Below are positions 1 through 64,000 of a stretch of DNA of 64,000 nt, piece after piece. The position numbers were made by a program, and so were the translations under genes. Source of the DNA: a cyanobiont of Ornithocercus magnificus (lineage in GTDB: Bacteria; Cyanobacteriota; Cyanobacteriia; PCC-6307; Cyanobiaceae); assembly GCA_007996965.1 (NCBI GenBank), contig BIMP01000001.1, positions 310,001-374,000 on the forward strand, read 5' to 3'. The stretch's first letter is position 1; each line of letters begins with the position of its first letter. The notes below the pieces were generated by a model that was not told the DNA's origin, made no database searches, and saw only the letters and a list, made by a program, of their open reading frames with translations.

Positions 1-984
1 CCGCTTAATAGCTGCTGCTAGAGCAAAAATGTCATCGGGCGGCACTAACCAGCCTGTAACTCCATTCTTAATAAGTTCTCCTGGACCACCACGGTCATAG
101 GCGATTACTGGCACACCACAGGCCATTGCTTCTACTACGACATTGCCGTAGGCTTCATTCCACTTGGGTGTATTGATTAAAGCGCGACAACGTCCAAGTT
201 GGTCTTGTAACTGTGCAGTAGAAAGAAAACCTTGCCAGGAGATAGTCCCAGCTGGAACTGACTCTTCAACTCTGTGCGCATAGGAGTAATCCTCAACAAT
301 GCCCCATACGAGTAGCTTTTCTCCTATAGCAGCAGCAGCAGCAGCAGCATCTTCCAAGCCTTTTTCCGGAGCAATCCGGCCAGCCCATCCTAAGGGACCT
401 GTACAGCCATGCTGGCGGAAGGTATAATTTGACAGATTGAACCCATTACCAACAATCACTGGTGCCTCAGGAAGACGGAAGTCAGCTGCCTGACGTTGGC
501 TGTGGAAAGCCAATCTTCGCTGATCCCAGCGTGCCAGCTGCTCAATTTGCTCTCGCATTACTGTTGCGACAGCTCCCATACTGACCAGATGGAAGATTGG
601 TACAGGCGCTATTGGTGTCAGCCAAAGCGGCAGCCAATCGTAGCCTAAGTTAATTACCGCATCAGTATCCTGAGCAATCTTGAAGACACAATCCCACAGA
701 CGAGGCAAGACTGCACCCCTAGGGATTTGTACTGAGCTTTCAGGGTCAGCATGCTGCCAACTTGGTTGTTCTGTTCCTGGTTCTGTCAGCATTTTTAGTG
801 CAGTTGGGGCATCAGTTAATTGAGAGCCTTCTGGAGCTACTAGCGTTAACTGATAACCGCGGGCGTTTAAACCACTGATTAGAGAGTGCAGTGTTAACTC
901 AACGCCACCGCCACTGCCACTGCCAAGACGACCTACAGATGTGCTTACAAGCACCAGGTGCTGTAGATAAGAGTTGGACGTCAC
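1..984 (-). CDS. GT-B glycosyltransferase, partial (C-terminus beyond window)
   Basis: Translating the minus strand from a GTG at 984 gives an open frame to the window edge, about 328 codons, with the C-terminus cut off. The N-terminus has the glycine-rich GSGSGGGVELT loop of GT4-like (GT-B) enzymes. The later part has GRIAPEKGLEDA and EAMACGVPVIAYDRGG, the usual acceptor and nucleotide-sugar binding regions. The sequence resembles the cyanobacterial UDP-glucose:tetrahydrobiopterin glucosyltransferase family, so glucosylation of a pterin is the best guess, but another sugar acceptor is possible. A poly-alanine stretch is encoded by seven AGC triplets (plus strand 328-348). It follows the permease gene by 12 bases and is probably co-transcribed with it. 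No ATG fits the conserved N-terminus; the GTG start is inferred. Confidence 0.7.
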   Translation of the reverse strand, partial: MTSNSYLQHLVLVSTSVGRLGSGSGGGVELTLHSLISGLNARGYQLTLVAPEGSQLTDAPTALKMLTEPGTEQPSWQHADPESSVQIPRGAVLPRLWDCVFKIAQDTDAVINLGYDWLPLWLTPIAPVPIFHLVSMGAVATVMREQIEQLARWDQRRLAFHSQRQAADFRLPEAPVIVGNGFNLSNYTFRQHGCTGPLGWAGRIAPEKGLEDAAAAAAAIGEKLLVWGIVEDYSYAHRVEESVPAGTISWQGFLSTAQLQDQLGRCRALINTPKWNEAYGNVVVEAMACGVPVIAYDRGGPGELIKNGVTGWLVPPDDIFALAAAIKR

Positions 985-996
985 ACTCCTAGTTCC

Positions 997-1941
997 CTAA
1001 CCAACCTCAATTAATGCTGGAGGTTCCCATAGTCGCCGCCGTTGGCTCACCAACACAACTGACAACAGCACCAGCACAGCTCCTAACCACTGCATAGCAG
1101 ATAGTCGCTCTCCGAGCAGCAGACCGCTTGAGAGTAAGGCAAACACAGGTGTTAAAAAGCCAAGCGTACTGAAGCTAGTGAGTTCAACACTGCAAGCAAG
1201 CCAAAAAAAGAGACCATAGGCAAGTGCACCTCCTAAGAGGCTTGCATATCCCATTTGTAACCATTCGTTGACCGACCAGGTCGGTATGAGCGACTCCCTA
1301 GGAGCGGTTAGCGAATACCAAGTTAATAGCGGTAAACTTCCGAGAAGCATGTGCCAGCCTGTAATTGCTACAGGATCACTCGAGCGACTGGCATAGCGGA
1401 TAAGCACGGTGCCAAAAGCCATAGCAACAGCAGCAGCAAGCATCCAGAGCTCACCGCTATTCCAAGCTATCGACAACGTAGATTCATCAGTAGAGAGAAC
1501 TAAGTGACGGAATAGCGGCAGCGGCACACCTAGGAAAACAATACCTAGCAGCCCTAGAGAAAGACCAATCCAGCCAATAGGGTTAATGGCTTCACCAAAT
1601 AGTGCGCGAGCCAGCAGAGCCACCATCAAAGGCTGAGAATCTATGAGGATAGATCCCAAGCCAGCACCAGTATCGCTAAGGCCACGGGCTAGGAAAAGTT
1701 GGAAGACAGTGCCGTCAACCAAGGTGAATACGAAGAACCACGGTAAGTCGCCGCGGTTGATACTGAGTGGACGACCCAAAGCTAACAAGGCAATGATTAC
1801 TGCAGTGCCTGCTGGCAGTAGACGCAAGGCAGCTACAAGTATGGGACTACCGGATTGCACAAGGGGGGTCATTGCAGTCATTGCAGTACCCCATAGCGCA
1901 AATGGCAGCAGCATCAGAAGCCAGCGCCATAGATATGTCAT
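997..1941 (-). CDS. EamA/DMT-superfamily permease
   Basis: This 314-residue protein is almost entirely hydrophobic, with about ten predicted membrane segments arranged as two homologous EamA halves. The second half contains the typical GWHMLLGSLPLL and ALAYGLFFWLA patterns. The family is drug/metabolite exporters of the inner membrane; the substrate cannot be told from sequence. It starts with ATG next to the divergently oriented sppA gene, so the short 54-base gap between them probably holds both promoters. The downstream glycosyltransferase gene begins 12 bases after its stop, which suggests a two-gene unit. Length is normal for the family. Confidence 0.8.
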   Translation of the reverse strand: MTYLWRWLLMLLPFALWGTAMTAMTPLVQSGSPILVAALRLLPAGTAVIIALLALGRPLSINRGDLPWFFVFTLVDGTVFQLFLARGLSDTGAGLGSILIDSQPLMVALLARALFGEAINPIGWIGLSLGLLGIVFLGVPLPLFRHLVLSTDESTLSIAWNSGELWMLAAAVAMAFGTVLIRYASRSSDPVAITGWHMLLGSLPLLTWYSLTAPRESLIPTWSVNEWLQMGYASLLGGALAYGLFFWLACSVELTSFSTLGFLTPVFALLSSGLLLGERLSAMQWLGAVLVLLSVVLVSQRRRLWEPPALIEVG

Positions 1942-1995
1942 GGAAGCCCAGCTGTAAACTCCTTTTTAAGATCCGGCAAGTCTGAACGAGTAGAA

Positions 1996-2808
1996 ATGAT
2001 CTGGCCCTGGCGCCGTAGATCCCGCCGGCGAATGGCCCGGATCGTCATCGATGGCCCCATCACACCTGCCACTCGGCGACGAGTCCTAAAAGGAATCCGT
2101 GAGGTCGAACAACGGAAGTTCCCAGCTCTACTGCTACGCATTGACAGCCCTGGGGGTACTGTAGGCGACAGTCAGGAGATCCATGCCGCACTTCTGCGAT
2201 TGCGACAGAACAGCTGTCGCGTCGTTGCCAGTTTTGGCAACATCTCGGCTTCTGGCGGTGTATACGTCGGTGTGGCAGCTGAAAGAATCGTCAGCAACCC
2301 TGGAACAATTACCGGTTCTATCGGTGTGATCTTACGTGGCAACAACTTGTCACAGCTCTTAGAGCGCATCGGCGTTCGCTTCGAAACTGTAAAGAGTGGT
2401 GCCTACAAAGACATCCTGTCACCGGATCGTGCCCTAACGAGTGAGGAAAGGACTGTATTGCAGCAACTGATCGATAGTAGCTACGATCAATTCGTAGCAG
2501 CAGTAGCAGAGGGTCGTAGTCTAGGTGAGGATACGGTGCGGAGCTTTGCTGATGGCCGTGTCTTTAGTGGAGCCCAAGCCCTCCAACTTGGTCTTGTGGA
2601 CGAGCTCGGCGATGAAGATCATGCTCGGCGGTTGGTGGCTCGCCTTGCTGGCCTTGATGAAACCACTACACGACCGATCACTGTTGGCCGACAACCTCGA
2701 CAACTACTCAGCCGTTTGCCAGGAGTTGAGCTGCTATCACTTCTGAGCCGCTTACTAGATACCGAGCTGTGTGGTAGCGGACAACCGCTGTGGCTATACC
2801 GTCCATGA
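1996..2808 (+). CDS. sppA: Signal peptide peptidase SppA (short form)
   Basis: A 270-residue member of peptidase family S49, which digests cleaved signal peptides at the membrane. The nucleophile region is the SASGGVYVG motif and the general-base lysine lies in VKSGAYKD. The order of these two motifs and the length fit the short bacterial or cyanobacterial SppA, not the roughly 600-residue tandem form. The N-terminus is short and basic (MIWPWRRRSRRRMAR) and lacks a clear full membrane anchor, so peripheral attachment is possible. Its TGA stop overlaps the ATG of aroH by four bases (ATGA), indicating translational coupling. Confidence 0.88.
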   Translation: MIWPWRRRSRRRMARIVIDGPITPATRRRVLKGIREVEQRKFPALLLRIDSPGGTVGDSQEIHAALLRLRQNSCRVVASFGNISASGGVYVGVAAERIVSNPGTITGSIGVILRGNNLSQLLERIGVRFETVKSGAYKDILSPDRALTSEERTVLQQLIDSSYDQFVAAVAEGRSLGEDTVRSFADGRVFSGAQALQLGLVDELGDEDHARRLVARLAGLDETTTRPITVGRQPRQLLSRLPGVELLSLLSRLLDTELCGSGQPLWLYRP

Positions 2809-3200
2809 GCGCGACGTCGGAATCATTACCGCTACGCTTACGAGGATTGCGCGGTGCCACTACTTGCACAGCCAACACTGCTGAAGCGATTGAAGCAGCT
2901 GTTGACGAGCTGATAGAGATACTAATCCAGCGCAATGCCCTTGAGTCTGATAGAGTTGTTTCAGTGCTGTTCTCCGTAACATCCGATTTGAATGCCTGCT
3001 TTCCTGCAGCAGTAGTACGCCGGAGGTCAGGGTGGGGCAAAGTAGCACTACTAGATTGCCAGCAAATGGCTGTTGATGGCGACATTGACCGCTGTATCCG
3101 TCTTCTAGCGCATGTCTGGATGCCGCAGAATCAGGTCCCTGTGCATCCCTATCTTGGGGAAGCAACTCAACTGCGGCCTGACCTATCTAGCTATGGCTAG
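2805..3200 (+). CDS. aroH: Chorismate mutase, AroH type
   Basis: AroH-class chorismate mutase converts chorismate to prephenate for phenylalanine and tyrosine synthesis. The 131-residue protein begins LRGLRGATTCTANT and contains DLNACFPAAVVRR and VPVHPYLGEATQLRPDL, all characteristic of the trimeric Bacillus-type enzyme. I choose the ATG at 2805, which overlaps the sppA stop as ATGA; a GTG at 2790 would add five residues that do not look conserved. A short inverted repeat (CTAGTAG/CTACTAG, 3197-3216) at the stop codon may end transcription. Confidence 0.88.
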   Translation: MSATSESLPLRLRGLRGATTCTANTAEAIEAAVDELIEILIQRNALESDRVVSVLFSVTSDLNACFPAAVVRRRSGWGKVALLDCQQMAVDGDIDRCIRLLAHVWMPQNQVPVHPYLGEATQLRPDLSSYG

Positions 3201-3301
3201 TAGAGTCTGCTACTAGTATCTCTAAATTACTTCTTTGTTCTAGGAATTTTTAAGGATGATTCACTCCAGGCAAATAACCCTATCACAACTCACTAAGCTT
3301 T

Positions 3302-3892
3302 ATGATCACGCTTAGTCAGCAGCAACAGCTTATACTGCGTGCCGCTTTTGGTCTAGCAGGAGTTGCACTTGCAGCTGTTAGTTTCAGTCGAACCCCACAT
3401 CTTCATAAGGTTGCTGCTCAGGGCACTACACCTGCCCTGGTTGAATTTCGCTGGGGAAATTCTGAGGCCTATCGCAGGCTCTACTACTACCAAAGCTCTG
3501 ATAGGCAACTAGATTGGGCGACCTACTATTTGATGCTTCGCCCAAGAGATCGCAAGACAAACATTCTCAAGCTTAATATCACAATCCCCGATTACTTCAA
3601 TGTCAGTATTAGGCCAGATAGCTTGTCGTTGTGCCGAATGCAACTGGGTGGCTATCTCTCACGCAGTCGTTGCAAGGAGCTCATCCCAGCAGTATTCCAA
3701 GTGAATGAGGCAAATAACGACATAGAGGTTTTCCCAAATCGAGCAATCTCTACTGAGGGTACTTACGCTGTGGTAATGAAGATTTTCAATCCTGATCGCC
3801 GCGGAATGTTCCAATTTAATGCCCTGGCCCAGTTGATGGGAGAATTGCCGTCGCTAGTCTACCTTGGAAGTTGGTTAATCGACATCAATTAA
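3302..3892 (+). CDS. DUF2808 secreted or lumenal protein
   Basis: A 196-residue protein with an N-terminal hydrophobic stretch (roughly residues 11-28) that looks like a signal peptide or anchor. The body matches the cyanobacterial DUF2808 family pattern: [20 protein letters not shown], then IPDYFN, then a C-terminal [13 protein letters not shown] segment. The family is cyanobacteria-specific and of unknown function, probably in the periplasm or lumen. It sits between aroH and rpmH, an order I recall from other marine picocyanobacteria. No catalytic motif is visible. Confidence 0.72.
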
Positions 3893-3932
3893 AATAGGGG
3901 GTATATATTGGCCCTCTATAGGGAGGGCCTTA

Positions 3933-4070
3933 ATGACTAAGCACACTCTTGGGGGTACTAGTCGCAAGCGGAAACGGGTATCAGGCTTCCGAGTAAGAAT
4001 GCGTACCCATACAGGGCGTCGCGTGATCCGCAAACGGCGTAGGCGTGGTCGGACCCAACTGGCTGTCTAA
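3933..4070 (+). CDS. rpmH: 50S ribosomal protein bL34
   Basis: A 45-residue, very basic protein starting [15 protein letters not shown] and ending [11 protein letters not shown]. The central [18 protein letters not shown] segment is the bL34 signature. It is a structural component of the large ribosomal subunit. The ATG at 3933 is preceded by a purine-rich AGGGAGGG stretch (about 3920-3927). The rpmH-rnpA order is the near-universal bacterial arrangement. Confidence 0.97.
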
Positions 4071-4142
4071 ACGTAAGTGACCGTACATGGCCTTCTGTGA
4101 CTTTAATATTCCTGTGAGGCATATCCACGACCTTGAACACAA

Positions 4143-4529
4143 ATGATACTGCCCCTAGAAATGCGAATAAGGGGGCATCGCTGTTTTGATCACCTCCACC
4201 GGTATGGGCGTCAGCGGCGGGGCAAACTTATTTTGCTTAGGATGGTTGTAGGAGATCCTAGACTTCTACGACCTAAGCTACGATGCGGCGTTCAAAACTG
4301 CTGCCGCTGCGCGGTAGTAATCAGCAATAAGGTTCACAAGCGTGCTGTAGAGCGTAATCGTCTTCGTCGCAAGCTACACAGCCATCTCAATCAACGCCTA
4401 AAAGATCATGGAAGCGGAGCAGGAATTTGGCTGCTACTCAGCTTGCGTCCAGGAGCTTGTGAGGCTAACACAGAGCTTCTCTTGAGAGAATGCGACAGAC
4501 TGCTCGAGGAAATCGGTCTTCTGCCATGA
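4143..4529 (+). CDS. rnpA: Ribonuclease P protein component
   Basis: A 128-residue basic protein whose core VISNKVHKRAVERNRLRRKL is the RNase P protein signature (RNR motif). It binds the RNase P RNA and helps mature tRNA 5' ends. The start chosen gives MILPLEMRIRGHRCFD, matching the usual picocyanobacterial beginning; an internal ATG six codons later is an alternative. Its stop overlaps the next gene's start as ATGA. The RNA partner gene rnpB is not in the window. Confidence 0.93.
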   Translation: MILPLEMRIRGHRCFDHLHRYGRQRRGKLILLRMVVGDPRLLRPKLRCGVQNCCRCAVVISNKVHKRAVERNRLRRKLHSHLNQRLKDHGSGAGIWLLLSLRPGACEANTELLLRECDRLLEEIGLLP

Positions 4530-4939
4530 AATCCATACCTGAGGATACTTTCTACGAGGGTGGGCCTGCGAAGGGAGACCTGGTTTTGAACTTGATGCTA
4601 GGTCTCAGCTTAATCGGTATTCCCTTTGCAGTTGGCGCCATTGTGCGCGCAGTATGGCTTCGATTCTTGATCACAAGCCGCCGGATCTCTGTTAGTGGCG
4701 GCTGGTTAGGGCGCGACCGCACGCAAGTAGTGTACGGACAGATTCGCGAGCTACGCTCAGTGCCACGTGGGTTTGGTGCTTGGGGTGACATAGTGTTGGT
4801 TCTCACAGATGGGGCGAGGCTAGAGATGCGCTCCGTTCCGCACTTTCGGGAAACCGAGGCCTACATTCTTGAATGCATAGCAAGCCGCCGTGCTGTGAGC
4901 GACACAGACATCGGAGAAAGCCGGGGTTTTGCCGCCTGA
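4526..4939 (+). CDS. PH-domain (bPH_2-like) membrane protein
   Basis: A 137-residue protein with a hydrophobic segment around residues 17-45. It is followed by [31 protein letters not shown], the typical beta-strand pattern of bacterial PH-like (bPH_2/YdbT-type) domains. Function is unknown; the family is membrane-associated. It starts at 4526, overlapping the rnpA stop as ATGA, and lies between rnpA and yidC as in related genomes, so a role near membrane insertion is possible but only inferred. Confidence 0.72.
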
Positions 4940-5015
4940 GCTCTCCTGCCACTGTCACCGAAATCATCCCACTGATGCACACTGGCACCACATCCTTCTC
5001 AACTGGACAAGCACC

Positions 5016-6164
5016 GTGATCGGGTACATCTCCGACAATCTGCTACTCCCGATCCTCGACTTTTTCTACGGACTAGTCCCAAGTTATGGCTTGGCGATCG
5101 TAGCCCTTACAGTGGTTATACGGCTCACTCTGTTCCCACTCAGTGCAGGATCAATTCGCAACGCCCGGCGGATGCGCATTGCCCAACCAGTGATGCAGCA
5201 GCGGCAAGCCGAGATTCGCGGCAAATTCTCTAATAACCCTCAAAAACAGCAGGAAGAGCTAGGCAAACTTATGAAGGAGTTTGGCAGTCCACTAGCCGGC
5301 TGTTTACCGTTGTTAGTGCAGATGCCGATTCTTTTTGCTTTGTTTGCCACACTACGGGGCTCGCCATTTGCAGATGTACCTTACACTCTAAACCTAAAAG
5401 TTCTTCCTGCTGAACAAATCGCCGCTGTTGACCTGAAGCCATTTACTAGTAGCAGTCACTCAATTTTTATCTCCGATAATGAACATGTCCCCGTAGTCGC
5501 GGGACTTCCAGGAGGTACAAAGTTGGGTGTTGGTGATGCAGCAAAGGTACAGCTACAAACACGCTCTGGAGAGCCATTTACTGATGTACTTGACCGTGTC
5601 AATGATGGTGAGCGCTTTCTGCCTAAATGGTCTTTGACAAGAGGAGATGGGATTGTAACAGTTTCCGATGATGGCACTATCACTGCAGTCAGTCCTGGCG
5701 ATGCAACTATTGAAGGTAAAGTTCCTGGTCTGGCAGCTCGTAGTGGCTTCCTATTTATCAAAGCCCTAGGTCAAGTTGGTTTTTATAGTGACGGTAATGT
5801 CAATTGGGATATAGCTATCCTTGTAGCAGCATTTGGCCTCACTCTGCTCCTGTCTCAGCTCCTGTCAGGTCTTGGGATGCCAGCTAACCCACAACAGTCC
5901 ACAGCTAACAAAATCACCCCAGTAATGATTACAGGCATGTTCCTGTTTTTTCCACTACCAGCCGGAGTATTACTTTATATGGTGATTGCTAACATCTTCC
6001 AGGCATTACAGACTTTCTTGCTCACCAGGGAAGCACTGCCAGATAACCTCCAGGTTATACTTGATCAACAGCTTGCCCAACAGTCCAAGGGAGCAGCAAT
6101 CACTACAGCCACAGTAGGCAGCAATACTTCACGCCTACCGTTTGAGCCAAAGAGTCGAAAGTGA
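5016..6164 (+). CDS. yidC: Membrane protein insertase YidC/Oxa1/Alb3 with Ig-like loop
   Basis: YidC inserts proteins into the plasma and thylakoid membranes. From the GTG at 5016 the protein is 382 residues and begins [19 protein letters not shown], which matches the family; the longer frame to 4929 adds 29 unconserved residues. The core has [20 protein letters not shown], then [20 protein letters not shown], and the C-terminal pair of membrane helices around [18 protein letters not shown]. Between the second and third membrane regions lies a loop of about 150 residues ending in a bacterial Ig-like (BIG2-type) pattern, [13 protein letters not shown]. Its stop overlaps the next gene's start. 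Confidence 0.93.
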
Positions 6165-6682
6165 TGCAGGGCTTAGAGCCTGTTCTACTGAGAGAACTTC
6201 TGTTTCTCGATCTTTCGCGACGACACTGGCAAATCGATTGCCTAGTAGATGGTTTTACAAGCTTAACTCCAGTACGCGGTTGGATTGAGGCTGAGCACTG
6301 TGGCAATATTCTTAAGGTTTGTAGCGAAGCCAGCACCATCATAAGTCTGTGCTGTGATCGTTGTCTCAGACAGTTCAACCAAGAATTGAATTATCGCACA
6401 CGTGAGTTAATTTGGCTTGGCAAAACTTCTTTGGAAGAACAGATGCTGAACAAAGAACTTTCAATTGATGCTGTAGATAGCTTGGTTGATTGTCTTGACC
6501 CAAACGGGACTTTTGACCCTGGACGTTGGTTGTTCGAGCAACTCAGCCTCCGGCTTCCTACTGTAAGTTACTGCAGGATAAATTGCCCGGGTCCGCCATT
6601 ACCACGCGCCAGCAAAATAGATAAAAACCAAGAGAATTCTGTGGATCCGCGGTGGAACGTCCTACGACAACTGAAACTGTGA
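6161..6682 (+). CDS. YceD/DUF177 family protein
   Basis: A 173-residue protein with a CCDRCL motif near residue 65 and a downstream [19 protein letters not shown] segment, consistent with the YceD/DUF177 family. In other bacteria this family is linked to ribosome or rRNA metabolism (plant DCL, E. coli YceD near rpmF). The exact function here is unknown. The start may be GTG 6161 or ATG 6164; both overlap the yidC stop. It ends by overlapping the ycf46 start (GTGA), so the chain rnpA to ycf46 is probably translated in a coupled manner. Confidence 0.7.
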
Positions 6683-8187
6683 GCCAGAACTGGAATGATC
6701 ACCTGGATCTACTAATTCGTGCACGCACGCCGCTGCTATGGATTCGTAGCAGTGAGGAGGAGCGTGTCGAGGCTTTGCTAAAACAAGCTTGCCGAAGATT
6801 ACCGCCGCGGCAGCTAGCTAATTGGGATTTCATCTCCGGACTTCAGGCAGTCCCAAGTTCGGTGGGATTAGGAGCACGCCAACCGATGGCAGTACTGCAA
6901 TGGTTGCATGATTTGCAGGAGGACAGTCCAACTGTGCTGTTGGTGAAGGATTTTCACAAATTTTGCGAGGACCCCGGAATAACTCGGATGCTGCGCAACC
7001 TCAACTCCTATTTGCGTAGCCGTACTCACACATTGGTAATCTGTTGTGGTTCTTGGTCAGCACCGCCTGAGTTAGAGGAGGCACTCACAATTATCGATCT
7101 GCCGCTTCCTAATGAAATGGAACTGCGCAGACTTCTAGCCAATATTGCCGCAGCTAATGGCTCACCGCTGGATGCCTCAGTGCTTGAGAAGCTCAGCCAT
7201 GCTTGCTGTGGCCTTAGTGAGATGCGTGTCCGTCAAGTAGCTGCCCGCGCACTAGCTCAGCGCGGCAGTCTCAGCACAGCCGATTTGGATGAGGTGCTTG
7301 AGGAAAAACGGCAGACTGTGGCTCGCAGTGAGGTACTGGAATACTGTCGTACCTCAGCATCTCCAGAGGACATTGGAGGACTAGATGCTCTCAAGCAATG
7401 GCTGGAACAACGACATCGAGCTTTCTCAGATAAGGCAAGACGCTTTGGCTTGCCAACCCCACGAGGTGTTCTCCTCATCGGGCCTCAAGGAACTGGTAAA
7501 TCTCTAACCGCTAAGGCCATTGCACGTAGTTGGTCTATGCCCTTGCTTCGTCTTGATGTAGGCAGATTATTTGCTGGTCTCGTTGGTGCAAGTGAAGCAC
7601 GAACACGCGAGACCATCAAACGTGCAGAAGCCATGGCGCCCTGCATACTTTGGATCGACGAGATTGACAAGGGATTTGGGGGTGACGGTCGTAGCGACGG
7701 CGGTACCTCTCAGCGTGTGCTAGCAAGCCTGCTTACTTGGATGTCAGAGAAAAGCACAGCAGTATTTGTGGTAGCTACAGCCAACGCTGCAAACCATCTG
7801 CCACCCGAGCTACTGCGCAAGGGGCGCTTCGATGAGATTTTCTTGCTGGATTTGCCTCGCAGTCAAGAGCGAAGAAGAATCCTGGAACTGCACATTCAAC
7901 GGCGTCGTCCCGGCTTAGTTCTTCCTCTAGAGACTGTTGTAGATCGCAGTGAAGGCTATTCGGGAGCTGAGCTTGAGCAAGCTGTCATTGAGGCAATGCA
8001 TCTTGCATTCGCTGAGACTAGAGAACTGGCCGAGAATGACCTGATTCAAGCAGCTGGTCAGTTAGTACCATTAGTCCGAACAGCGCGCGAGCAGCTGGAG
8101 TCACTTAAAGCCTGGGCAACTGGTGGGCGGGCTCGCCCAGCCTCCTTGCCACAAACTCTTGATGTTGCGACTGGTGACGAACCCTAA
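6679..8187 (+). CDS. ycf46: Ycf46-type AAA ATPase
   Basis: A protein of about 502 residues with a single C-terminal AAA module: Walker A GPQGTGKS near residue 268, Walker [10 protein letters not shown] near residue 323, then an [11 protein letters not shown] box. The N-terminal half begins [21 protein letters not shown], the typical Ycf46 start. Ycf46 is conserved in cyanobacteria and some plastids; a role in photosynthesis or carbon-uptake regulation has been suggested, but the biochemical function is not settled. I choose the GTG at 6679, which gives a four-base overlap with the DUF177 stop. The GTG at 6652 would add nine residues. Confidence 0.85.
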
Positions 8188-8269
8188 CACGCTGTTAAGA
8201 AAGGACTCTCAGTTAGAGGTAGCAGTACTGGTGCTTCGTAGCTTTTTATCATACCTTTAAGGAGCAGCA

Positions 8270-8431
8270 TTGAAACATTCTCAGGATCTCATCAGTCAGC
8301 TAGCAATTGCTTGCTTAGGTGCTGGAGTAATTACTAGTGTGGCGGTAGCACAAGGTCAGAACCCAATGACTGCTCTTGGCATTACGCTTTTCTCCGCCGT
8401 AGCTACTGTGATGATGGGCCAGGTTCTTTAA
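8270..8431 (+). CDS. Small two-helix membrane protein (53 aa)
   Basis: A short frame starting with TTG at 8270, preceded by a strong ribosome binding site AAGGAG (8258-8263). It encodes 53 residues with two hydrophobic stretches: LAIACLGAGVITSVAVAQ and MTALGITLFSAVATVMMGQVL. I think similar small proteins occur near serS in marine picocyanobacteria, but I cannot name a function. Coding is supported by the ribosome binding site, the membrane-like composition and the position. It lies 75 bases before serS. Confidence 0.62.
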   Translation: MKHSQDLISQLAIACLGAGVITSVAVAQGQNPMTALGITLFSAVATVMMGQVL

Positions 8432-8505
8432 AAAGGTAGAGGACGAGATAAGAGGGTGTAGGTAACTCATTAATTAGGCTTCCGGCGTCTTTGAACAAAT
8501 TCGTC

Positions 8506-9783
8506 GTGCTCAGTCAACGCCTTGTGCGTGATAATCCAGACCACATGGCCCAATCCTTGGCAAGGCGCGGAGTCGATGTCGATATCGCCTCTCTTCAGGC
8601 CATGGCTCAGCAAGAACGTGACCTTGAAGAGCGGCGCAACGCTCTTCAAGCTGAAAGCAATCGCATTGGTCGCGAAGTTGGACAGCTTATCAAGCTAGGC
8701 ACTTCTCCTAAGGATGAGAAAATTGTTGGACTCCGTCGGCGGGGCAATACTGTCAAGCAGCAAGTGGCAGCACTGGAAGAACAGGGAAAAGAGCTGAGCT
8801 GCTATTTGCAAGAGCAACTTCGGAGTTTGCCAAACCTGCCATCTGAGAGCTGTCCAAACGGGCTTGACGAATCTGCAAACCGTGAACTACGTCGCTGGGG
8901 AGACCCAATCCGGCTGGATGGACTTAAAGACCATTGGCAGATTGGCGAGCGCTTAGGTTTGTTTGAGAGCCAGCGGTCTGTTCATATTGCCCAGAGCCGT
9001 TTCATCACTCTCATGGGGACGGGTGCACGTCTGGAGAGGGCACTGATAAATTTTATGCTGGACCTGCATATAATGCGAGGCTACCGTGAAGTTATGCCAC
9101 CTGTTTTAGTAAACAGTGCTAGTCTTGTGGCCTCTGGACAATTGCCAAAGTTCGCTGAAGACTGTTTTCATTGTATCGAGGATGATCTTTGGTTAACTCC
9201 AACAGCTGAAGTTCCCCTAACTTCTTTGCATAGAGGCGAAATTATCCCGCTAGAGCGGCTTCCGCTACGCTACGTAGCCTACAGCCCCTGCTTCCGGAGA
9301 GAAGCTGGCAGCTATGGTCGCGACACACGCGGTCTAATCCGCTTACACCAGTTTAATAAAGTTGAGCTCTACTGGTTTACACATCCTGACCATTCTACTG
9401 AGGCACATGAGCAAATTACTGCTGATGCCGAGTCTGTGTTGCAAGCCCTTGAGCTTCCATATCGTGTAATAGAGCTTTGTACAGGCGACTTGGGTTTTTC
9501 TGCCGCCAGAACTTATGATCTTGAGGTCTGGTTAGCTGGGGCTGGTGTTTTCCGGGAGATCTCTAGTTGTAGCACTTGTGGAGATTTCCAAGCTCGCCGT
9601 TCTGCTATTCGCACTAAAGAGGGCAAAGTCGTACGCCTAGTGCACACACTTAATGGTAGTGGATTGGCAGTGGGGCGCACGATGGCGGCCTTGCTTGAAG
9701 CTGGCCAGCAACCTGACGGCAGCATTCGCCTTCCCAGCTCCCTTGCTAAGTACTACGGCGACGATCAGATCCGGCCAGAATAA
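8506..9783 (+). CDS. serS: Seryl-tRNA synthetase
   Basis: Class II aminoacyl-tRNA synthetase charging tRNA-Ser. The 425-residue protein has the N-terminal coiled-coil arm (about residues 30-105), motif 2 (FRREAGSYGRDTRGLIRLHQF) and motif 3 (LNGSGLAVGRTMAALLE). The start is taken as GTG 8506 giving VLSQRLVRDNPDH, which matches the family; a TTG at 8491 would add five residues. The gene is followed 19 bases later by rseP, as in other picocyanobacteria. Confidence 0.94.
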   Translation: MLSQRLVRDNPDHMAQSLARRGVDVDIASLQAMAQQERDLEERRNALQAESNRIGREVGQLIKLGTSPKDEKIVGLRRRGNTVKQQVAALEEQGKELSCYLQEQLRSLPNLPSESCPNGLDESANRELRRWGDPIRLDGLKDHWQIGERLGLFESQRSVHIAQSRFITLMGTGARLERALINFMLDLHIMRGYREVMPPVLVNSASLVASGQLPKFAEDCFHCIEDDLWLTPTAEVPLTSLHRGEIIPLERLPLRYVAYSPCFRREAGSYGRDTRGLIRLHQFNKVELYWFTHPDHSTEAHEQITADAESVLQALELPYRVIELCTGDLGFSAARTYDLEVWLAGAGVFREISSCSTCGDFQARRSAIRTKEGKVVRLVHTLNGSGLAVGRTMAALLEAGQQPDGSIRLPSSLAKYYGDDQIRPE

Positions 9784-9802
9784 TAACTTTGGCAATTACT
9801 GC

Positions 9803-10885
9803 ATGAATGTCTTAGCGGCATTAGTGACTCTGGCGCTGCTGATTGTAGTTCATGAAGCAGGCCACTTTCTAGCAGCACGTATGCAAGGGATCCATGTCAG
9901 TGGCTTCTCAGTTGGGTTTGGGCCAGCCATACTCAGCACCCAACGGCAAGGTGTGACCTATGCTCTAAGGCTACTGCCACTTGGTGGTTTTGTCTCTTTC
10001 CCAGATGATGATGAAACTAGTGATATTCCCTTTAATGATCCTGATCTATTACGTAATAGACCAGTCCCACAACGGATTTTTGTGATCGTTGCAGGCGTGC
10101 TGGCAAATCTTCTACTTGCCTGGTTAGTGATTCTAGGTCAAGCTGTACTTGCCGGATTGCCAACCAACCCTGATCCTGGTGTATTAGTAGTAGCGGTACA
10201 GCCTGGCTCTGCTGCAGACAAAGCAGGTCTTCGTACTGGCGACCAATTACTATCTATCAATGGACAACTACTAGGAAGTGGACAAGAAGCAGTTCGAACT
10301 ATGGTTGAACGCATCAGAACTGCGCCGGGAGTCAGCCTCAACCTTGAGACACAACGGAATGGAGAGCGGAGTACATTATATGCGCAGCCTAGTGAGCAGC
10401 AAGGACAAGGATGGATCGGAGCTCAGCTTCAAGCAAACATTAGTGTTAGAACCAGACCAGTTCACAACCCGCTTGAAGCAATCAGCTACACTAATGGTCA
10501 AATTGGCGTATTGCTGCAGCGTACCTTGAATGGCTATCTGGGCCTGATAACTAATTTTCGCAATACTGTTGGTCAGGTAGGTGGTCCAGTTAAGATTGTT
10601 GAAATGGGAGCTCAACTGAGCCAGCAAGGACCCTCTGGATTGATTTTATTTACAGCTCTGATATCTGTAAACTTAGCAGTTCTCAATGCAATGCCCTTAC
10701 CTCTGCTTGATGGTGGACAGCTGCTGCTGCTGCTGATTGAGTCTTTGCGAGGTAAACCTATTCCTGAAAAACTGCAACTAGCTTTTCTGCAGTCTGGCTT
10801 CTTACTAATTGTTGGGTTAAGTGTAATCCTGATAGTCCGTGATACCAGTCAACTGAGGGCAGTTCAGCAACTCATTGAACGCTAA
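9803..10885 (+). CDS. rseP: Site-2 zinc metalloprotease RseP
   Basis: An intramembrane zinc protease (M50, RseP/MmpA) that cleaves membrane-anchored regulators. The 360-residue protein has the HEAGH zinc motif at about residues 15-19, one PDZ domain in the middle (PGSAADKAGLRTGDQLLSIN), and the second metal-ligand motif NAMPLPLLDGGQ in the C-terminal membrane region. The ATG at 9803 gives the usual short N-terminal helix. Five consecutive CTG codons (10,721-10,735) follow the LDGG motif. It is followed by rpsN. Confidence 0.92.
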   Translation: MNVLAALVTLALLIVVHEAGHFLAARMQGIHVSGFSVGFGPAILSTQRQGVTYALRLLPLGGFVSFPDDDETSDIPFNDPDLLRNRPVPQRIFVIVAGVLANLLLAWLVILGQAVLAGLPTNPDPGVLVVAVQPGSAADKAGLRTGDQLLSINGQLLGSGQEAVRTMVERIRTAPGVSLNLETQRNGERSTLYAQPSEQQGQGWIGAQLQANISVRTRPVHNPLEAISYTNGQIGVLLQRTLNGYLGLITNFRNTVGQVGGPVKIVEMGAQLSQQGPSGLILFTALISVNLAVLNAMPLPLLDGGQLLLLLIESLRGKPIPEKLQLAFLQSGFLLIVGLSVILIVRDTSQLRAVQQLIER

Positions 10886-10972
10886 CTGGGTCTGAGCCAG
10901 TCCATACTGTGAGGCATTGTGGTAAGTATGGTAGAGACCAAACTAAGATTGTTCCTACCTCGATGCACTAAC

Positions 10973-11275
10973 ATGGCTAAAAACTCGATGATTGCTCGCG
11001 ATACAAAGCGGAAGAAGTTAGTTCAGCGTTTCGCGGCTAAACGGGCAGCACTAAAGGCAGCTTTCAAAGCAGCAAGCAACCCAATGGAGCGCCTCGGGAT
11101 TCATCGCAAGATCCAGGCTCTACCGCGTAACAGCTCCTCTATCCGTATACGAAATCGTTGTTGGGCTACAGGCAAACCCCGTGGTGTGTACCGAGACTTC
11201 GGGCTTTGCCGCAACCAATTGCGGGAGCGTGCCCATAAAGGCGAGCTACCTGGTGTGGTGAAGTCGAGCTGGTAA
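10973..11275 (+). CDS. rpsN: 30S ribosomal protein uS14
   Basis: A 100-residue basic protein starting [16 protein letters not shown] and containing [21 protein letters not shown], the uS14 signature. It is the longer form without the zinc-binding CxxC motifs. The ATG at 10,973 is chosen because translation from there gives the conserved N-terminus; the open frame extends upstream to 10,919 without conservation. It precedes pnp, a typical cyanobacterial order. Confidence 0.95.
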
Positions 11276-11398
11276 CTAACTTGCCGTACAGTCCAGTCAG
11301 CATTGCAGACGGCCAGATTCCGCTCCTTACTTTGAGGTGAGTCTTGAAGCACAACTGGGTGCGATGATGTCGTTATCAGTCAAAGAGATAAACAACAC

Positions 11399-13567
11399 GT
11401 GCAAGATCAAACGCAGTCGTTCTCCTTCGATGGTCGGGAGATTCGGCTGACCACCGGTCGATTCGCCCCACAGGCCGGGGGATCTGTCATGGTTGAGTGC
11501 GGTGACACTGCCGTCCTTGTCACTGCAACCCGATCCAGTAGCCGAGAAGGCATTGACTTTCTTCCTCTGACATGTGACTATGAAGAGCGTCTTTATGCTG
11601 CAGGCCGCATACCTGGCAGCTTTACGCGACGCGAAGGACGCCCTCCAGAAAGAGCAGTACTAATCTCTCGCTTAATTGACCGGCCAATGCGTCCGCTCTT
11701 CCCTAGCTGGTTGCGGGATGATCTTCAGATTGTTTCTACTTGTTTATCTCTTGATGAGCGGGTTCCTGCTGACGTATTAGCTGTCACCGGTGCATCTTTA
11801 GCAACCTTGCTAGCCCGTATTCCTTTTTATGGTCCGATGGCTGCTGTGCGGGTCGGCTTGCTTGGCGATGACTTTGTCTTAAACCCTAGTTTTAGGGAGA
11901 TTGAGCGTGGCGATCTCGACCTCGTCGTAGCTGGTACACCCCATGGGATAGTGATGGTTGAGGCTGGTGCCAATCAGTTACCTGAACAGGATATGATTGA
12001 GGCCATTGACTTTGGCTATGAAGCAATCTGTGAACTGATTAGGAACCAGGAATCGCTCTTGGCAGATCTAGGCATTGATCAAGTCCGACCTGAAGCACCA
12101 GAAGAAGATGTTACGATTCCTGAATATCTATACAAAACTTGCAGCAAGGCCATCAACGATGTATTGAGGCAGTTTGACCTCACAAAAGCAGATCGTGAGA
12201 GTCAGCTTGATACCATCCGCAACGAAGTGGCTGAAGCCATTCAAGGATTACAAGAAGAAGACCCTGTCCGCCACCTAATTAGTGCCAACCCGAAGCTACT
12301 TGCCAATGGATTTAAAGCCTTGACCAAAAGCATGATGCGAGAGCAGATAATTAAGGAAAATAAACGGGTTGATGGGCGCGCTCTCAATGAAGTCCGTCCA
12401 GTTAGTGCAGCAGCTGGGATTCTCCCCCGTAGAGTTCATGGCTCTGGCCTTTTCCGACGGGGTCTTACTCAAGTTCTGTCGACAGTGACACTAGGGACTC
12501 CCAGCGATGCCCAGGAGCTTGATGACCTTAACCCTAATACTGAGAAGACCTATTTGCACCATTACAACTTCCCGCCGTACTCTGTTGGTGAAACAAGGCC
12601 AATGCGTTCTCCAGGGCGCCGAGAGATTGGGCACGGTGCTCTAGCTGAGCGTGCCATCTTACCGGTCTTGCCAGCCAAGGACACTTTCCCCTATGTAATT
12701 CGTGTCGTCAGTGAGGTATTAAGCTCTAATGGCTCCACATCGATGGGATCCGTCTGTGGCAGTACCCTGGCGCTAATGGACGCTGGTGTGCCGCTGCAGG
12801 CTCCGGTCAGTGGCACAGCCATGGGTCTAATAAGAGAACAAGAAGAAGTCAGGATCCTCACAGATATTCAGGGTATAGAAGACTTCCTTGGTGATATGGA
12901 CTTCAAAGTTGCTGGCACCGAGAAGGGTATTACTGCATTACAAATGGACATGAAGATTACTGGTTTACCGATCAGTATTGTGTCTGATGCAATTAATCAG
13001 GCACGACCGGCGCAGCTACATATCCTTAGCAAGATGCTTGAGGTTATCGACAAACCTAGAGATATTCTATCTCCACATGCTCCACGACTGCTTAGCTTTC
13101 GCATCGATCCTGAGCTAATCGGCACAGTGATTGGCCCAGGGGGACGAACAATTAAGGGCATTACTGAACGTACTAATACCAAAATTGATATTGAAGATAG
13201 TGGCATTGTTACCGTTGCATCTCATGAAGGGGCAGCTGCCGATGAAGCACAAAAGATTATTGAAGGACTAACTCGCAAAGTTAATGAAGGTGAGGTTTTC
13301 ACAGGATCTGTTACCCGGATTATCCCAATTGGTGCCTTCGTGGAAATCTTGCCTGGCAAAGAAGGCATGATCCACATCTCTCAGCTGTCTGAAGCGCGCG
13401 TTGAAAAAGTGGAGGATGTTGTTAAGGTTGGTGACGAAGTTACGGTACGTGTCCGGGAGATCGATAATCGTGGACGCATTAACCTGACCTTGCGTAGTGT
13501 TCCCCAGAGTGGTGATATTGCTGAATCAGAGCCAGTTCCAACACCGGTTGCACCTTTACCAAATTAG
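11399..13567 (+). CDS. pnp: Polyribonucleotide nucleotidyltransferase (PNPase)
   Basis: A 722-residue 3'-5' exoribonuclease and polymerase acting in RNA turnover. It has two RNase PH domains (roughly residues 10-230 and 310-550), a KH domain ([15 protein letters not shown], about 578-592) and a C-terminal S1 domain ([19 protein letters not shown] onward). The start is a GTG (11,399). The C-terminal tail after S1 is short. It is convergent with cysQ, and a perfect hairpin lies between them. Confidence 0.96.
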
Positions 13568-13601
13568 GCTGGTTTACAAGATAAGCAAAGACTAGAACTG
13601 G

Positions 13602-13637
13602 AGTTTTCCTAGCCCTAACACTAGGGCTAGGAAAACT
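13602..13637. terminator. Bidirectional hairpin terminator between pnp and cysQ
   Basis: A perfect 16-base-pair inverted repeat, 13,602-13,617 with 13,622-13,637, separated by the loop ACAC. The stem starts with AGTTTT and ends AAAACT, so each strand has a T-rich run on its 3' side. It sits 35 bases after pnp and 13 bases before the cysQ stop, as expected for a terminator shared by convergent genes. Confidence 0.85.
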
Positions 13638-13650
13638 AGCCAGATGCTAG

Positions 13651-14580
13651 TCAAAGCTGAAAACTAGGGTCAATTAGTAGCATTGCACGGGTAGCTGCTT
13701 CGAGAAGTGCAACGTGGCTTATGCCATGGCTAGCGATCAAGCAGCCTGTCTGTTCTGACTTGCTATTAATTCTGTTGTAACGGATCTGACTGCCATCGGC
13801 ATGTGTGAAACAGCCACCCGCAGCAAGCAGTATGGCTTCCGGAGCTGCTATGTCCCAGTCCTTAGGTGCACTTTGACCAGATAGAGAAATATAGAAATCA
13901 GCATCCCCACGCAGAATCGCCGCAATTTTGTAGCCGACACTGCCAGCAAAACTCGTACAACTTGGTTGCAGGGCTGCAATCAGCTTTCCCAGTCTCTCAT
14001 CACGGTGACTACGGCTTACTACCAAGCTCAGCTCTGATATACCACATCGCGAGCTAAAACTAGCGGGTCTATGTTGCCCTTCTCGATCTTCACACCAAAC
14101 ACCTTTTCCTACTACACCTAGCCATAGTTCGTTAGCTTCTGGGAGTAGTACTACGCCAAGTACAGGGCGCTGCTCATGTACCAGAGCTAGATGTACAGCG
14201 TACTCACCCGTGCCTTGCAAGAAATCGCGAGTTCCATCCAACGGGTCAATGATCCACAGCCACCCTGCTGCTAGCGGCTGACTAGTCACGACTGAATTTT
14301 TTGCTGTCTCTTCACTCAGCAAAGCCCAGTCTGCATAAGGGAAATCTGCCTGGAGGCCATTGAGCAGCCACTGGTTGACTGCCTGATCTGCAGTTGAGAC
14401 AGGTCCCTCACTACTGCTTTGGACATCAAGAAACCGTGGATAATCATAAGGCGGCTGTTCACCACGAGCATAAGCCCGGAGAATATCAGCAGCACCCCAA
14501 CAGAGAGGTCGTAGTGCTGCTAACAGTAGCTTTAGCTCTATACCGGCGGGCAAGGAGTGAGAAGTAGATGACATCCCCAT
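13651..14580 (-). CDS. cysQ: 3'(2'),5'-bisphosphate nucleotidase, inositol monophosphatase family
   Basis: A 309-residue phosphatase of the lithium-sensitive inositol monophosphatase family. CysQ removes 3'-phosphoadenosine-5'-phosphate formed in sulfate assimilation. Metal-binding motifs are visible: LLSEET, IDPLDGTRDFLQG and DWDIAAPEAILLAAGG. The gene runs toward pnp as in other picocyanobacteria. In those genomes I recall rsmI on the other side; it is not seen here. An alternative identity within the same family (inositol phosphatase) cannot be excluded by reading alone. Confidence 0.85.
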   Translation of the reverse strand: MGMSSTSHSLPAGIELKLLLAALRPLCWGAADILRAYARGEQPPYDYPRFLDVQSSSEGPVSTADQAVNQWLLNGLQADFPYADWALLSEETAKNSVVTSQPLAAGWLWIIDPLDGTRDFLQGTGEYAVHLALVHEQRPVLGVVLLPEANELWLGVVGKGVWCEDREGQHRPASFSSRCGISELSLVVSRSHRDERLGKLIAALQPSCTSFAGSVGYKIAAILRGDADFYISLSGQSAPKDWDIAAPEAILLAAGGCFTHADGSQIRYNRINSKSEQTGCLIASHGISHVALLEAATRAMLLIDPSFQL

Positions 14581-14974
14581 TAGGAGAAGCAGCTCACCAT
14601 ATTATATGTGGCTAATAGCTGTAAAGAAGATGACTCTTACTTCACTTTGCCAGAAAGCCGTATGGTCCAAGACTGAGCGGGGTATAAAACCTCAATAATA
14701 TTGAGAGAGAGTCTCATGCACAAATGCTAGTTAATCACGACAGCTAAGTATTTACGAGGTAATCTTCATTCAGCTAAAGTTGCTTAGCTATAAGATGACA
14801 ATATTTAGCTAAGAGAAACACACACAATAAGATTATGTAGAGACCAACATAGTAACTCACGAGCTAACAGCTAAGCATGACTAGGGGGGTTAAATTTCAC
14901 TTGGTCCTAGGCGCCTCGAGAAACTACTATATTGTTTCATGTCACTATAATTGGCTATATAAGGATCTAGCCAA
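14581..14974. other. Intergenic, AT-rich; no gene seen
   Basis: About 390 bases between the start of cysQ and a small membrane protein gene. I see no convincing coding frame on either strand. A short inverted repeat CTTAGCTA/TAGCTAAG near 14,780-14,820 is present but weak. The cysQ promoter should lie at its left end. Confidence 0.5.
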
Positions 14975-15205
14975 GTGTTTGGAATATTTGCTTGTTGCCG
15001 ATTACTGGCTATTAATTTGGGAAATGCAGCTCTGTTGCTCCTAATACTTTGTCTTGGAACACAAAACCTGTCTGACAAAGTAAGCCTAACACTAGGTACT
15101 AGCCAGAGTGTTCCACTGCCAAGCGGGTTTGTTGTAGGAGTTACCTTCATTGTAGGCATAGTTAGTGGAGCCAGTACTGCTGCACTATGGCTAGGATTGC
15201 GCTAA
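14975..15205 (+). CDS. Small membrane protein, two hydrophobic segments
   Basis: A 76-residue frame beginning at GTG 14,975 with two membrane-like segments (about residues 14-29 and 50-70). The second is glycine/valine rich (FVVGVTFIVGIVSGASTAALWLG). This layout is similar to DUF1049/LapA-like small membrane proteins, but the match is only in general shape. It is convergent with the helix-turn-helix gene. Function unknown. Confidence 0.55.
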   Translation: MFGIFACCRLLAINLGNAALLLLILCLGTQNLSDKVSLTLGTSQSVPLPSGFVVGVTFIVGIVSGASTAALWLGLR

Positions 15206-15236
15206 CTATAGCTAGGACGTTGATCTAACATATCAA

Positions 15237-15980
15237 TCATGTAGGTTCTTGGGATATATTATCAAGTGCGAGCAAAGCACCACCCTCAAGAACTAATCTC
15301 GTAATGCCGCGAGCTAGAAGAAAGGGAATAGTCCTCTGGAATACAGAGCTATCAGGTACCTTAATGACTCGTTGGTTCCTGCTGCACTGACGCTTTGCAG
15401 CACGGGGGTTGCTATAGAGGACAAGTGCCTGTCGTTCTAGTTCACTATCACTAAGTAGTCCAAGTCCTGGTAGTGTATTTAAAATTCTAGGATCAAGCTC
15501 GACGGATCTGTCGACTAGTAGATATACGCTGACAGGCAATAGATCACCACGATATGGCTGCGCCACGACAACATCTTGTTCTGTGTCAGTACTATCTAAA
15601 GGAAGTGGTACAAACTTATACGAAGCTTCCTCATCCTCATCAGGATTAACTGTCTCGTTGCTTTCCGGGTCACTACCTTCATCCTCGTCTCCATTCGAGA
15701 AGTCATCGGCATCATCTAATGCAAGTTCTGTATGATCAAGGGATTGCTCCTCTTGATCATACAGAACTTGCACTTGCTCTAGTTTAGGAGCAATCACTGT
15801 ACGCCCACGCTGTGACTTTAGAGCAGCGTACTCCTCTGGTAATAGCAAGGATCTGACTGTTCGTGTTACTGTATTGGGGCTACAGCCAAACCGGGCTGCA
15901 AGCACAGAAGTTGTCTCTCCTAAGCGGTAGAGCTCTAGGAGCTCGAGCTTTTGAGAATTATCCAGCCTTGAGGCCGCCAT
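15237..15980 (-). CDS. Helix-turn-helix protein with acidic middle region
   Basis: A 247-residue protein. The N-terminus MAASRLDNSQKLELLELYRL is followed by a helix-turn-helix of the resolvase/transposase type (TSVLAARFGCSPNTVTRTVR, about residues 25-45). The middle (about 85-125) is strongly acidic with many D, E and S. The C-terminal part (about 150-245) has no recognised fold. I believe similar proteins are conserved in picocyanobacteria with unknown function; DNA binding is inferred from the helix-turn-helix only. I chose the ATG at 15,980 over a start 15 bases upstream because it is followed by the helix-turn-helix start. A perfect inverted repeat lies inside the coding region (15,720-15,772). 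Confidence 0.7.
   Translation of the reverse strand: MAASRLDNSQKLELLELYRLGETTSVLAARFGCSPNTVTRTVRSLLLPEEYAALKSQRGRTVIAPKLEQVQVLYDQEEQSLDHTELALDDADDFSNGDEDEGSDPESNETVNPDEDEEASYKFVPLPLDSTDTEQDVVVAQPYRGDLLPVSVYLLVDRSVELDPRILNTLPGLGLLSDSELERQALVLYSNPRAAKRQCSRNQRVIKVPDSSVFQRTIPFLLARGITRLVLEGGALLALDNISQEPT
15720..15772. repeat. 21-bp perfect inverted repeat inside a coding sequence
   Basis: Positions 15,720-15,740 and 15,752-15,772 are exact reverse complements, separated by 11 bases. The stem lies within the helix-turn-helix gene, near the acidic stretch. At the RNA level this would make a very stable hairpin inside an mRNA. Confidence 0.9.
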
Positions 15981-16548
15981 TGTTACATGCAGCATCGACT
16001 CATCTTAGAGCTGACCGCGGTCTAGCAGTTCAATTTAGCAACTTTTAAGTCAAGTTAGACTAAAAAGTACTCTAATAAAGATGCTTTTTCCAAATTAGGA
16101 GAGGATTGCCTAGTCATTTGTTTCAACAAAAAATTTAGAGGCAGCATAGCTATCTCAAGCTACAAAGCTTTTACTCTGTGATCATTTTGCAGTAGGAAAA
16201 ATGCTTGTAAAGCTTACCACTAAATGACTATACTATTAAAGTAGGATCGAGAATAGTAGACGTTAATTTTAGTAACAAACTGCTGTGACTTAAGATTAGG
16301 TCAAGATACTCCCAAGCCTTAAGTTAACTTGTGTCCCATAGTTTTTGCAAGATACATTAGTAATACCCTAAATAAGCATTACATGACTTTACTGGACGCC
16401 TGTCTAATTATACTATTTTGACAGTCCACTATTTATAGCTAAGGGTAACAAGAAAAGACTATACACAAGTTAGCAAGCGGTAATCTAATAGCCTTTTTAG
16501 CTACAAAGCTATTAAAGGAACTAAATAGCAACTTTAATAGTAATATCG
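15981..16548. other. Intergenic, AT-rich; no gene seen
   Basis: More than 550 bases upstream of the helix-turn-helix gene with many stops in all frames. A weak hairpin-forming stretch lies near 16,490-16,515 (CCTTTTTAGC opposite GCTATTAAAGG). Nothing else can be supported. Confidence 0.5.
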
Positions 16549-16688
16549 GTGGCGACACTTGCTAGAGTGCCTGAAAGGCTCTGTATAGTCTTGACCACCA
16601 ATGGTAAAACATGACTAAGCGTGTAGTCCTTCCGTGAGCAGGACGTGCTCTGTGAGGCTCGTCGACACGTCTTCTGAAACTTCTACAC
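16549..16688 (+). ncRNA. Possible structured leader or small RNA
   Basis: Two structured units are visible. First, GGTGG at 16,549 pairs with CCACC near 16,598. Second, a nested structure: GTGTAG (16,621-16,626) pairs with CTACAC (16,683-16,688) and, inside it, GACGTG (16,642-16,647) pairs with CACGTC (16,666-16,671). The region is more GC-rich than its surroundings and ends about 12 bases before the start of the next gene, so it could be a 5' leader or a separate RNA. It does not match tmRNA, SRP RNA or RNase P RNA as I know them. The strand is assigned from the downstream gene. Confidence 0.35.
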
Positions 16689-16699
16689 TGTAACCACAC

Positions 16700-17104
16700 T
16701 TGAATAGGGCAGGTACTTCTACTCTCGTGGAATACACCACAGACTGTGCTGTACCGCTTGCGTTGATTCCCTCAGCATATGTTCATCCTTTAGCTCAACA
16801 GTTTGAGGAGATTAGCGATGATGGTGAACTAATCCGAAGCTATGATGAGTGGGGTCTTGCTTCTGTCCTTACCTATACATACATCCAAAAGGTCGCAACC
16901 GATGATGACTACAGCATAATGGAGGAGATTATGGGAGTATGTCTGGAGGAATCTAGACATAGTCGATCTGAAAATGAAGAGCTATTTGGCCTAATCAGGC
17001 AGGCTGTCAAATCAGGTAGCGAGGATTCCACTCTTCCCTACGCACGGATTTTAATTTCTCGCTTAGCGTCTGCGCTTGCCGAACAACACGAGCGAATATT
17101 CTAA
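16700..17104 (+). CDS. Unknown protein (134 aa)
   Basis: An open frame from TTG 16,700. The protein is acidic, soluble and helix-like, with MEEIMGVCLEESRHSRSENEELFGLIRQAV in its centre. I do not recognise the family. Amino-acid composition and the lack of any strong competing frame suggest it is real. It lies alone between two gene-poor stretches, just downstream of a structured region. The start could also lie further in; no clear ribosome binding site decides this. Confidence 0.55.
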   Translation: MNRAGTSTLVEYTTDCAVPLALIPSAYVHPLAQQFEEISDDGELIRSYDEWGLASVLTYTYIQKVATDDDYSIMEEIMGVCLEESRHSRSENEELFGLIRQAVKSGSEDSTLPYARILISRLASALAEQHERIF

Positions 17105-17358
17105 CTTTAGTATACTGGGACTTATGAACAGATGAATCTTAACAGTATAGTCTTAACTGGAAAGTGCAGACAGCAATTACTGCCTTCTCTTTTGTGGAAC
17201 TGTTACGGGGACATGGCCAATTGAATTTTTCAATCTAAACTACTTTTCTAGAGAAGCTTAATGAGGAATGAAAACTTTCCTGCGCCCTTCGCCTCCTACT
17301 TACTTGAAGCTTTCAGGCTTATGTTTAATTGCTAATATACTGGCATAGCAGGCAATTG

Positions 17359-17432
17359 GGGCCGTTAGCTCAGTTGGATAGAGCAAGTACCTTCTAAGTA
17401 CTCAGTCGCTGGTTCGAATCCAGCACGGCCCG
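17359..17432 (+). tRNA. trnR: tRNA-Arg (anticodon TCT)
   Basis: A 74-base cloverleaf. The acceptor stem is GGGCCGT pairing with ACGGCCC, the D-arm GCTC...GAGC, the anticodon stem AGTAC/GTACT with loop CTTCTAA (anticodon TCT), and the T-arm GCTGG TTCGAAT CCAGC. The discriminator is G and no CCA is encoded. It reads AGA/AGG arginine codons. Confidence 0.95.
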
Positions 17433-17996
17433 TTCTGTAAGAGTGTGAGTCTCAAGCAATTAATCCTTAGACTAAAAGCTGGCAAAATGCCTATATACCA
17501 CTGCTCTTAGTACTTACATTAGTACTCTGTCAATGTATTAAAGGCTAGAAAGATTAGTACTAAATTTTAGATAGTCTACAGTAATAGTCTGCCATGATGA
17601 TTCTAGTAGTTTTGTGGATATTTATTAGCAATTCCTTGAGGGGAATTGCTAATATAGCTTTGGTCAACACATCATAAAGGCCTTATCTCCTGTCTACTCT
17701 TAACATCTTCATCATTGTCGATAGGAGAACTGCTATCGCAGTTGGGCTGTTGCCGGCTATAAACCTGTTACTAGCAACAAGTTCACCAGATTTAGAGTTA
17801 ATAGTGCACATTTGGATAGGTATGCTAGGTTATAGCTCCTTAGCAAATTAACTTAGGTAACAGTCTAGCTGGGCTAATTGGCTAAACTAGTTAAGTATTA
17901 GCACTTACCTTAGAAACTGTGCGTAAATTTGGATGGATTACTGCTGACTACAGGCCAAAGCCATAGCTATGACACATAGACCAAGCTATAGCATTC
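17433..17996. other. Intergenic after tRNA-Arg; contains one strong hairpin
   Basis: About 560 bases with no convincing coding frame. The only clear structure is a perfect inverted repeat at 17,623-17,654, listed separately. Confidence 0.5.
17623..17654. repeat. 13-bp perfect hairpin in a gene-free gap
   Basis: TATTAGCAATTCC (17,623-17,635) and its exact reverse complement (17,642-17,654) with a six-base loop. No T-run follows on either strand, so it is not a classic terminator. It lies 190 bases after tRNA-Arg. Confidence 0.8.
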
Positions 17997-18299
17997 ATGC
18001 TGACGACATCAACTCGCCTGCGTTTGCAGGACATTCTAAAGCGCATTGCTAGTAGTCAGTCTGTCAGTCTGTCGGAGCGTATTTACCTACAGAAATTCGT
18101 CGATCATGATTCTACTGTTGCTGCCTGGCTACGGCGAGCTCGACGGCAGCAGCAGCAGCAGCAGCATCGAGATGGTGTTGATCAGCTATTAGGGAAACTA
18201 GACCTTGGCATAGCCGATCCAGATGAGCGATTCCACCCTGATGATGATGACCTAGGTGACTGGTTTAGGGGTGCTCCATCTTGGCTTAGACGAAGCTGA
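17997..18299 (+). CDS. Conserved small cyanobacterial protein with poly-Gln run
   Basis: A 100-residue hydrophilic protein that ends DDLGDWFRGAPSWLRRS and contains LSERIYLQKFVDHDSTVAAWLRRARRQQ. I believe this pattern occurs in many picocyanobacteria as a conserved protein of unknown function. Six consecutive CAG codons (18,147-18,164) give a polyglutamine run. No domain is recognised. The ATG at 17,997 gives the N-terminus MLTTSTRLRLQDI, which looks like the conserved start. Confidence 0.75.
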   Translation: MLTTSTRLRLQDILKRIASSQSVSLSERIYLQKFVDHDSTVAAWLRRARRQQQQQQHRDGVDQLLGKLDLGIADPDERFHPDDDDLGDWFRGAPSWLRRS

Positions 18300-18925
18300 G
18301 AACATAGCACTGTTTACAACTCTCTATAGCCAGTATTAGGTAGCCTTTGCAACTTCTGTGGTTAAAGTTAATACGTTCGGGGCTAAACGCCCAAAATGCT
18401 GTAACTCTCGTAATTGGCTACAGTGTAACGTCTATAGTGTTTGACACAGGCAGAAGTGCAAAGAGAATAATAACTTGATAAAGATTTAGGTTTATATAAG
18501 AGAGCCAGGATATAATCTTAACAACATGAGTCACTGGCTGGTATTTTTTTAGGCACTAATACAGCTGTACCATAGCATCTGCAAGTATAGAGCCTCACAA
18601 GAGCCAGTAGCTGTATTAGTGCTAGCTAGATCAGTACACAGTCAGTGCTCTTTTCTCGACTTTTAGTATAAAAGTGGATAAATAATGCCTTGGAAATTAA
18701 AAACCATGAAGCAAGTACGGTGAAGAGGTTTAGGACCTAATCACGTTGGTTCTATTCCTCCGAATCTACCCGATCTGATAGTAGCCATCCACCAAGCCCT
18801 AGAAAAAGCACCCATATAAAACTACTTAGCTCTAGCAACAAGGTTGCAAGATCGACAAAGGGCTCGAGGAACCAGTGAAAGCCTATCTGCTGTAGTAGGA
18901 CTAATCCAATTAGCCAGAGCATTAC
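18300..18925. other. Intergenic; no gene seen, one distant inverted repeat
   Basis: About 620 bases between two convergent genes. No frame is convincing. A 14-base inverted repeat pairs 18,553-18,566 with 18,609-18,622, across 42 bases. Confidence 0.5.
18553..18622. repeat. 14-bp inverted repeat with 42-base spacer
   Basis: GCACTAATACAGCT (18,553-18,566) is the exact reverse complement of 18,609-18,622. A run of seven T lies just before the left arm (from about 18,544), so on the minus strand this could form a long terminator stem; alternatively it is the stem of a small RNA. Confidence 0.6.
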
Positions 18926-19522
18926 CTAATACATACTGGGTAGTCTTGGTATTACAGTGCCCCGGCGCAGTAGGCTCCAGCAACCAGGTGACGACCAGGC
19001 AAGAACTGTACTGGCAGAACCCGACAAGGGAGGCCATGGCAATGGAGCTAATAAAGGAAGATCAGGGAAGCAACTTGAAGCTTGCTGATCATCGAGGGAT
19101 GGTGCATGTCCTGCTAAATTAGCACTGGTGGTTGCTAGAGGACCGACACATCTTAAAAGTCGCTGTAGGACACTACAAGCGGGTACACGCAAACCTAAAT
19201 TTCTAGCTTCAGCTCCCGGATGTAGCAACTCCACCTCTACCCCTTGAGCAGGTAGAACGAGGGTGAGTGCACCTGGCCAATGTGACCATGCCAATGCCTC
19301 TATTTCATTACGAACTTGAGGCTGCACGTACTGAAGTAATTCTTCTACTGTTGCTGCCATTAAGATCAATGGCTTGTCTTTTGGCCGACGCTTTAGCTTC
19401 CAGAGTTGTGCAGCATGTTGTGGTAGTGCTGCTAGAGCAGGTAGAGTATCGGTCGGTACAATTGCGGCTCCGCCAGCAAGCAATGCGCTAGACATAGCTT
19501 GTCGAGCAAGAATCTTAGCCAT
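18926..19522 (-). CDS. Sua5/YciO/YrdC (TsaC-like) protein
   Basis: About 198 residues with the YrdC-domain pattern: VPTDTLPALAALP, KLKRRPKDKPLILMA and GPLATTSANLAG. The family makes threonylcarbamoyl-AMP for the t6A modification of tRNAs. From the ATG at 19,522 the protein begins MAKILARQAMSSALLAGGA. The usual VPTDTvYGL motif is changed to VPTDTLPAL, which is also seen in marine picocyanobacteria as I recall. It overlaps the prmC stop, so both form one operon on the minus strand. Confidence 0.82.
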   Translation of the reverse strand: MAKILARQAMSSALLAGGAAIVPTDTLPALAALPQHAAQLWKLKRRPKDKPLILMAATVEELLQYVQPQVRNEIEALAWSHWPGALTLVLPAQGVEVELLHPGAEARNLGLRVPACSVLQRLLRCVGPLATTSANLAGHAPSLDDQQASSCFPDLPLLAPLPWPPLSGSASTVLAWSSPGCWSLLRRGTVIPRLPSMY

Positions 19523-20441
19523 GGCTTTCAACCTTCTTTCTATTTAGAGTGCTCAGAGGTCGTCTACCAATTGCGAAGCGTTGAATGCCCTGCAGATCAG
19601 TAGCAGTTTGGACCTCGACTAGTCCACTAGCATGCATTAGTTCAGAAACTTCTTTGCTCTGGTCGTGATGATGCTCAAGTAACAACCAGCCTCTTGGGGC
19701 AAGCGCCAAAATGGCTTGCTTCACCAATATTCGGATGGATTGAAGACCATCTGGACCACCAGAAAGGGCAAACCTAGGTTCGTAGTCCTTAATGATTGGG
19801 TCGAGACCCGCAATGAGAGTTTCAGGTATATAAGGGGGGTTACAGACCACCAAATCAAACTGGCCCCACCAAGGCTGGACTGCATCCCACCAGTTACCTA
19901 AATGTAGAGACCAACATCTATTAGGTACTAGTCGCTTGAGATTAAGTGCCGCTGTGCGAAGCGCTAACAAACTACAATCGGTAGCATGTCCTGACCAAAC
20001 AGATAGAGCTTGGGCGAGAGCTACAGCAAGAGCGCCAGAACCCGTTCCAAGATCGGCCCATCGTCCTGAAGTATTGCTGTGTTCTTCAATACATCCAAGC
20101 GCAAGGTCTATTAGTAATTCTGTTTCTTGTCGCGGGATTAATACATCAGAGTTAACCTCAAGCAAGAAGTCGCGCCAGGGACAAATCCCAACTAAGTACT
20201 GTAGCGGCACTTGCTCAGCAAGATGCTGTTGCCAGAGATGTTGCAGCTTTGTAGGTTCAAGCTGCAAGTGAATGTTTTGGTCAGGGTACAGCCGACATTC
20301 TTGTAATAGCTGCCATGATACACCACCAGCAAGATCAAGCAACCAGTCAAAGTTAGCAGCACAACCACCTCCAAGCAACTGCCGCTGCCGCCAAGCCAGC
20401 AGCTCCAATGCTAGGCAGTTTTGGGGTAGATAGTCAGTCAC
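19515..20441 (-). CDS. prmC: Release factor glutamine methyltransferase PrmC
   Basis: A SAM-dependent enzyme that methylates the GGQ glutamine of peptide release factors. The 308-residue protein has the NPPYIPE active-site motif, a SAM-binding ADLGTGSGALAVALA motif and PRQETELL upstream. It starts with GTG at 20,441. The N-terminal helical domain (residues 1-95) is present and length is normal. It overlaps the tsaC-like gene downstream. Confidence 0.93.
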   Translation of the reverse strand: MTDYLPQNCLALELLAWRQRQLLGGGCAANFDWLLDLAGGVSWQLLQECRLYPDQNIHLQLEPTKLQHLWQQHLAEQVPLQYLVGICPWRDFLLEVNSDVLIPRQETELLIDLALGCIEEHSNTSGRWADLGTGSGALAVALAQALSVWSGHATDCSLLALRTAALNLKRLVPNRCWSLHLGNWWDAVQPWWGQFDLVVCNPPYIPETLIAGLDPIIKDYEPRFALSGGPDGLQSIRILVKQAILALAPRGWLLLEHHHDQSKEVSELMHASGLVEVQTATDLQGIQRFAIGRRPLSTLNRKKVESHG

Positions 20442-20795
20442 TAAAATGCTTCAGCTTGTACAAATCTCTTAGCGCAATCAGCGCAGGTCACAACTAAAGA
20501 TCCGGAACTAGAAATCACGTAGTATCCTATCAAGACGTTTAGCAAGAAGCATGCTTATTAATTGCATAACCTCAGGTTTGATAGACTGCAAACCCTAGTT
20601 GTTCAGGCTCAACAAATATTGGAACCAAGCTGGGATAGCTCACGCGATTGGCAGTTGCTAATTAAGCACTTTATGTGGCTGTCGTAAGGAGTGAAGAAGA
20701 TGCATTTGCCTCCCTACAACAAATTTAGGGCTAACTAGCCCCTAAATACCAGTCATTTAGTTTGGAGTAGAGAAACTAAGTTTCTTCAGGTGACC
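20442..20795. other. Intergenic between prmC start and thioesterase end
   Basis: About 350 bases. A hairpin at 20,723-20,747 (ATTTAGGGCT opposite AGCCCCTAAAT, one bulge) lies past the end of the minus-strand thioesterase gene and may terminate it. A 30-codon minus-strand frame just upstream of prmC with a CxxC pair was noticed but is too weak to call. Confidence 0.5.
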
Positions 20796-21263
20796 TTATC
20801 CCTCAGCTGGTCCACAGCGTACACGAGCAATACAAGAAGCAAGAGGCTCTGGTGGCCTTCGCAGCACCTGCATTTGACATCCAGAACGACGTACTACCAC
20901 CATATCTACTTGCGCTTCTGCCAAACACCGATTCTCATCATCCACAATCCGGCAACTCCAAGGTAGACGAACTCCAACAGCAGGTAGTAAGCGGCTCTTC
21001 AGTGTCACAACGTCGCCATGACGCAGCGCTTGGTGGTAATCCAGTTTAAGGCAAACTACTGGGATACTGATCCCCTCTTCTGATAGCTTGTCGTAGTCGA
21101 TACCAACGGCAGAAAGAGTTTCGACGCGAGCCTCTTCAAGCCAGCCCACATACGCACCATGCCACATTATGCCACTGTAATCAGTGTCTTGCGGTAATAC
21201 ACGCTTGCGCAGCGTCCAAGTCGCGGCGCTGCTCGTAACGCTCTCGGCACTCGCCTCATTCAT
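20796..21263 (-). CDS. Hotdog-fold acyl-CoA thioesterase
   Basis: A 155-residue protein of the 4-hydroxybenzoyl-CoA thioesterase/YbgC-like family. The active-site region DTDYSGIMWHGAYVGWLEEAR (about residues 26-46) has the aspartate, glycine and tyrosine typical of the family. In cyanobacteria a related enzyme hydrolyses DHNA-CoA in phylloquinone synthesis; that role is possible but the gene context does not prove it. It diverges from the universal stress protein gene, 40 bases away. Confidence 0.78.
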   Translation of the reverse strand: MNEASAESVTSSAATWTLRKRVLPQDTDYSGIMWHGAYVGWLEEARVETLSAVGIDYDKLSEEGISIPVVCLKLDYHQALRHGDVVTLKSRLLPAVGVRLPWSCRIVDDENRCLAEAQVDMVVVRRSGCQMQVLRRPPEPLASCIARVRCGPAEG

Positions 21264-21303
21264 TCAGGAATTTCAGGTATAGGTTGCAGCCTAAGCTGCC
21301 TGA

Positions 21304-22173
21304 GTGACGATGTTCCGAAATGTGTTGATTGCCGATTCCGGCAAGGGACATGTGGAGGATATGGTGCAGATGCTGCAGAATCTCCCAGCTTTCCAGAAGG
21401 CGAAGCTCAACCTTTTACATGTTGTTGATGAACAGACTTCTGGTGATGTATCGGCTCACCGAGATCAGGCAGATTTGCTACTAACTTCTGCAATGGACAA
21501 AATTGGACTGAAGCCAGAAGATGTGAATAAAATTATTCGCCAAGGAGACCCAAAGCAGACCGTACTTGCAGTCGCTGATGAGTTAAATGCTGACTTAATC
21601 ATCATGGGATCCCGTGGTCTTGGGCGCCTGCAATCAATTTTAGCAAACAGTACTAGTCAGTACGTGTTTCAGTTATCGACCCGCCCAATGCTGCTGGTTC
21701 GTGATGACATTTACATCCGCCACATCAACAGAGTACTTGTTGCCGTGGACGGTACTGGGGTCGGCAATGATGCTATTAAGATTGCCTGCGAGCTGACTAG
21801 CCAGATTCCTGGCGGCCAACTAACTGGCATACATTTAAGCCGTCAAGACTTAGTGGCAACACGTGGAGGGCAAACCAAAGCTGATGAGGTACTCAGGACA
21901 GCTGTAGCAAGGGCTAGGTCTTTTGGGGTTGCTATGGCTCCTCTGCATAGAACTGGAGTAGATATTGGCAAGGGAGTTTGTGCTGCTGCAGAAGAAATTA
22001 GAGCTGATTTGGTGGTAATCGCCTCTCAAGATCGACGTCCTCTCATAGCTCGTCAGCTTGTCGATCTAGACAAGCTGCTAGGGAGCTCGGCCAGTGACTA
22101 CATACGCGTGCACGCTCAGGCACCAGTCTTGCTAGTGCGTGAACCGGAACAGCGGGTTAGCAGTGTTGGCTAG
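21304..22173 (+). CDS. Universal stress protein, two UspA domains
   Basis: A 289-residue protein made of two tandem UspA domains (about 1-138 and 142-285). The first has a nucleotide-binding-like [20 protein letters not shown]. The second has a weaker version, [13 protein letters not shown], ending GSSASDYI. Function of this cyanobacterial pair is unknown. The start may be GTG 21,304 or ATG 21,310. Its stop codon overlaps the psbM stop on the opposite strand. Confidence 0.85.
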
Positions 22174-22274
22174 CCCTCGCGGCTACTGGTCTGGATGTAA
22201 AGGATGATCAGGAAGATTGCAGGCACTAGCACAAACAACAAGCTAGCAACAAAACCAAGGTCGTTGGTTTCCAT
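22170..22274 (-). CDS. psbM: Photosystem II protein PsbM
   Basis: A 34-residue single-helix protein on the minus strand starting [18 protein letters not shown] and ending YIQTSSREG, a clear PsbM match. PsbM lies at the dimer interface of photosystem II in the thylakoid. Its length is exactly that of the family. Its stop codon overlaps the stop codon of the universal stress protein gene on the other strand through a shared CTAG. Confidence 0.96.
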
Positions 22275-22336
22275 AGCCTCAGATGAACGAGAATGCGGCG
22301 AAGGTATCACCGCCAGTACAAACTCCCATGCCGCCG

Positions 22337-22744
22337 TCAGGCCTTGTCCTCTTCATCAGCTCTTGGTTCGTATTGGGGTCCAGGCGGCAAAGTTGCTGTC
22401 TGGGCCTCTTTCAACTGCTTCTCCAGCTGCTTTTGACCAGATTGCGGACGCGTCGTGACAATTACAGATCTCTCCACCAATGTCTGGCAAGCTAGGCGCC
22501 AGTGATCTGGCCGACGCCGTAGCCGAGAATCTTCTACAGGTGTTCGCGGTGATAGGGGTTGGCTACCAAGACCACCCTCGATGCTCACAAAGCAGGTGAT
22601 GCACTGTCCACAGCCACCACAATTGCCAAGCTGCCCCTTCAATCCATAAAGCGCAATGCCCTCGCGGATAGCAATCTCACGCAAGTTTTCGCCGGGCAGG
22701 CATTCAACGTCACGACCTTCGCGAACAAATCGAACAATTGGCAT
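22337..22744 (-). CDS. 2Fe-2S ferredoxin-like protein
   Basis: A 135-residue protein with iron-sulfur ligands spaced C42-x5-C48-x2-C51 and C86 (counted from the ATG at 22,744), with an extra C45 inside the loop. The start gives [22 protein letters not shown]. The C-terminal 35 residues after the ferredoxin fold are rich in Q, K and E. It is a soluble electron carrier of unknown partner. It sits 62 bases upstream of psbM on the same strand and diverges from psbB. A longer N-terminus (from 22,768) is possible. Confidence 0.85.
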
Positions 22745-22989
22745 GGAGGGGTCAGCAGTCCGATACATTCTGGGCTGCTACTTTGCGATTTGTAACTGGT
22801 CCCCTTCTTCTGTTTAAGGGACCTTGAAGCCGTGGCAGTTACTTGAATTTGACGTGATCATGTGGACGTCCGACCTATGCTGTATACCCTCTGCCTTTAG
22901 AGGAAGCCCTTTACTATCCACAGGTTTTAAAAAACACAACTAAAGAAGCTGCTCTACGCAGTTTCAATAAAACCCGAAATTTAGACCCT

Positions 22990-24558
22990 ATGGGATTACC
23001 CTGGTATCGGGTGCATACAGTCGTTATTAACGACCCAGGCCGACTCTTGGCCGTGCACCTCATGCACACCGCCCTAGTCGCCGGCTGGGCTGGCTCTATG
23101 GCTCTGTACGAGCTCGCTATATTCGATCCCTCCGATCCGATCCTGAACCCAATGTGGCGTCAGGGCATGTTCGTTATGCCCTTTATGGCCAGGCTAGGTG
23201 TTACCGGTAGCTGGGGAGGCTGGAGTGTTACTGGAGAGACAGGAGTTGATCCAGGTTTCTGGAGCTTCGAGGGAGTTGCTGCAGCCCACATTGTGTTTAG
23301 TGGGCTTCTGTTTCTTGCTGCTATCTGGCACTGGACTTACTGGGACCTTGAGATCTGGCAAGACCCACGAACTGGCGAGCCTGCCCTTGACCTGCCAAAA
23401 ATCTTTGGTATTCACCTGCTTCTTGCTGGCCTTGGCTGCTTCGGTTTTGGAGCGTTTCACCTCACTGGTGTCTTTGGACCCGGGATGTGGGTATCTGATT
23501 CATATGGGCTCACAGGTCATTTAGAGTCAGTCCAGCCTGCTTGGGGACCAGAAGGCTTCAACCCATTTAACCCAGGCGGCATTGTGGCTCACCACATTGC
23601 CGCAGGGATCGTTGGAATCATCGCTGGAATTTTCCACATCACTACCCGACCTCCTGAGCGCTTGTATAAAGCTTTAAGGATGGGTAACATCGAAACTGTG
23701 CTTGCTAGCGCAATTGCAGCAGTCTTTTTTGCAGCCTTTATAGTGGCTGGCACTATGTGGTACGGCTCTGCAGCAACGCCAATTGAGCTCTTTGGACCTA
23801 CTCGTTACCAGTGGGATCAGGGTTACTTCAAGAATGAAATTAATCGTCGAGCACAGACCGCTATTGAGGAAGGCACCAGCATAAATGAGGCATATAGTAA
23901 GATTCCTGAAAAGCTTGCTTTCTATGACTATGTTGGCAATAGTCCTGCTAAAGGTGGACTATTCCGTGTCGGACCCATGGTCAACGGAGACGGCTTGCCA
24001 ACAGGTTGGCTAGGCCACATAAGCTTTTCTGACAGTGAAGGCCGCAACTTACAAGTACGTCGCCTACCTAATTTCTTTGAGAATTTCCCAGTGATCCTGG
24101 AAGACTCTGAAGGTATCGTTCGTGCTGATATTCCTTTCCGGCGAGCTGAAGCCAAATATTCATTCGAGCAGCGTGGCATAGTTGCAACTGTCTCAGGTGG
24201 TGAACTTGACGGTCAAACCTTCACTGATCCAGCACAAGTCAAACGTCTAGCCCGCAAAGCACAGCTTGGCGAAGCTTTTGAGTTTGACCGTGAGACATAC
24301 AGTTCTGATGGTGTTTTCCGAAGTTCCCCCCGTGGTTGGTTTACCTTTGGACACGCAACCTTCGCACTGCTATTTTTCTTCGGCCACATCTGGCATGGAG
24401 CACGTACTCTTTACAGGGATGTGTTTGCTGGAATTGATCCTGACCTTGGTGAGCAGATCGAGTTTGGTCTATTCCAGAAGCTAGGTGACAAATCGTCTCG
24501 ACGCCTTCCTGAGGGCTACGCACCTCCTGCGGCAGCAGGCAGCACCCGCATCAGTTGA
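22990..24558 (+). CDS. psbB: Photosystem II CP47 chlorophyll apoprotein
   Basis: A 522-residue inner antenna protein starting [19 protein letters not shown]. Six membrane helices and many chlorophyll-binding histidines are visible ([44 protein letters not shown]). The large lumenal loop between helices 5 and 6 is intact. It binds chlorophyll a in the core of photosystem II. It is followed 23 bases later by psbT, the usual operon. Confidence 0.99.
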
Positions 24559-24581
24559 CTCACTACTGAGGAGCTTGAACT

Positions 24582-24677
24582 ATGGAAAGCTTTGCCTACA
24601 TCCTTATCCTCACCCTGGCTATTGCTACACTCTTCTTCGCAATTGCCTTTCGCGATCCGCCAAAGATTGGTAAATAA
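24582..24677 (+). CDS. psbT: Photosystem II protein PsbT
   Basis: A 31-residue single-helix protein, [19 protein letters not shown] followed by a short basic tail ending DPPKIGK. This is a clear PsbT. It lies near the photosystem II dimer interface. The preceding GAGGAG (24,568-24,573) serves as ribosome binding site. A very long hairpin begins eight bases after the stop. Confidence 0.97.
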
Positions 24678-24684
24678 TCAATAG

Positions 24685-24752
24685 ACCAATAAACTAAGCC
24701 CCCGACCGAAGTTCCGTTGCTGAAACTTCGGTCGGGGGCTTAGTTTATTGGT
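24685..24752 (+). terminator. Very long terminator hairpin after psbBT
   Basis: The arms 24,686-24,713 and 24,724-24,751 are exact reverse complements (28 base pairs; one further A-T pair extends it to 24,685/24,752) around a 10-base loop. The inner part is rich in G and C. It lies eight bases after psbT. There is no uninterrupted T-run, but the stem is strong enough to end transcription and to protect the psbBT mRNA 3' end. Confidence 0.85.
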
Positions 24753-25095
24753 TACTTACAGTGCTCTACGGTACTCTCTACTATAAGTAAAGAAATCTAG
24801 AACAATCTTTAGAGTCTTTCAAGCTCGCATCACCCTAGTATACAAAAACCACCAGTCAAGCAGACAAAACCTACACTTTGCCACTGTTTTATCTTCACTG
24901 ATTCCAAGCTATCAGCGGCTTCGTCATGACCATCTACTGGAAGGTCCACTCTAGAGGAACACAAGCTCCTCTCGCTGCTATCTGTACATGTTGTGGAAGA
25001 TAGTACTTAGCTGTGTAGAATGTCTACCTAGCCAATCGGTCAGCGGGCCGAGAGGTCTGTTTCACACTGCCATGAGGCAGAGCCGCCAGAAGTAC
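24753..25095. other. Gap between psbT and rpsA; nrdR not present
   Basis: About 340 bases without a convincing gene. In other marine picocyanobacteria I recall the NrdR repressor gene here; no frame in this stretch resembles it. The rpsA promoter should lie here. Confidence 0.5.
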
Positions 25096-26181
25096 ATGCA
25101 AGCCACCACGTCCGAGACACTTCAGGAAATACAGGTCAATCCAGACGACGACGACAACAACACTGAGAGCTCTACTATCACGGAGCTCAGTGAAGCTGAT
25201 ACAGAGGTTTCAGAAGACCTATCGAGTGGGGGTGACCTATACAGCCGTACAGCTGTTCGTGATCTAGATGGCGTGGGATTCACAGTAGATGAATTCGCTT
25301 CCCTGCTTAGTAAATATGACTATAACTTTAAGCCGGGCGACATTGTGAACGGCACCGTCTTCGCTCTCGAGACAAAGGGCGCAATGATTGACATTGGTGC
25401 CAAAACTGCTGCATTCATGCCTGTACAAGAGGTTTCAATCAACAGGGTTGAAGGTCTCAGCGATGTACTACAGCCAGGTGAGGTACGTGAATACTTCATC
25501 ATGAGTGAGGAAAATGAAGATGGTCAGCTTTCTCTATCAATCCGCCGCATTGAATACCAGCGAGCCTGGGAACGGGTACGCCAACTTCAAAAGGAAGATG
25601 CAACAATATACTCCGAGGTTTTTGCCACAAACCGCGGTGGTGCCCTAGTGCGCGTAGAGGGACTACGAGGATTTATCCCTGGCTCTCATATCAGTACTCG
25701 TAAACCTAAGGAAGAGCTAGTTGCTGACTTCCTACCTCTGAAGTTTCTAGAAGTAGACGAGGAACGTAACCGACTTGTACTGAGTCATCGCCGCGCACTT
25801 GTAGAGCGAAAGATGAACCGTCTAGAAGTTGGCGAGGTAGTTATTGGCACTGTACGTGGTATTAAACCTTATGGTGCTTTCATTGATATAGGAGGTGTCA
25901 GTGGCCTTTTACACATCTCAGAGATTAGCCATGAGCATATAGAAACACCACACTCGGTTCTTAACGTGAATGATCAGATGAAGGTAATGATTATTGACCT
26001 CGATGCCGAGCGCGGCAGGATATCATTATCTACCAAGGCTCTCGAACCTGAACCTGGTGATATGCTTACTGATCCTCAGAAAGTCTTTGACCGCGCAGAG
26101 GAGATGGCAGCACGTTACAAGCAGATGCTAATGGAGCAGGCAGAGGATGGTGAAGATCAAATAGATATGATAATGACCTGA
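25096..26181 (+). CDS. rpsA: 30S ribosomal protein S1 homologue
   Basis: An approximately 361-residue protein with three S1 RNA-binding domains (about residues 80-150, 165-230 and 247-316), the usual cyanobacterial/plastid length. The third domain has GTVRGIKPYGAFIDIGGVSGLLHISE. The first 60 residues are acidic and low-complexity. It helps mRNA binding to the ribosome. I choose the ATG at 25,096 (MQATTSETLQEI); the frame is open back to 24,988 with starts at 25,075 and earlier, so the N-terminus is uncertain. Confidence 0.9.
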   Translation: MQATTSETLQEIQVNPDDDDNNTESSTITELSEADTEVSEDLSSGGDLYSRTAVRDLDGVGFTVDEFASLLSKYDYNFKPGDIVNGTVFALETKGAMIDIGAKTAAFMPVQEVSINRVEGLSDVLQPGEVREYFIMSEENEDGQLSLSIRRIEYQRAWERVRQLQKEDATIYSEVFATNRGGALVRVEGLRGFIPGSHISTRKPKEELVADFLPLKFLEVDEERNRLVLSHRRALVERKMNRLEVGEVVIGTVRGIKPYGAFIDIGGVSGLLHISEISHEHIETPHSVLNVNDQMKVMIIDLDAERGRISLSTKALEPEPGDMLTDPQKVFDRAEEMAARYKQMLMEQAEDGEDQIDMIMT

Positions 26182-26201
26182 TCAGGATCGACACAATTGG
26201 C

Positions 26202-27023
26202 ATGGGGCAACTTAGGCTAAGACAGAAACCTATCAGTACAGTCAAAGGAATTCTCTTCGACAAAGATGGCACTCTCTCTTACAGTGAACCTTATCTGCTC
26301 AATCTAGCTTCAGCAAGGATCAGAGTCCTAAAAGAACAGCTCCGGTCAATACACAGCAATGAAACTGTTGCTAGGCGAGCGGCTGCTTCGCTTGCATCAG
26401 TTTGTGGCATTCAAATGGATCGAATGCAAAATGCTACTAGTCTTGACCCGGCAGGGCTGCTTGCCGTGGCATCACGAGAGCACAACATGATTTCGACAGC
26501 TGCTGTGCTCTGCTTGCAGGGCCATACTTGGTCTGAGGCTTTGCTACTAGCCGAGAAAATATTTAGTGAAGTAGATATATTGTTGCAACGAGACACTAAC
26601 CTTGTAAAACGTCCGTTAGTTACTGGCGCACGGGACGCATTATCAAGAATGTGTATGGCAGGAATCGCCTGTGCGGTTATGAGCAATGACACTCGCGCAA
26701 GTATTAATGACTTCCTGAAGTGCCAAGGTCTTGGTAGGTTTATAGCCGATTTTTGGGGGGCAGATGATTACCCAAGTAAGCCAAAGCCTCAAGCGGTATA
26801 TATGCTTTGCCAGCGTCTCAAACTAGAACCAGCTGAGTGTGCCCTTGTTAGTGATTCAGAGGCTGACCTCGTAATGGCTCAGCAAGCTGGAGTTGGAGTA
26901 AGTCTGGGCTTTACGTCCGGTTGGAGTCAATCGCCACATCTTAGTGCCCATAACTATCTAATCAATCATTGGGAGGAACTTACAGCAATGCCCGTACAGT
27001 GCTCGACAAAAGCACTGTCATGA
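26202..27023 (+). CDS. HAD-superfamily phosphatase (phosphoglycolate phosphatase-like)
   Basis: A 273-residue haloacid-dehalogenase-type hydrolase. The catalytic motif is FDKDGTL (about residues 20-26), motif II is VMSNDTR, and the C-terminal [30 protein letters not shown] carries motifs III and IV. This looks like Gph-type phosphoglycolate phosphatase, which would recycle the product of Rubisco oxygenation, but substrates cannot be told apart by eye. The stop overlaps metK as ATGA. Confidence 0.82.
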
Positions 27024-28264
27024 GTCAGTACATCTTTACTTCGGAATCAGTTACGGAGGGTCACCCCGACAAAATTTGCGATCAGATAAGCGATGCCGTG
27101 CTAGACGCTCTACTGGCGCGGGATCCAGCTAGCCGAGTTGCCTGTGAAACTGTAGTTAATACTGGCCTTTGTTTAGTTACTGGAGAAGTTACCTCCAGTG
27201 CTCAGATTGATTTCATACATCTTGTCCGAGGTGTCATACGAGATATTGGCTACACTGGCTCACGCTCTGGTGGGTTTGACGCTGATAGTTGTGCAGTGCT
27301 TGTAGCACTAGACCAGCAATCTCCAGACATCGCACAAGGAGTGAATGAGGCGAGCGGTCATACTGGAGATCCTCTCGATCTGGTTGGGGCAGGAGATCAG
27401 GGAATCATGTTCGGCTATGCCTGCGATGAGACACCTGAACTAATGCCACTTCCAATTAGCCTAGCACACCGATTATCTCGACGGCTTGCCCAAGTTCGTC
27501 ATGATGGTACTCTCAATTATTTACTTCCAGATGGTAAGACACAGGTTAGTGTAGTTTATGAAAACAATAGGCCAGTTGCAATAGACACAATTCTGATCTC
27601 TACTCAACATACTGCAGAGGTACAAGGAAAGGCTAAGACTAAAGAAGTGCAAGATACAATTAGCTGTGATCTGTGGACTAACGTAGTTGAGCCCGCAACT
27701 GCAGATTTACCGCTACGCCCTGATCGTGGACAAACCCGCTTTTTAGTAAATCCAACCGGTAAGTTTGTCGTAGGTGGTCCCCAGGGAGATGCTGGCCTTA
27801 CAGGCCGCAAGATTATTGTTGACACCTATGGTGGCTATGCCCGCCATGGTGGTGGTGCTTTCTCGGGCAAGGATCCAACTAAGGTAGATCGATCAGCAGC
27901 ATATGCGGCGCGCTTTGTAGCAAAGTGCCTAGTAGCTGCCGGTCTTGCAAGTCGCACTGAGGTGCAGTTGAGCTACGCTATTGGTGTGGCTCAGCCAATT
28001 TCAATTTTGGTAGACAGCTTCGGCACGGGCAAGATATCCAACGCTAAGCTCACTGACTTAGTCTACAGACATTTTGATCTTCGACCCGGTGGCATTATTC
28101 GACAGTTCAACCTACAGGAGTTGCCAGCCCAGCGCGGCGGTCGATTTTACCGCAACATCGCTGTATATGGCCACTTCGGTCGCCCTGACTTAAATCTCCC
28201 TTGGGAGAATGTGGCTGACAAAGCCACAGCACTTCTGCAGTCCGAAGCTCAATATATAGAGTGA
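27020..28264 (+). CDS. metK: S-adenosylmethionine synthetase
   Basis: A 414-residue enzyme making S-adenosylmethionine from methionine and ATP. Motifs: [16 protein letters not shown] near the start, [12 protein letters not shown] (the methionine/ATP site) and the glycine-rich [19 protein letters not shown]. The ATG at 27,020 overlaps the upstream stop (ATGA) and gives the conserved [14 protein letters not shown] start. The same gene pair order is known from picocyanobacteria. It is cytosolic. Confidence 0.97.
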
Positions 28265-28284
28265 GGCTTATAAAATTTTAGAGG

Positions 28285-29565
28285 ATGATAGAAACAAGCG
28301 AGATGATAGATAAAAAGGCTCAATCTGCCAAGTCAGCCCCTCTTGGTCTAGGTATTGATTTTGGCACTAGTGGGGCGCGGATCGTTGTGGCGGACTTACG
28401 CGGCAAGACGCTTCACAATGAGGCATGCTCCTACGATACCGGTCTTGAGTATTGGCCAGATTGGCGCAACAGCTGCTGCAGTCTGATCCAGACAATTCCT
28501 AATTGCTTGCGTCAACACATAATTGCTATCGCTGTTGATGGTACCTCAGGAACCTTACTGGCTTGTGGACCTAATGGTTTACCAATCGGCAATGCACTCC
28601 CATATTATATTGCTTGCCCTGAACAGGCAGATCTATTGCACCGACTAATAGTATCGGGTGGACCAGCTGCTAGTACCAGTGGAAGTTTGGCTCGAGCTTT
28701 GCGGCTACTTGAACACACAGATAATATTGCTCTACTGAGACATCAAGCTGACTGGATCAGTGGCTGGCTATTGGAGGACTGGCGCTGGGGCGAGGAGAGC
28801 AACAATCTTCGTCTAGGCTGGGACCCCTTACAAAGAAGCTGGCCAGCCCCACTTCAGACTCAACCTTGGTCCAGAATGCTGCCACGCATCTATCCCAGCG
28901 GCAGTGTGCTTGGGACCATCAGCTTGAGACGCTCACAAGAGCTTGGTCTACGTGGCGACGTCAGTATCGTTGCAGGTACGACCGATGCCAACGCTGCTGT
29001 GCTGGCATCGGCTCCGGAAGCCGGAGACGGTGTCAGCGTGCTTGGCAGTACTCTTGTATTAAAGCGGTTCGTGAGTCAACCAATCACGGCAGCACCTGGC
29101 GTTAGCACACATCGTGTCAATGGCCGCTGGCTTGCTGGTGGTGCCTCTAATGCAGGCTGTCGCACACTACTTTACTTCTTCAATGTGGAGCAACTGCAGG
29201 TACTCAGCCGCCAGATTGACCCCGAGCATGACAGCGGCCTACAGCTAAGACCACTGCCCTCAGTGGGTGAGAGATTCCCAGTAGATGACCCAGAGCTCAA
29301 GCCAATCCTCACGCCACGTCCGGTGAGCGATGCTCTTTTCCTTCAAAGTTTGCTCGAAGGACTAACACGTATTGAGGTTGCTGGCTGGAAGCGCCTAATC
29401 AGTCTTGGAGCTCCAACTCCGCAGAGGATAATCAGTGTTGGGGGTGGTGCTTGTAATCCGCAGTGGCGCCGGATGCGGGAGCGAATGCTAGGCTTACCGG
29501 TGAAAGCATGTAGGAGACAGCCTGCAGCTGGTATGGCTGACCTCGCCCTTAGCTCTATACTATAG
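28285..29565 (+). CDS. FGGY-family carbohydrate kinase
   Basis: A 426-residue sugar kinase with the actin-like ATPase fold. GIDFGTSGARIVVADL near residue 23 is the phosphate-1 motif, VAVDGTSGTLLA-like residues follow, and SVGGGACNPQWRRMRERMLG near the C-terminus is the adenosine motif. Cyanobacterial members are related to D-ribulose/xylulose kinases, so a pentulose is the likely substrate. The start may be ATG 28,285 or 28,303. It follows metK by 20 bases. Confidence 0.83.
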   Translation: MIETSEMIDKKAQSAKSAPLGLGIDFGTSGARIVVADLRGKTLHNEACSYDTGLEYWPDWRNSCCSLIQTIPNCLRQHIIAIAVDGTSGTLLACGPNGLPIGNALPYYIACPEQADLLHRLIVSGGPAASTSGSLARALRLLEHTDNIALLRHQADWISGWLLEDWRWGEESNNLRLGWDPLQRSWPAPLQTQPWSRMLPRIYPSGSVLGTISLRRSQELGLRGDVSIVAGTTDANAAVLASAPEAGDGVSVLGSTLVLKRFVSQPITAAPGVSTHRVNGRWLAGGASNAGCRTLLYFFNVEQLQVLSRQIDPEHDSGLQLRPLPSVGERFPVDDPELKPILTPRPVSDALFLQSLLEGLTRIEVAGWKRLISLGAPTPQRIISVGGGACNPQWRRMRERMLGLPVKACRRQPAAGMADLALSSIL

Positions 29566-29635
29566 TAGGTTACCTGCTTGTAATCTATAAAGATTTTGTA
29601 GTAAAGCAATGCTATCCCACTAACTACTGCTTACC

Positions 29636-29734
29636 ATGCCCTCCCGCCTGCGTGATGGAGTCACAATTGCTATCTTTGTTCTGTTGGTTAGCTACCTAGG
29701 GTTTAACCTTTTACGTCTAACCCCATTTCTTTAG
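29636..29734 (+). CDS. Candidate 32-residue single-helix protein
   Basis: A short frame, MPSRLRDGVTIAIFVLLVSY then LGFNLLRLTPFL, that reads as one membrane helix with a basic N-terminus. It resembles small thylakoid subunits in size and shape, but I do not recognise it as a named photosystem or cytochrome subunit. Support is composition only; no strong ribosome binding site is seen. It lies 70 bases after the FGGY kinase. Confidence 0.45.
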   Translation: MPSRLRDGVTIAIFVLLVSYLGFNLLRLTPFL

Positions 29735-29778
29735 ATAGCAGCTTGGTCTAATCTCAGCTACAGAGAGCTACCAACACT

Positions 29779-30051
29779 ATGAGCGTCAACCCACTTACCG
29801 ATGCAGTGAGTGACAGGATTTGCCGCCACATGAATGACGATCATGCTGATGCTGTTACTGCCTACGCACGTCACTTTGGCTGTGTTGTAGATGCTAGCTA
29901 CGCCCGTATGGTTCGTATATCGCCTAAGGCAATGGATCTTGATGTCGATGGTAGGACAATCATCATTCCCTTCGATCATGAACTCAGTGACAGTGAAGAT
30001 GCTCATCGCACCTTAGTAGCAATGCTACGTTCAGTCCCTTTATCTAGATAG
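29779..30051 (+). CDS. DUF2470 domain protein
   Basis: A 90-residue protein with RICRHMNDDHADAVTAYARHFG, the DUF2470 signature (related to haem-utilisation split-barrel proteins). Function in cyanobacteria is unknown; related domains sit at the C-terminus of haem-binding or FMN-like proteins. A complete stand-alone domain is present. The start at ATG 29,779 is well placed. Confidence 0.8.
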   Translation: MSVNPLTDAVSDRICRHMNDDHADAVTAYARHFGCVVDASYARMVRISPKAMDLDVDGRTIIIPFDHELSDSEDAHRTLVAMLRSVPLSR

Positions 30052-30428
30052 AGCAGCCGAGATGCTCGCCTGCCAGTGCTGGAGAACCCTAATATAATTT
30101 TACTAGATGTGTGTAGTTTCCCTCCACGTTGGGCAACTATTTCTTAAACTATGTGGCCGTTGCCCGACTAGATTGCTTAGAAGATGCTTGCAACACTATG
30201 GTATATTGAAGGATCAACTGGCCCAGCCTAAAATAGGCATATCATTATTGTTAGTCTATAGACACAGCTAGTAACTCTGTATCTCTAGCGACCAGCTCAA
30301 AGCACATACACCTGACCGATAAATGACACATCAAGACACGTAACATACTGTGCCCAAATATGTTAAGTAGAGTACTCTAGCCTTAGAAAGCCCACAAAAC
30401 TGACATGGTAGCATTGTGTGATTAGTAG
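30052..30428. other. Intergenic before tRNA-Phe; one hairpin
   Basis: About 375 bases with no gene. A hairpin pairs GTTGGGCAAC (30,128-30,137) with GTTGCCCGAC (30,159-30,168) with one wobble pair, and could be the terminator of the DUF2470 gene or a small RNA element. Confidence 0.45.
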
Positions 30429-30501
30429 GCCGGGATAGCTCAGTTGGTAGAGCAGGCGACTGAAAATCGCCGTGTCCCCAGTTCAAATCTGGGTCCTGGC
30501 A
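30429..30501 (+). tRNA. trnF: tRNA-Phe (anticodon GAA)
   Basis: A 73-base cloverleaf. The acceptor stem is GCCGGGA pairing with TCCTGGC (one G-T), the D-arm GCTC...GAGC, the anticodon loop CTGAAAA (anticodon GAA), and the T-arm CCCAG TTCAAAT CTGGG. The discriminator is A and CCA is not encoded. Confidence 0.95.
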
Positions 30502-30760
30502 TGCGTAGGTCAAGCAAGTTGCTATAGTTCTCTCGATAGGTCTCGCTATTGTTTCAAGGAAACCACCTCAGGACTAAGGCTATAGGATAGTAGAGTAGAT
30601 TCATAACACTGCACCTAGCTAGTGAACTAGCTGCTAGGACCGATAGATCACAGCATGCTTGAGACATACCCACAGCTCTCTCGTCCAGAAAAGTTGTGGT
30701 AAAAGCATTCATGCTTAACTGACCTCATAAACATAATGTGAATGCTATGCGGCTGGAATC

Positions 30761-32149
30761 ATGACGGCTCGCCTACTTCCCTTGCACACTGTTTTGCGTC
30801 TAGGCCTTTTCCAAAGCTCTGTTGGTGCAATGGCTTATGTATTCAGTGGTCTCCTGAACCGGGTAATGCTTAGTGAACTAGCACTGCCTGGTTTATTGGT
30901 GGGTTCTGTGCTTGCCATAGAGCAGATAATGGCTTTGTCTCGGGTCTTATTCGGCCAAGTTTCAGACCGTTTTGCCATCTTAGGGTGCCACAGAGTTCCC
31001 TACATTTGGGTTGGTACTACGCTATTTAGTCTATTAAGTTTGCTATCGGTGCCATTAATATTTCGTCTATCAGAAGTCACATCTAATACCAGTAAAAGTG
31101 CTACTCTAGCAGTAATAATCATCACATTTGCAGGGCTATTTGCACTTTATGGTCTTGGAATTTCAATGGCTACTACACCATTTCTTGCACTGGTTATCGA
31201 CCGCACTAATGAAGAGGAACGCCCTCAAGTGGTTGGTATTCTTTGGTGCATGTTAAGCATCGGCCTTATTATAGGAGCTATATCAGGTGAGTTAAGTTTG
31301 CGCGGACTTGATGGTGTCATAGATTCAGCAGTGCTTGAAGCGAGCTTATTTTCCTATGTCCAGCGTGTTGTTGCTGTAGTAATGTTACTTACACTTATAG
31401 GTACATGGGGGCAAGAAGAGGCTCACCTGACCCATAGCCGCTCTGAAGACAGAGAGGATTCTTTAAGTTTGACCGAGTCTTGGAGACTAATCCAGTCTAG
31501 CGGCCAAGTATTTGTCTTTGCTGTGTTCTTGTTGCTGTTCACACTATCCCTATTCTTGCAAGATCCTGTCCTCGAGAGTTATGGTGCGGAGATATTCGGC
31601 ATGAGCATCTCTCAGACATCCCGCTTAACGGCAAACTGGGGAATTGGCGTTCTCATCGGTCTGTCGGGCGCCGGATTTTTGATAGTTCCTCGGATCGGAA
31701 AGCTCGCTACTGCCCGTTTTGGCTGCTGGCTAGTTATCTCAAGCATGCTGTTGTTAATAACATCAGGATGTTTAAGAAATTCTGCTCTGCTACTGTCTTC
31801 GACTTTTGTATTTGGTCTTGCCAGTGGCATAGGTACCAATGGTGTACTCTGCTTGATGCTTGATTTTACCCTCTCCCAAGCGGCAGGAGCCTTCGTTGGG
31901 CTGTGGGGTTTAACTCAAGCCTTGTCTCGGGCCTTAGGCAAGCTTCTTGGTGGACTCCTACTGAGCCTAGGCCGTCTTATCGAGCCTGACCTTGGGTTTT
32001 CTAATTCCTCACTCCTACCTTTTCTATTAGTATTAGTAGTTGAAGGCCTGATAGCAATTGCAGCTCTCTTGGTTTCATTCCAACTTAGTATGAAGACTTT
32101 CCGCGAGGATACGAGCGGGATGCTCAGTCAAGTCCTCGAACTGGAATAA
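30761..32149 (+). CDS. PucC/BCD-family major facilitator
   Basis: A 462-residue protein with about twelve membrane segments and the PucC-family start LRLGLFQSSVGAMAYVFSGLLNRVM, with FGQVSDRF and HRVPYIWVGT. In cyanobacteria and purple bacteria the family is proposed to move or place chlorophyll/bacteriochlorophyll during antenna assembly. Direct function here is unproven. It is the last gene before the phycobilisome rod locus and points into it, but a 97-base gap separates them. Confidence 0.85.
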   Translation: MTARLLPLHTVLRLGLFQSSVGAMAYVFSGLLNRVMLSELALPGLLVGSVLAIEQIMALSRVLFGQVSDRFAILGCHRVPYIWVGTTLFSLLSLLSVPLIFRLSEVTSNTSKSATLAVIIITFAGLFALYGLGISMATTPFLALVIDRTNEEERPQVVGILWCMLSIGLIIGAISGELSLRGLDGVIDSAVLEASLFSYVQRVVAVVMLLTLIGTWGQEEAHLTHSRSEDREDSLSLTESWRLIQSSGQVFVFAVFLLLFTLSLFLQDPVLESYGAEIFGMSISQTSRLTANWGIGVLIGLSGAGFLIVPRIGKLATARFGCWLVISSMLLLITSGCLRNSALLLSSTFVFGLASGIGTNGVLCLMLDFTLSQAAGAFVGLWGLTQALSRALGKLLGGLLLSLGRLIEPDLGFSNSSLLPFLLVLVVEGLIAIAALLVSFQLSMKTFREDTSGMLSQVLELE

Positions 32150-32246
32150 ATCGTTATATAAAACTAACTTCATTCTGAAATAGATCGGCTAATGTCAGCC
32201 TAAAATCAAAGTTTAGCCTTATGATTAGAGGATTGGTACTAGCAAG

Positions 32247-32693
32247 ATGACAGACATATATACACCCAGTATCGACTCACTAGTCTCTAGGTTAGACATC
32301 GAGAGTGAGTCACACCACACTACTAAGGGAGGTATTCTGAGAATTGACCTCAAGCTTGATGACCTTAGGCTTTGGCGCGAGACCCTTGCCGCCATGGTTG
32401 TTAAGCCATGCAATCTGCTACTCGCTTGTGAGGATAGCGATGGAGCTCTGCGAGATACACGGTTAACTTGGGTGGTGGGGTCAGCTATCAGGTCAGGCTA
32501 TATCAACAACCCTAGGGAGATTTGTCCACTTCTTGAGTCTTTGGGTGTTACTGCCTCACTCGCAGCTATTGTCCCCCAACAATGCCCAGGTCTCGGATGT
32601 GATGTTACCTGGGCATTCTATCTAGAAAGGCATGGCTGGCTTACTGCTTCCCCTGTCTTATCAGACGACTTAACACCGGTGGCCTTCCCTTGA
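32247..32693 (+). CDS. Unknown protein at start of the rod locus
   Basis: A 148-residue protein I cannot assign. It appears soluble, with GGILRIDLKLDDLRLWRETL and a cysteine-containing segment QQCPGLGCDVTWAFYLERHGW near the C-terminus. Its stop overlaps the start of the phycobiliprotein-like gene by four bases (TTGA), so the two are probably translated together and may work together. Unknown ('unk') genes are known at this end of marine Synechococcus rod loci; I infer it is one of them. Confidence 0.6.
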   Translation: MTDIYTPSIDSLVSRLDIESESHHTTKGGILRIDLKLDDLRLWRETLAAMVVKPCNLLLACEDSDGALRDTRLTWVVGSAIRSGYINNPREICPLLESLGVTASLAAIVPQQCPGLGCDVTWAFYLERHGWLTASPVLSDDLTPVAFP

Positions 32694-33277
32694 GAGAACG
32701 AAACGACTCAGATCTGATTCGCGAGCTTGCTCGGCATGCAAGAATCCTTGGATTAACATCCAGGCTAACAATACCTCAGGATTTGCGTTATATCCTCTCA
32801 GCTGCCGATGGGGCCTCGCGGTTGCTCGAACCTAGTGAAATTAGTCGCCTATGCTTATATTCCGGTGTAGAAATAGGCCCACTTCTCGAACTCCAATCTA
32901 CTGCAGGGAGACTTGTTAATTTAGCCCGTAAACAGCTCTTAAAGCAGGAACCAGCCTTAGTAAAACCTGGAGGAGCACTGTATCAAGAGCAGCGTGCCGA
33001 AGCTTGCTGGCGTGACTGTTTCCATTTCCTAAGACTAAGTCTATATGGAGTTTCTGTTGCCGAGCCTGACCTAACCGATGCTTGTGGTATGGAGGCTTTG
33101 GCTAAGCTATACAAAATCCTAGCTGTACCAGTTTCTTCTCTACTGCTGGCACTCACTGAATTGCGTGAGGTCGCCACAATAGTTTATGGCCAATGGGCTC
33201 CAGCAAAGGACGTGTATCTGCTTGATAAAAGTCTTACATTACTGAGAGAGAAAATTAGCCTTGCCTGCAAAAATTAG
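32690..33277 (+). CDS. Divergent beta-type phycobiliprotein-like protein
   Basis: A 195-residue protein starting with TTG at 32,690. Its centre aligns by eye with phycocyanin beta: EPALVKPGGALY...ACWRDCFHFLRLSLYGV against [12 protein letters not shown]...[17 protein letters not shown], followed by a matching ALAKLYKILAVPV segment. The bilin-binding cysteine equivalent to beta-82 is present as C106. It has an N-terminal extension of about 25 residues and lacks the beta-153 cysteine region. It could be a bilin-carrying accessory protein, an assembly factor or a sensor. The globin-like phycobiliprotein fold is inferred, not proven. Confidence 0.65.
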   Translation: MRERNDSDLIRELARHARILGLTSRLTIPQDLRYILSAADGASRLLEPSEISRLCLYSGVEIGPLLELQSTAGRLVNLARKQLLKQEPALVKPGGALYQEQRAEACWRDCFHFLRLSLYGVSVAEPDLTDACGMEALAKLYKILAVPVSSLLLALTELREVATIVYGQWAPAKDVYLLDKSLTLLREKISLACKN

Positions 33278-33447
33278 CTATCATTTAGTCATCTAAACCT
33301 AGGGCATGTTTGAGAGTTAGCATCAAGTAAGTAAGAATTAGTCTGGATGGGAAAATTCTTGTCGATCCTGCTCAGCATTTCGCCATAAGGTACCCAAAAT
33401 TTCGGCTGCTGTGGCAGGCTCTGTAGGCCGAACTAGTCTTAACTATC

Positions 33448-34131
33448 TTGGACTACTACCTTTCACTATCTGCCTGGTCACCGCCAGAGCAAACAAAACC
33501 AGAGAGGTTAAGTAGTGAACTTGATGCGAGAGGAGCTGATTGGAGTGGTTGCTCTCTTGGGAAAGTAGACTTGAGTGGCGCTCGCCTATGTCGTTGTGAC
33601 TTGCGTGGTGCTAACCTTAGCAACTGTGTACTCGATGGGGCTGATCTTCGTCTCGCCCGTTATGACAGTTTTACACGCTGGCCAGAAAATTTTAACATTA
33701 GTAGCTCTGGAGCTGTTGGGCCAGGTGCACATCTTAATGGAGTATTTTTAAATGGGAGTGATCTACGGGGCATGGATCTACGGGGTGCACATGTGATGGG
33801 TGCATACCTGAGCGGAGCTGATCTAAGCGGCGCGGTAGTTGATGGTGTAAGCTTTGCTGGCTCCGACCTCCGAAATGCTATCTTGAGAGGCTGCAGTTGC
33901 CGCAGCAGCAGATTTGGGATGTGTCAGTTAGACTTTGCAGATTTTCGTGGTGCCGACCTAACCAAGGCAGATATACTGGGTGCAGAATCTATTCGCGGAG
34001 CTGATTTTTCTCTAAGTTATGGGCTTGAAACACAAGCGCCAAAGTTACTTGAGCGTGGATACTATGAGCTAGACTGCTGGAATGCTTTGACCAGGCAGAA
34101 CACAAGAGAAACTTTAGAAAGTTTGATTTGA
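33448..34131 (+). CDS. Pentapeptide-repeat protein
   Basis: A 227-residue protein rich in A(D/N)L-type pentapeptide repeats (DLRGANLSN, GADLRLA, GSDLRGMDLRGAHV, GADLSGAVV and further) spanning about residues 25-195. These fold into a right-handed quadrilateral beta-helix. A function in the phycobilisome is unknown; proteins of this kind occur in marine Synechococcus rod loci. The start is TTG 33,448 by the open frame; no better start is obvious. It precedes cpeC by 211 bases. Confidence 0.78.
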   Translation: MDYYLSLSAWSPPEQTKPERLSSELDARGADWSGCSLGKVDLSGARLCRCDLRGANLSNCVLDGADLRLARYDSFTRWPENFNISSSGAVGPGAHLNGVFLNGSDLRGMDLRGAHVMGAYLSGADLSGAVVDGVSFAGSDLRNAILRGCSCRSSRFGMCQLDFADFRGADLTKADILGAESIRGADFSLSYGLETQAPKLLERGYYELDCWNALTRQNTRETLESLI

Positions 34132-34342
34132 GTAAGTGCCCTGCAGTAGAGCTTAGGCTAAGTAAGTGCTGCAGGAAATTCATGGGAGAGGGTTAGGGAA
34201 AAGCCTTTTCAGACTCTGTCATTGGATTCACTGGCTTTGAAACTTCTACAGGTAGTTGAGCTTTATGAAGACTGTGCGAGTGCTAGTGCGTAAGGTAAGG
34301 TAAGGGTTGGATTATAGGCTTAGCGATTACTGGATGATCTTC

Positions 34343-35221
34343 ATGCCCTTTGGTCCAGCCTCACTTCTTGGGGTCGAGAGCTTTGACAGTGTTAACCCTC
34401 TTGAGCTGATCCCAGGTGATGATGACGCCAAGAAGGGGCAACTTATTCGTGCCGTCTATCGACAAATTTTAGGAAATGCATATGTGATGGACAGCGAGCG
34501 GCAACTTGTTGCGGAGTCTCAGTTTCGACTAGGAGAGCTGAGCGTCCGTGAGTTTGTCCGAAAGGTTGCCAAGAGTGAAATTTATCAGACACGATTCTTT
34601 GACTCATGCTCCCGCTACCGCTATATCGAGCTCACATTCCGTCACCTCTTAGGCCGTGCACCACTTAGCTACGAAGAGATGAGGTCCCACTCAGATTGCC
34701 TAGACAGGAGTGGTCTTGAGGCTGACATAGATAGCTTTATAGACTCAGATGAGTATCAAAATACCTTCGGCGAGTGGGTTGTCCCGTATCAGCGTGGATG
34801 GCGTACTGAATCTTGCGGAACAATGCAGGAGTTTACGTGGAGCTTTCAGCTGTTGCGTGGTAATAGCAGCAGCAGTCTCAAAGGCGACCTAGCTGGTACT
34901 TCATCCCGTTTAGGTGGTGCTGCATACCAGAACAAGCCTTTAGCAATTGTTCCTCCTTCATCTCCTGAGACAGATGGATGGAGCTATCGTCCTGCACCAA
35001 ACTTGCAGGACGCACCTACACGCCTTGGTGTAGGCTCTGGCTCAGAGGGACGTACATACAAGCTTGAGGTAACAGCCTACCGAGCCAACAATGTACGAAG
35101 AACCAGTCGTTACACAAGGTCTAATAGAGTTTACTACGTGCCCTATGACAAATTATCAGAGCAGTTTAAAAGGATTCACAGTGAGGGTGGCAAGATTGCA
35201 AGTATCACTCCAGTTGGCTGA
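34343..35221 (+). CDS. cpeC: Phycoerythrin-associated rod linker CpeC
   Basis: A 292-residue linker starting MPFGPASLLGVESFD, the typical CpeC N-terminus. A PBS linker domain covers about residues 18-160 (VYRQILGNAYVMDSERQ, FRHLLGRAPLSYEEM, DSDEYQNTFGEWVVPYQRG) and a C-terminal CpcD domain follows (KLEVTAYRA...IHSEGGKIASITPVG). It joins phycoerythrin I hexamers in rods. The ATG at 34,343 fits the family; the frame extends back to 34,307. It heads the cpeC-mpeD-cpeE-cpeS-cpeT series. Confidence 0.9.
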   Translation: MPFGPASLLGVESFDSVNPLELIPGDDDAKKGQLIRAVYRQILGNAYVMDSERQLVAESQFRLGELSVREFVRKVAKSEIYQTRFFDSCSRYRYIELTFRHLLGRAPLSYEEMRSHSDCLDRSGLEADIDSFIDSDEYQNTFGEWVVPYQRGWRTESCGTMQEFTWSFQLLRGNSSSSLKGDLAGTSSRLGGAAYQNKPLAIVPPSSPETDGWSYRPAPNLQDAPTRLGVGSGSEGRTYKLEVTAYRANNVRRTSRYTRSNRVYYVPYDKLSEQFKRIHSEGGKIASITPVG

Positions 35222-35294
35222 CGCCCTGATCAGTATTTAGGTTAATCAGCTCACTAAGACCTTAACATAACCCAGCCCTTCTCCACATTTCCTC

Positions 35295-36917
35295 ATGCAA
35301 TTATCAGCTATGTCTAACATCAGCTCTGCCTCTCTCGGTTTTGGAGCAACTACTAAGTGGAGCTCTCCTGTTTCTTTCAAGCGAAACCGGACCAAGAAAG
35401 GTCCAGCAACAGCACTAACTAACAGTGAGTTTCGGCGCCAATCATATAAAGCTAGAACAGAGCAATATAGCCCCGAAGATAGTGAATCTCTACGACAAGC
35501 TATCAATGCTAGCTATCGGCAAGTGTTTGGCAACGCTCATATAATGGAATTTGAGCGTTCAACCGAACTCGAGGCACAACTAAGAAATGGAGATATTGAC
35601 ATCCAAGGTTTCATTCGTGGGCTTGCAAAATCTTCACTTTATAAGGCAAGATTTTTCGATTCTGTATCACCACAGCGGGGGATTGAGTTAATCTTCAAGC
35701 ATATACTAGGACGCCCCCCTCATGGTCAGCGTGAAGTATCAGCATGTATCGCTACTTTAGCTAAAGGCGGGCATGATGCTGTAGTTGACAGCTTGGTCGA
35801 CTCTTCAGAATATACAGAGATATTTGGCGAGGATATTGTCCCTTACGCGCGTGTTTGGAGCTCGCCTAATTTCTCAACTGCGAGTTTCCCGAACATGGCT
35901 GAGCTGGAGCGAAACTTTGCAGGCAGTGACAGCGCAATTGGGAGCCGCAGCCTATTACAGAGAAACCTTGCTAAAAATATTGTTCAAGGTATCAGAGTAC
36001 CAACACAAGTCTGTGGAGGTACAACCTCACTAACAGGATCATATGCACGAGCAGCATTTGCTCCTAAGCCAGCCAGAGTAAGTGATGGTGGCGACTCAGC
36101 CCCAATTCGTGGCGATGCTTACGTTGGATTTGGTCTTGGCCAGAGAGAGCAAGAAGTTTTTCAGAGATATCCAGGAGTTGATACTAGTGAGCAGATTGCG
36201 GCACTTATTCGCGCTTGCTACCGCCAGGTTATGGGCAATCCTCACCTAATGGAGTTTGAAAGATCGCTTTCAGCTGAAAGTCGTTACTGTGATGGATTCT
36301 CAAGCACACGTGAATTTGTTCGATCCATTGGGCTTTCGCCAGAGTACCGCAAGCGATTTTTTGAAACAAATGCCCCCTATAGATTCATCGAATTAAACTT
36401 CAAGCACTTTCTTGGGCGCGCACCAAGAAGTCAAGCTGAAATCAGCGAGCATACCCAAATCCTTGCACAAAAAGGGTATGATGCAGAGATTAGTAGCTAC
36501 ATCGATGGCAATGAATACCAAGAGATCTTCGGAGAAGATGTAGTGCCATATGCGAGAATTCTTAGTGAGAGTGGTCGCTCTCAAATTGCATTTAACCTAC
36601 AACTTTCCCTTGCTGAAGGTTATGCAGCCAGTGACTCAGTGTTAACAGGATCTTCACTAGTCAATTCAGTTGCGACAAGTATTGTACCCGATGGCTGGTC
36701 AAAGACGACATCACGAATTAACAGAACTGGAACACAGTCGGGTGTGTCAGACCCAACTTTGAGAAAGTTTAGGATCGTAGTTAAAGCTCAAAAGCCTGCA
36801 CTGCGCCAACGCAGTTCTAACTCAACTTATCTGGTTAGCAACAAAGATATGAGTTCACAGATCAAGTATATTCATGCAAGAGGTGGCCGTATAGCTTCAA
36901 TTACTGAAGTAATGTAA
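35295..36917 (+). CDS. mpeD: Double-domain phycoerythrin linker, MpeD type
   Basis: A 540-residue linker with two PBS linker domains (about 60-210 and 290-430) and a C-terminal CpcD domain (IHARGGRIASITEVM). This fused architecture (MpeC-like plus CpeD-like) is that described for MpeD of marine Synechococcus, which is 548 residues. The first 60 residues contain no cysteine, although the related phycourobilin-bearing gamma linker of phycoerythrin II binds its bilin at Cys49. Start may be ATG 35,295 or 35,310. Position between cpeC and cpeE supports the assignment. Confidence 0.85.
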   Translation: MQLSAMSNISSASLGFGATTKWSSPVSFKRNRTKKGPATALTNSEFRRQSYKARTEQYSPEDSESLRQAINASYRQVFGNAHIMEFERSTELEAQLRNGDIDIQGFIRGLAKSSLYKARFFDSVSPQRGIELIFKHILGRPPHGQREVSACIATLAKGGHDAVVDSLVDSSEYTEIFGEDIVPYARVWSSPNFSTASFPNMAELERNFAGSDSAIGSRSLLQRNLAKNIVQGIRVPTQVCGGTTSLTGSYARAAFAPKPARVSDGGDSAPIRGDAYVGFGLGQREQEVFQRYPGVDTSEQIAALIRACYRQVMGNPHLMEFERSLSAESRYCDGFSSTREFVRSIGLSPEYRKRFFETNAPYRFIELNFKHFLGRAPRSQAEISEHTQILAQKGYDAEISSYIDGNEYQEIFGEDVVPYARILSESGRSQIAFNLQLSLAEGYAASDSVLTGSSLVNSVATSIVPDGWSKTTSRINRTGTQSGVSDPTLRKFRIVVKAQKPALRQRSSNSTYLVSNKDMSSQIKYIHARGGRIASITEVM

Positions 36918-36961
36918 GACAAGCCAAGCTTTTAACTAACAGTTTACATAGCTAAAACAAC

Positions 36962-37696
36962 ATGACTGAAACAGCTACACTCGCAACTCAAGCTAACAAA
37001 GATGTTGACCACGCTAAGTCAATAATCAACAAAGTATACCGGCAAGTGTTTGGTAACCGCCACCTGATGGAACTTGACATTAATACCTCAACTGAAGCAC
37101 TTTTTATGAATGGTGATTTGAATGTTCAAGGATTTGTCACCGCTGTAGCCCAGTCAGACACCTATAGAAAGTACTTTCTTGAGCCTAGTAATCCTTATCG
37201 CTTTATTGAGCTAAATTTTAAGCATCTCCTTGGCCGTGCACCACGAAATCAGGCTGAGGTCATGGAGCATGTTCAAATTATGGCGGATGAAGGATTTGAT
37301 GCTGAGATCGCTAGCTATACATATAGTGAGGAGTATCTAAAAGCATTTGGCTTTAACCAAGTACCATTTATGAGGTCAGATACATCACGAGTAGGTTACA
37401 CATCAATCGATTATAGTCGGTCTAACCTTTTAAAAACAAAGTCTGCAGGTTTTGACGGTAAGCAAAAGGCAAAGCTGTTGCAGAGCATTGCCTTAGACAC
37501 AGCCCCCAAGCTCCCTGCAAGAGGCATCGGAATGGGTACAGTGTTTGTAATTTCCTGGGTTTCCTGCATGCAGCTTGCTGGCAGTCGTCGGGCAGTTCAG
37601 CGTTCTGTTGTACCTCAGACATCCCTTTCATCAACAGTCAAAAGTATCCAATCTCAAAGAGGTACAATTCTCGAGATTGCTACAAATAAGTCGTGA
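36962..37696 (+). CDS. cpeE: Phycoerythrin-associated linker CpeE
   Basis: A 244-residue linker with one PBS linker domain (about 18-145: VYRQVFGNRHLMELD, NFKHLLGRAPRNQ) and a short, diverged CpcD-like tail (SVVPQTSLSSTVKSIQSQRG). It begins MTETATLATQANKDVDHAK. Order cpeC, mpeD, cpeE matches the cpeCDE arrangement, supporting the name CpeE. It would attach phycoerythrin I to the rod. Confidence 0.82.
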   Translation: MTETATLATQANKDVDHAKSIINKVYRQVFGNRHLMELDINTSTEALFMNGDLNVQGFVTAVAQSDTYRKYFLEPSNPYRFIELNFKHLLGRAPRNQAEVMEHVQIMADEGFDAEIASYTYSEEYLKAFGFNQVPFMRSDTSRVGYTSIDYSRSNLLKTKSAGFDGKQKAKLLQSIALDTAPKLPARGIGMGTVFVISWVSCMQLAGSRRAVQRSVVPQTSLSSTVKSIQSQRGTILEIATNKS

Positions 37697-37921
37697 CTGT
37701 ATACTAAGTAAGGTAAAATCTAGAAAAACTTATGACTATCCTCCCTAAATCCTCAAAGTTAGATAAGGACAGCACTCCGTTTCAAAGATCAGTTTCAAGA
37801 GTCCCGATAGCGATGTCTATGATGATTGAATCTATAGTAAATATGACTCAGTTTACGAGGGTAGAGCCAAGCACATCGGAGAATGTAGGAACAAATTTGT
37901 AAGCCGAGCTCCTAAATATTA

Positions 37922-38455
37922 ATGGATATCGAGTGCTTTGTAGGCCTTAGTATAGGAAAATGGCGTTCAATGAGAAGTGGTCATTCACTTGCCTTTCAAC
38001 ACTTTGAAGAAGTACTGAGTGAGATTACAATTAGAGCACTGAGTGATAGTGACCCAAAAGTTCATAATATGTTATCTGAATATAACAATGTTAAGGTAAT
38101 GCCCCTGCCAACATCACCTTTTGAAATGTGTTGGGAAGCTGAGAGCGACTGGGAGCCAGATAATCCAGACCAAGCTTCCTCAGGAAGTTGTATCTTATTA
38201 CCTATTCCGGAAAATCATTCGAAAGGAATTATCCTAAGAAGTATCGGCTATGCCGAAGCTGAGAGAGCTACCTCAAAATATGAATTTCAGCCCGACGGAA
38301 CATTTATTTTGCAAACTGAGTATGAACATTCTGTCACAGAAGAAAGAATATGGTTTGTATCGAATAATGTCCGCTGCCGATCATCAGTAGTAAAAACTCT
38401 GCAGGGAACTGGCATCCTTCAAACTTCGTTTGCCTCAGAAGTTCGTAGGATATAG
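37922..38455 (+). CDS. cpeS: Phycobiliprotein lyase CpeS
   Basis: A 177-residue CpeS/CpcS-type lyase (lipocalin-like fold). WRSMRSGHSLAFQHFEEV near residue 14, then SKYEFQPDGTFILQTEYEHSVTEERIWFVSNNVRCRSS in the second half, match the family. It attaches phycoerythrobilin to a central phycoerythrin cysteine (82-type sites). It follows cpeE as in the cpeCDESTR arrangement. DNA from here to about 41 kb appears richer in A and T than the antenna structural genes. Confidence 0.85.
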   Translation: MDIECFVGLSIGKWRSMRSGHSLAFQHFEEVLSEITIRALSDSDPKVHNMLSEYNNVKVMPLPTSPFEMCWEAESDWEPDNPDQASSGSCILLPIPENHSKGIILRSIGYAEAERATSKYEFQPDGTFILQTEYEHSVTEERIWFVSNNVRCRSSVVKTLQGTGILQTSFASEVRRI

Positions 38456-38478
38456 CAGTATGATTTGCTAGCAGTTTT

Positions 38479-39057
38479 ATGAAGGAGCTACAAAGATTTG
38501 CTACAACACTTGCAGGACACTTCAGCAACTTTGAGCAAGCACAGAGAAACCCAAAAGACTTCGCACATATAAATATCTACTTTATACCTCTTTGCTGGAA
38601 GATAAATAGTCTACTGGCTTTTTACTCAGAGCAGAGCTATGACTACAACCCATGGACTCCCTACAGACAGAGCTTTCATACAGTAAGTTACCGATCGGAT
38701 ACATTTATTGTAGATAATTACTCACTTGATGACTCTTCACTTATAGCTGGTGCTGGGCAACACCCAGAGTTGCTAAATAGTGTCAACACAAAACTAATTA
38801 AAAAGAGATGTGGGTGTGCAATGCATTTTAGAGAGGTTAAAAATTCCTACTATCAGGGTAATGTTGAGCCAGGTAGACAATGCTTAGTACATAGAAATGG
38901 TATCGTAACCTACCTAATCAGTGAAGTAGAATTTGGCAGTGAAACTTGGACTAGCAGAGATAGAGGTTTTGACCTCATTACTCATAAGCAGCGCTGGGGG
39001 AGCGAGCACGGAATGCTAAGATTTAAAAGGGTAAAGTTTTTCAAGAGGGTTGACTGA
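38479..39057 (+). CDS. cpeT: Phycobiliprotein lyase CpeT
   Basis: A 192-residue CpcT/CpeT-family lyase. The start LQRFATTLAGHFSNFEQA, the C-terminal HRNGIVTYLISEVEF and DRGFDLITHKQRWGS pattern are typical. T-type lyases attach bilin to the beta-153/165-type cysteine of phycobiliproteins. It starts 23 bases after cpeS. In the known cpeST order cpeR would follow; here the next gene lies on the other strand. Confidence 0.86.
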   Translation: MKELQRFATTLAGHFSNFEQAQRNPKDFAHINIYFIPLCWKINSLLAFYSEQSYDYNPWTPYRQSFHTVSYRSDTFIVDNYSLDDSSLIAGAGQHPELLNSVNTKLIKKRCGCAMHFREVKNSYYQGNVEPGRQCLVHRNGIVTYLISEVEFGSETWTSRDRGFDLITHKQRWGSEHGMLRFKRVKFFKRVD

Positions 39058-39110
39058 CAGGCTGAGTCGTTGAGGTAAGCAACAGCTAAGCATTAGGAAG
39101 CTCAACATGG

Positions 39111-39689
39111 TTAGTCAAACCAGCCCATCCATGTTGGTCTAGAAAAATCTGTATGTCTGCTCCATCTTCGGAGTAGAGTCATAGAATCAATTGAGAAACC
39201 ACAAGCTTTAATAACCTCAAGAATTTCACTCTCGTTCTTGGCAGCCTTAATCTGATCCTGAAGGGACAGGTCTTTTCTTGCGAGTGCTATAAAGTTTTCA
39301 AGGAGCAGATCCATGCTGTTGTTCTGCGAGTTTTCGTAACGAGTGCTAACCTGAGCAGAATCACCAGTTTGGGTGGTTATAGGATAAGAGTTAATAGCTG
39401 AATTTATATCAGCTCCTTCCATCAAGAGGTCTCGCCATGCAGAGACTTGGCGAAATGCCCAAGACCAATGGTGGCAATCAGTTGTATAAATTTTCTCAAG
39501 CTCAGAATCTTGGAGTTGCAGCTGGTCCATAATTGTGCAGCGCACCCATTCAGAAAGACTAAAATCAAACCCTTGTCGTGATGCAAATCCTACGATTTGT
39601 GAGTGGTCACAAAGGGTCTTAATACCCACTGCTAGGGAATGATCTTGTGTAATAGCTTGGAGGAAACGTTGAACTTCTTGGCTAGACAT
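39111..39689 (-). CDS. Protein with two Nif11-like domains
   Basis: A 192-residue protein with two Nif11-type modules. The first is at the N-terminus (MSSQEVQRFLQAITQDHSLAVG...GFDFSLSEW); the second is near the C-terminus (LLLENFIALARKDLSLQDQIKAA...CGFSIDSMTLLRRW). Nif11 domains are known as nitrogen-fixation-linked proteins and as leader peptides of ribosomal peptide toxins; here the context is phycobilisome genes. Function is unknown. The ATG at 39,689 follows the upstream minus-strand gene's stop by two bases. Convergent with cpeT. Confidence 0.72.
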   Translation of the reverse strand: MSSQEVQRFLQAITQDHSLAVGIKTLCDHSQIVGFASRQGFDFSLSEWVRCTIMDQLQLQDSELEKIYTTDCHHWSWAFRQVSAWRDLLMEGADINSAINSYPITTQTGDSAQVSTRYENSQNNSMDLLLENFIALARKDLSLQDQIKAAKNESEILEVIKACGFSIDSMTLLRRWSRHTDFSRPTWMGWFD

Positions 39690-39691
39690 AG

Positions 39692-40030
39692 TTAGCAGCC
39701 CTCGACCCAAAGCGCGAAACTAACATAGTCACAAATCATTTGAAGTACTAGTGGTCCTCCTGGACATCTAAGGATACGCCATTGGATGCCAAAGGATAAG
39801 ATGCCAGATCCAACCACGATTTTAGCAGGGCGAGTTGCTTGGCTTAGCGGGATTAGAGCTAACCCAGTGATTGTAGGGTCTATACCAAGTATGAGAGTCT
39901 TAAGCTGTTCTAACTCTCTAATAGTAGAAAGAGTATCTTGGAGTGAAGAGTCAGACTGACACCTAGTCACAAAACGACCTAAGGAAGCTTCAGATTCAGT
40001 AGAGACTGGCACTTTAAAGTTGCGAAACAC
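39692..40030 (-). CDS. Unknown protein upstream of the Nif11 gene
   Basis: A 112-residue protein starting with GTG at 40,030. A stretch ASLGRFVTRCQSDSSLQDTL resembles a Nif11 beginning (xFlxxvxxDxxLqxxL), and the C-terminal half is hydrophobic (VGSGILSFGIQWRILRCPGGPLVLQM). No family is recognised with certainty. It is two bases from the Nif11 gene, so they form one operon, probably the 'unk' pair seen between cpeT and the mpe genes in marine Synechococcus. Confidence 0.55.
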   Translation of the reverse strand: MFRNFKVPVSTESEASLGRFVTRCQSDSSLQDTLSTIRELEQLKTLILGIDPTITGLALIPLSQATRPAKIVVGSGILSFGIQWRILRCPGGPLVLQMICDYVSFALWVEGC

Positions 40031-40194
40031 TCTTTAGTCTAGCTAGTTAGTTGGTAGGCAGGAAGATTCTGAGTAAGAAAGCTTTATAGCAAGGAAGAAG
40101 GCTAAAAAGTTATCGAATACTAAGAATGCAAGATTACTATAACATCTGTGATATGGTAACATAACGAGAATACTTAAATTGGCCTAGCAAATTA

Positions 40195-41406
40195 ATGGCG
40201 AAAAGATTCGACGCTCTTTTTGCAGGAATGAGTGAGCAAAAAGCGCTAATGCTAGCTCGCAGTAGTGCTAAAGAATTAGATAACCCTGGGTCAAAATACA
40301 TCGCAGTTACTCGACTCGGTGCCTGTGAATCTCAAGAATCATTAGACCAGCTAGTTTCTTGCATAAACTTGGATACTAGCGACCTCTACGAGAGAATCGT
40401 ACGTCGAAAAGCAATAGAGGCCCTAGGAAGACGCCAAGATCAGGGAGTAGTCCCACATCTAATTAAAGTACTTAATGATAATAGTGATGAGCTAGCTGTA
40501 ATCAATGCTGTAGATGCAATTACCCAGATTGGCTCAGATCTCAATTCATCCCAGATTTGCTTGCTTGGCAGAGCGCTTACTGGCTCCGATAACCAAAAAC
40601 GAGCTGTCATCCAAGCACACACTAGGTTAAAGATAACCGCAGCAACCAATGAGATTGCAGTACTTCAGTATCACCAAAACCCCCTTGTTGCAGGAGCCGC
40701 CATTGCCTATATGGCGCGGCTTCACGGGCAGACTAGCTTGCTAAGCACTTTAGTAGCTCAACTTTATGGTGATGTAGCTGGTCATCGCCGTGCTGCTGTG
40801 ATAGATATTGCTGATGCCGGAGACATCAGAAAACTACAGGATCTTGCCAAAGCTCCAGTTTCAATGCCTCTGCGTGCAAAAAGCGCTTTCCAATTACTTG
40901 AGCAAGTTAAGTCATCAAAGGCCATTGCAGACTATGATCTAGTACTACGGCAGCTACTAAACGATCATCCCGATAATATGTATCTTAAGCCGAAATGGAT
41001 ACCTGGAGACTCAGAGGAAGAGCTTAGAATAAATATACAGCATCGAGATGAGGCTAGACAGTATGGAGCCGCAAAAACAGTACTTCAGTTGACCTCAGAA
41101 AAAGCAATTTCGGTAATTGATAGATGGCATACTACTTCAGGCAGTGATTATGTGGTACATTATTATATCGTCCTTATTATTAATCTCAATGTAGTTTCTG
41201 CTAGAGCTGACCTGATAAGGTCAGCTCTAGCAGAAACTACACCTCAGTACGCAAAGTCTAGAGTTGCTGCTGCTTGGGCATGCTTACACCTAAACTTAAC
41301 TGACCAGATTCCGTTAATAAAAGAACTTAGTCAAACAGCTCAATGGTTACCACTTAAGTGGAGCTGCCAACAGGTCTCGCAGGAAATGAAACAATCCGTG
41401 ATCTAG
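40195..41406 (+). CDS. mpeY: E/F-type (HEAT-repeat) bilin lyase, MpeY/MpeQ-like
   Basis: A 403-residue HEAT-repeat protein of the CpcE/F-CpeY lyase family (YIAVTRLGACESQESLDQL; RRKAIEALGRRQDQGVVPHLIKVL; later ANNEIAVL-like repeats). It lies 151 bases before mpeBA, exactly where marine pigment-type-3 Synechococcus carry mpeY (or its lyase-isomerase relative mpeQ). MpeY attaches phycoerythrobilin to alpha-83 of phycoerythrin II; MpeQ attaches and isomerises it to phycourobilin. I cannot tell the two apart by reading. A perfect 23-base inverted repeat lies inside the gene (41,191-41,240). Confidence 0.75.
   Translation: MAKRFDALFAGMSEQKALMLARSSAKELDNPGSKYIAVTRLGACESQESLDQLVSCINLDTSDLYERIVRRKAIEALGRRQDQGVVPHLIKVLNDNSDELAVINAVDAITQIGSDLNSSQICLLGRALTGSDNQKRAVIQAHTRLKITAATNEIAVLQYHQNPLVAGAAIAYMARLHGQTSLLSTLVAQLYGDVAGHRRAAVIDIADAGDIRKLQDLAKAPVSMPLRAKSAFQLLEQVKSSKAIADYDLVLRQLLNDHPDNMYLKPKWIPGDSEEELRINIQHRDEARQYGAAKTVLQLTSEKAISVIDRWHTTSGSDYVVHYYIVLIINLNVVSARADLIRSALAETTPQYAKSRVAAAWACLHLNLTDQIPLIKELSQTAQWLPLKWSCQQVSQEMKQSVI
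41191..41240. repeat. 23-bp perfect inverted repeat inside the lyase gene
   Basis: 41,191-41,213 and 41,218-41,240 are exact reverse complements with a GATA loop. The stem stays in frame within the mpeY-like gene and encodes part of a HEAT-repeat region near its C-terminus. An mRNA would form a very stable hairpin there. Confidence 0.92.
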
Positions 41407-41554
41407 AGAATTATTCTTAGTAGGTAGCGTGAATGCTCCCGTGTATGCAGTGAATATGTGTGTAGATCGAAAATGCTCTTGATAAGGCCTGCTTACATAG
41501 TAGTAGTGTCGGGGGTGGTGCTGCCTGCATCACCCTCCACACGAAACTTGTTGA

Positions 41555-42103
<549 letters not shown>

Positions 42104-42125
42104 TTACTAACAAACTGAATCTTGA

Positions 42126-42650
<525 letters not shown>

Positions 42651-42682
42651 CCAAGCATTACTACTCTAAAACTCAATTACCT

Positions 42683-42708
42683 GGCGGGCCACCAAACCCG
42701 CCTTTCTT
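42683..42708 (+). terminator. Terminator after mpeBA
   Basis: GGCGGG (42,683-42,688) pairs with CCCGCC (42,697-42,702) around an eight-base loop and is followed by TTTCTT. It lies 33 bases after the mpeA stop, a good position for a factor-independent terminator. Confidence 0.75.
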
Positions 42709-42769
42709 GCGCTGAACCTAGTCTATAGATATTGACAAGCCTGTGCTTGTTGAGCGAAATCCTCTAAAG

Positions 42770-44098
42770 CTATTGGGTAAGAGGTAACGTTTTGCGGAGT
42801 GCTGCTTTGGCGCGTATCTTGATAAATGTATGGCTGTCAGCCATACAGTGATAAATTACCTTAGATATATTATCATCATGTGTGTGATTACTTAGCACCA
42901 TTAGTGCTGCATAGCGACATTGCCAGTCTGCCATCTCTTGCTCAGAGCACCACTTTCTAATAAGTGGCAGTGATTTCGAAGGACTTATTTGTGATAACGC
43001 TAAAATAGAAGAGGGTCTAGACTTCGCAAATTGTGGTCGTCGGTCTGAGATTGATGACAGCAAGATCTCTTCAATTGTATTGATGTGTTCTAAGGGCCAG
43101 CTTTTGACTAACCTAAACAATTGCATTAGGAAGTAGTGGGCGCCATAGTCGATATTGAATCTATCATGCCAGGAACTAATAATTAATGGCCATAGGGTGT
43201 CCGATTTATGTAGCGAAAGGTTGAGTAGCGCCAGGTAACATCGACTAAAATCAGGCTGAAATAGTTCTTCTAGAAGAAATTGCCCACAAGGCACACTATC
43301 ATAGCAATGTACAAGATCTATGTAATTAGGATTGTCCTTAAGAAGTCTGTCAAGCCATATAACTAGCTGCTTATCTCTTGACCTATCTCTTATATCTTGA
43401 CACATTGCACTGATTGCGCGGAGGCGAAACACAGGTGAAACAGGTGCTGAGAGCACTGAGGGAAGGATTTCAAAACCGCGACAGTCAATTATGTCTTGAA
43501 TAGCTAACTGTCTATTCATAGGATTAGAGGATACTAGATACTTCTCAAGCTCTGGCAAAAGCACCCGCTTACCACTGAGCTGTATCACAGCTGAACACGC
43601 TGCGCTCCTTACAGAAGGTTGTTCATCGTTTAGGAGGCCCTCAATTGGGCCAAATGCATCAGTTACACCAAGAGATGCAAGGCTTTGAATAATAACCCTT
43701 TTATTCTGAGATTTATTGCTGAGCAAATCTACCATGATCTGATGAATACCTGTGTCTTGGCAACGGAGCTGTTGCAAGCCCCAAGCAGCATTCTCGACTA
43801 GATATTGATCCTTACTCGCTAGGCAATCTCTCATAATTAAGATAGAATCAACACACTTAAGTCGTGCAAGAACCTCAATTGCTTTTCTGCGGGCTAACCG
43901 GATAACTTGGTTAGAGGACTCATTCCGCGCTATATTTAAAAGAGCTTGCTCCGTAGCTACCCCTGGAAAGTTCAGAAGGTGTGCGACAGCCATGTAATAG
44001 TCACTATCTAAGTGAAGCTTTTCAACTGATGTCTCTAGGATTTTCAATGCATCTTCTAGAGTCATCCCTGGGTGGATATTATTGAACGCAGCATTCAT
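42770..44098 (-). CDS. cpeY: Bilin lyase subunit CpeY
   Basis: A 442-residue HEAT-repeat lyase of the E/F family: MTLEDALKILETSVEKLHLDSDYYMAVAHLLNFPG, RRKAIEVLARLKCVDSIL, then further repeats. Length (about 430-440) and the order near cpeZ fit CpeY, which with CpeZ attaches phycoerythrobilin to alpha-82 of phycoerythrin I. It aligns by eye with the mpeY-like protein over its whole length. It runs opposite to mpeBA. Confidence 0.82.
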   Translation of the reverse strand: MNAAFNNIHPGMTLEDALKILETSVEKLHLDSDYYMAVAHLLNFPGVATEQALLNIARNESSNQVIRLARRKAIEVLARLKCVDSILIMRDCLASKDQYLVENAAWGLQQLRCQDTGIHQIMVDLLSNKSQNKRVIIQSLASLGVTDAFGPIEGLLNDEQPSVRSAACSAVIQLSGKRVLLPELEKYLVSSNPMNRQLAIQDIIDCRGFEILPSVLSAPVSPVFRLRAISAMCQDIRDRSRDKQLVIWLDRLLKDNPNYIDLVHCYDSVPCGQFLLEELFQPDFSRCYLALLNLSLHKSDTLWPLIISSWHDRFNIDYGAHYFLMQLFRLVKSWPLEHINTIEEILLSSISDRRPQFAKSRPSSILALSQISPSKSLPLIRKWCSEQEMADWQCRYAALMVLSNHTHDDNISKVIYHCMADSHTFIKIRAKAALRKTLPLTQ

Positions 44099-44331
44099 GG
44101 ATCATAGAGACTAAAAGCTTTAAGTATCTTACCTTACACAAAGCAAAAGAGAAGGAAGTAAAAGGCAGCAGAGAAAATTATGACTGGCTAGGCTAAGACT
44201 GTAGTTGTCTAGGAAAGTAATAGAGGGAAAGTAAAGTCTGTCTGTAAGACCTACTTAACATCTGACTAGAACAATAGTAAGCAAAGTATAGCTAGGGCAT
44301 GGCTTACTGGTATAAAGGTATGTTCGACAAA

Positions 44332-44769
44332 TCAAGCTTCTGGGTAGTTAAAGACTTCAAACACTGAGTCAGTAGGTCGTGCTCCTTTCAATGCATTCCA
44401 ATTGATTGAGCTAAGGAAGCCTTGGGGGTCTCTTGTTTCAATAATGTCAACACCCCAAAAGCCTTGCTCAAGGGGTGAATTTAATACTGTAGCGCTATCT
44501 TTTCTACCACCTAGTGCGAGGATGACATAGTCGTTGGTATCTCCAAGTCCATGGCGGAAACTTCGCCATGATACAAGAATCTTTTCTGCCAAGACATTAG
44601 CATCAGCTGATGATTCGACTTTTACCATCCAGTGCGGATGGTAAAGAGCTGTTGTAGAGAATACTCCGAATGAATGGTATGATAGACCTTCTGAAATATC
44701 AGTTGCAGACAGAGTAACCATCATCCCAGGAGATGTCTGGGGATTATGCGATAGGACGAATGATGTCAT
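44332..44769 (-). CDS. Conserved rod-locus protein, possibly DUF2656
   Basis: A 145-residue protein starting MTSFVLSHNPQTSPGM. It may belong to the cyanobacterial DUF2656 family, which is often encoded near phycobilisome genes; I am not certain. No catalytic motif is seen. A 10-base hairpin (44,621-44,630 with 44,636-44,645) lies in the coding region. It has its own 233-base upstream gap from cpeY and diverges from cpeF. Confidence 0.55.
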   Translation of the reverse strand: MTSFVLSHNPQTSPGMMVTLSATDISEGLSYHSFGVFSTTALYHPHWMVKVESSADANVLAEKILVSWRSFRHGLGDTNDYVILALGGRKDSATVLNSPLEQGFWGVDIIETRDPQGFLSSINWNALKGARPTDSVFEVFNYPEA

Positions 44770-44899
44770 TTAATAGAGTTACTTCTCAGTAGTTACAACC
44801 AGACACTATAACAAATCAACCTTGCGTAAGGTTTAGTTAACTGGACTAGCCTGGGGGCTTAGAGTAAAGTAAAAGCATGAAAGTTGCAGGAGAGGCCCA

Positions 44900-45811
44900 A
44901 TGAGTGAGTTTAGCCTGCCTGACAATGATGAAAGCATTAGTCTCAGCAGCGAGGAAGCGCTCACCCTAGCTAATGAGTTGAGCGAGGAATTGCATGGAGG
45001 GGCAATCTCGTGTGCAGATAGTAGATTGATTAGAAAAATTACAGCTGGTTTAGGAGATCAGCGTGGAAGACTACGCCTAACTTTTACAAAAAGTTTAGCA
45101 AGTATCGGCGATGCTGCCTTACCTAGCTTATATCGAATTCTACATCACCACCATAATGTAACAGCCCGTAGGGCTGCTGCAAAAACTTTAAACCTTATTA
45201 GCAATCCAGATGCACTTCCCTACCTGCTTAAGGCCTTCATGGAGGATGAAGACCCTGTCGTACAGGGCTCATCAGCTGGTGCTATGGCAAGCATTGGACC
45301 TGGCGCAGTTGACATATTTCTAGGGATCTTAGTGGACCCGAACTGCACACCATTCCAGATTGGTCTCGCTAACCTAGGGCTTAGCTTTATCGGAGCCAAG
45401 GCACCACAAGCTCTTCGTAAAGCAGCACGGTCTGAGCACGTCGAGATTCGTGTTGCAGCAATTTCAGCACTTGGAGACCAGATCCAGTCACTTAAGGATG
45501 ATGAGGCTAAGACTATACTGATCGAAGCTCTTGATGATCCTTACCCTGAGGTAAGAAGTGAAGCAGTAACACTATTTGGGAGACTGTATGATTCGGCAGA
45601 GGCTTCTCCTTTGTTAATCAGGAAATTGCGAGATAAAGAGGCCCAGGTGCGAAAGAATGCAGCTTTTTCATTAATGAAACTGGGAGTCACTTCTTCCATT
45701 CAGCCATTGAAAGAGGCTCAAAATCTTGAAGATATGATGGATGTCAGTATTATCTTTCAGCTTGCTATCAATCAACTGGAGAAATTGTCTGAGCTAGATA
45801 TTATTAGTTAG
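44900..45811 (+). CDS. cpeF: E/F-type bilin lyase CpeF/MpeV family
   Basis: A 303-residue HEAT-repeat protein (VTARRAAAKTLNLISNPDALPYL, VRKNAAFSLMKLG and similar repeats). Its length matches the CpeF/MpeV group, shorter than CpeY and longer than CpeZ. CpeF attaches the doubly linked bilin to beta-50/61 of phycoerythrin, and MpeV of marine Synechococcus is the lyase-isomerase equivalent. The partner cysteines C50 and C61 are present in both beta subunits here. Its 3' end overlaps the cpeZ 3' end by eight bases in convergent orientation. Confidence 0.75.
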   Translation: MSEFSLPDNDESISLSSEEALTLANELSEELHGGAISCADSRLIRKITAGLGDQRGRLRLTFTKSLASIGDAALPSLYRILHHHHNVTARRAAAKTLNLISNPDALPYLLKAFMEDEDPVVQGSSAGAMASIGPGAVDIFLGILVDPNCTPFQIGLANLGLSFIGAKAPQALRKAARSEHVEIRVAAISALGDQIQSLKDDEAKTILIEALDDPYPEVRSEAVTLFGRLYDSAEASPLLIRKLRDKEAQVRKNAAFSLMKLGVTSSIQPLKEAQNLEDMMDVSIIFQLAINQLEKLSELDIIS

Positions 45812-46457
45812 CAATAGGCGGGAGTTTTCCACACAGTTGCTGCATGCGCATTAATGATGAGTCCACAATCTCTTTAAGCAAAGCATCGGCCAAAGGGTCA
45901 TCTGATAAACACCTAAGACATTCGGCAGAGCGAGGGTCATCAATTTCAGCAAGGGCCATAGCTGCAGAGAGTGCATGAGCTATGTTATCTCCTGTGCAGA
46001 TCTTGATCAGTAGTTCTAGAGCATTTTTCCCTGCCTTCCCTTGTTTGCTAACTTGAGCGATCGCCATAACAGTTGACTGCGAAACAACAGGATCCTGGTC
46101 AACTAAGCCTTGCTCTAGGATTGCCATAGCATCATCACTCAATGGCTCTTCAGGATAATTAGCTGAGATCTGGACGAATGCCTTAACACAACTCGCGCGG
46201 ACTGTAGGGTTGCTGCAAGCTTTAAACTTATTGACTAATGGTTTTAGTGCTTTTGCTCCAAAAACTCCCATACTCCTTACTGCAGCGCGCCGTAGAGAAG
46301 TATCCGACTGATCAAGCAATGAGATAAGCCGAGGTAGTGATTCCGAAGGATATCTGTCAACTATTTTCCAAATAGCTTGGTCTTGAACATTAGGATTGGG
46401 GTGAGAGAGTTTACTAAATAGTTGCTCAAGATCTTGCTGTTCTCCAGAGGGTGTCAT
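45804..46457 (-). CDS. cpeZ: Bilin lyase subunit CpeZ
   Basis: A 217-residue HEAT-repeat protein (QDQAIWKIVDRYPSESLPRLI, LRRAAVRSMGVFG, VRASCVKAFVQIS). The length fits CpeZ, which works with CpeY on alpha-82 of phycoerythrin I. It lies downstream of cpeBA on the same strand, past a strong hairpin, so part of its expression may come from read-through of that terminator. Confidence 0.8.
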   Translation of the reverse strand: MTPSGEQQDLEQLFSKLSHPNPNVQDQAIWKIVDRYPSESLPRLISLLDQSDTSLRRAAVRSMGVFGAKALKPLVNKFKACSNPTVRASCVKAFVQISANYPEEPLSDDAMAILEQGLVDQDPVVSQSTVMAIAQVSKQGKAGKNALELLIKICTGDNIAHALSAAMALAEIDDPRSAECLRCLSDDPLADALLKEIVDSSLMRMQQLCGKLPPIAN

Positions 46458-46572
46458 CTTTAGTCATTTAGCAGTTCAAACAATAGTTAGGTGAAGAACA
46501 AAGACCTGGCCACAAGTGTCAAGTGCTTGTAGTTTCCGCCAAGTATAGATTTTGGTCTATAGCTTCAGCTAG

Positions 46573-46602
46573 CAAAAAGGAGGTCTTTAGACCTCCTTTT
46601 TG
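46573..46602 (-). terminator. Terminator between cpeBA and cpeZ
   Basis: A perfect 14-base-pair hairpin: 46,573-46,586 with 46,589-46,602, with runs of five A and five T at its base, working in both directions. It is 21 bases past the cpeA stop and ahead of cpeZ, so it should keep most cpeBA transcripts from reaching cpeZ. Confidence 0.85.
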
Positions 46603-46623
46603 TTGTATTATCTAATACAACTC

Positions 46624-47175
<552 letters not shown>

Positions 47176-47184
47176 TTATTTAAC

Positions 47185-48175
<991 letters not shown>

Positions 48176-48397
48176 ATGGCAGAACCTACTCTGGCGGACC
48201 TTCAAGAATCTATTGATCAGTTAGCAGCATACCAAGAGCGTCTACACAAAGATGTAGTATCTATGGGGCAAAAGCTTCGTCTTTCCCAGAAAAAAATCGA
48301 TGCTGCTGTTGCTGAACATACTGAACTGCAGAGGATCTCGAAGATTCTCGATCAGCTAAAAGCTCAACGAGACTTATACCAGGGCCAGGGGTCCTGA
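48176..48397 (+). CDS. Small coiled-coil protein
   Basis: A 73-residue, highly helical protein (LADLQESIDQLAAYQERLHKD and a second heptad-rich half), predicted as a coiled coil. It heads an operon with a CpeS-type lyase and pebAB, so a supporting role in bilin handling is possible. No family name is known to me. Confidence 0.68.
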   Translation: MAEPTLADLQESIDQLAAYQERLHKDVVSMGQKLRLSQKKIDAAVAEHTELQRISKILDQLKAQRDLYQGQGS

Positions 48398-48421
48398 AGA
48401 TTTACTAGATTTACGATCTCC

Positions 48422-49033
48422 ATGGCCAATACGATCCGACCGATGACTATGGCTGAGTTTTTCTCGGCTAGCCGAGGAACTTGGCTCAACCGAAGGTCGG
48501 TTCATCACCTCGATCATCAGGAGGATGAAGCGGCAGATTCAAACCTGGTTATCGAACCCTTCGAAGCTTCCGACCCAGTTGTCAGAAAAGTATGCGAGTC
48601 TCTGCGGGTAAATACTAGCGAAGCAGCTGGCGGTGCCCGCTTCTGGTGGGAGAGCAACCTGAAAAAAGGGGTCTACAATGATGATTATGCTGCTGTTGTC
48701 GTCGATGTTCCATATCATCGCGATCTAGCTAAGGGTTTCTTGCTAAGAGATGTTGGATATGTTGAGAAGCAGTCAGTTGTAAGCACTTATGCTTTTAGTG
48801 AAGATGGAGTGGTGACAATCACGACTCGTTATGATACAAACGTCGGAACCGAGCGTTGCTGGTTTGTTACTGATCATGTGCGAATGCGTGTGAGCTCAGT
48901 GCAATGTATGGGTGGTGTCTCTATGACAACGTACTGTACCGAGCTTCGCTGTCCATTAGATGATGAGATTAGGGCGCTAGCTCGGTCTGCCAAAGCGCTC
49001 GCTACTACCAATGTTCCCTCGACAGTCACTTGA
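48422..49033 (+). CDS. CpeS/CpcS-type bilin lyase (second copy)
   Basis: A 203-residue lyase of the CpcS/CpeS/CpeU group, starting TIRPMTMAEFFSASRGTWLNRRSVHH. Signature parts are the FWWESNLKKGVYNDDYAAVVVDVP and ERCWFVTDHVRMRVSSVQ regions. It is more like the canonical CpcS/CpeU length than the shorter copy at 37,922. It likely attaches bilin to beta-82 sites; partner specificity cannot be told. It ends right before pebA (TGAATG). Confidence 0.82.
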   Translation: MANTIRPMTMAEFFSASRGTWLNRRSVHHLDHQEDEAADSNLVIEPFEASDPVVRKVCESLRVNTSEAAGGARFWWESNLKKGVYNDDYAAVVVDVPYHRDLAKGFLLRDVGYVEKQSVVSTYAFSEDGVVTITTRYDTNVGTERCWFVTDHVRMRVSSVQCMGGVSMTTYCTELRCPLDDEIRALARSAKALATTNVPSTVT

Positions 49034-50514
<1,481 letters not shown>

Positions 50515-50710
50515 GCCCGCATGTTTAGAGGTGGCAGGCATCAAGAATCTCTTATCCTAACTGAGGAGTTAAACATTATGAACAGGCTTCGTGGCATGAC
50601 TTGGCTACTGGTTCAGAATCTTCTCCAACGGGGTGAGAATAATTCCCCGGGCCGTCCATTCAGCTCGGAGGCATTCCTAGCCTCTGGAACAATCCTACGG
50701 AGTAACTCAC

Positions 50711-51229
50711 ATGTTCGACGCCTTTACAAAGGTTGTCGCCCAGGCTGATGCCAGGGGACAGTTCATTAGCTCGGGCGAGATCGATGCTCTGGCAGCAATG
50801 GTTTCCGAAAGTAACAAGCGTCTAGACGCTGTCAACCGCATCACGAGCAATTCATCCACAATTGTGGCCAACGCTGCACGTGAATTGTTTGCTCAGCAGC
50901 CCTCCCTAATAGCTCCTGGCGGCAACGCTTACACCAGCCGCCGCATGGCTGCTTGCCTGCGTGATATGGAAATTATCCTTCGCTACATCACCTACTCTAT
51001 TTTCACTGGTGATGCCTCTGTCTTGGAAGATCGTTGTCTTAATGGCCTGCGCGAGACTTATCTTGCCTTAGGAACTCCTGGTGCTTCTGTGGGCGCAGGG
51101 GTAAGACTGATGAAGGAGGCTGCCCTCGCGATCGTCAATGACCGCCAAGGCATCACACAAGGTGACTGCACTTCTCTAGCAAGTGAAATCGGGATCTACT
51201 TCGACCGTGCCGCTGCCTCTGTTGCTTAG
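50711..51229 (+). CDS. rpcB: R-phycocyanin beta subunit
   Basis: A 172-residue beta phycocyanin, [18 protein letters not shown], with bilin cysteines C82 (AACLRD) and C153 (QGDCTS). The start is supported by GGAG (50,699-50,702) nine bases upstream. A 196-base gap after pebB leaves room for its own promoter. The protein forms the rod-base discs next to the core. Confidence 0.95.
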
Positions 51230-51287
51230 GTCAGGCTGCAATCGACTTAGCCCACAGACACTCGACTTCACCACCTTTTAAGTTTAA

Positions 51288-51776
51288 ATGAAAACTCCTC
51301 TTACCGAAGCCGTCTCAGCAGCAGACTCCCAAGGCCGCTTTTTAAGCAGTACTGAGGTACAGGCAGCTTCCGGTCGCTTCAATCGTGCTCAGGCCAGCCT
51401 CGAGGCTGCCAAGGTACTCACAGCTAAGGCTGATGTCTTAATTAATGGTGCTGCCCAAGCTGTTTACTCCAAGTTTCCCTACACTACTCAGATGCAGGGA
51501 CCAAACTTCGCTGCTGATAATCGCGGCAAGGAGAAATGCGCACGTGACATCGGTTATTATCTTAGGATGATTACCTATTGCTTGGTCGCTGGCGGTACTG
51601 GGCCTATGGATGACTATCTTGTTGCTGGCCTAGATGAGATCAACCGCACCTTCGAGTTGTCTCCCTCTTGGTATGTAGAAACTCTAAGATATGTGAAGTC
51701 TAATCACGGACTCTCTGGTGATGCTGCAACCGAAGCTAACAGCTATATTGACTACGCAATTAATGCGCTGACCTAA
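51288..51776 (+). CDS. rpcA: R-phycocyanin alpha subunit
   Basis: A 162-residue alpha phycocyanin, [20 protein letters not shown], with one bilin cysteine C84 (KEKCARD). Its bilin (phycocyanobilin, phycoerythrobilin or phycourobilin) depends on which E/F-type or fused RpcG lyase is present; none lies downstream here. It is 58 bases after rpcB and followed by a terminator hairpin. Confidence 0.95.
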
Positions 51777-51816
51777 AGATTTCAGAGCTAGATGAGGTAA
51801 TCTCGCTATACACACC

Positions 51817-51844
51817 ATAACAGCCCCTTAGTCGGGGCTGTTAT
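51817..51844 (+). terminator. Terminator after rpcBA
   Basis: An 11-base-pair perfect stem (51,817-51,827 with 51,834-51,844), GC-rich in its inner half, with loop TTAGTC and TTCT following. It lies 40 bases after the rpcA stop. Confidence 0.85.
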
Positions 51845-51945
51845 TTCTAAGATCAAGGACTTAAGTTATGTTTAGTGGCCACTACAGTAACTCTCAACTT
51901 GAAGATAGATGGTCTAGATGATTTAAAATTGACAGGTTTGTTTCG

Positions 51946-52587
51946 ATGCGCACCACTCATAGCACAGATAGGCTATCTAGTAACACACTTATTCAATTCT
52001 TAAGGCTCCTCTGCGGAAAGTACAGCAATGAGGAACAAGCACTTGACAACCCTCCGCTTTATTCACACATCTTGATATCTTATCGCCCTCTCCCCCATCT
52101 AGAGCAAGGGTCACTACTACTACATCAAGCCTATGCTGTAGCATATGGCTCTCCTTACCGGCTCCGTGTTGTTCAAATCAAACCCCATGATAACGGGGGC
52201 CTAAAAGTTTGGAGTCATAAACTCAGGACACCAGAGCGTTTCTATACGGCTATAAGCAATGTTACTCTTCGAGCTCAGATCAGTCCTGAGGACCTGATCC
52301 TTCTCAAGGGATGCCATTACACTGTTTATGCAGATGCTGATAGTTTCCGAGGTTCTCTTGAGAAGGGTTGCCGATGTCTTGTACAGAGAAATGGTCAAGA
52401 GACGTATCTAGTCAGTGAGTTCAAGCTAAGTAGTTATGGCATGAAAACAATCGACCGCGGCTATGATGTGCAGACGCACAAGTACCTTTGGGGATCTGTA
52501 GCGGGAGCATTCTGCTTCAAGAGAACAGTTGACTGGTCAACAGAGCTTCCCCAAAACTGGCTAATGGAGGGATCTAACTCAAGCTAA
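51946..52587 (+). CDS. rpcT: Phycocyanin lyase RpcT/CpcT
   Basis: A 213-residue CpcT-family lyase: LIQFLRLLCGKYSNEEQAL near the start, LVQRNGQETYLVSEFKL and DRGYDVQTHKYLWGS near the end. It should attach bilin to beta-153 of the phycocyanin encoded next to it. It is separated from rpcBA by a terminator and so probably has its own promoter. Confidence 0.87.
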   Translation: MRTTHSTDRLSSNTLIQFLRLLCGKYSNEEQALDNPPLYSHILISYRPLPHLEQGSLLLHQAYAVAYGSPYRLRVVQIKPHDNGGLKVWSHKLRTPERFYTAISNVTLRAQISPEDLILLKGCHYTVYADADSFRGSLEKGCRCLVQRNGQETYLVSEFKLSSYGMKTIDRGYDVQTHKYLWGSVAGAFCFKRTVDWSTELPQNWLMEGSNSS

Positions 52588-52627
52588 GCCTCAGAATATG
52601 TATACCAGTATTTTTTGTGTTGCTCAT

Positions 52628-52801
52628 ATGACTCACCATAATATTAGTCTTGGAGTACTAACACTTCTGGTTTTTACCTGCTTGTTAGGAGAACTACTTG
52701 CTGGACAAAATACTATCCCGGTTGGCATAGCATCGGCCACAATTGAAAGATGTTTCTGTGGCCTGCTAGGACTTACTTGCTTTTCAGCTTCCTTACTATA
52801 A
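52628..52801 (+). CDS. Small membrane protein between rpcT and ptpA
   Basis: A 57-residue frame (from ATG 52,628) with two hydrophobic stretches: SLGVLTLLVFTCLLGELLAG and CGLLGLTCFSASLL. No family recognised. Its stop (52,799-52,801) is one base before the ptpA start, suggesting co-transcription. A longer start at 52,598 is possible. Confidence 0.45.
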   Translation: MTHHNISLGVLTLLVFTCLLGELLAGQNTIPVGIASATIERCFCGLLGLTCFSASLL

Positions 52802-52802
52802 A

Positions 52803-53339
52803 ATGCCTATCCATCTTCTGTTTGTCTGCCTCGGCAACATTTGTCGTTCGCCTGCCGCTGAAGGAATTTTCCTCCACCAAATAATGCAACGTGGTCTTGA
52901 AGATCTCTTTATTGTGGACTCTGCTGGTACTAGTAGTTGGCACATAGGATGTCAAGCTGATCCCCGCATGCAAGCGGCTGCTAAGCGCCGTGGCATCAAC
53001 CTGCCTAGCCGTGCGAGACAGATCAAACCAGACGACCTAAGCCAGTTCGATTTAATTCTTACTATGGATGCAGATAATCAAGCTGCAGTAAAAGCTTTGG
53101 CGGAGCGAGCAGATGCCGGAGCGAAAGCTGAGATCCAACCAATGTTGAGTTTTGCACGCCGCTACAAGCTTTTAGAGGTGCCAGATCCTTACTTCACTAA
53201 TGGAGAAAAGGGTTTCGAACAGGTACTTGACTTATTGGAGGATTCTTGTGATGGGCTCCTTGAAAAACTTCTCAGCACATCGGAGTTGGCCAAACCTCCT
53301 CAGGAATTTGTAGGCGGAAGAGATCCTCGATCCTGCTAA
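52803..53339 (+). CDS. ptpA: Low-molecular-weight protein-tyrosine phosphatase
   Basis: A 178-residue LMW phosphatase. The catalytic loop FVCLGNICRSPAAEGI (nucleophile C near residue 8) is at the N-terminus and the general acid lies in VPDPYFTNGEKGFEQV. Such a gene borders the marine Synechococcus rod locus. The last about 20 residues run antisense into the 3' end of panC-cmk (53,272-53,339 shared), which looks like a C-terminal extension of ptpA. Confidence 0.88.
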   Translation: MPIHLLFVCLGNICRSPAAEGIFLHQIMQRGLEDLFIVDSAGTSSWHIGCQADPRMQAAAKRRGINLPSRARQIKPDDLSQFDLILTMDADNQAAVKALAERADAGAKAEIQPMLSFARRYKLLEVPDPYFTNGEKGFEQVLDLLEDSCDGLLEKLLSTSELAKPPQEFVGGRDPRSC

Positions 53340-54843
53340 CAACTGCTTCAATATCCATGCTATCAGTGACCACCTCAACCGCATTGGTGGCTTTTACAAG
53401 GGGGGCTTCTTCCCGACTACTGTCCAACTGATCTCTTTCTTTGATCTGAAGCTCAAGTCTATCCAGGTCTGGTGCAGCGAATCCTCGCCGCTGCAAGTCG
53501 AGCGCACGCCGTCGCGCTCGCTCTGCAGGGGTAGCTGTCAAGAAGATCTTGACCTCAGCATCAGGGAAAACAGCTGTTCCAATATCGCGCCCCTCAGCTA
53601 TAAGTCCACCATCATCTCCAATCTGGCGCTGCTGGGTAGTCAAGACCTGACGCACACAGTGGTGAGCTGCCACTGCAGAAACTGAGGCTGTAACTCTGGG
53701 TGAACGAATAGCCTCAGAAACATTACGGCCATTAACGCAGACTATTTGGCTGCCATCAGGCAATAGCTCGAGCTGCAAGTTGACTTTTTCAAGAATCAGC
53801 TGGATAGCATGCCTATCGGCAAGATTGATGTCCTGATTTAGAAGAAACCAAGTAACCGCACGATACATTGCGCCAGTATCAAGGTATAAAAGCCCTAATC
53901 TGTCTGCTAGCGCACGTGTCACAGTGCTCTTGCCAGCACCGGCGGGTCCATCAATAGCAACAATAGGCTTGCGAGCTGCCCAAAAGATGTGATCTATCAG
54001 ACGTGTCGTGCCACAGCGTACTGCTGCCGCTAATAATATAAGTTTATGGGCTTTTGTCTGCGGTGGCTGTAGCGTAGTTGGGTTTACTGCCTCTACATAC
54101 TCAACTGTCAGTCCATCTTCTTTTAGTCGTTGTCTAAGCAACGCAAGCCCCTCTATTGAGGCAGGATAGGCTGAGGTGGATTGCTCGAGAAGCCTGCGAT
54201 GCAGTCCTCTTGCTTTCAGACGTTCTTCCTGGCTAAGGTAACGGTTGCGGGAGCTGCTAGCAAGCCCATCAGACTCCCTAACAGTTGCCACTCCTCGAAC
54301 TCGGACTGGCAGTCCTAACTCCACTATCATTCGTCTAAGAATGACAAGTTGCTGCCAGTCCTTCTCACCAAGCACCAGCAGATGTGGTTGTACAAACGCA
54401 AGCAACCTGGCTACCACTGTGGCCACACCGTCGAAATGGGCTGACCGGCTTGGGCCGCAAAGATATGTGGTTAGGACATCGGGCACCGCTACTCGAAAAA
54501 TACCAGACTTTCCCGACTCTGGCAGGATCTCTTCAGCTGAAGGTGCCCAAATAGCAGAAGCTCCAGCACGAGCCGCAAACAGAACATCCTGGTGCAGCTG
54601 GCGCGGGTAGTTCTCGAAGTCTTCCCCTGGTGCAAACTGCAGAGGATTCACAAAAATGCTGACGAGAACTGCAACTTGCCCTGTGCTAACAGAAGGGTTG
54701 ACATGGCTGCTGCCAGCTTTAGCAATTAGAGCAGCATGACCGGCATGTAGAGCGCCCATGGTGGGCACGAAATGGACAACCCCAGATTGTGCTGCCCGCC
54801 ACCTATACAAATCACTGGCATTAAGGAGGAGAGGGATTTTCAG
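53272..54843 (-). CDS. panC/cmk: Fused pantothenate synthetase-cytidylate kinase
   Basis: A bifunctional protein typical of cyanobacteria. PanC (roughly the first 280 residues) has FVPTMGALHAGHAALI with its HxGH ATP motif and joins pantoate to beta-alanine. The C-terminal Cmk (IVAIDGPAGAGKSTVTRALADRLGLLYLDTGAMYR) phosphorylates CMP. A TTG start at 54,810 gives 512 residues. A CTG at 54,843 gives 11 more family-like residues, overlaps the rlpA stop as CTGA, and has a GAGGT site seven bases upstream, so I prefer it. Confidence 0.9.
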   Translation of the reverse strand: MKIPLLLNASDLYRWRAAQSGVVHFVPTMGALHAGHAALIAKAGSSHVNPSVSTGQVAVLVSIFVNPLQFAPGEDFENYPRQLHQDVLFAARAGASAIWAPSAEEILPESGKSGIFRVAVPDVLTTYLCGPSRSAHFDGVATVVARLLAFVQPHLLVLGEKDWQQLVILRRMIVELGLPVRVRGVATVRESDGLASSSRNRYLSQEERLKARGLHRRLLEQSTSAYPASIEGLALLRQRLKEDGLTVEYVEAVNPTTLQPPQTKAHKLILLAAAVRCGTTRLIDHIFWAARKPIVAIDGPAGAGKSTVTRALADRLGLLYLDTGAMYRAVTWFLLNQDINLADRHAIQLILEKVNLQLELLPDGSQIVCVNGRNVSEAIRSPRVTASVSAVAAHHCVRQVLTTQQRQIGDDGGLIAEGRDIGTAVFPDAEVKIFLTATPAERARRRALDLQRRGFAAPDLDRLELQIKERDQLDSSREEAPLVKATNAVEVVTDSMDIEAVVSRIEDLFRLQIPEEVWPTPMC

Positions 54844-55397
54844 TGCAGGACCTCAACTCGAACTTGCGCAATGCCACTACGCACCAGTCCGAGCTCGCAG
54901 GCTGCGCCATGGGCAAGATCTATGATGCGCTTGCTAATATATGGTCCGCGGTCGTTGATACGAACTACCACCGAGCGACTATTTGAGAAATTTGTAACTC
55001 GCACTCTTGTTCCAAGCGGAAGACTCCTGTGGGCAGCAGTCATTGTTCCAGGTCGGAAGACTTCCCCTGTCACCGTCTGCCTCCCGAAAAAACCTGGTCC
55101 GTACCAACTAGCTTTTCCAACTAAAGTCTGAACCACTTGCTGTTTATGGCAGTACCATAGAGGCAAGACGCTAACCGGCATAGCAGTAGATGGAGACGCA
55201 CTGCTGACAGAACTAGCAACCGTGCTGGAGAGATTGATGTTCTCTAAAACTTTGCTAGGTTCACCTGCTAGTCGCGTAGTATCTGCGTGACGAGATGCCT
55301 CGCACCCAAAACTGTATGCAGGTAAGGACAGCAGAGCAATATTACCTGCCACACAGCAGTTGGACGCAAGTTGCAGAGGAGGTCCAGGTATCATCAC
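54840..55397 (-). CDS. rlpA: RlpA-like septal ring protein
   Basis: A 185-residue protein whose C-terminal 100 residues form the double-psi beta-barrel of RlpA: GKASWYGPGFFGRQTVTGEVF, LPLGTRVRVTNFSNSRSVVVRINDRGPY and IIDLAHGAACELGL. The N-terminus has a hydrophobic stretch that may be a signal peptide. RlpA in other bacteria is a septal lytic transglycosylase. It is translationally coupled to panC-cmk (stop/start overlap). Confidence 0.85.
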   Translation of the reverse strand: MMIPGPPLQLASNCCVAGNIALLSLPAYSFGCEASRHADTTRLAGEPSKVLENINLSSTVASSVSSASPSTAMPVSVLPLWYCHKQQVVQTLVGKASWYGPGFFGRQTVTGEVFRPGTMTAAHRSLPLGTRVRVTNFSNSRSVVVRINDRGPYISKRIIDLAHGAACELGLVRSGIAQVRVEVLH

Positions 55398-55616
55398 TCT
55401 GGGTTATCTAAACTCGAGCGATCATGGGGCCTTAGGGTTGCGCTTGCAGATGTAGATCATGAGTGAGTCTGATGGTAATTACCGCTGATTTGAGAGACTT
55501 TGGATCAACAGGACCTAGTTGTCACCAATCGGTTTACGGTAATCAGTACTTAGTGCACACTGACACCCCTTAAGGCCAGAGACTGGCTAAAGGTTAATAT
55601 ACGGTCTGCAACAGCG

Positions 55617-56651
55617 ATGGATTACAAAAGCGCAGGGGTAGATGTTGTCGCCGGAAGGGCATTCATCGATCGGATACGCCCAGTTGTAGAAGCAACTCGC
55701 CAAGCAGGAGTCATCGGCAGCTTTGGCGGCTTTGGCGGCTTAATGCAGTTACCAAATGGATTGAGACGTCCAGTGCTGGTTTCAGGCACTGACGGAGTCG
55801 GCACAAAGCTAGAACTAGCTCAAAGACATGACAGCCACTACAGCGTAGGAATTGATCTAGTAGCTATGTGCATAAACGATGTTATTACTAGCGGTGCTCA
55901 ACCATTATTCTTCCTCGACTATATTGCTACAGGTCTGTTTGAGCCGGAGAAGATAGCACGCACTATAGAGGGCATCGCAGCGGCGTGTGTAAAAAGTGGG
56001 TGCGCGTTACTTGGTGGAGAGACCGCAGAAATGCCGGGTTTTTATCCACCGGGTCGCTATGACCTGGCAGGGTTTTGTGTTGGAGTGGTTGAAGAAGAGC
56101 AGCTAATTGATGGCCACTTAGCTGCGGATGGCGACTGTATTATTGGCATTGGCAGTAGCGGTGTACACAGCAACGGTTTTAGCCTAATACGCCAAATTAT
56201 CGAAAGTGTAGGAGCAGACTATAATAGTTGTTTTGGTTCTGGAGATCTGCCACTGTTCGAGACACTTCTCAAGCCTACCGAGGTATACTGGAGGGTTGTG
56301 GAGAGGATGTTGCAGACCAAACTGCCCATCCATGGAATGGCTCATATCACCGGCGGAGGTTTGCCCGAAAACCTTCCTCGTTGTCTCCCTCAGGGTCTCT
56401 ATCCAGCATTGGATATAGCTAGCTGGCCAAGGCCTGAGATCTTTAACTGGCTACAGCAGCATGGTCAGGTGCCGGAACGTGATCTGTGGCATACCTTCAA
56501 CATGGGCATCGGTTTCTGCCTGGTATTGCCTTCGGGCGCAACTGCTGGGGAAGCTATTGCCATCTGCCAGGAGTTTGATCTGCCAGCCTGGAGCATTGGC
56601 AGTATCCGTAGCATTGGCAGGAGTGGATATATTGCAGGACTCCCAAACTGA
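55617..56651 (+). CDS. purM: Phosphoribosylformylglycinamidine cyclo-ligase
   Basis: A 344-residue AIR synthetase of purine synthesis. Motifs: [10 protein letters not shown] start, [24 protein letters not shown] and [16 protein letters not shown]. Length is standard. The 220-base gap upstream divides it from rlpA, which points the other way, so both promoters should lie there. Confidence 0.96.
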
Positions 56652-56795
56652 GACCCTAGGCTCCCATGATTACGTGTTTACAGGGTGCATGCGACAGTTA
56701 AGTAACGCGGCACCATCGATAGTGTTGTAGGACAATGTCCACACCGCGGTGCGGATCTGCGTCGTCACATTTTCATTATTTTCAGTCTGGAATCC

Positions 56796-57440
56796 ATGCC
56801 CTACGAACGGTCCCAGCGCACCACTCGCCGTCGCAGTTCAGCCGGTCCTGTGCCACCACGCCGTCTCAACGGTAACCGCCACGAGCATGGCAATGAGCAT
56901 CGTCAGGGCGAGCCACGCCCAACGTTCTTGGCACTACGGGATCACGGAAAAGTCTACGTTGCTGATATGCCGCATCTCTCTGATGGTCAGCTATCTCATA
57001 TTGGCAAGGAAGCAGAAGAGGTGCTCGAGAGTTTGGAGCGTCGGATCTTGGAGCTTGAAGAGGGCGGTGTTGGATCGGGAACAGAGCGTGACACCTTGAT
57101 TAAAGCTTGCACTAAGCGGCACGTGACCCGTCGCTTTATAAGAGCGATTGAGGAAGAGCGAGAGCAGCGTCGCAACAATCCAGCCCTACGTCACGCTGCC
57201 GGCGAATCTTTGCCTAGAACTTTTCTAGAGGTTGCTCGGCACCGCCTACCAGGAGCAACGTTTGACTCACTACTTCAAGAAGCACTGGCAGCCTGCGGAG
57301 ACCAAGATATCTCCAGTGAAACATCTACTACTGAGGCCCAGCCAACCCATGATTCTTCTCCCACTCCTGAATCTGCAACAGATCCCTCAGGATTACCGGT
57401 AGTGGTTAGCCCTGATCCACAAGTTCACGGTACTTCCTAA
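56796..57440 (+). CDS. Conserved picocyanobacterial protein, unknown function
   Basis: A 214-residue protein: a very basic, low-complexity N-terminus (residues 1-45), a conserved-looking core (FLALRDHGKVYVADMPHLSDGQLSHIGKEAEEVLESLERRI, then KRHVTRRFIRAIEEE), and a Ser/Thr/Pro-rich acidic tail (residues 165-214). No known domain. I recall similar proteins after purM in marine Synechococcus. Convergent with the aldo/keto reductase, four bases away. Confidence 0.65.
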   Translation: MPYERSQRTTRRRSSAGPVPPRRLNGNRHEHGNEHRQGEPRPTFLALRDHGKVYVADMPHLSDGQLSHIGKEAEEVLESLERRILELEEGGVGSGTERDTLIKACTKRHVTRRFIRAIEEEREQRRNNPALRHAAGESLPRTFLEVARHRLPGATFDSLLQEALAACGDQDISSETSTTEAQPTHDSSPTPESATDPSGLPVVVSPDPQVHGTS

Positions 57441-57444
57441 ATAC

Positions 57445-58437
57445 TTAACTGCTTTGAAATGGGTTGGCCGGCATTTGCACCGCGCAATCTTGACTGAGCC
57501 TATCTAGTCGTGCTCTTTCTTGGTTATCTAACTGCCAGTTAAGGGCAGAAACCGCATGGCGAGCTTGTTCCGGTTGCCGAATGCCCGGGATCGGACAAGC
57601 TCCATGAGCACGGCACCAGTTGAGAGCTACCTCAGCCATTGACGCATCTTGTCCCTCAGCGATTTGAATCATCGCTCGACGAAGTTCTAGACTTCCAGGT
57701 AGAAGGCGATAGAAGAGTCGACGTCTTAGAGATGTCATGCGGGCACGCTTTAAAAAATTCTCCTCCTTGCCAGGTCCTACAGTCAGAACACCAAGCGAAA
57801 GTGGACTATAAGCAATTAGATCAATGTTCAGCTCACGGCAGATTGGCACCAGTATTTTGAGAGGGTCTGGTGCGAGAAGGGAAAGTTGGACTTGGAGACT
57901 TTTTAGCTTTACTCCACTCCGCTCAAGGCGATCATGAATCTGACGCAAACGTCTTGGGCCCACATTTGAGACACCAAGCTCTTGCACTGCTCCAGCCATG
58001 ACGAGATCAGCTAAACCGTCAACTAGCGGGTCTTCTTGCCATGGTGCATAGCGTGCCGTGCTCCAATGTAGCTGGATTCTCTTGAGGTGACCACATAGAC
58101 GGTTTTGACTAGCTTGGAATGCCCGATCAAATCCACGACGGCCCAAACGCCAGGGAAACGGGGCCAGTTTGGTGGCGACGGTCAGCGAGCGTAGATGCTC
58201 GGGCGACAACATCCCAAGAAATCGGCCTAGTAGGTTCTCGCTGCGGCCATTAAGACGGCCAGTGCCGTAGGAATCAGCAGTATCGATGAACTGAAGACCG
58301 CCATCAACAGCCTGAAGGAATGTTGCCGCAAGAGCATCATCATCTGTTGTCGGGTTGTACCCCCAGAGCAGCTGATTACCCCAGGCCCATGTTCCGAAAC
58401 CCATCTCTGTCACACATACTCCGTCGTTGAACGCCAT
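57445..58437 (-). CDS. Aldo/keto reductase
   Basis: A 330-residue AKR (TIM barrel, NADPH-dependent). Catalytic residues are visible: DTADSYGTG (Asp and Tyr), VATKLAPFP (Lys) and IQLHWS (His). Cofactor region near the end: GACPIPGIRQPEQARHAV. Physiological substrate unknown. The divergent small cysteine-rich gene starts 30 bases upstream. Confidence 0.87.
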   Translation of the reverse strand: MAFNDGVCVTEMGFGTWAWGNQLLWGYNPTTDDDALAATFLQAVDGGLQFIDTADSYGTGRLNGRSENLLGRFLGMLSPEHLRSLTVATKLAPFPWRLGRRGFDRAFQASQNRLCGHLKRIQLHWSTARYAPWQEDPLVDGLADLVMAGAVQELGVSNVGPRRLRQIHDRLERSGVKLKSLQVQLSLLAPDPLKILVPICRELNIDLIAYSPLSLGVLTVGPGKEENFLKRARMTSLRRRLFYRLLPGSLELRRAMIQIAEGQDASMAEVALNWCRAHGACPIPGIRQPEQARHAVSALNWQLDNQERARLDRLSQDCAVQMPANPFQSS

Positions 58438-58467
58438 GATCGCCAGGTTGTCTCAAATGCCCGCGTT

Positions 58468-58638
58468 ATGAACTTTTCTTCAGCAAAAACCACCTCAATG
58501 CAGTCAGAAGCAGCAGCCTCAGGAAATATCACACAGAATCAGGATAAGCATGAGTCAGTACTCTGCTCTCATTGCCGTCGCACATCTAAAAACGGCATCC
58601 GTTGCCTTGGCATGTGCGTAGCTGACAATGACTACTGA
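58468..58638 (+). CDS. Small cysteine-rich (zinc-ribbon-like) protein, 56 aa
   Basis: A short frame with four clustered cysteines in the C-terminal half: CSHCRRTSKNGIRCLGMC, then VADNDY at the end. The CxxC...CxxxC pattern suggests a zinc ribbon. I recall a similar short motif in other marine picocyanobacteria but cannot name it. It diverges from the aldo/keto reductase. Confidence 0.6.
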   Translation: MNFSSAKTTSMQSEAAASGNITQNQDKHESVLCSHCRRTSKNGIRCLGMCVADNDY

Positions 58639-59675
58639 CAAAGTGCTATCTTTCACTTTTTCTTCTATTTCCCTCTGCGACTGCTGGTCTCAACTTAATA
58701 GTTACCGCTCTAGTAGAGAGGGTTTTCTAAGTTCAGCACAGCGCAAGGCCTTTACCTTGCTCTACAGTTTCACTCTGGACAACATGCTTGCCATCTGACT
58801 AGACTGGAGAGCTCCAAATAGTGATTACTGCGCGTTTCATCTCTTAACCACATTTTTAGGCAAGAGCTGATTTTCCGACTGGTCTTTACTGCTTTAAACA
58901 CTACTTGGTAAAGCTTCTATTTTTCTAGGTGCCTCGGATAGTTTTCGTCTGTATCTAGCGGAATAGGGACTTCTATAACCAAGAGTTTCAGGAAAGCGTT
59001 GCTCTTTAGAACCTAACAATAGTCTTATCACAAGCCTGGTTTATGGTTAGCAGAAATCAAGTTGCCGGCGCAAACATCAACAGTCGTAGCTTTAGTAGCT
59101 GGAGCTTTATTACCATAAAGCAAGATTAGCCTTCAGTATAGGAATACACTTGACTCTATAGAGGATAAAAGTATCTGTGAGCCTAGCAAGATTGTGGACA
59201 AGTAACCTAGTAAACATTAGTCAGATATATAGGCAAGTTTTCATATAAACACCCTCTGTAGCTAGTTTCTATCTGAGAATGGAAGGCAGCACTATAAGCG
59301 TTTAAGCTAAGGTATGATGGTTTAACCTAATCTAGTGTACATCAGATGAATAAGCTTTACCCACCTCAATATATTCTCAATGACTTGTCTAGATACTGTA
59401 ATCTTTACTCTCTTATAAGACTAAGTCTGAATGGTAGCTGTTTGCCAAGCTTATGAACACCTCGTCTATCTTTGTCGTAAGACTGCAATTCTCACTATTC
59501 AGGGGCTATGGTTGATCAAAAGCAGGAGCACTAAGAACTAGCAATAACGATCGTGAAGTCTAGGAACCTCATTAATATTGAGTACCAAGAAGCAGTAGCC
59601 ATTTGCATTCCAACCCTGCAAGAGAACAAGGTCCTAAGGCGCAGCTAAAGCCTGCGTACTGGGGTACTGCGTCAA
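58639..59675. other. 1 kb gene-free stretch
   Basis: About 1,040 bases with frequent stops on both strands and AT-rich composition. I see no gene, no tRNA and no long repeat. The large size for a picocyanobacterial genome suggests decayed sequence, but no remnant frame can be named. Confidence 0.5.
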
Positions 59676-59746
59676 AGGCGGCACCCAGATTCGAACTGGG
59701 GATAAAGGATTTGCAATCCTCTGCCTTACCACTTGGCCATGCCGCC
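59676..59746 (-). tRNA. trnC: tRNA-Cys (anticodon GCA)
   Basis: A 71-base cloverleaf on the minus strand. The acceptor stem is GGCGGCA pairing with TGCCGCC, the anticodon loop ATTGCAAAT-like with anticodon GCA, and the T-arm CCCAG TTCGAAT CTGGG. The discriminator is T (U), as usual for tRNA-Cys. CCA is not encoded. Confidence 0.94.
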
Positions 59747-59806
59747 AATCAAGACTGTGTAGTCTCAGCCAAGAACTGTATCAGTTGCGATCCGTCATCC
59801 CTACTT

Positions 59807-61027
59807 GTGATTTGTAACGGTCATGGCGAAGACGTGGTCGCACTTAAGGTCTTGGAATCCCTACATTGGCTGGTGCCAGATCTGCCACTGCAGGTTTTGC
59901 CCTTAGTTGGCGAAGGCAGAGCATTTACTAGTGCGGCCCGGGCTGGCTGGCTCCAGGTACTTGAACCACTTATCCATCTTCCGAGCGGTGGCTTCAGCAA
60001 TCAGGGGCTCAGCAACTTGCTGGTGGATCTGCGTTCCGGTCTGTTGTCGTTAACTTGGAAGCAGTGGCAGGTAACTCGCCACAATGCTGCTGTAAATGCA
60101 GCCATCTTGGCTGTAGGAGATTTATTCCCCCTGTTCTTAGCCTGGAGTAGCGGGGGCAACTATGGATTTATTGGTACACCAAAAAGCGACTACACGTGGC
60201 GATCAGGTCCAGGTCACTCTCTGGGCGATGTGTACCACAGACTCAAGGGCAGCGAGTGGGATCCTTGGGAGTGGACTTTGATGCAGAGCAACCGCTGTCA
60301 AATGGTAGCTGTTCGTGACCAACTAACAGCACGGGGACTAAGACAACATCATGTGCCAGCTCAGGCCCTAGGTAACCCTGTAATGGATGGACTAAAAACT
60401 GTCTATTTGCCATCCTTACTCGAAGATTACCGCAGGATTATAGTCTTATGCGGTAGTCGCATGCCGGAGGCGCACAGGAATTTCAAGCACTTACTTAAAG
60501 CAATCAGTAAGCTCAAGAGCTCTATACCTGTACTGGCACTAGTTGCGACAAGCGAAGAGCCATCGGAACAAGATTTTCATCAGGATCTAGTAACTTTAGG
60601 TTATGCCTGCTGCCCGTCTTTAGGTGACGCCACTGGAGCTACATGCTGCTACATACGCCGTTCCCAACTTGTACTGATCGGATCCGGATGTTTTATGAAC
60701 TGGGCAAGCTGGGCAGAGGTGGGTATTGCTACAGCTGGCACAGCTACTGAGCAGTTGGTAGGTCTAGGCATACCTGCACTGTCACTACCTGGGCCAGGTC
60801 CTCAGTTCACGTGGGCTTTTGCACAGCGACAGAGCCGGCTTCTCGGTGGTGCTGTTCGTCCTTGCACAGGACCAGAGCAGCTAACCAAGGAGCTTGAGCA
60901 CCTCTTGGCAGATGCTTCACTACGCCATCGTATGGGCTCTATTGGTAGGTATCGCATGGGCTCTATTGGCGGCAGTGAACGCCTCGCACGCCAAGTCGCA
61001 TCGTCTCTTCTACTGAAGCGTCCCTAA
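59807..61027 (+). CDS. Lipid-A-disaccharide synthase-related protein
   Basis: A GT-B-fold protein related to LpxB, of the cyanobacterial type beginning with an NGHGED motif. Later parts: GNPVMDGL, IVLCGSRMPEAHRNFKHLL and ATAGTATEQLVGLGIPALSLPG. The open frame extends back to 59,603 but that part runs antisense through tRNA-Cys, so the real start is later; I choose GTG 59,807, giving about 406 residues. A 24-base tandem duplication (60,927-60,974) repeats RMGSIG. Substrate unknown. Confidence 0.75.
   Translation: MICNGHGEDVVALKVLESLHWLVPDLPLQVLPLVGEGRAFTSAARAGWLQVLEPLIHLPSGGFSNQGLSNLLVDLRSGLLSLTWKQWQVTRHNAAVNAAILAVGDLFPLFLAWSSGGNYGFIGTPKSDYTWRSGPGHSLGDVYHRLKGSEWDPWEWTLMQSNRCQMVAVRDQLTARGLRQHHVPAQALGNPVMDGLKTVYLPSLLEDYRRIIVLCGSRMPEAHRNFKHLLKAISKLKSSIPVLALVATSEEPSEQDFHQDLVTLGYACCPSLGDATGATCCYIRRSQLVLIGSGCFMNWASWAEVGIATAGTATEQLVGLGIPALSLPGPGPQFTWAFAQRQSRLLGGAVRPCTGPEQLTKELEHLLADASLRHRMGSIGRYRMGSIGGSERLARQVASSLLLKRP
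60927..60974 (+). repeat. 24-bp tandem duplication in frame
   Basis: Two adjacent 24-base units (60,927-60,950 and 60,951-60,974) share ATGGGCTCTATTGG exactly and differ at a few other positions. They add eight residues (MGSIG repeated) near the C-terminus of the LpxB-like protein. Confidence 0.8.
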
Positions 61028-61068
61028 ACCGGGTATGAGTAATAGGGGACAACAACTAGACGACAGTT

Positions 61069-61332
61069 ATGGCAAAGACCCAGAAGCATGATTACATCAA
61101 ACGTTGCGCGGAGCTAGCAAGCGAACTTAGCATCAGCCTGGAATCAGCCCGCCGGCGTGTTGAGGTAGCAGCAGGTTATTCGGGCCGCCGTGACCCAGTC
61201 ACAAGGCTGAAAACGGCCGAAAGGCTCTTAGAAGAGATGAGGTCAGAATCTGAGCGGAAAAGCTGTAACCGATGTCTTGATGCGCTGCTCACAACTGCAG
61301 AAGATGAGTCTAACTTTATGCTTGAGGATTGA
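61069..61332 (+). CDS. Conserved small protein, unknown function
   Basis: An 87-residue protein, mostly helical and hydrophilic: MAKTQKHDYIKRCAELASEL, then GRRDPVTRLKTAERLLEEM and a CNRCLDALL segment. I believe it is conserved in picocyanobacteria. No domain known. Convergent with the RNase D-like gene, 11 bases apart; a short hairpin (TTGAGTGC with GTGCTCAA) at the junction may end both. Confidence 0.65.
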   Translation: MAKTQKHDYIKRCAELASELSISLESARRRVEVAAGYSGRRDPVTRLKTAERLLEEMRSESERKSCNRCLDALLTTAEDESNFMLED

Positions 61333-61343
61333 GTGCTTTTACA

Positions 61344-61988
61344 TCAGTGCTCAAAGATTCGACTGAAGTGGGAACGGTCAAGCTCAGCCATTATGGGTAA
61401 ACATTGAAAGCATCGCTGGGCAAGATCCCAGCGCTTCTCACGCTTCAGCATAGCCTTAAGACTAGCTCGTACAGGCAATAGGAAGCGAACATCATTCGAT
61501 GCATAAGCAAGCTGTGCCTCAGTTAACTCGCCGACTCGACCCCAGTCACTACTCTGGGCTTGCTTATCAAGCTCAATTCCCACTAGATCCATTACGACTT
61601 CTTTGAGACCATGCCGTGGGCTATAGGTTCGCCCCAAACGACTTGCCACTTTTGTGCAGAAAATTGGGGCCACGAAGATATCTAGTCCAGCTGCAAAAGC
61701 AGCAACATCAAAGCGAGCAAAGTGGAATACCTTCTCGATAGTGTTATTTTCCAATAAGGACTTGAGTCTAGGTGCACTACACTGACCTTGATGGATGCGA
61801 ACGCAAGCAACATTATCTTCTGCATCGCAGATTTGCACTAGGCACAACCGATCACGATCGTGGATAAGTCCCATTGTCTCTGTATCGACAGCAAGAGCCG
61901 TGGCTCGACCATAAAGTGCAGTCCACTCGGCATCGAGGTCTGCGTCAAATACGGCAAAATGGGCGGGATTGACAGTAAAGTCAGCCAT
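61344..61988 (-). CDS. rnd: RNase D-like 3'-5' exonuclease
   Basis: A 214-residue DEDD-type exonuclease domain alone, without the HRDC domains of full RNase D. Motifs: AVDTETMGL (Exo I), FHFARFDVAAF (Exo II) and YASNDVRFLLPV (Exo III, DEDDy). It probably trims tRNA or other RNA 3' ends. It diverges from the CCB gene; a 9-base-pair hairpin (62,042-62,050 with 62,059-62,067) lies between them. Confidence 0.88.
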   Translation of the reverse strand: MADFTVNPAHFAVFDADLDAEWTALYGRATALAVDTETMGLIHDRDRLCLVQICDAEDNVACVRIHQGQCSAPRLKSLLENNTIEKVFHFARFDVAAFAAGLDIFVAPIFCTKVASRLGRTYSPRHGLKEVVMDLVGIELDKQAQSSDWGRVGELTEAQLAYASNDVRFLLPVRASLKAMLKREKRWDLAQRCFQCLPIMAELDRSHFSRIFEH

Positions 61989-62216
61989 CTAGTAGAGTTC
62001 AAAATGCAGTAGCTTGCATGATTCTACAGTGTTTAGATAAAGAAACCATATCCTTAGGTATGGTTTCAAGCCTAATGACAAAATTATAGTCTGGCATATT
62101 TAACCCAGACTACCGTTCTCACTTGCTAACTTCAGTACCTCTTGAATGGTGAATCGATAGCCTAGTTGCACAAGAGCACCACCTCACCACTTAGAACAGC
62201 TGAATGTTTTGACGAA

Positions 62217-62777
62217 ATGTCTATGTCTTTTACCAACCCTTCTACCCTGCTGCTAACGCTTTTGTTAGCCATAGGTCTCGCTTTTTTCCTGCGGGCTGGT
62301 AGCAAAGACCGCACTACTGTCGTCGATGTGCATTCTCCTATGCCAGCTCTCATGGTTCTTGATGGACTCAGCAGTTGGCTTGAAGAACGAGGCTGGCAAA
62401 GTGATGGTGGTGATGCTGAGCGCCAAATTCTGCGATTTCGGGGGGAAGTAAGTGCAAGTCCAGCTCTTGCGCTGCTGCTATCCACACTAGGAGGAGTAGG
62501 AGCAGCCTGCCTCGGGCTTGTTTTAAGCTATCTTCAGCCTGCTCTGGGCTGGTGGCCCCTGCTTTTGTTGTTGGCTAGCCCGCTTGTTGGATGGCTTTAT
62601 AGAAAGAAAGCTCACCGAATAGAGTCTGTAGAGCTCCGTCTTATAGCTCCAGATAGCAGATATGGCAGCACTCTACAGCTACGGGCCCACCGTGATGAGC
62701 TTATCGCTATTGAATTGGCTCTCGGGTCAAAGCTGAAGCTGAGCAGTGATGGGTCTTTACTCTCTTCACCAATCTAA
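62217..62777 (+). CDS. Cofactor assembly of complex C subunit B (CCB)-like protein
   Basis: A protein of about 186 residues with three hydrophobic segments: NPSTLLLTLLLAIGLAFFLR near the N-terminus, then a central pair (LALLLSTLGGVGAACLGLVL, LLLLLASPLVGWLY). The soluble parts resemble the CCB2/CCB4 family, which helps attach haem c-i to cytochrome b6. Start may be ATG 62,217 or 62,223. Assigned by overall layout, so moderate certainty. Confidence 0.68.
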   Translation: MSMSFTNPSTLLLTLLLAIGLAFFLRAGSKDRTTVVDVHSPMPALMVLDGLSSWLEERGWQSDGGDAERQILRFRGEVSASPALALLLSTLGGVGAACLGLVLSYLQPALGWWPLLLLLASPLVGWLYRKKAHRIESVELRLIAPDSRYGSTLQLRAHRDELIAIELALGSKLKLSSDGSLLSSPI

Positions 62778-62796
62778 AACTGTGTAATTTAGTCCT

Positions 62797-62841
62797 GGAG
62801 CTAACTGGCCAGATCCTAGCATTTGGTCAGCTCTCATTTTT
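62797..62841 (+). terminator. Terminator after the CCB-like gene
   Basis: GAGCT (62,797-62,801) pairs with AGCTC (62,828-62,832), extended inward by several weaker pairs, followed by a run of six T (62,836-62,841). It is 20 bases after the stop. Confidence 0.6.
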
Positions 62842-63149
62842 TGGAGGCAACTACCATTATCTGTAACCGCTGAAGAAAGCTAAACTGTATGCCCGTAAAA
62901 GAGAGTCAAGATCTGCTAGCTTGCTGCTTCCAGTTTATGTGAAGCAGATGTCCTAAAACTATTAGTAGAAGTAGGACTGCCATAAGTTAAAAGCCCAAGC
63001 TATCTTTAATTTTAACTTGTATCAGGGCCAGAGATGGCGATAGATTACTTATCAGATTTGGAGATCTGTTTATTAATCAATCAAGGTCTCTGCTGCTAGC
63101 AAGCTCCGCACTTACCTCAAAGCCTAAGACAGAAACTAACAAAGTATAG
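62842..63149. other. Intergenic before hemF; no gene seen
   Basis: About 300 bases without a convincing frame or strong repeat. Confidence 0.5.
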
Positions 63150-64000
63150 TCAATCGACAGCCTGATATGGGCGGCAGCGTGCCTCCAGTGTCAAATCACT
63201 GAACCAGTCTTGTGGACATGTGAAGAGCTCAGTTAACAAAGCTTCGCGGGATCCAGGCTCTACAGAATAACCGTACTCCCAACGGGCAAGCGGTGGTAGA
63301 GACATCAGAATTGATTCTGTGCGGCCACTAGTTTGTAAGCCGAAGATAGTCCCTCGATCCCAAACGAGGTTGAACTCGACATAGCGACCGCGGCGATAGA
63401 GTTGGAACTGACGCTCTCGATTGCCCCAATTGTGAGAACTGCGCTTTTCCACAATTGGTACGTAGGCTGGCAAGAAGGCTTCCCCACAGGAGCGCATTAG
63501 TTCAAAGAATTGTTCCCAACTTAACAGTCGAGGACCAAGTCTTTTGGAGACTAAGGCTGCTTGCCCATCAGGGTTTTGTCCTCTGTACAAGATGCCATTA
63601 GAATCTTGGTAGTCGAAGAAGATCCCACCTACCCCACGAGTCTCGCCACGATGTTTCAGAAAGAAGTATTCATCGCACCAAGGCTTAAAAACCTGGTAGA
63701 GGTCAGTGTGGATTGTGTCACACGCTTCCCGATGTTTCCAATGGAAGTGGCGCGCGTCTTTGAGAAAAGGATAATATGGGGTAAGGTCTGCCCCGCCACC
63801 AAACCACCAAACGGGCCCTGCCTCAAAGTAGCGATAGTTAAGGTGAACTGTTGGAATATAAGGGTTGCGAGGGTGGAGCACTATAGAGATCCCAGTAGCA
63901 AACCAGGAATGGCCCTCTGCTTCAGGACGTTGACGGAGAATCGAGGGTGGTAGCTGTCTACCATAAACTTCAGAGAAGTTAACTCCACCCTGCTCAAAGA
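63150..64000 (-). CDS. hemF: Oxygen-dependent coproporphyrinogen III oxidase, partial (N-terminus beyond window)
   Basis: Aerobic coproporphyrinogen oxidase of haem and chlorophyll synthesis. The visible part, about 283 codons, contains [10 protein letters not shown] at the edge, then [55 protein letters not shown] and [12 protein letters not shown], all HemF signatures. The frame continues in phase to base 64,000, so only the N-terminal part is missing; it is not a truncated gene. Confidence 0.93.

Follow-up and report, generated by a model that had tools for sequence, protein, structure and literature searches.

Allophycocyanin-like (Apl) proteins reportedly received their name in 2004, as a biliprotein class outside light harvesting. 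The class is said to have been defined by Montgomery et al. 2004 through a 28-residue extension and the retention of the chromophore residues, and a covalent chromophore and absence from phycobilisomes have reportedly been described for the AplA of Fremyella diplosiphon only. In marine Synechococcus, the names aplA, unk4 and unk5 date from Six et al. 2007 (PMC2246261), in whose gene order unk4 lies upstream of aplA, after which come cpcGII and then unk5, which encodes pentapeptide repeats. The same paper cites F. diplosiphon AplA as a photosensor of unknown function with no link to the phycobilisome (PMC2246261).

The window (the whole 64,000 nucleotide stretch of DNA analysed here, from a cyanobiont of Ornithocercus magnificus) contains a locus of this kind, with the following features:

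32247-32693, + strand: unk4, 148 aa, ATG start, found in picocyanobacteria only within the sample
32690-32693, + strand: TTGA overlap, in which the unk4 stop is the aplA start
32690-33277, + strand: aplA, 195 aa, TTG start, allophycocyanin-like protein (PF00502; Apl clade 100/100)
32690-32773, + strand: AplA N-terminal extension, about 28 residues, with one predicted helix (residues 6-16)
33005-33019, + strand: bilin-site signature C106-W107-R108-D109-C110
33448-34131, + strand: unk5, also in this cluster, encoding a protein with pentapeptide repeats (PF00805, E 1e-26)

Both ORFs of the original prediction, and the TTGA by which they overlap, are present. An overlap of 4 bp (TTGA, GTGA or ATGA) was found in 9/10 of the picocyanobacterial pairs compared, and homologues of Unk4 with 45-50% identity are encoded directly upstream of aplA. 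The RCC307 and WH7803 loci carry aplA homologues at the same place, in the arrangement already described (PMC2246261), and the window AplA is 52% and 41% identical to them, respectively; identity to nine picocyanobacterial homologues is 37-50% over the full alignment. With locus order and homologues both matching marine Synechococcus, the two overlapping genes are identified as unk4-aplA, with unk5 as the pentapeptide gene that starts at 33448, and it is almost certain that the window gene is aplA. The upstream ORF also agrees with the definition of unk4, which encodes a short protein and immediately precedes aplA or cpcGII in picocyanobacteria that have phycoerythrin. The 'unknown gene' of the original prediction therefore has a name: aplA and unk4 are genes already known and named (PMC2246261). 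Scans for promoters and terminators at the locus gave signals no more frequent than chance. A palindrome lies at 32704-32721. A viral origin of AplA was considered and rejected, with none found in 50,697 phage records and none in IMG/VR.

The assignment of AplA to the phycobiliproteins is well founded. The protein scores 84.9 bits against the Pfam Phycobilisome family (PF00502; E 7.4e-24, cut-off 22.2). It also matches 156 distinct sequences in the PDB, the best being allophycocyanin alpha (E 2e-14), so that the homology is not a chance result. An alignment with phycocyanin beta had been proposed by eye, and the regions and the cysteine on which it was based are indeed shared. However, among the NCBIfam models allophycocyanin alpha (50.8 bits) and allophycocyanin beta (48.6 bits) both score higher than phycocyanin beta (37.1 bits), and the protein falls far below the family cut-offs of allophycocyanin alpha (NF058521, 270 bits) and phycocyanin beta (TIGR01339, 279.3 bits). 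An AlphaFold model (pLDDT 89.4) aligns to phycobiliprotein structures with Z about 13 and places an extra helix at residues 6-16. As AplA residue 38 aligns with ApcA residue 10, the extra N-terminus that had been predicted amounts to 28 residues relative to ApcA. The rmsd is approximately 2.5-2.7 A where rows cover only the globin core and rises to 3.2-4.1 A in most rows that extend over the N-terminal helices, which is no more than a hint that these helices are placed differently. The window protein thus combines several features of the Apl family: phycobiliprotein homology closest to allophycocyanin, an extension of about 28 residues, the bilin residues and membership of a single clade.

The bilin pocket is strongly conserved. 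C106, R108 and D109, whose presence had been claimed, are the counterparts of the bilin cysteine and its two contacts. C106 and W107 are invariant in 71/71 distinct Apl sequences, whilst R108 is kept in 70/71, being replaced by N in L084/L110, and D109 is kept. The tryptophan after the bilin cysteine sets Apl apart from the other phycobiliproteins of this genome. No AplA cysteine aligns with the beta-153 cysteine, in agreement with the predicted lack of a second bilin site. A different second cysteine, C110 (33017-33019), four residues past C106, is typical of picocyanobacterial AplA, occurring as CWRDC in 41 Apl sequences and additionally in a CWNDC form; in most other families position 110 is F, Y or L. 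Taken together, the sequence and the model suggest that AplA carries one bilin, on Cys106. A missing fold match or an unconserved C106 had been named in advance as grounds for abandoning the prediction; the fold was matched, and C106 is present in every sequence.

The normal phycobiliprotein sets recorded beside this gene in the original prediction are mpeBA, cpeBA and rpcBA. The MpeA protein (42153-42650) is 99% identical to that of two genomes of another genus (G316 and G403), which looked like recent transfer; this reading was rejected because the mpeBA DNA is only 78% identical to that of G316. Close to the 5′ edge of the cluster of phycobilisome rod genes is a tRNA-Phe gene (30429-30501), and a tRNA-Phe repeat has been reported at the cluster edge in Baltic picocyanobacteria (PMC4139726). 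Proteins resembling Unk5 were found at 141-174 bits in the phycoerythrin clusters of several other families (loci L128, L129, L131, L132, L136 and L137), showing that unk5 is not restricted to Synechococcus.

To examine the distribution of Apl, 145 genomes of the class were searched with a profile. Apl proteins score at least 90 bits and ordinary phycobiliproteins about 75 or less; a few intermediate matches (80-90 bits) were not counted as Apl. Phycoerythrin was scored with the window CpeA as query, which separates phycoerythrin alpha from phycocyanin alpha. Among the 131 genomes outside the picocyanobacterial family, 32 contain both Apl and phycoerythrin, 6 contain Apl only, 2 contain phycoerythrin only and 91 contain neither. 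This co-occurrence (Fisher p = 4e-22) is seen in 13 GTDB families, although genomes inside one family are still related and the counts are not fully independent. When the Apl labels were shuffled within families, a maximum of 26 genomes with both was obtained against the 32 observed (0/20,000 shuffles). Moreover, 19/32 of these genomes have apl and cpeA on one contig less than 25 kb apart, and in eleven the two are within 4.1 kb of each other. Phycoerythrin is not strictly required, since the six genomes with Apl only (G003, G011, G031, G083, G086 and G121) have no detectable phycoerythrin.

Within the picocyanobacterial family, a sample of 300 genomes was used, in which those whose only phycobiliproteins are one phycoerythrin pair were classed as Prochlorococcus-type. 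aplA is present in 57/59 genomes with MpeA (phycoerythrin II), both exceptions being at most 76% complete, in 25/32 genomes with CpeA only and in 0/76 Prochlorococcus-type genomes. It also occurs in 5/133 genomes without a phycoerythrin match, all five of them drafts; a closer inspection of one (G392) revealed phycoerythrin-type linker genes beside aplA, so that its missing phycoerythrin is read as an assembly gap. In a group of genomes with MpeA (g94 and G184; loci L123 and L124), aplA is divergent from cpeB and unk4 is lacking.

The neighbours of apl outside the family were also recorded. A HEAT-repeat gene is located within 1.5 kb of apl in 20/26 of the loci. In one group the neighbours form a close family of approximately 219 aa, for which NblB is the nearest model although they score well short of its cut-off; high-scoring members are present in 19 genomes, 19/19 with phycoerythrin and 18 with Apl. 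In another group, the apl neighbour matches the CpeF/MpeV-type HEAT protein of the window. No report of the link between Apl and phycoerythrin beyond Synechococcus, of the HEAT neighbour or of the unk4 result given below was found in the literature searched, beyond whose reach lies Montgomery et al. 2004. Mentions of cyanobacterial aplA in that literature are confined to Six et al. 2007 and a few genome papers; an earlier report of the phycoerythrin link is possible and no priority is claimed.

Given the co-occurrence and linkage with phycoerythrin, AplA is likely to have a role in making or tuning phycoerythrin. The best reading is that it serves the phycoerythrin system as an accessory or sensor with a bound bilin, located outside the phycobilisome. 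The analysis shows the homology, the predicted fold, the conserved pocket, the family membership, the overlap with unk4 and the co-occurrence and linkage with phycoerythrin, whereas we infer the bound bilin, the location and the signalling output. AplA probably does not harvest light. A more specific form, in which AplA is a soluble Apl-family reporter with a single bilin on Cys106, tuning phycoerythrin without being a rod or core subunit, is about evenly balanced. In such a mechanism, a lyase would load a bilin onto Cys106 and the pocket formed by Trp107, Arg108 and Asp109 would set the state of that bilin. The extra N-terminal helix would then pass this state on, instead of AplA joining an alpha-beta ring, and the stand-alone protein would report light colour or the supply of phycoerythrobilin, so tuning phycoerythrin production. 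AplA itself carries neither an output domain nor a fused regulator. Extended to cyanobacteria as a whole, the proposal would make Apl a dedicated phycoerythrin-control biliprotein, a single bilin-loaded globin, kept in the phycoerythrin cluster and reporting either green light or the supply of phycoerythrobilin to phycoerythrin synthesis, with the picocyanobacterial C110 possibly altering or doubling the bilin linkage; this wider version is put forward tentatively, as the less probable outcome. The co-occurrence and linkage across at least 13 families yield a testable idea, namely that there should be a phycoerythrin phenotype in strains, and under light colours, in which the pigment is produced.

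The alternative that survives best is a bilin carrier or chaperone, in which AplA would hold phycoerythrobilin or a young phycoerythrin subunit while phycoerythrin is being assembled and hand it to the lyases with no sensing involved. Such a carrier would show the same co-occurrence and linkage with phycoerythrin, would be expected to keep its bilin pocket, and fits a neighbourhood that includes lyases together with HEAT-repeat proteins, among them CpeF and the NblB-like protein. However, a covalent thioether site (Cys106, 71/71) is better suited to a permanent chromophore, and Prochlorococcus-type genomes make one phycoerythrin with no AplA (0/76). A carrier is accordingly considered possible but rather doubtful. 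The invariant cysteine leads us to prefer a reporter or sensor over a carrier, albeit on evidence that separates the two poorly, and that preference is itself held at slightly under an even chance.

The overlap of the two genes raises another alternative, an obligate module made up of Unk4 and AplA, such as a sensor and its partner, or a dedicated lyase. The tight overlap in nearly all pairs compared is as a module would predict, and unk4 is present in 77/87 of the family genomes that contain aplA. However, 23 family genomes contain unk4 without aplA, 17 of them Prochlorococcus-type, and in 10 family genomes aplA is present but unk4 is not. The unk4 gene was found in the picocyanobacterial family only and is lacking from all 38 genomes with Apl outside it. 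The persistence of unk4 without aplA in those 17 Prochlorococcus-type genomes argues that it is not an obligate partner of AplA. A conserved module was therefore dropped after the genome counts (23 and 10 with one gene alone), and an obligate one appears improbable. Of the coupling originally proposed, the tight 4-bp overlap stands and the dependence of one gene on the other does not, and the best reading of the overlap is translational coupling of two genes within a single cluster.

Instead, unk4 tracks phycoerythrin. It is found in 47/59 genomes with MpeA, 31/32 with CpeA only and 17/76 of the Prochlorococcus-type, none of these 17 having aplA. In the two Prochlorococcus-type loci that were read (L125 and L126), unk4 has a PucC-type transporter gene on one side and the phycoerythrin genes on the other. 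The same order of PucC and unk4 exists in the window (PucC-type gene at 30761-32149, then unk4 at 32247), with aplA following. The association of unk4 is thus with phycoerythrin itself, and it holds even in the Prochlorococcus-type genomes, which lack phycobilisome genes. In RCC307 the gene at the PucC-type position is cpcT-like. Matches to unk4 in three Prochlorococcus-type genomes (G159, G190 and G192) contain internal stops or are split, which looks like ongoing loss. Searches with the Unk4 protein returned no Pfam match over the cut-off, no NCBIfam family, nothing better than E 0.077 in PHROGs and no solved relative by profile. The model of the protein is only fair (pLDDT 77.7), and a known fold may lie behind the null fold search, in which Foldseek gave nothing better than E 0.86 and the best structural match (Z 3.6) was a designed protein.

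A third alternative would make AplA a minor structural subunit that caps or ends a rod or the core, in the manner of ApcD or ApcF. The fold is the same, and of the three alpha-beta contact positions mapped, at which substitutions are a further mark of the Apl class, the equivalents of Asp13 and Arg17 are present (D40 and R44). However, the equivalent of Tyr18 is L45, the 28-residue extension is additional to the subunit fold, and aplA is a single gene with no alpha or beta partner. Moreover, in a tree of 51 proteins the 36 Apl rows are separated from all alpha, beta and core subunits by a branch with 100/100 support, the latter including ApcA, ApcB, ApcD, ApcF and the phycocyanin and phycoerythrin subunits (F. 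diplosiphon AplA was not included in the tree). AplA is therefore neither alpha-like nor beta-like, and the description of it as a third beta-like protein must be replaced by one of a member of a distinct Apl branch. F. diplosiphon AplA is likewise described as unlinked to the phycobilisome (PMC2246261). The lack of a partner, the extension and the separate branch together disfavour a place in the ring; a structural subunit is very unlikely, and the assembly cap suggested at the outset finds no support. Finally, a decaying, functionless duplicate of a phycobiliprotein, to which the long branch (0.98) and the TTG start might point, can be dismissed given a pocket that is invariant across 71 sequences of many different families, a frame open across deep divergence and the retention of aplA in nearly all MpeA genomes (57/59).

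With an accessory or sensor of the phycoerythrin system thus preferred, the window protein can be set beside the described systems. F. diplosiphon AplA, compared here by its description and not by sequence, is said to have the same 28-residue extension over allophycocyanin and the same retained bilin site. Picocyanobacterial AplA differs from the Apl of most other families in having C110 in place of F, Y or L, and L45 in place of the Tyr18 equivalent. The aplA of marine Synechococcus (PMC2246261) is the closest likeness, through the homologues in RCC307 and WH7803, and occurs in phycoerythrin II genomes; the 25 family genomes with CpeA-type phycoerythrin only indicate that the gene is not confined to phycoerythrin II strains. 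In marine Synechococcus cpcGII is found between aplA and unk5, whereas the window has no cpcGII there (33277-33448). Within this genome, CpcGII is matched best on a different contig (G000 C8:19689, 199.7 bits). CpcB shares with AplA the PGGxxY and ACxRD regions and the beta-82-type cysteine, but AplA is without the second bilin site and outside the beta branch. ApcA gives the best sequence and profile match and shares the globin core and the bilin cysteine, but AplA lies on a separate branch and differs in having the extension and the CWRD signature.
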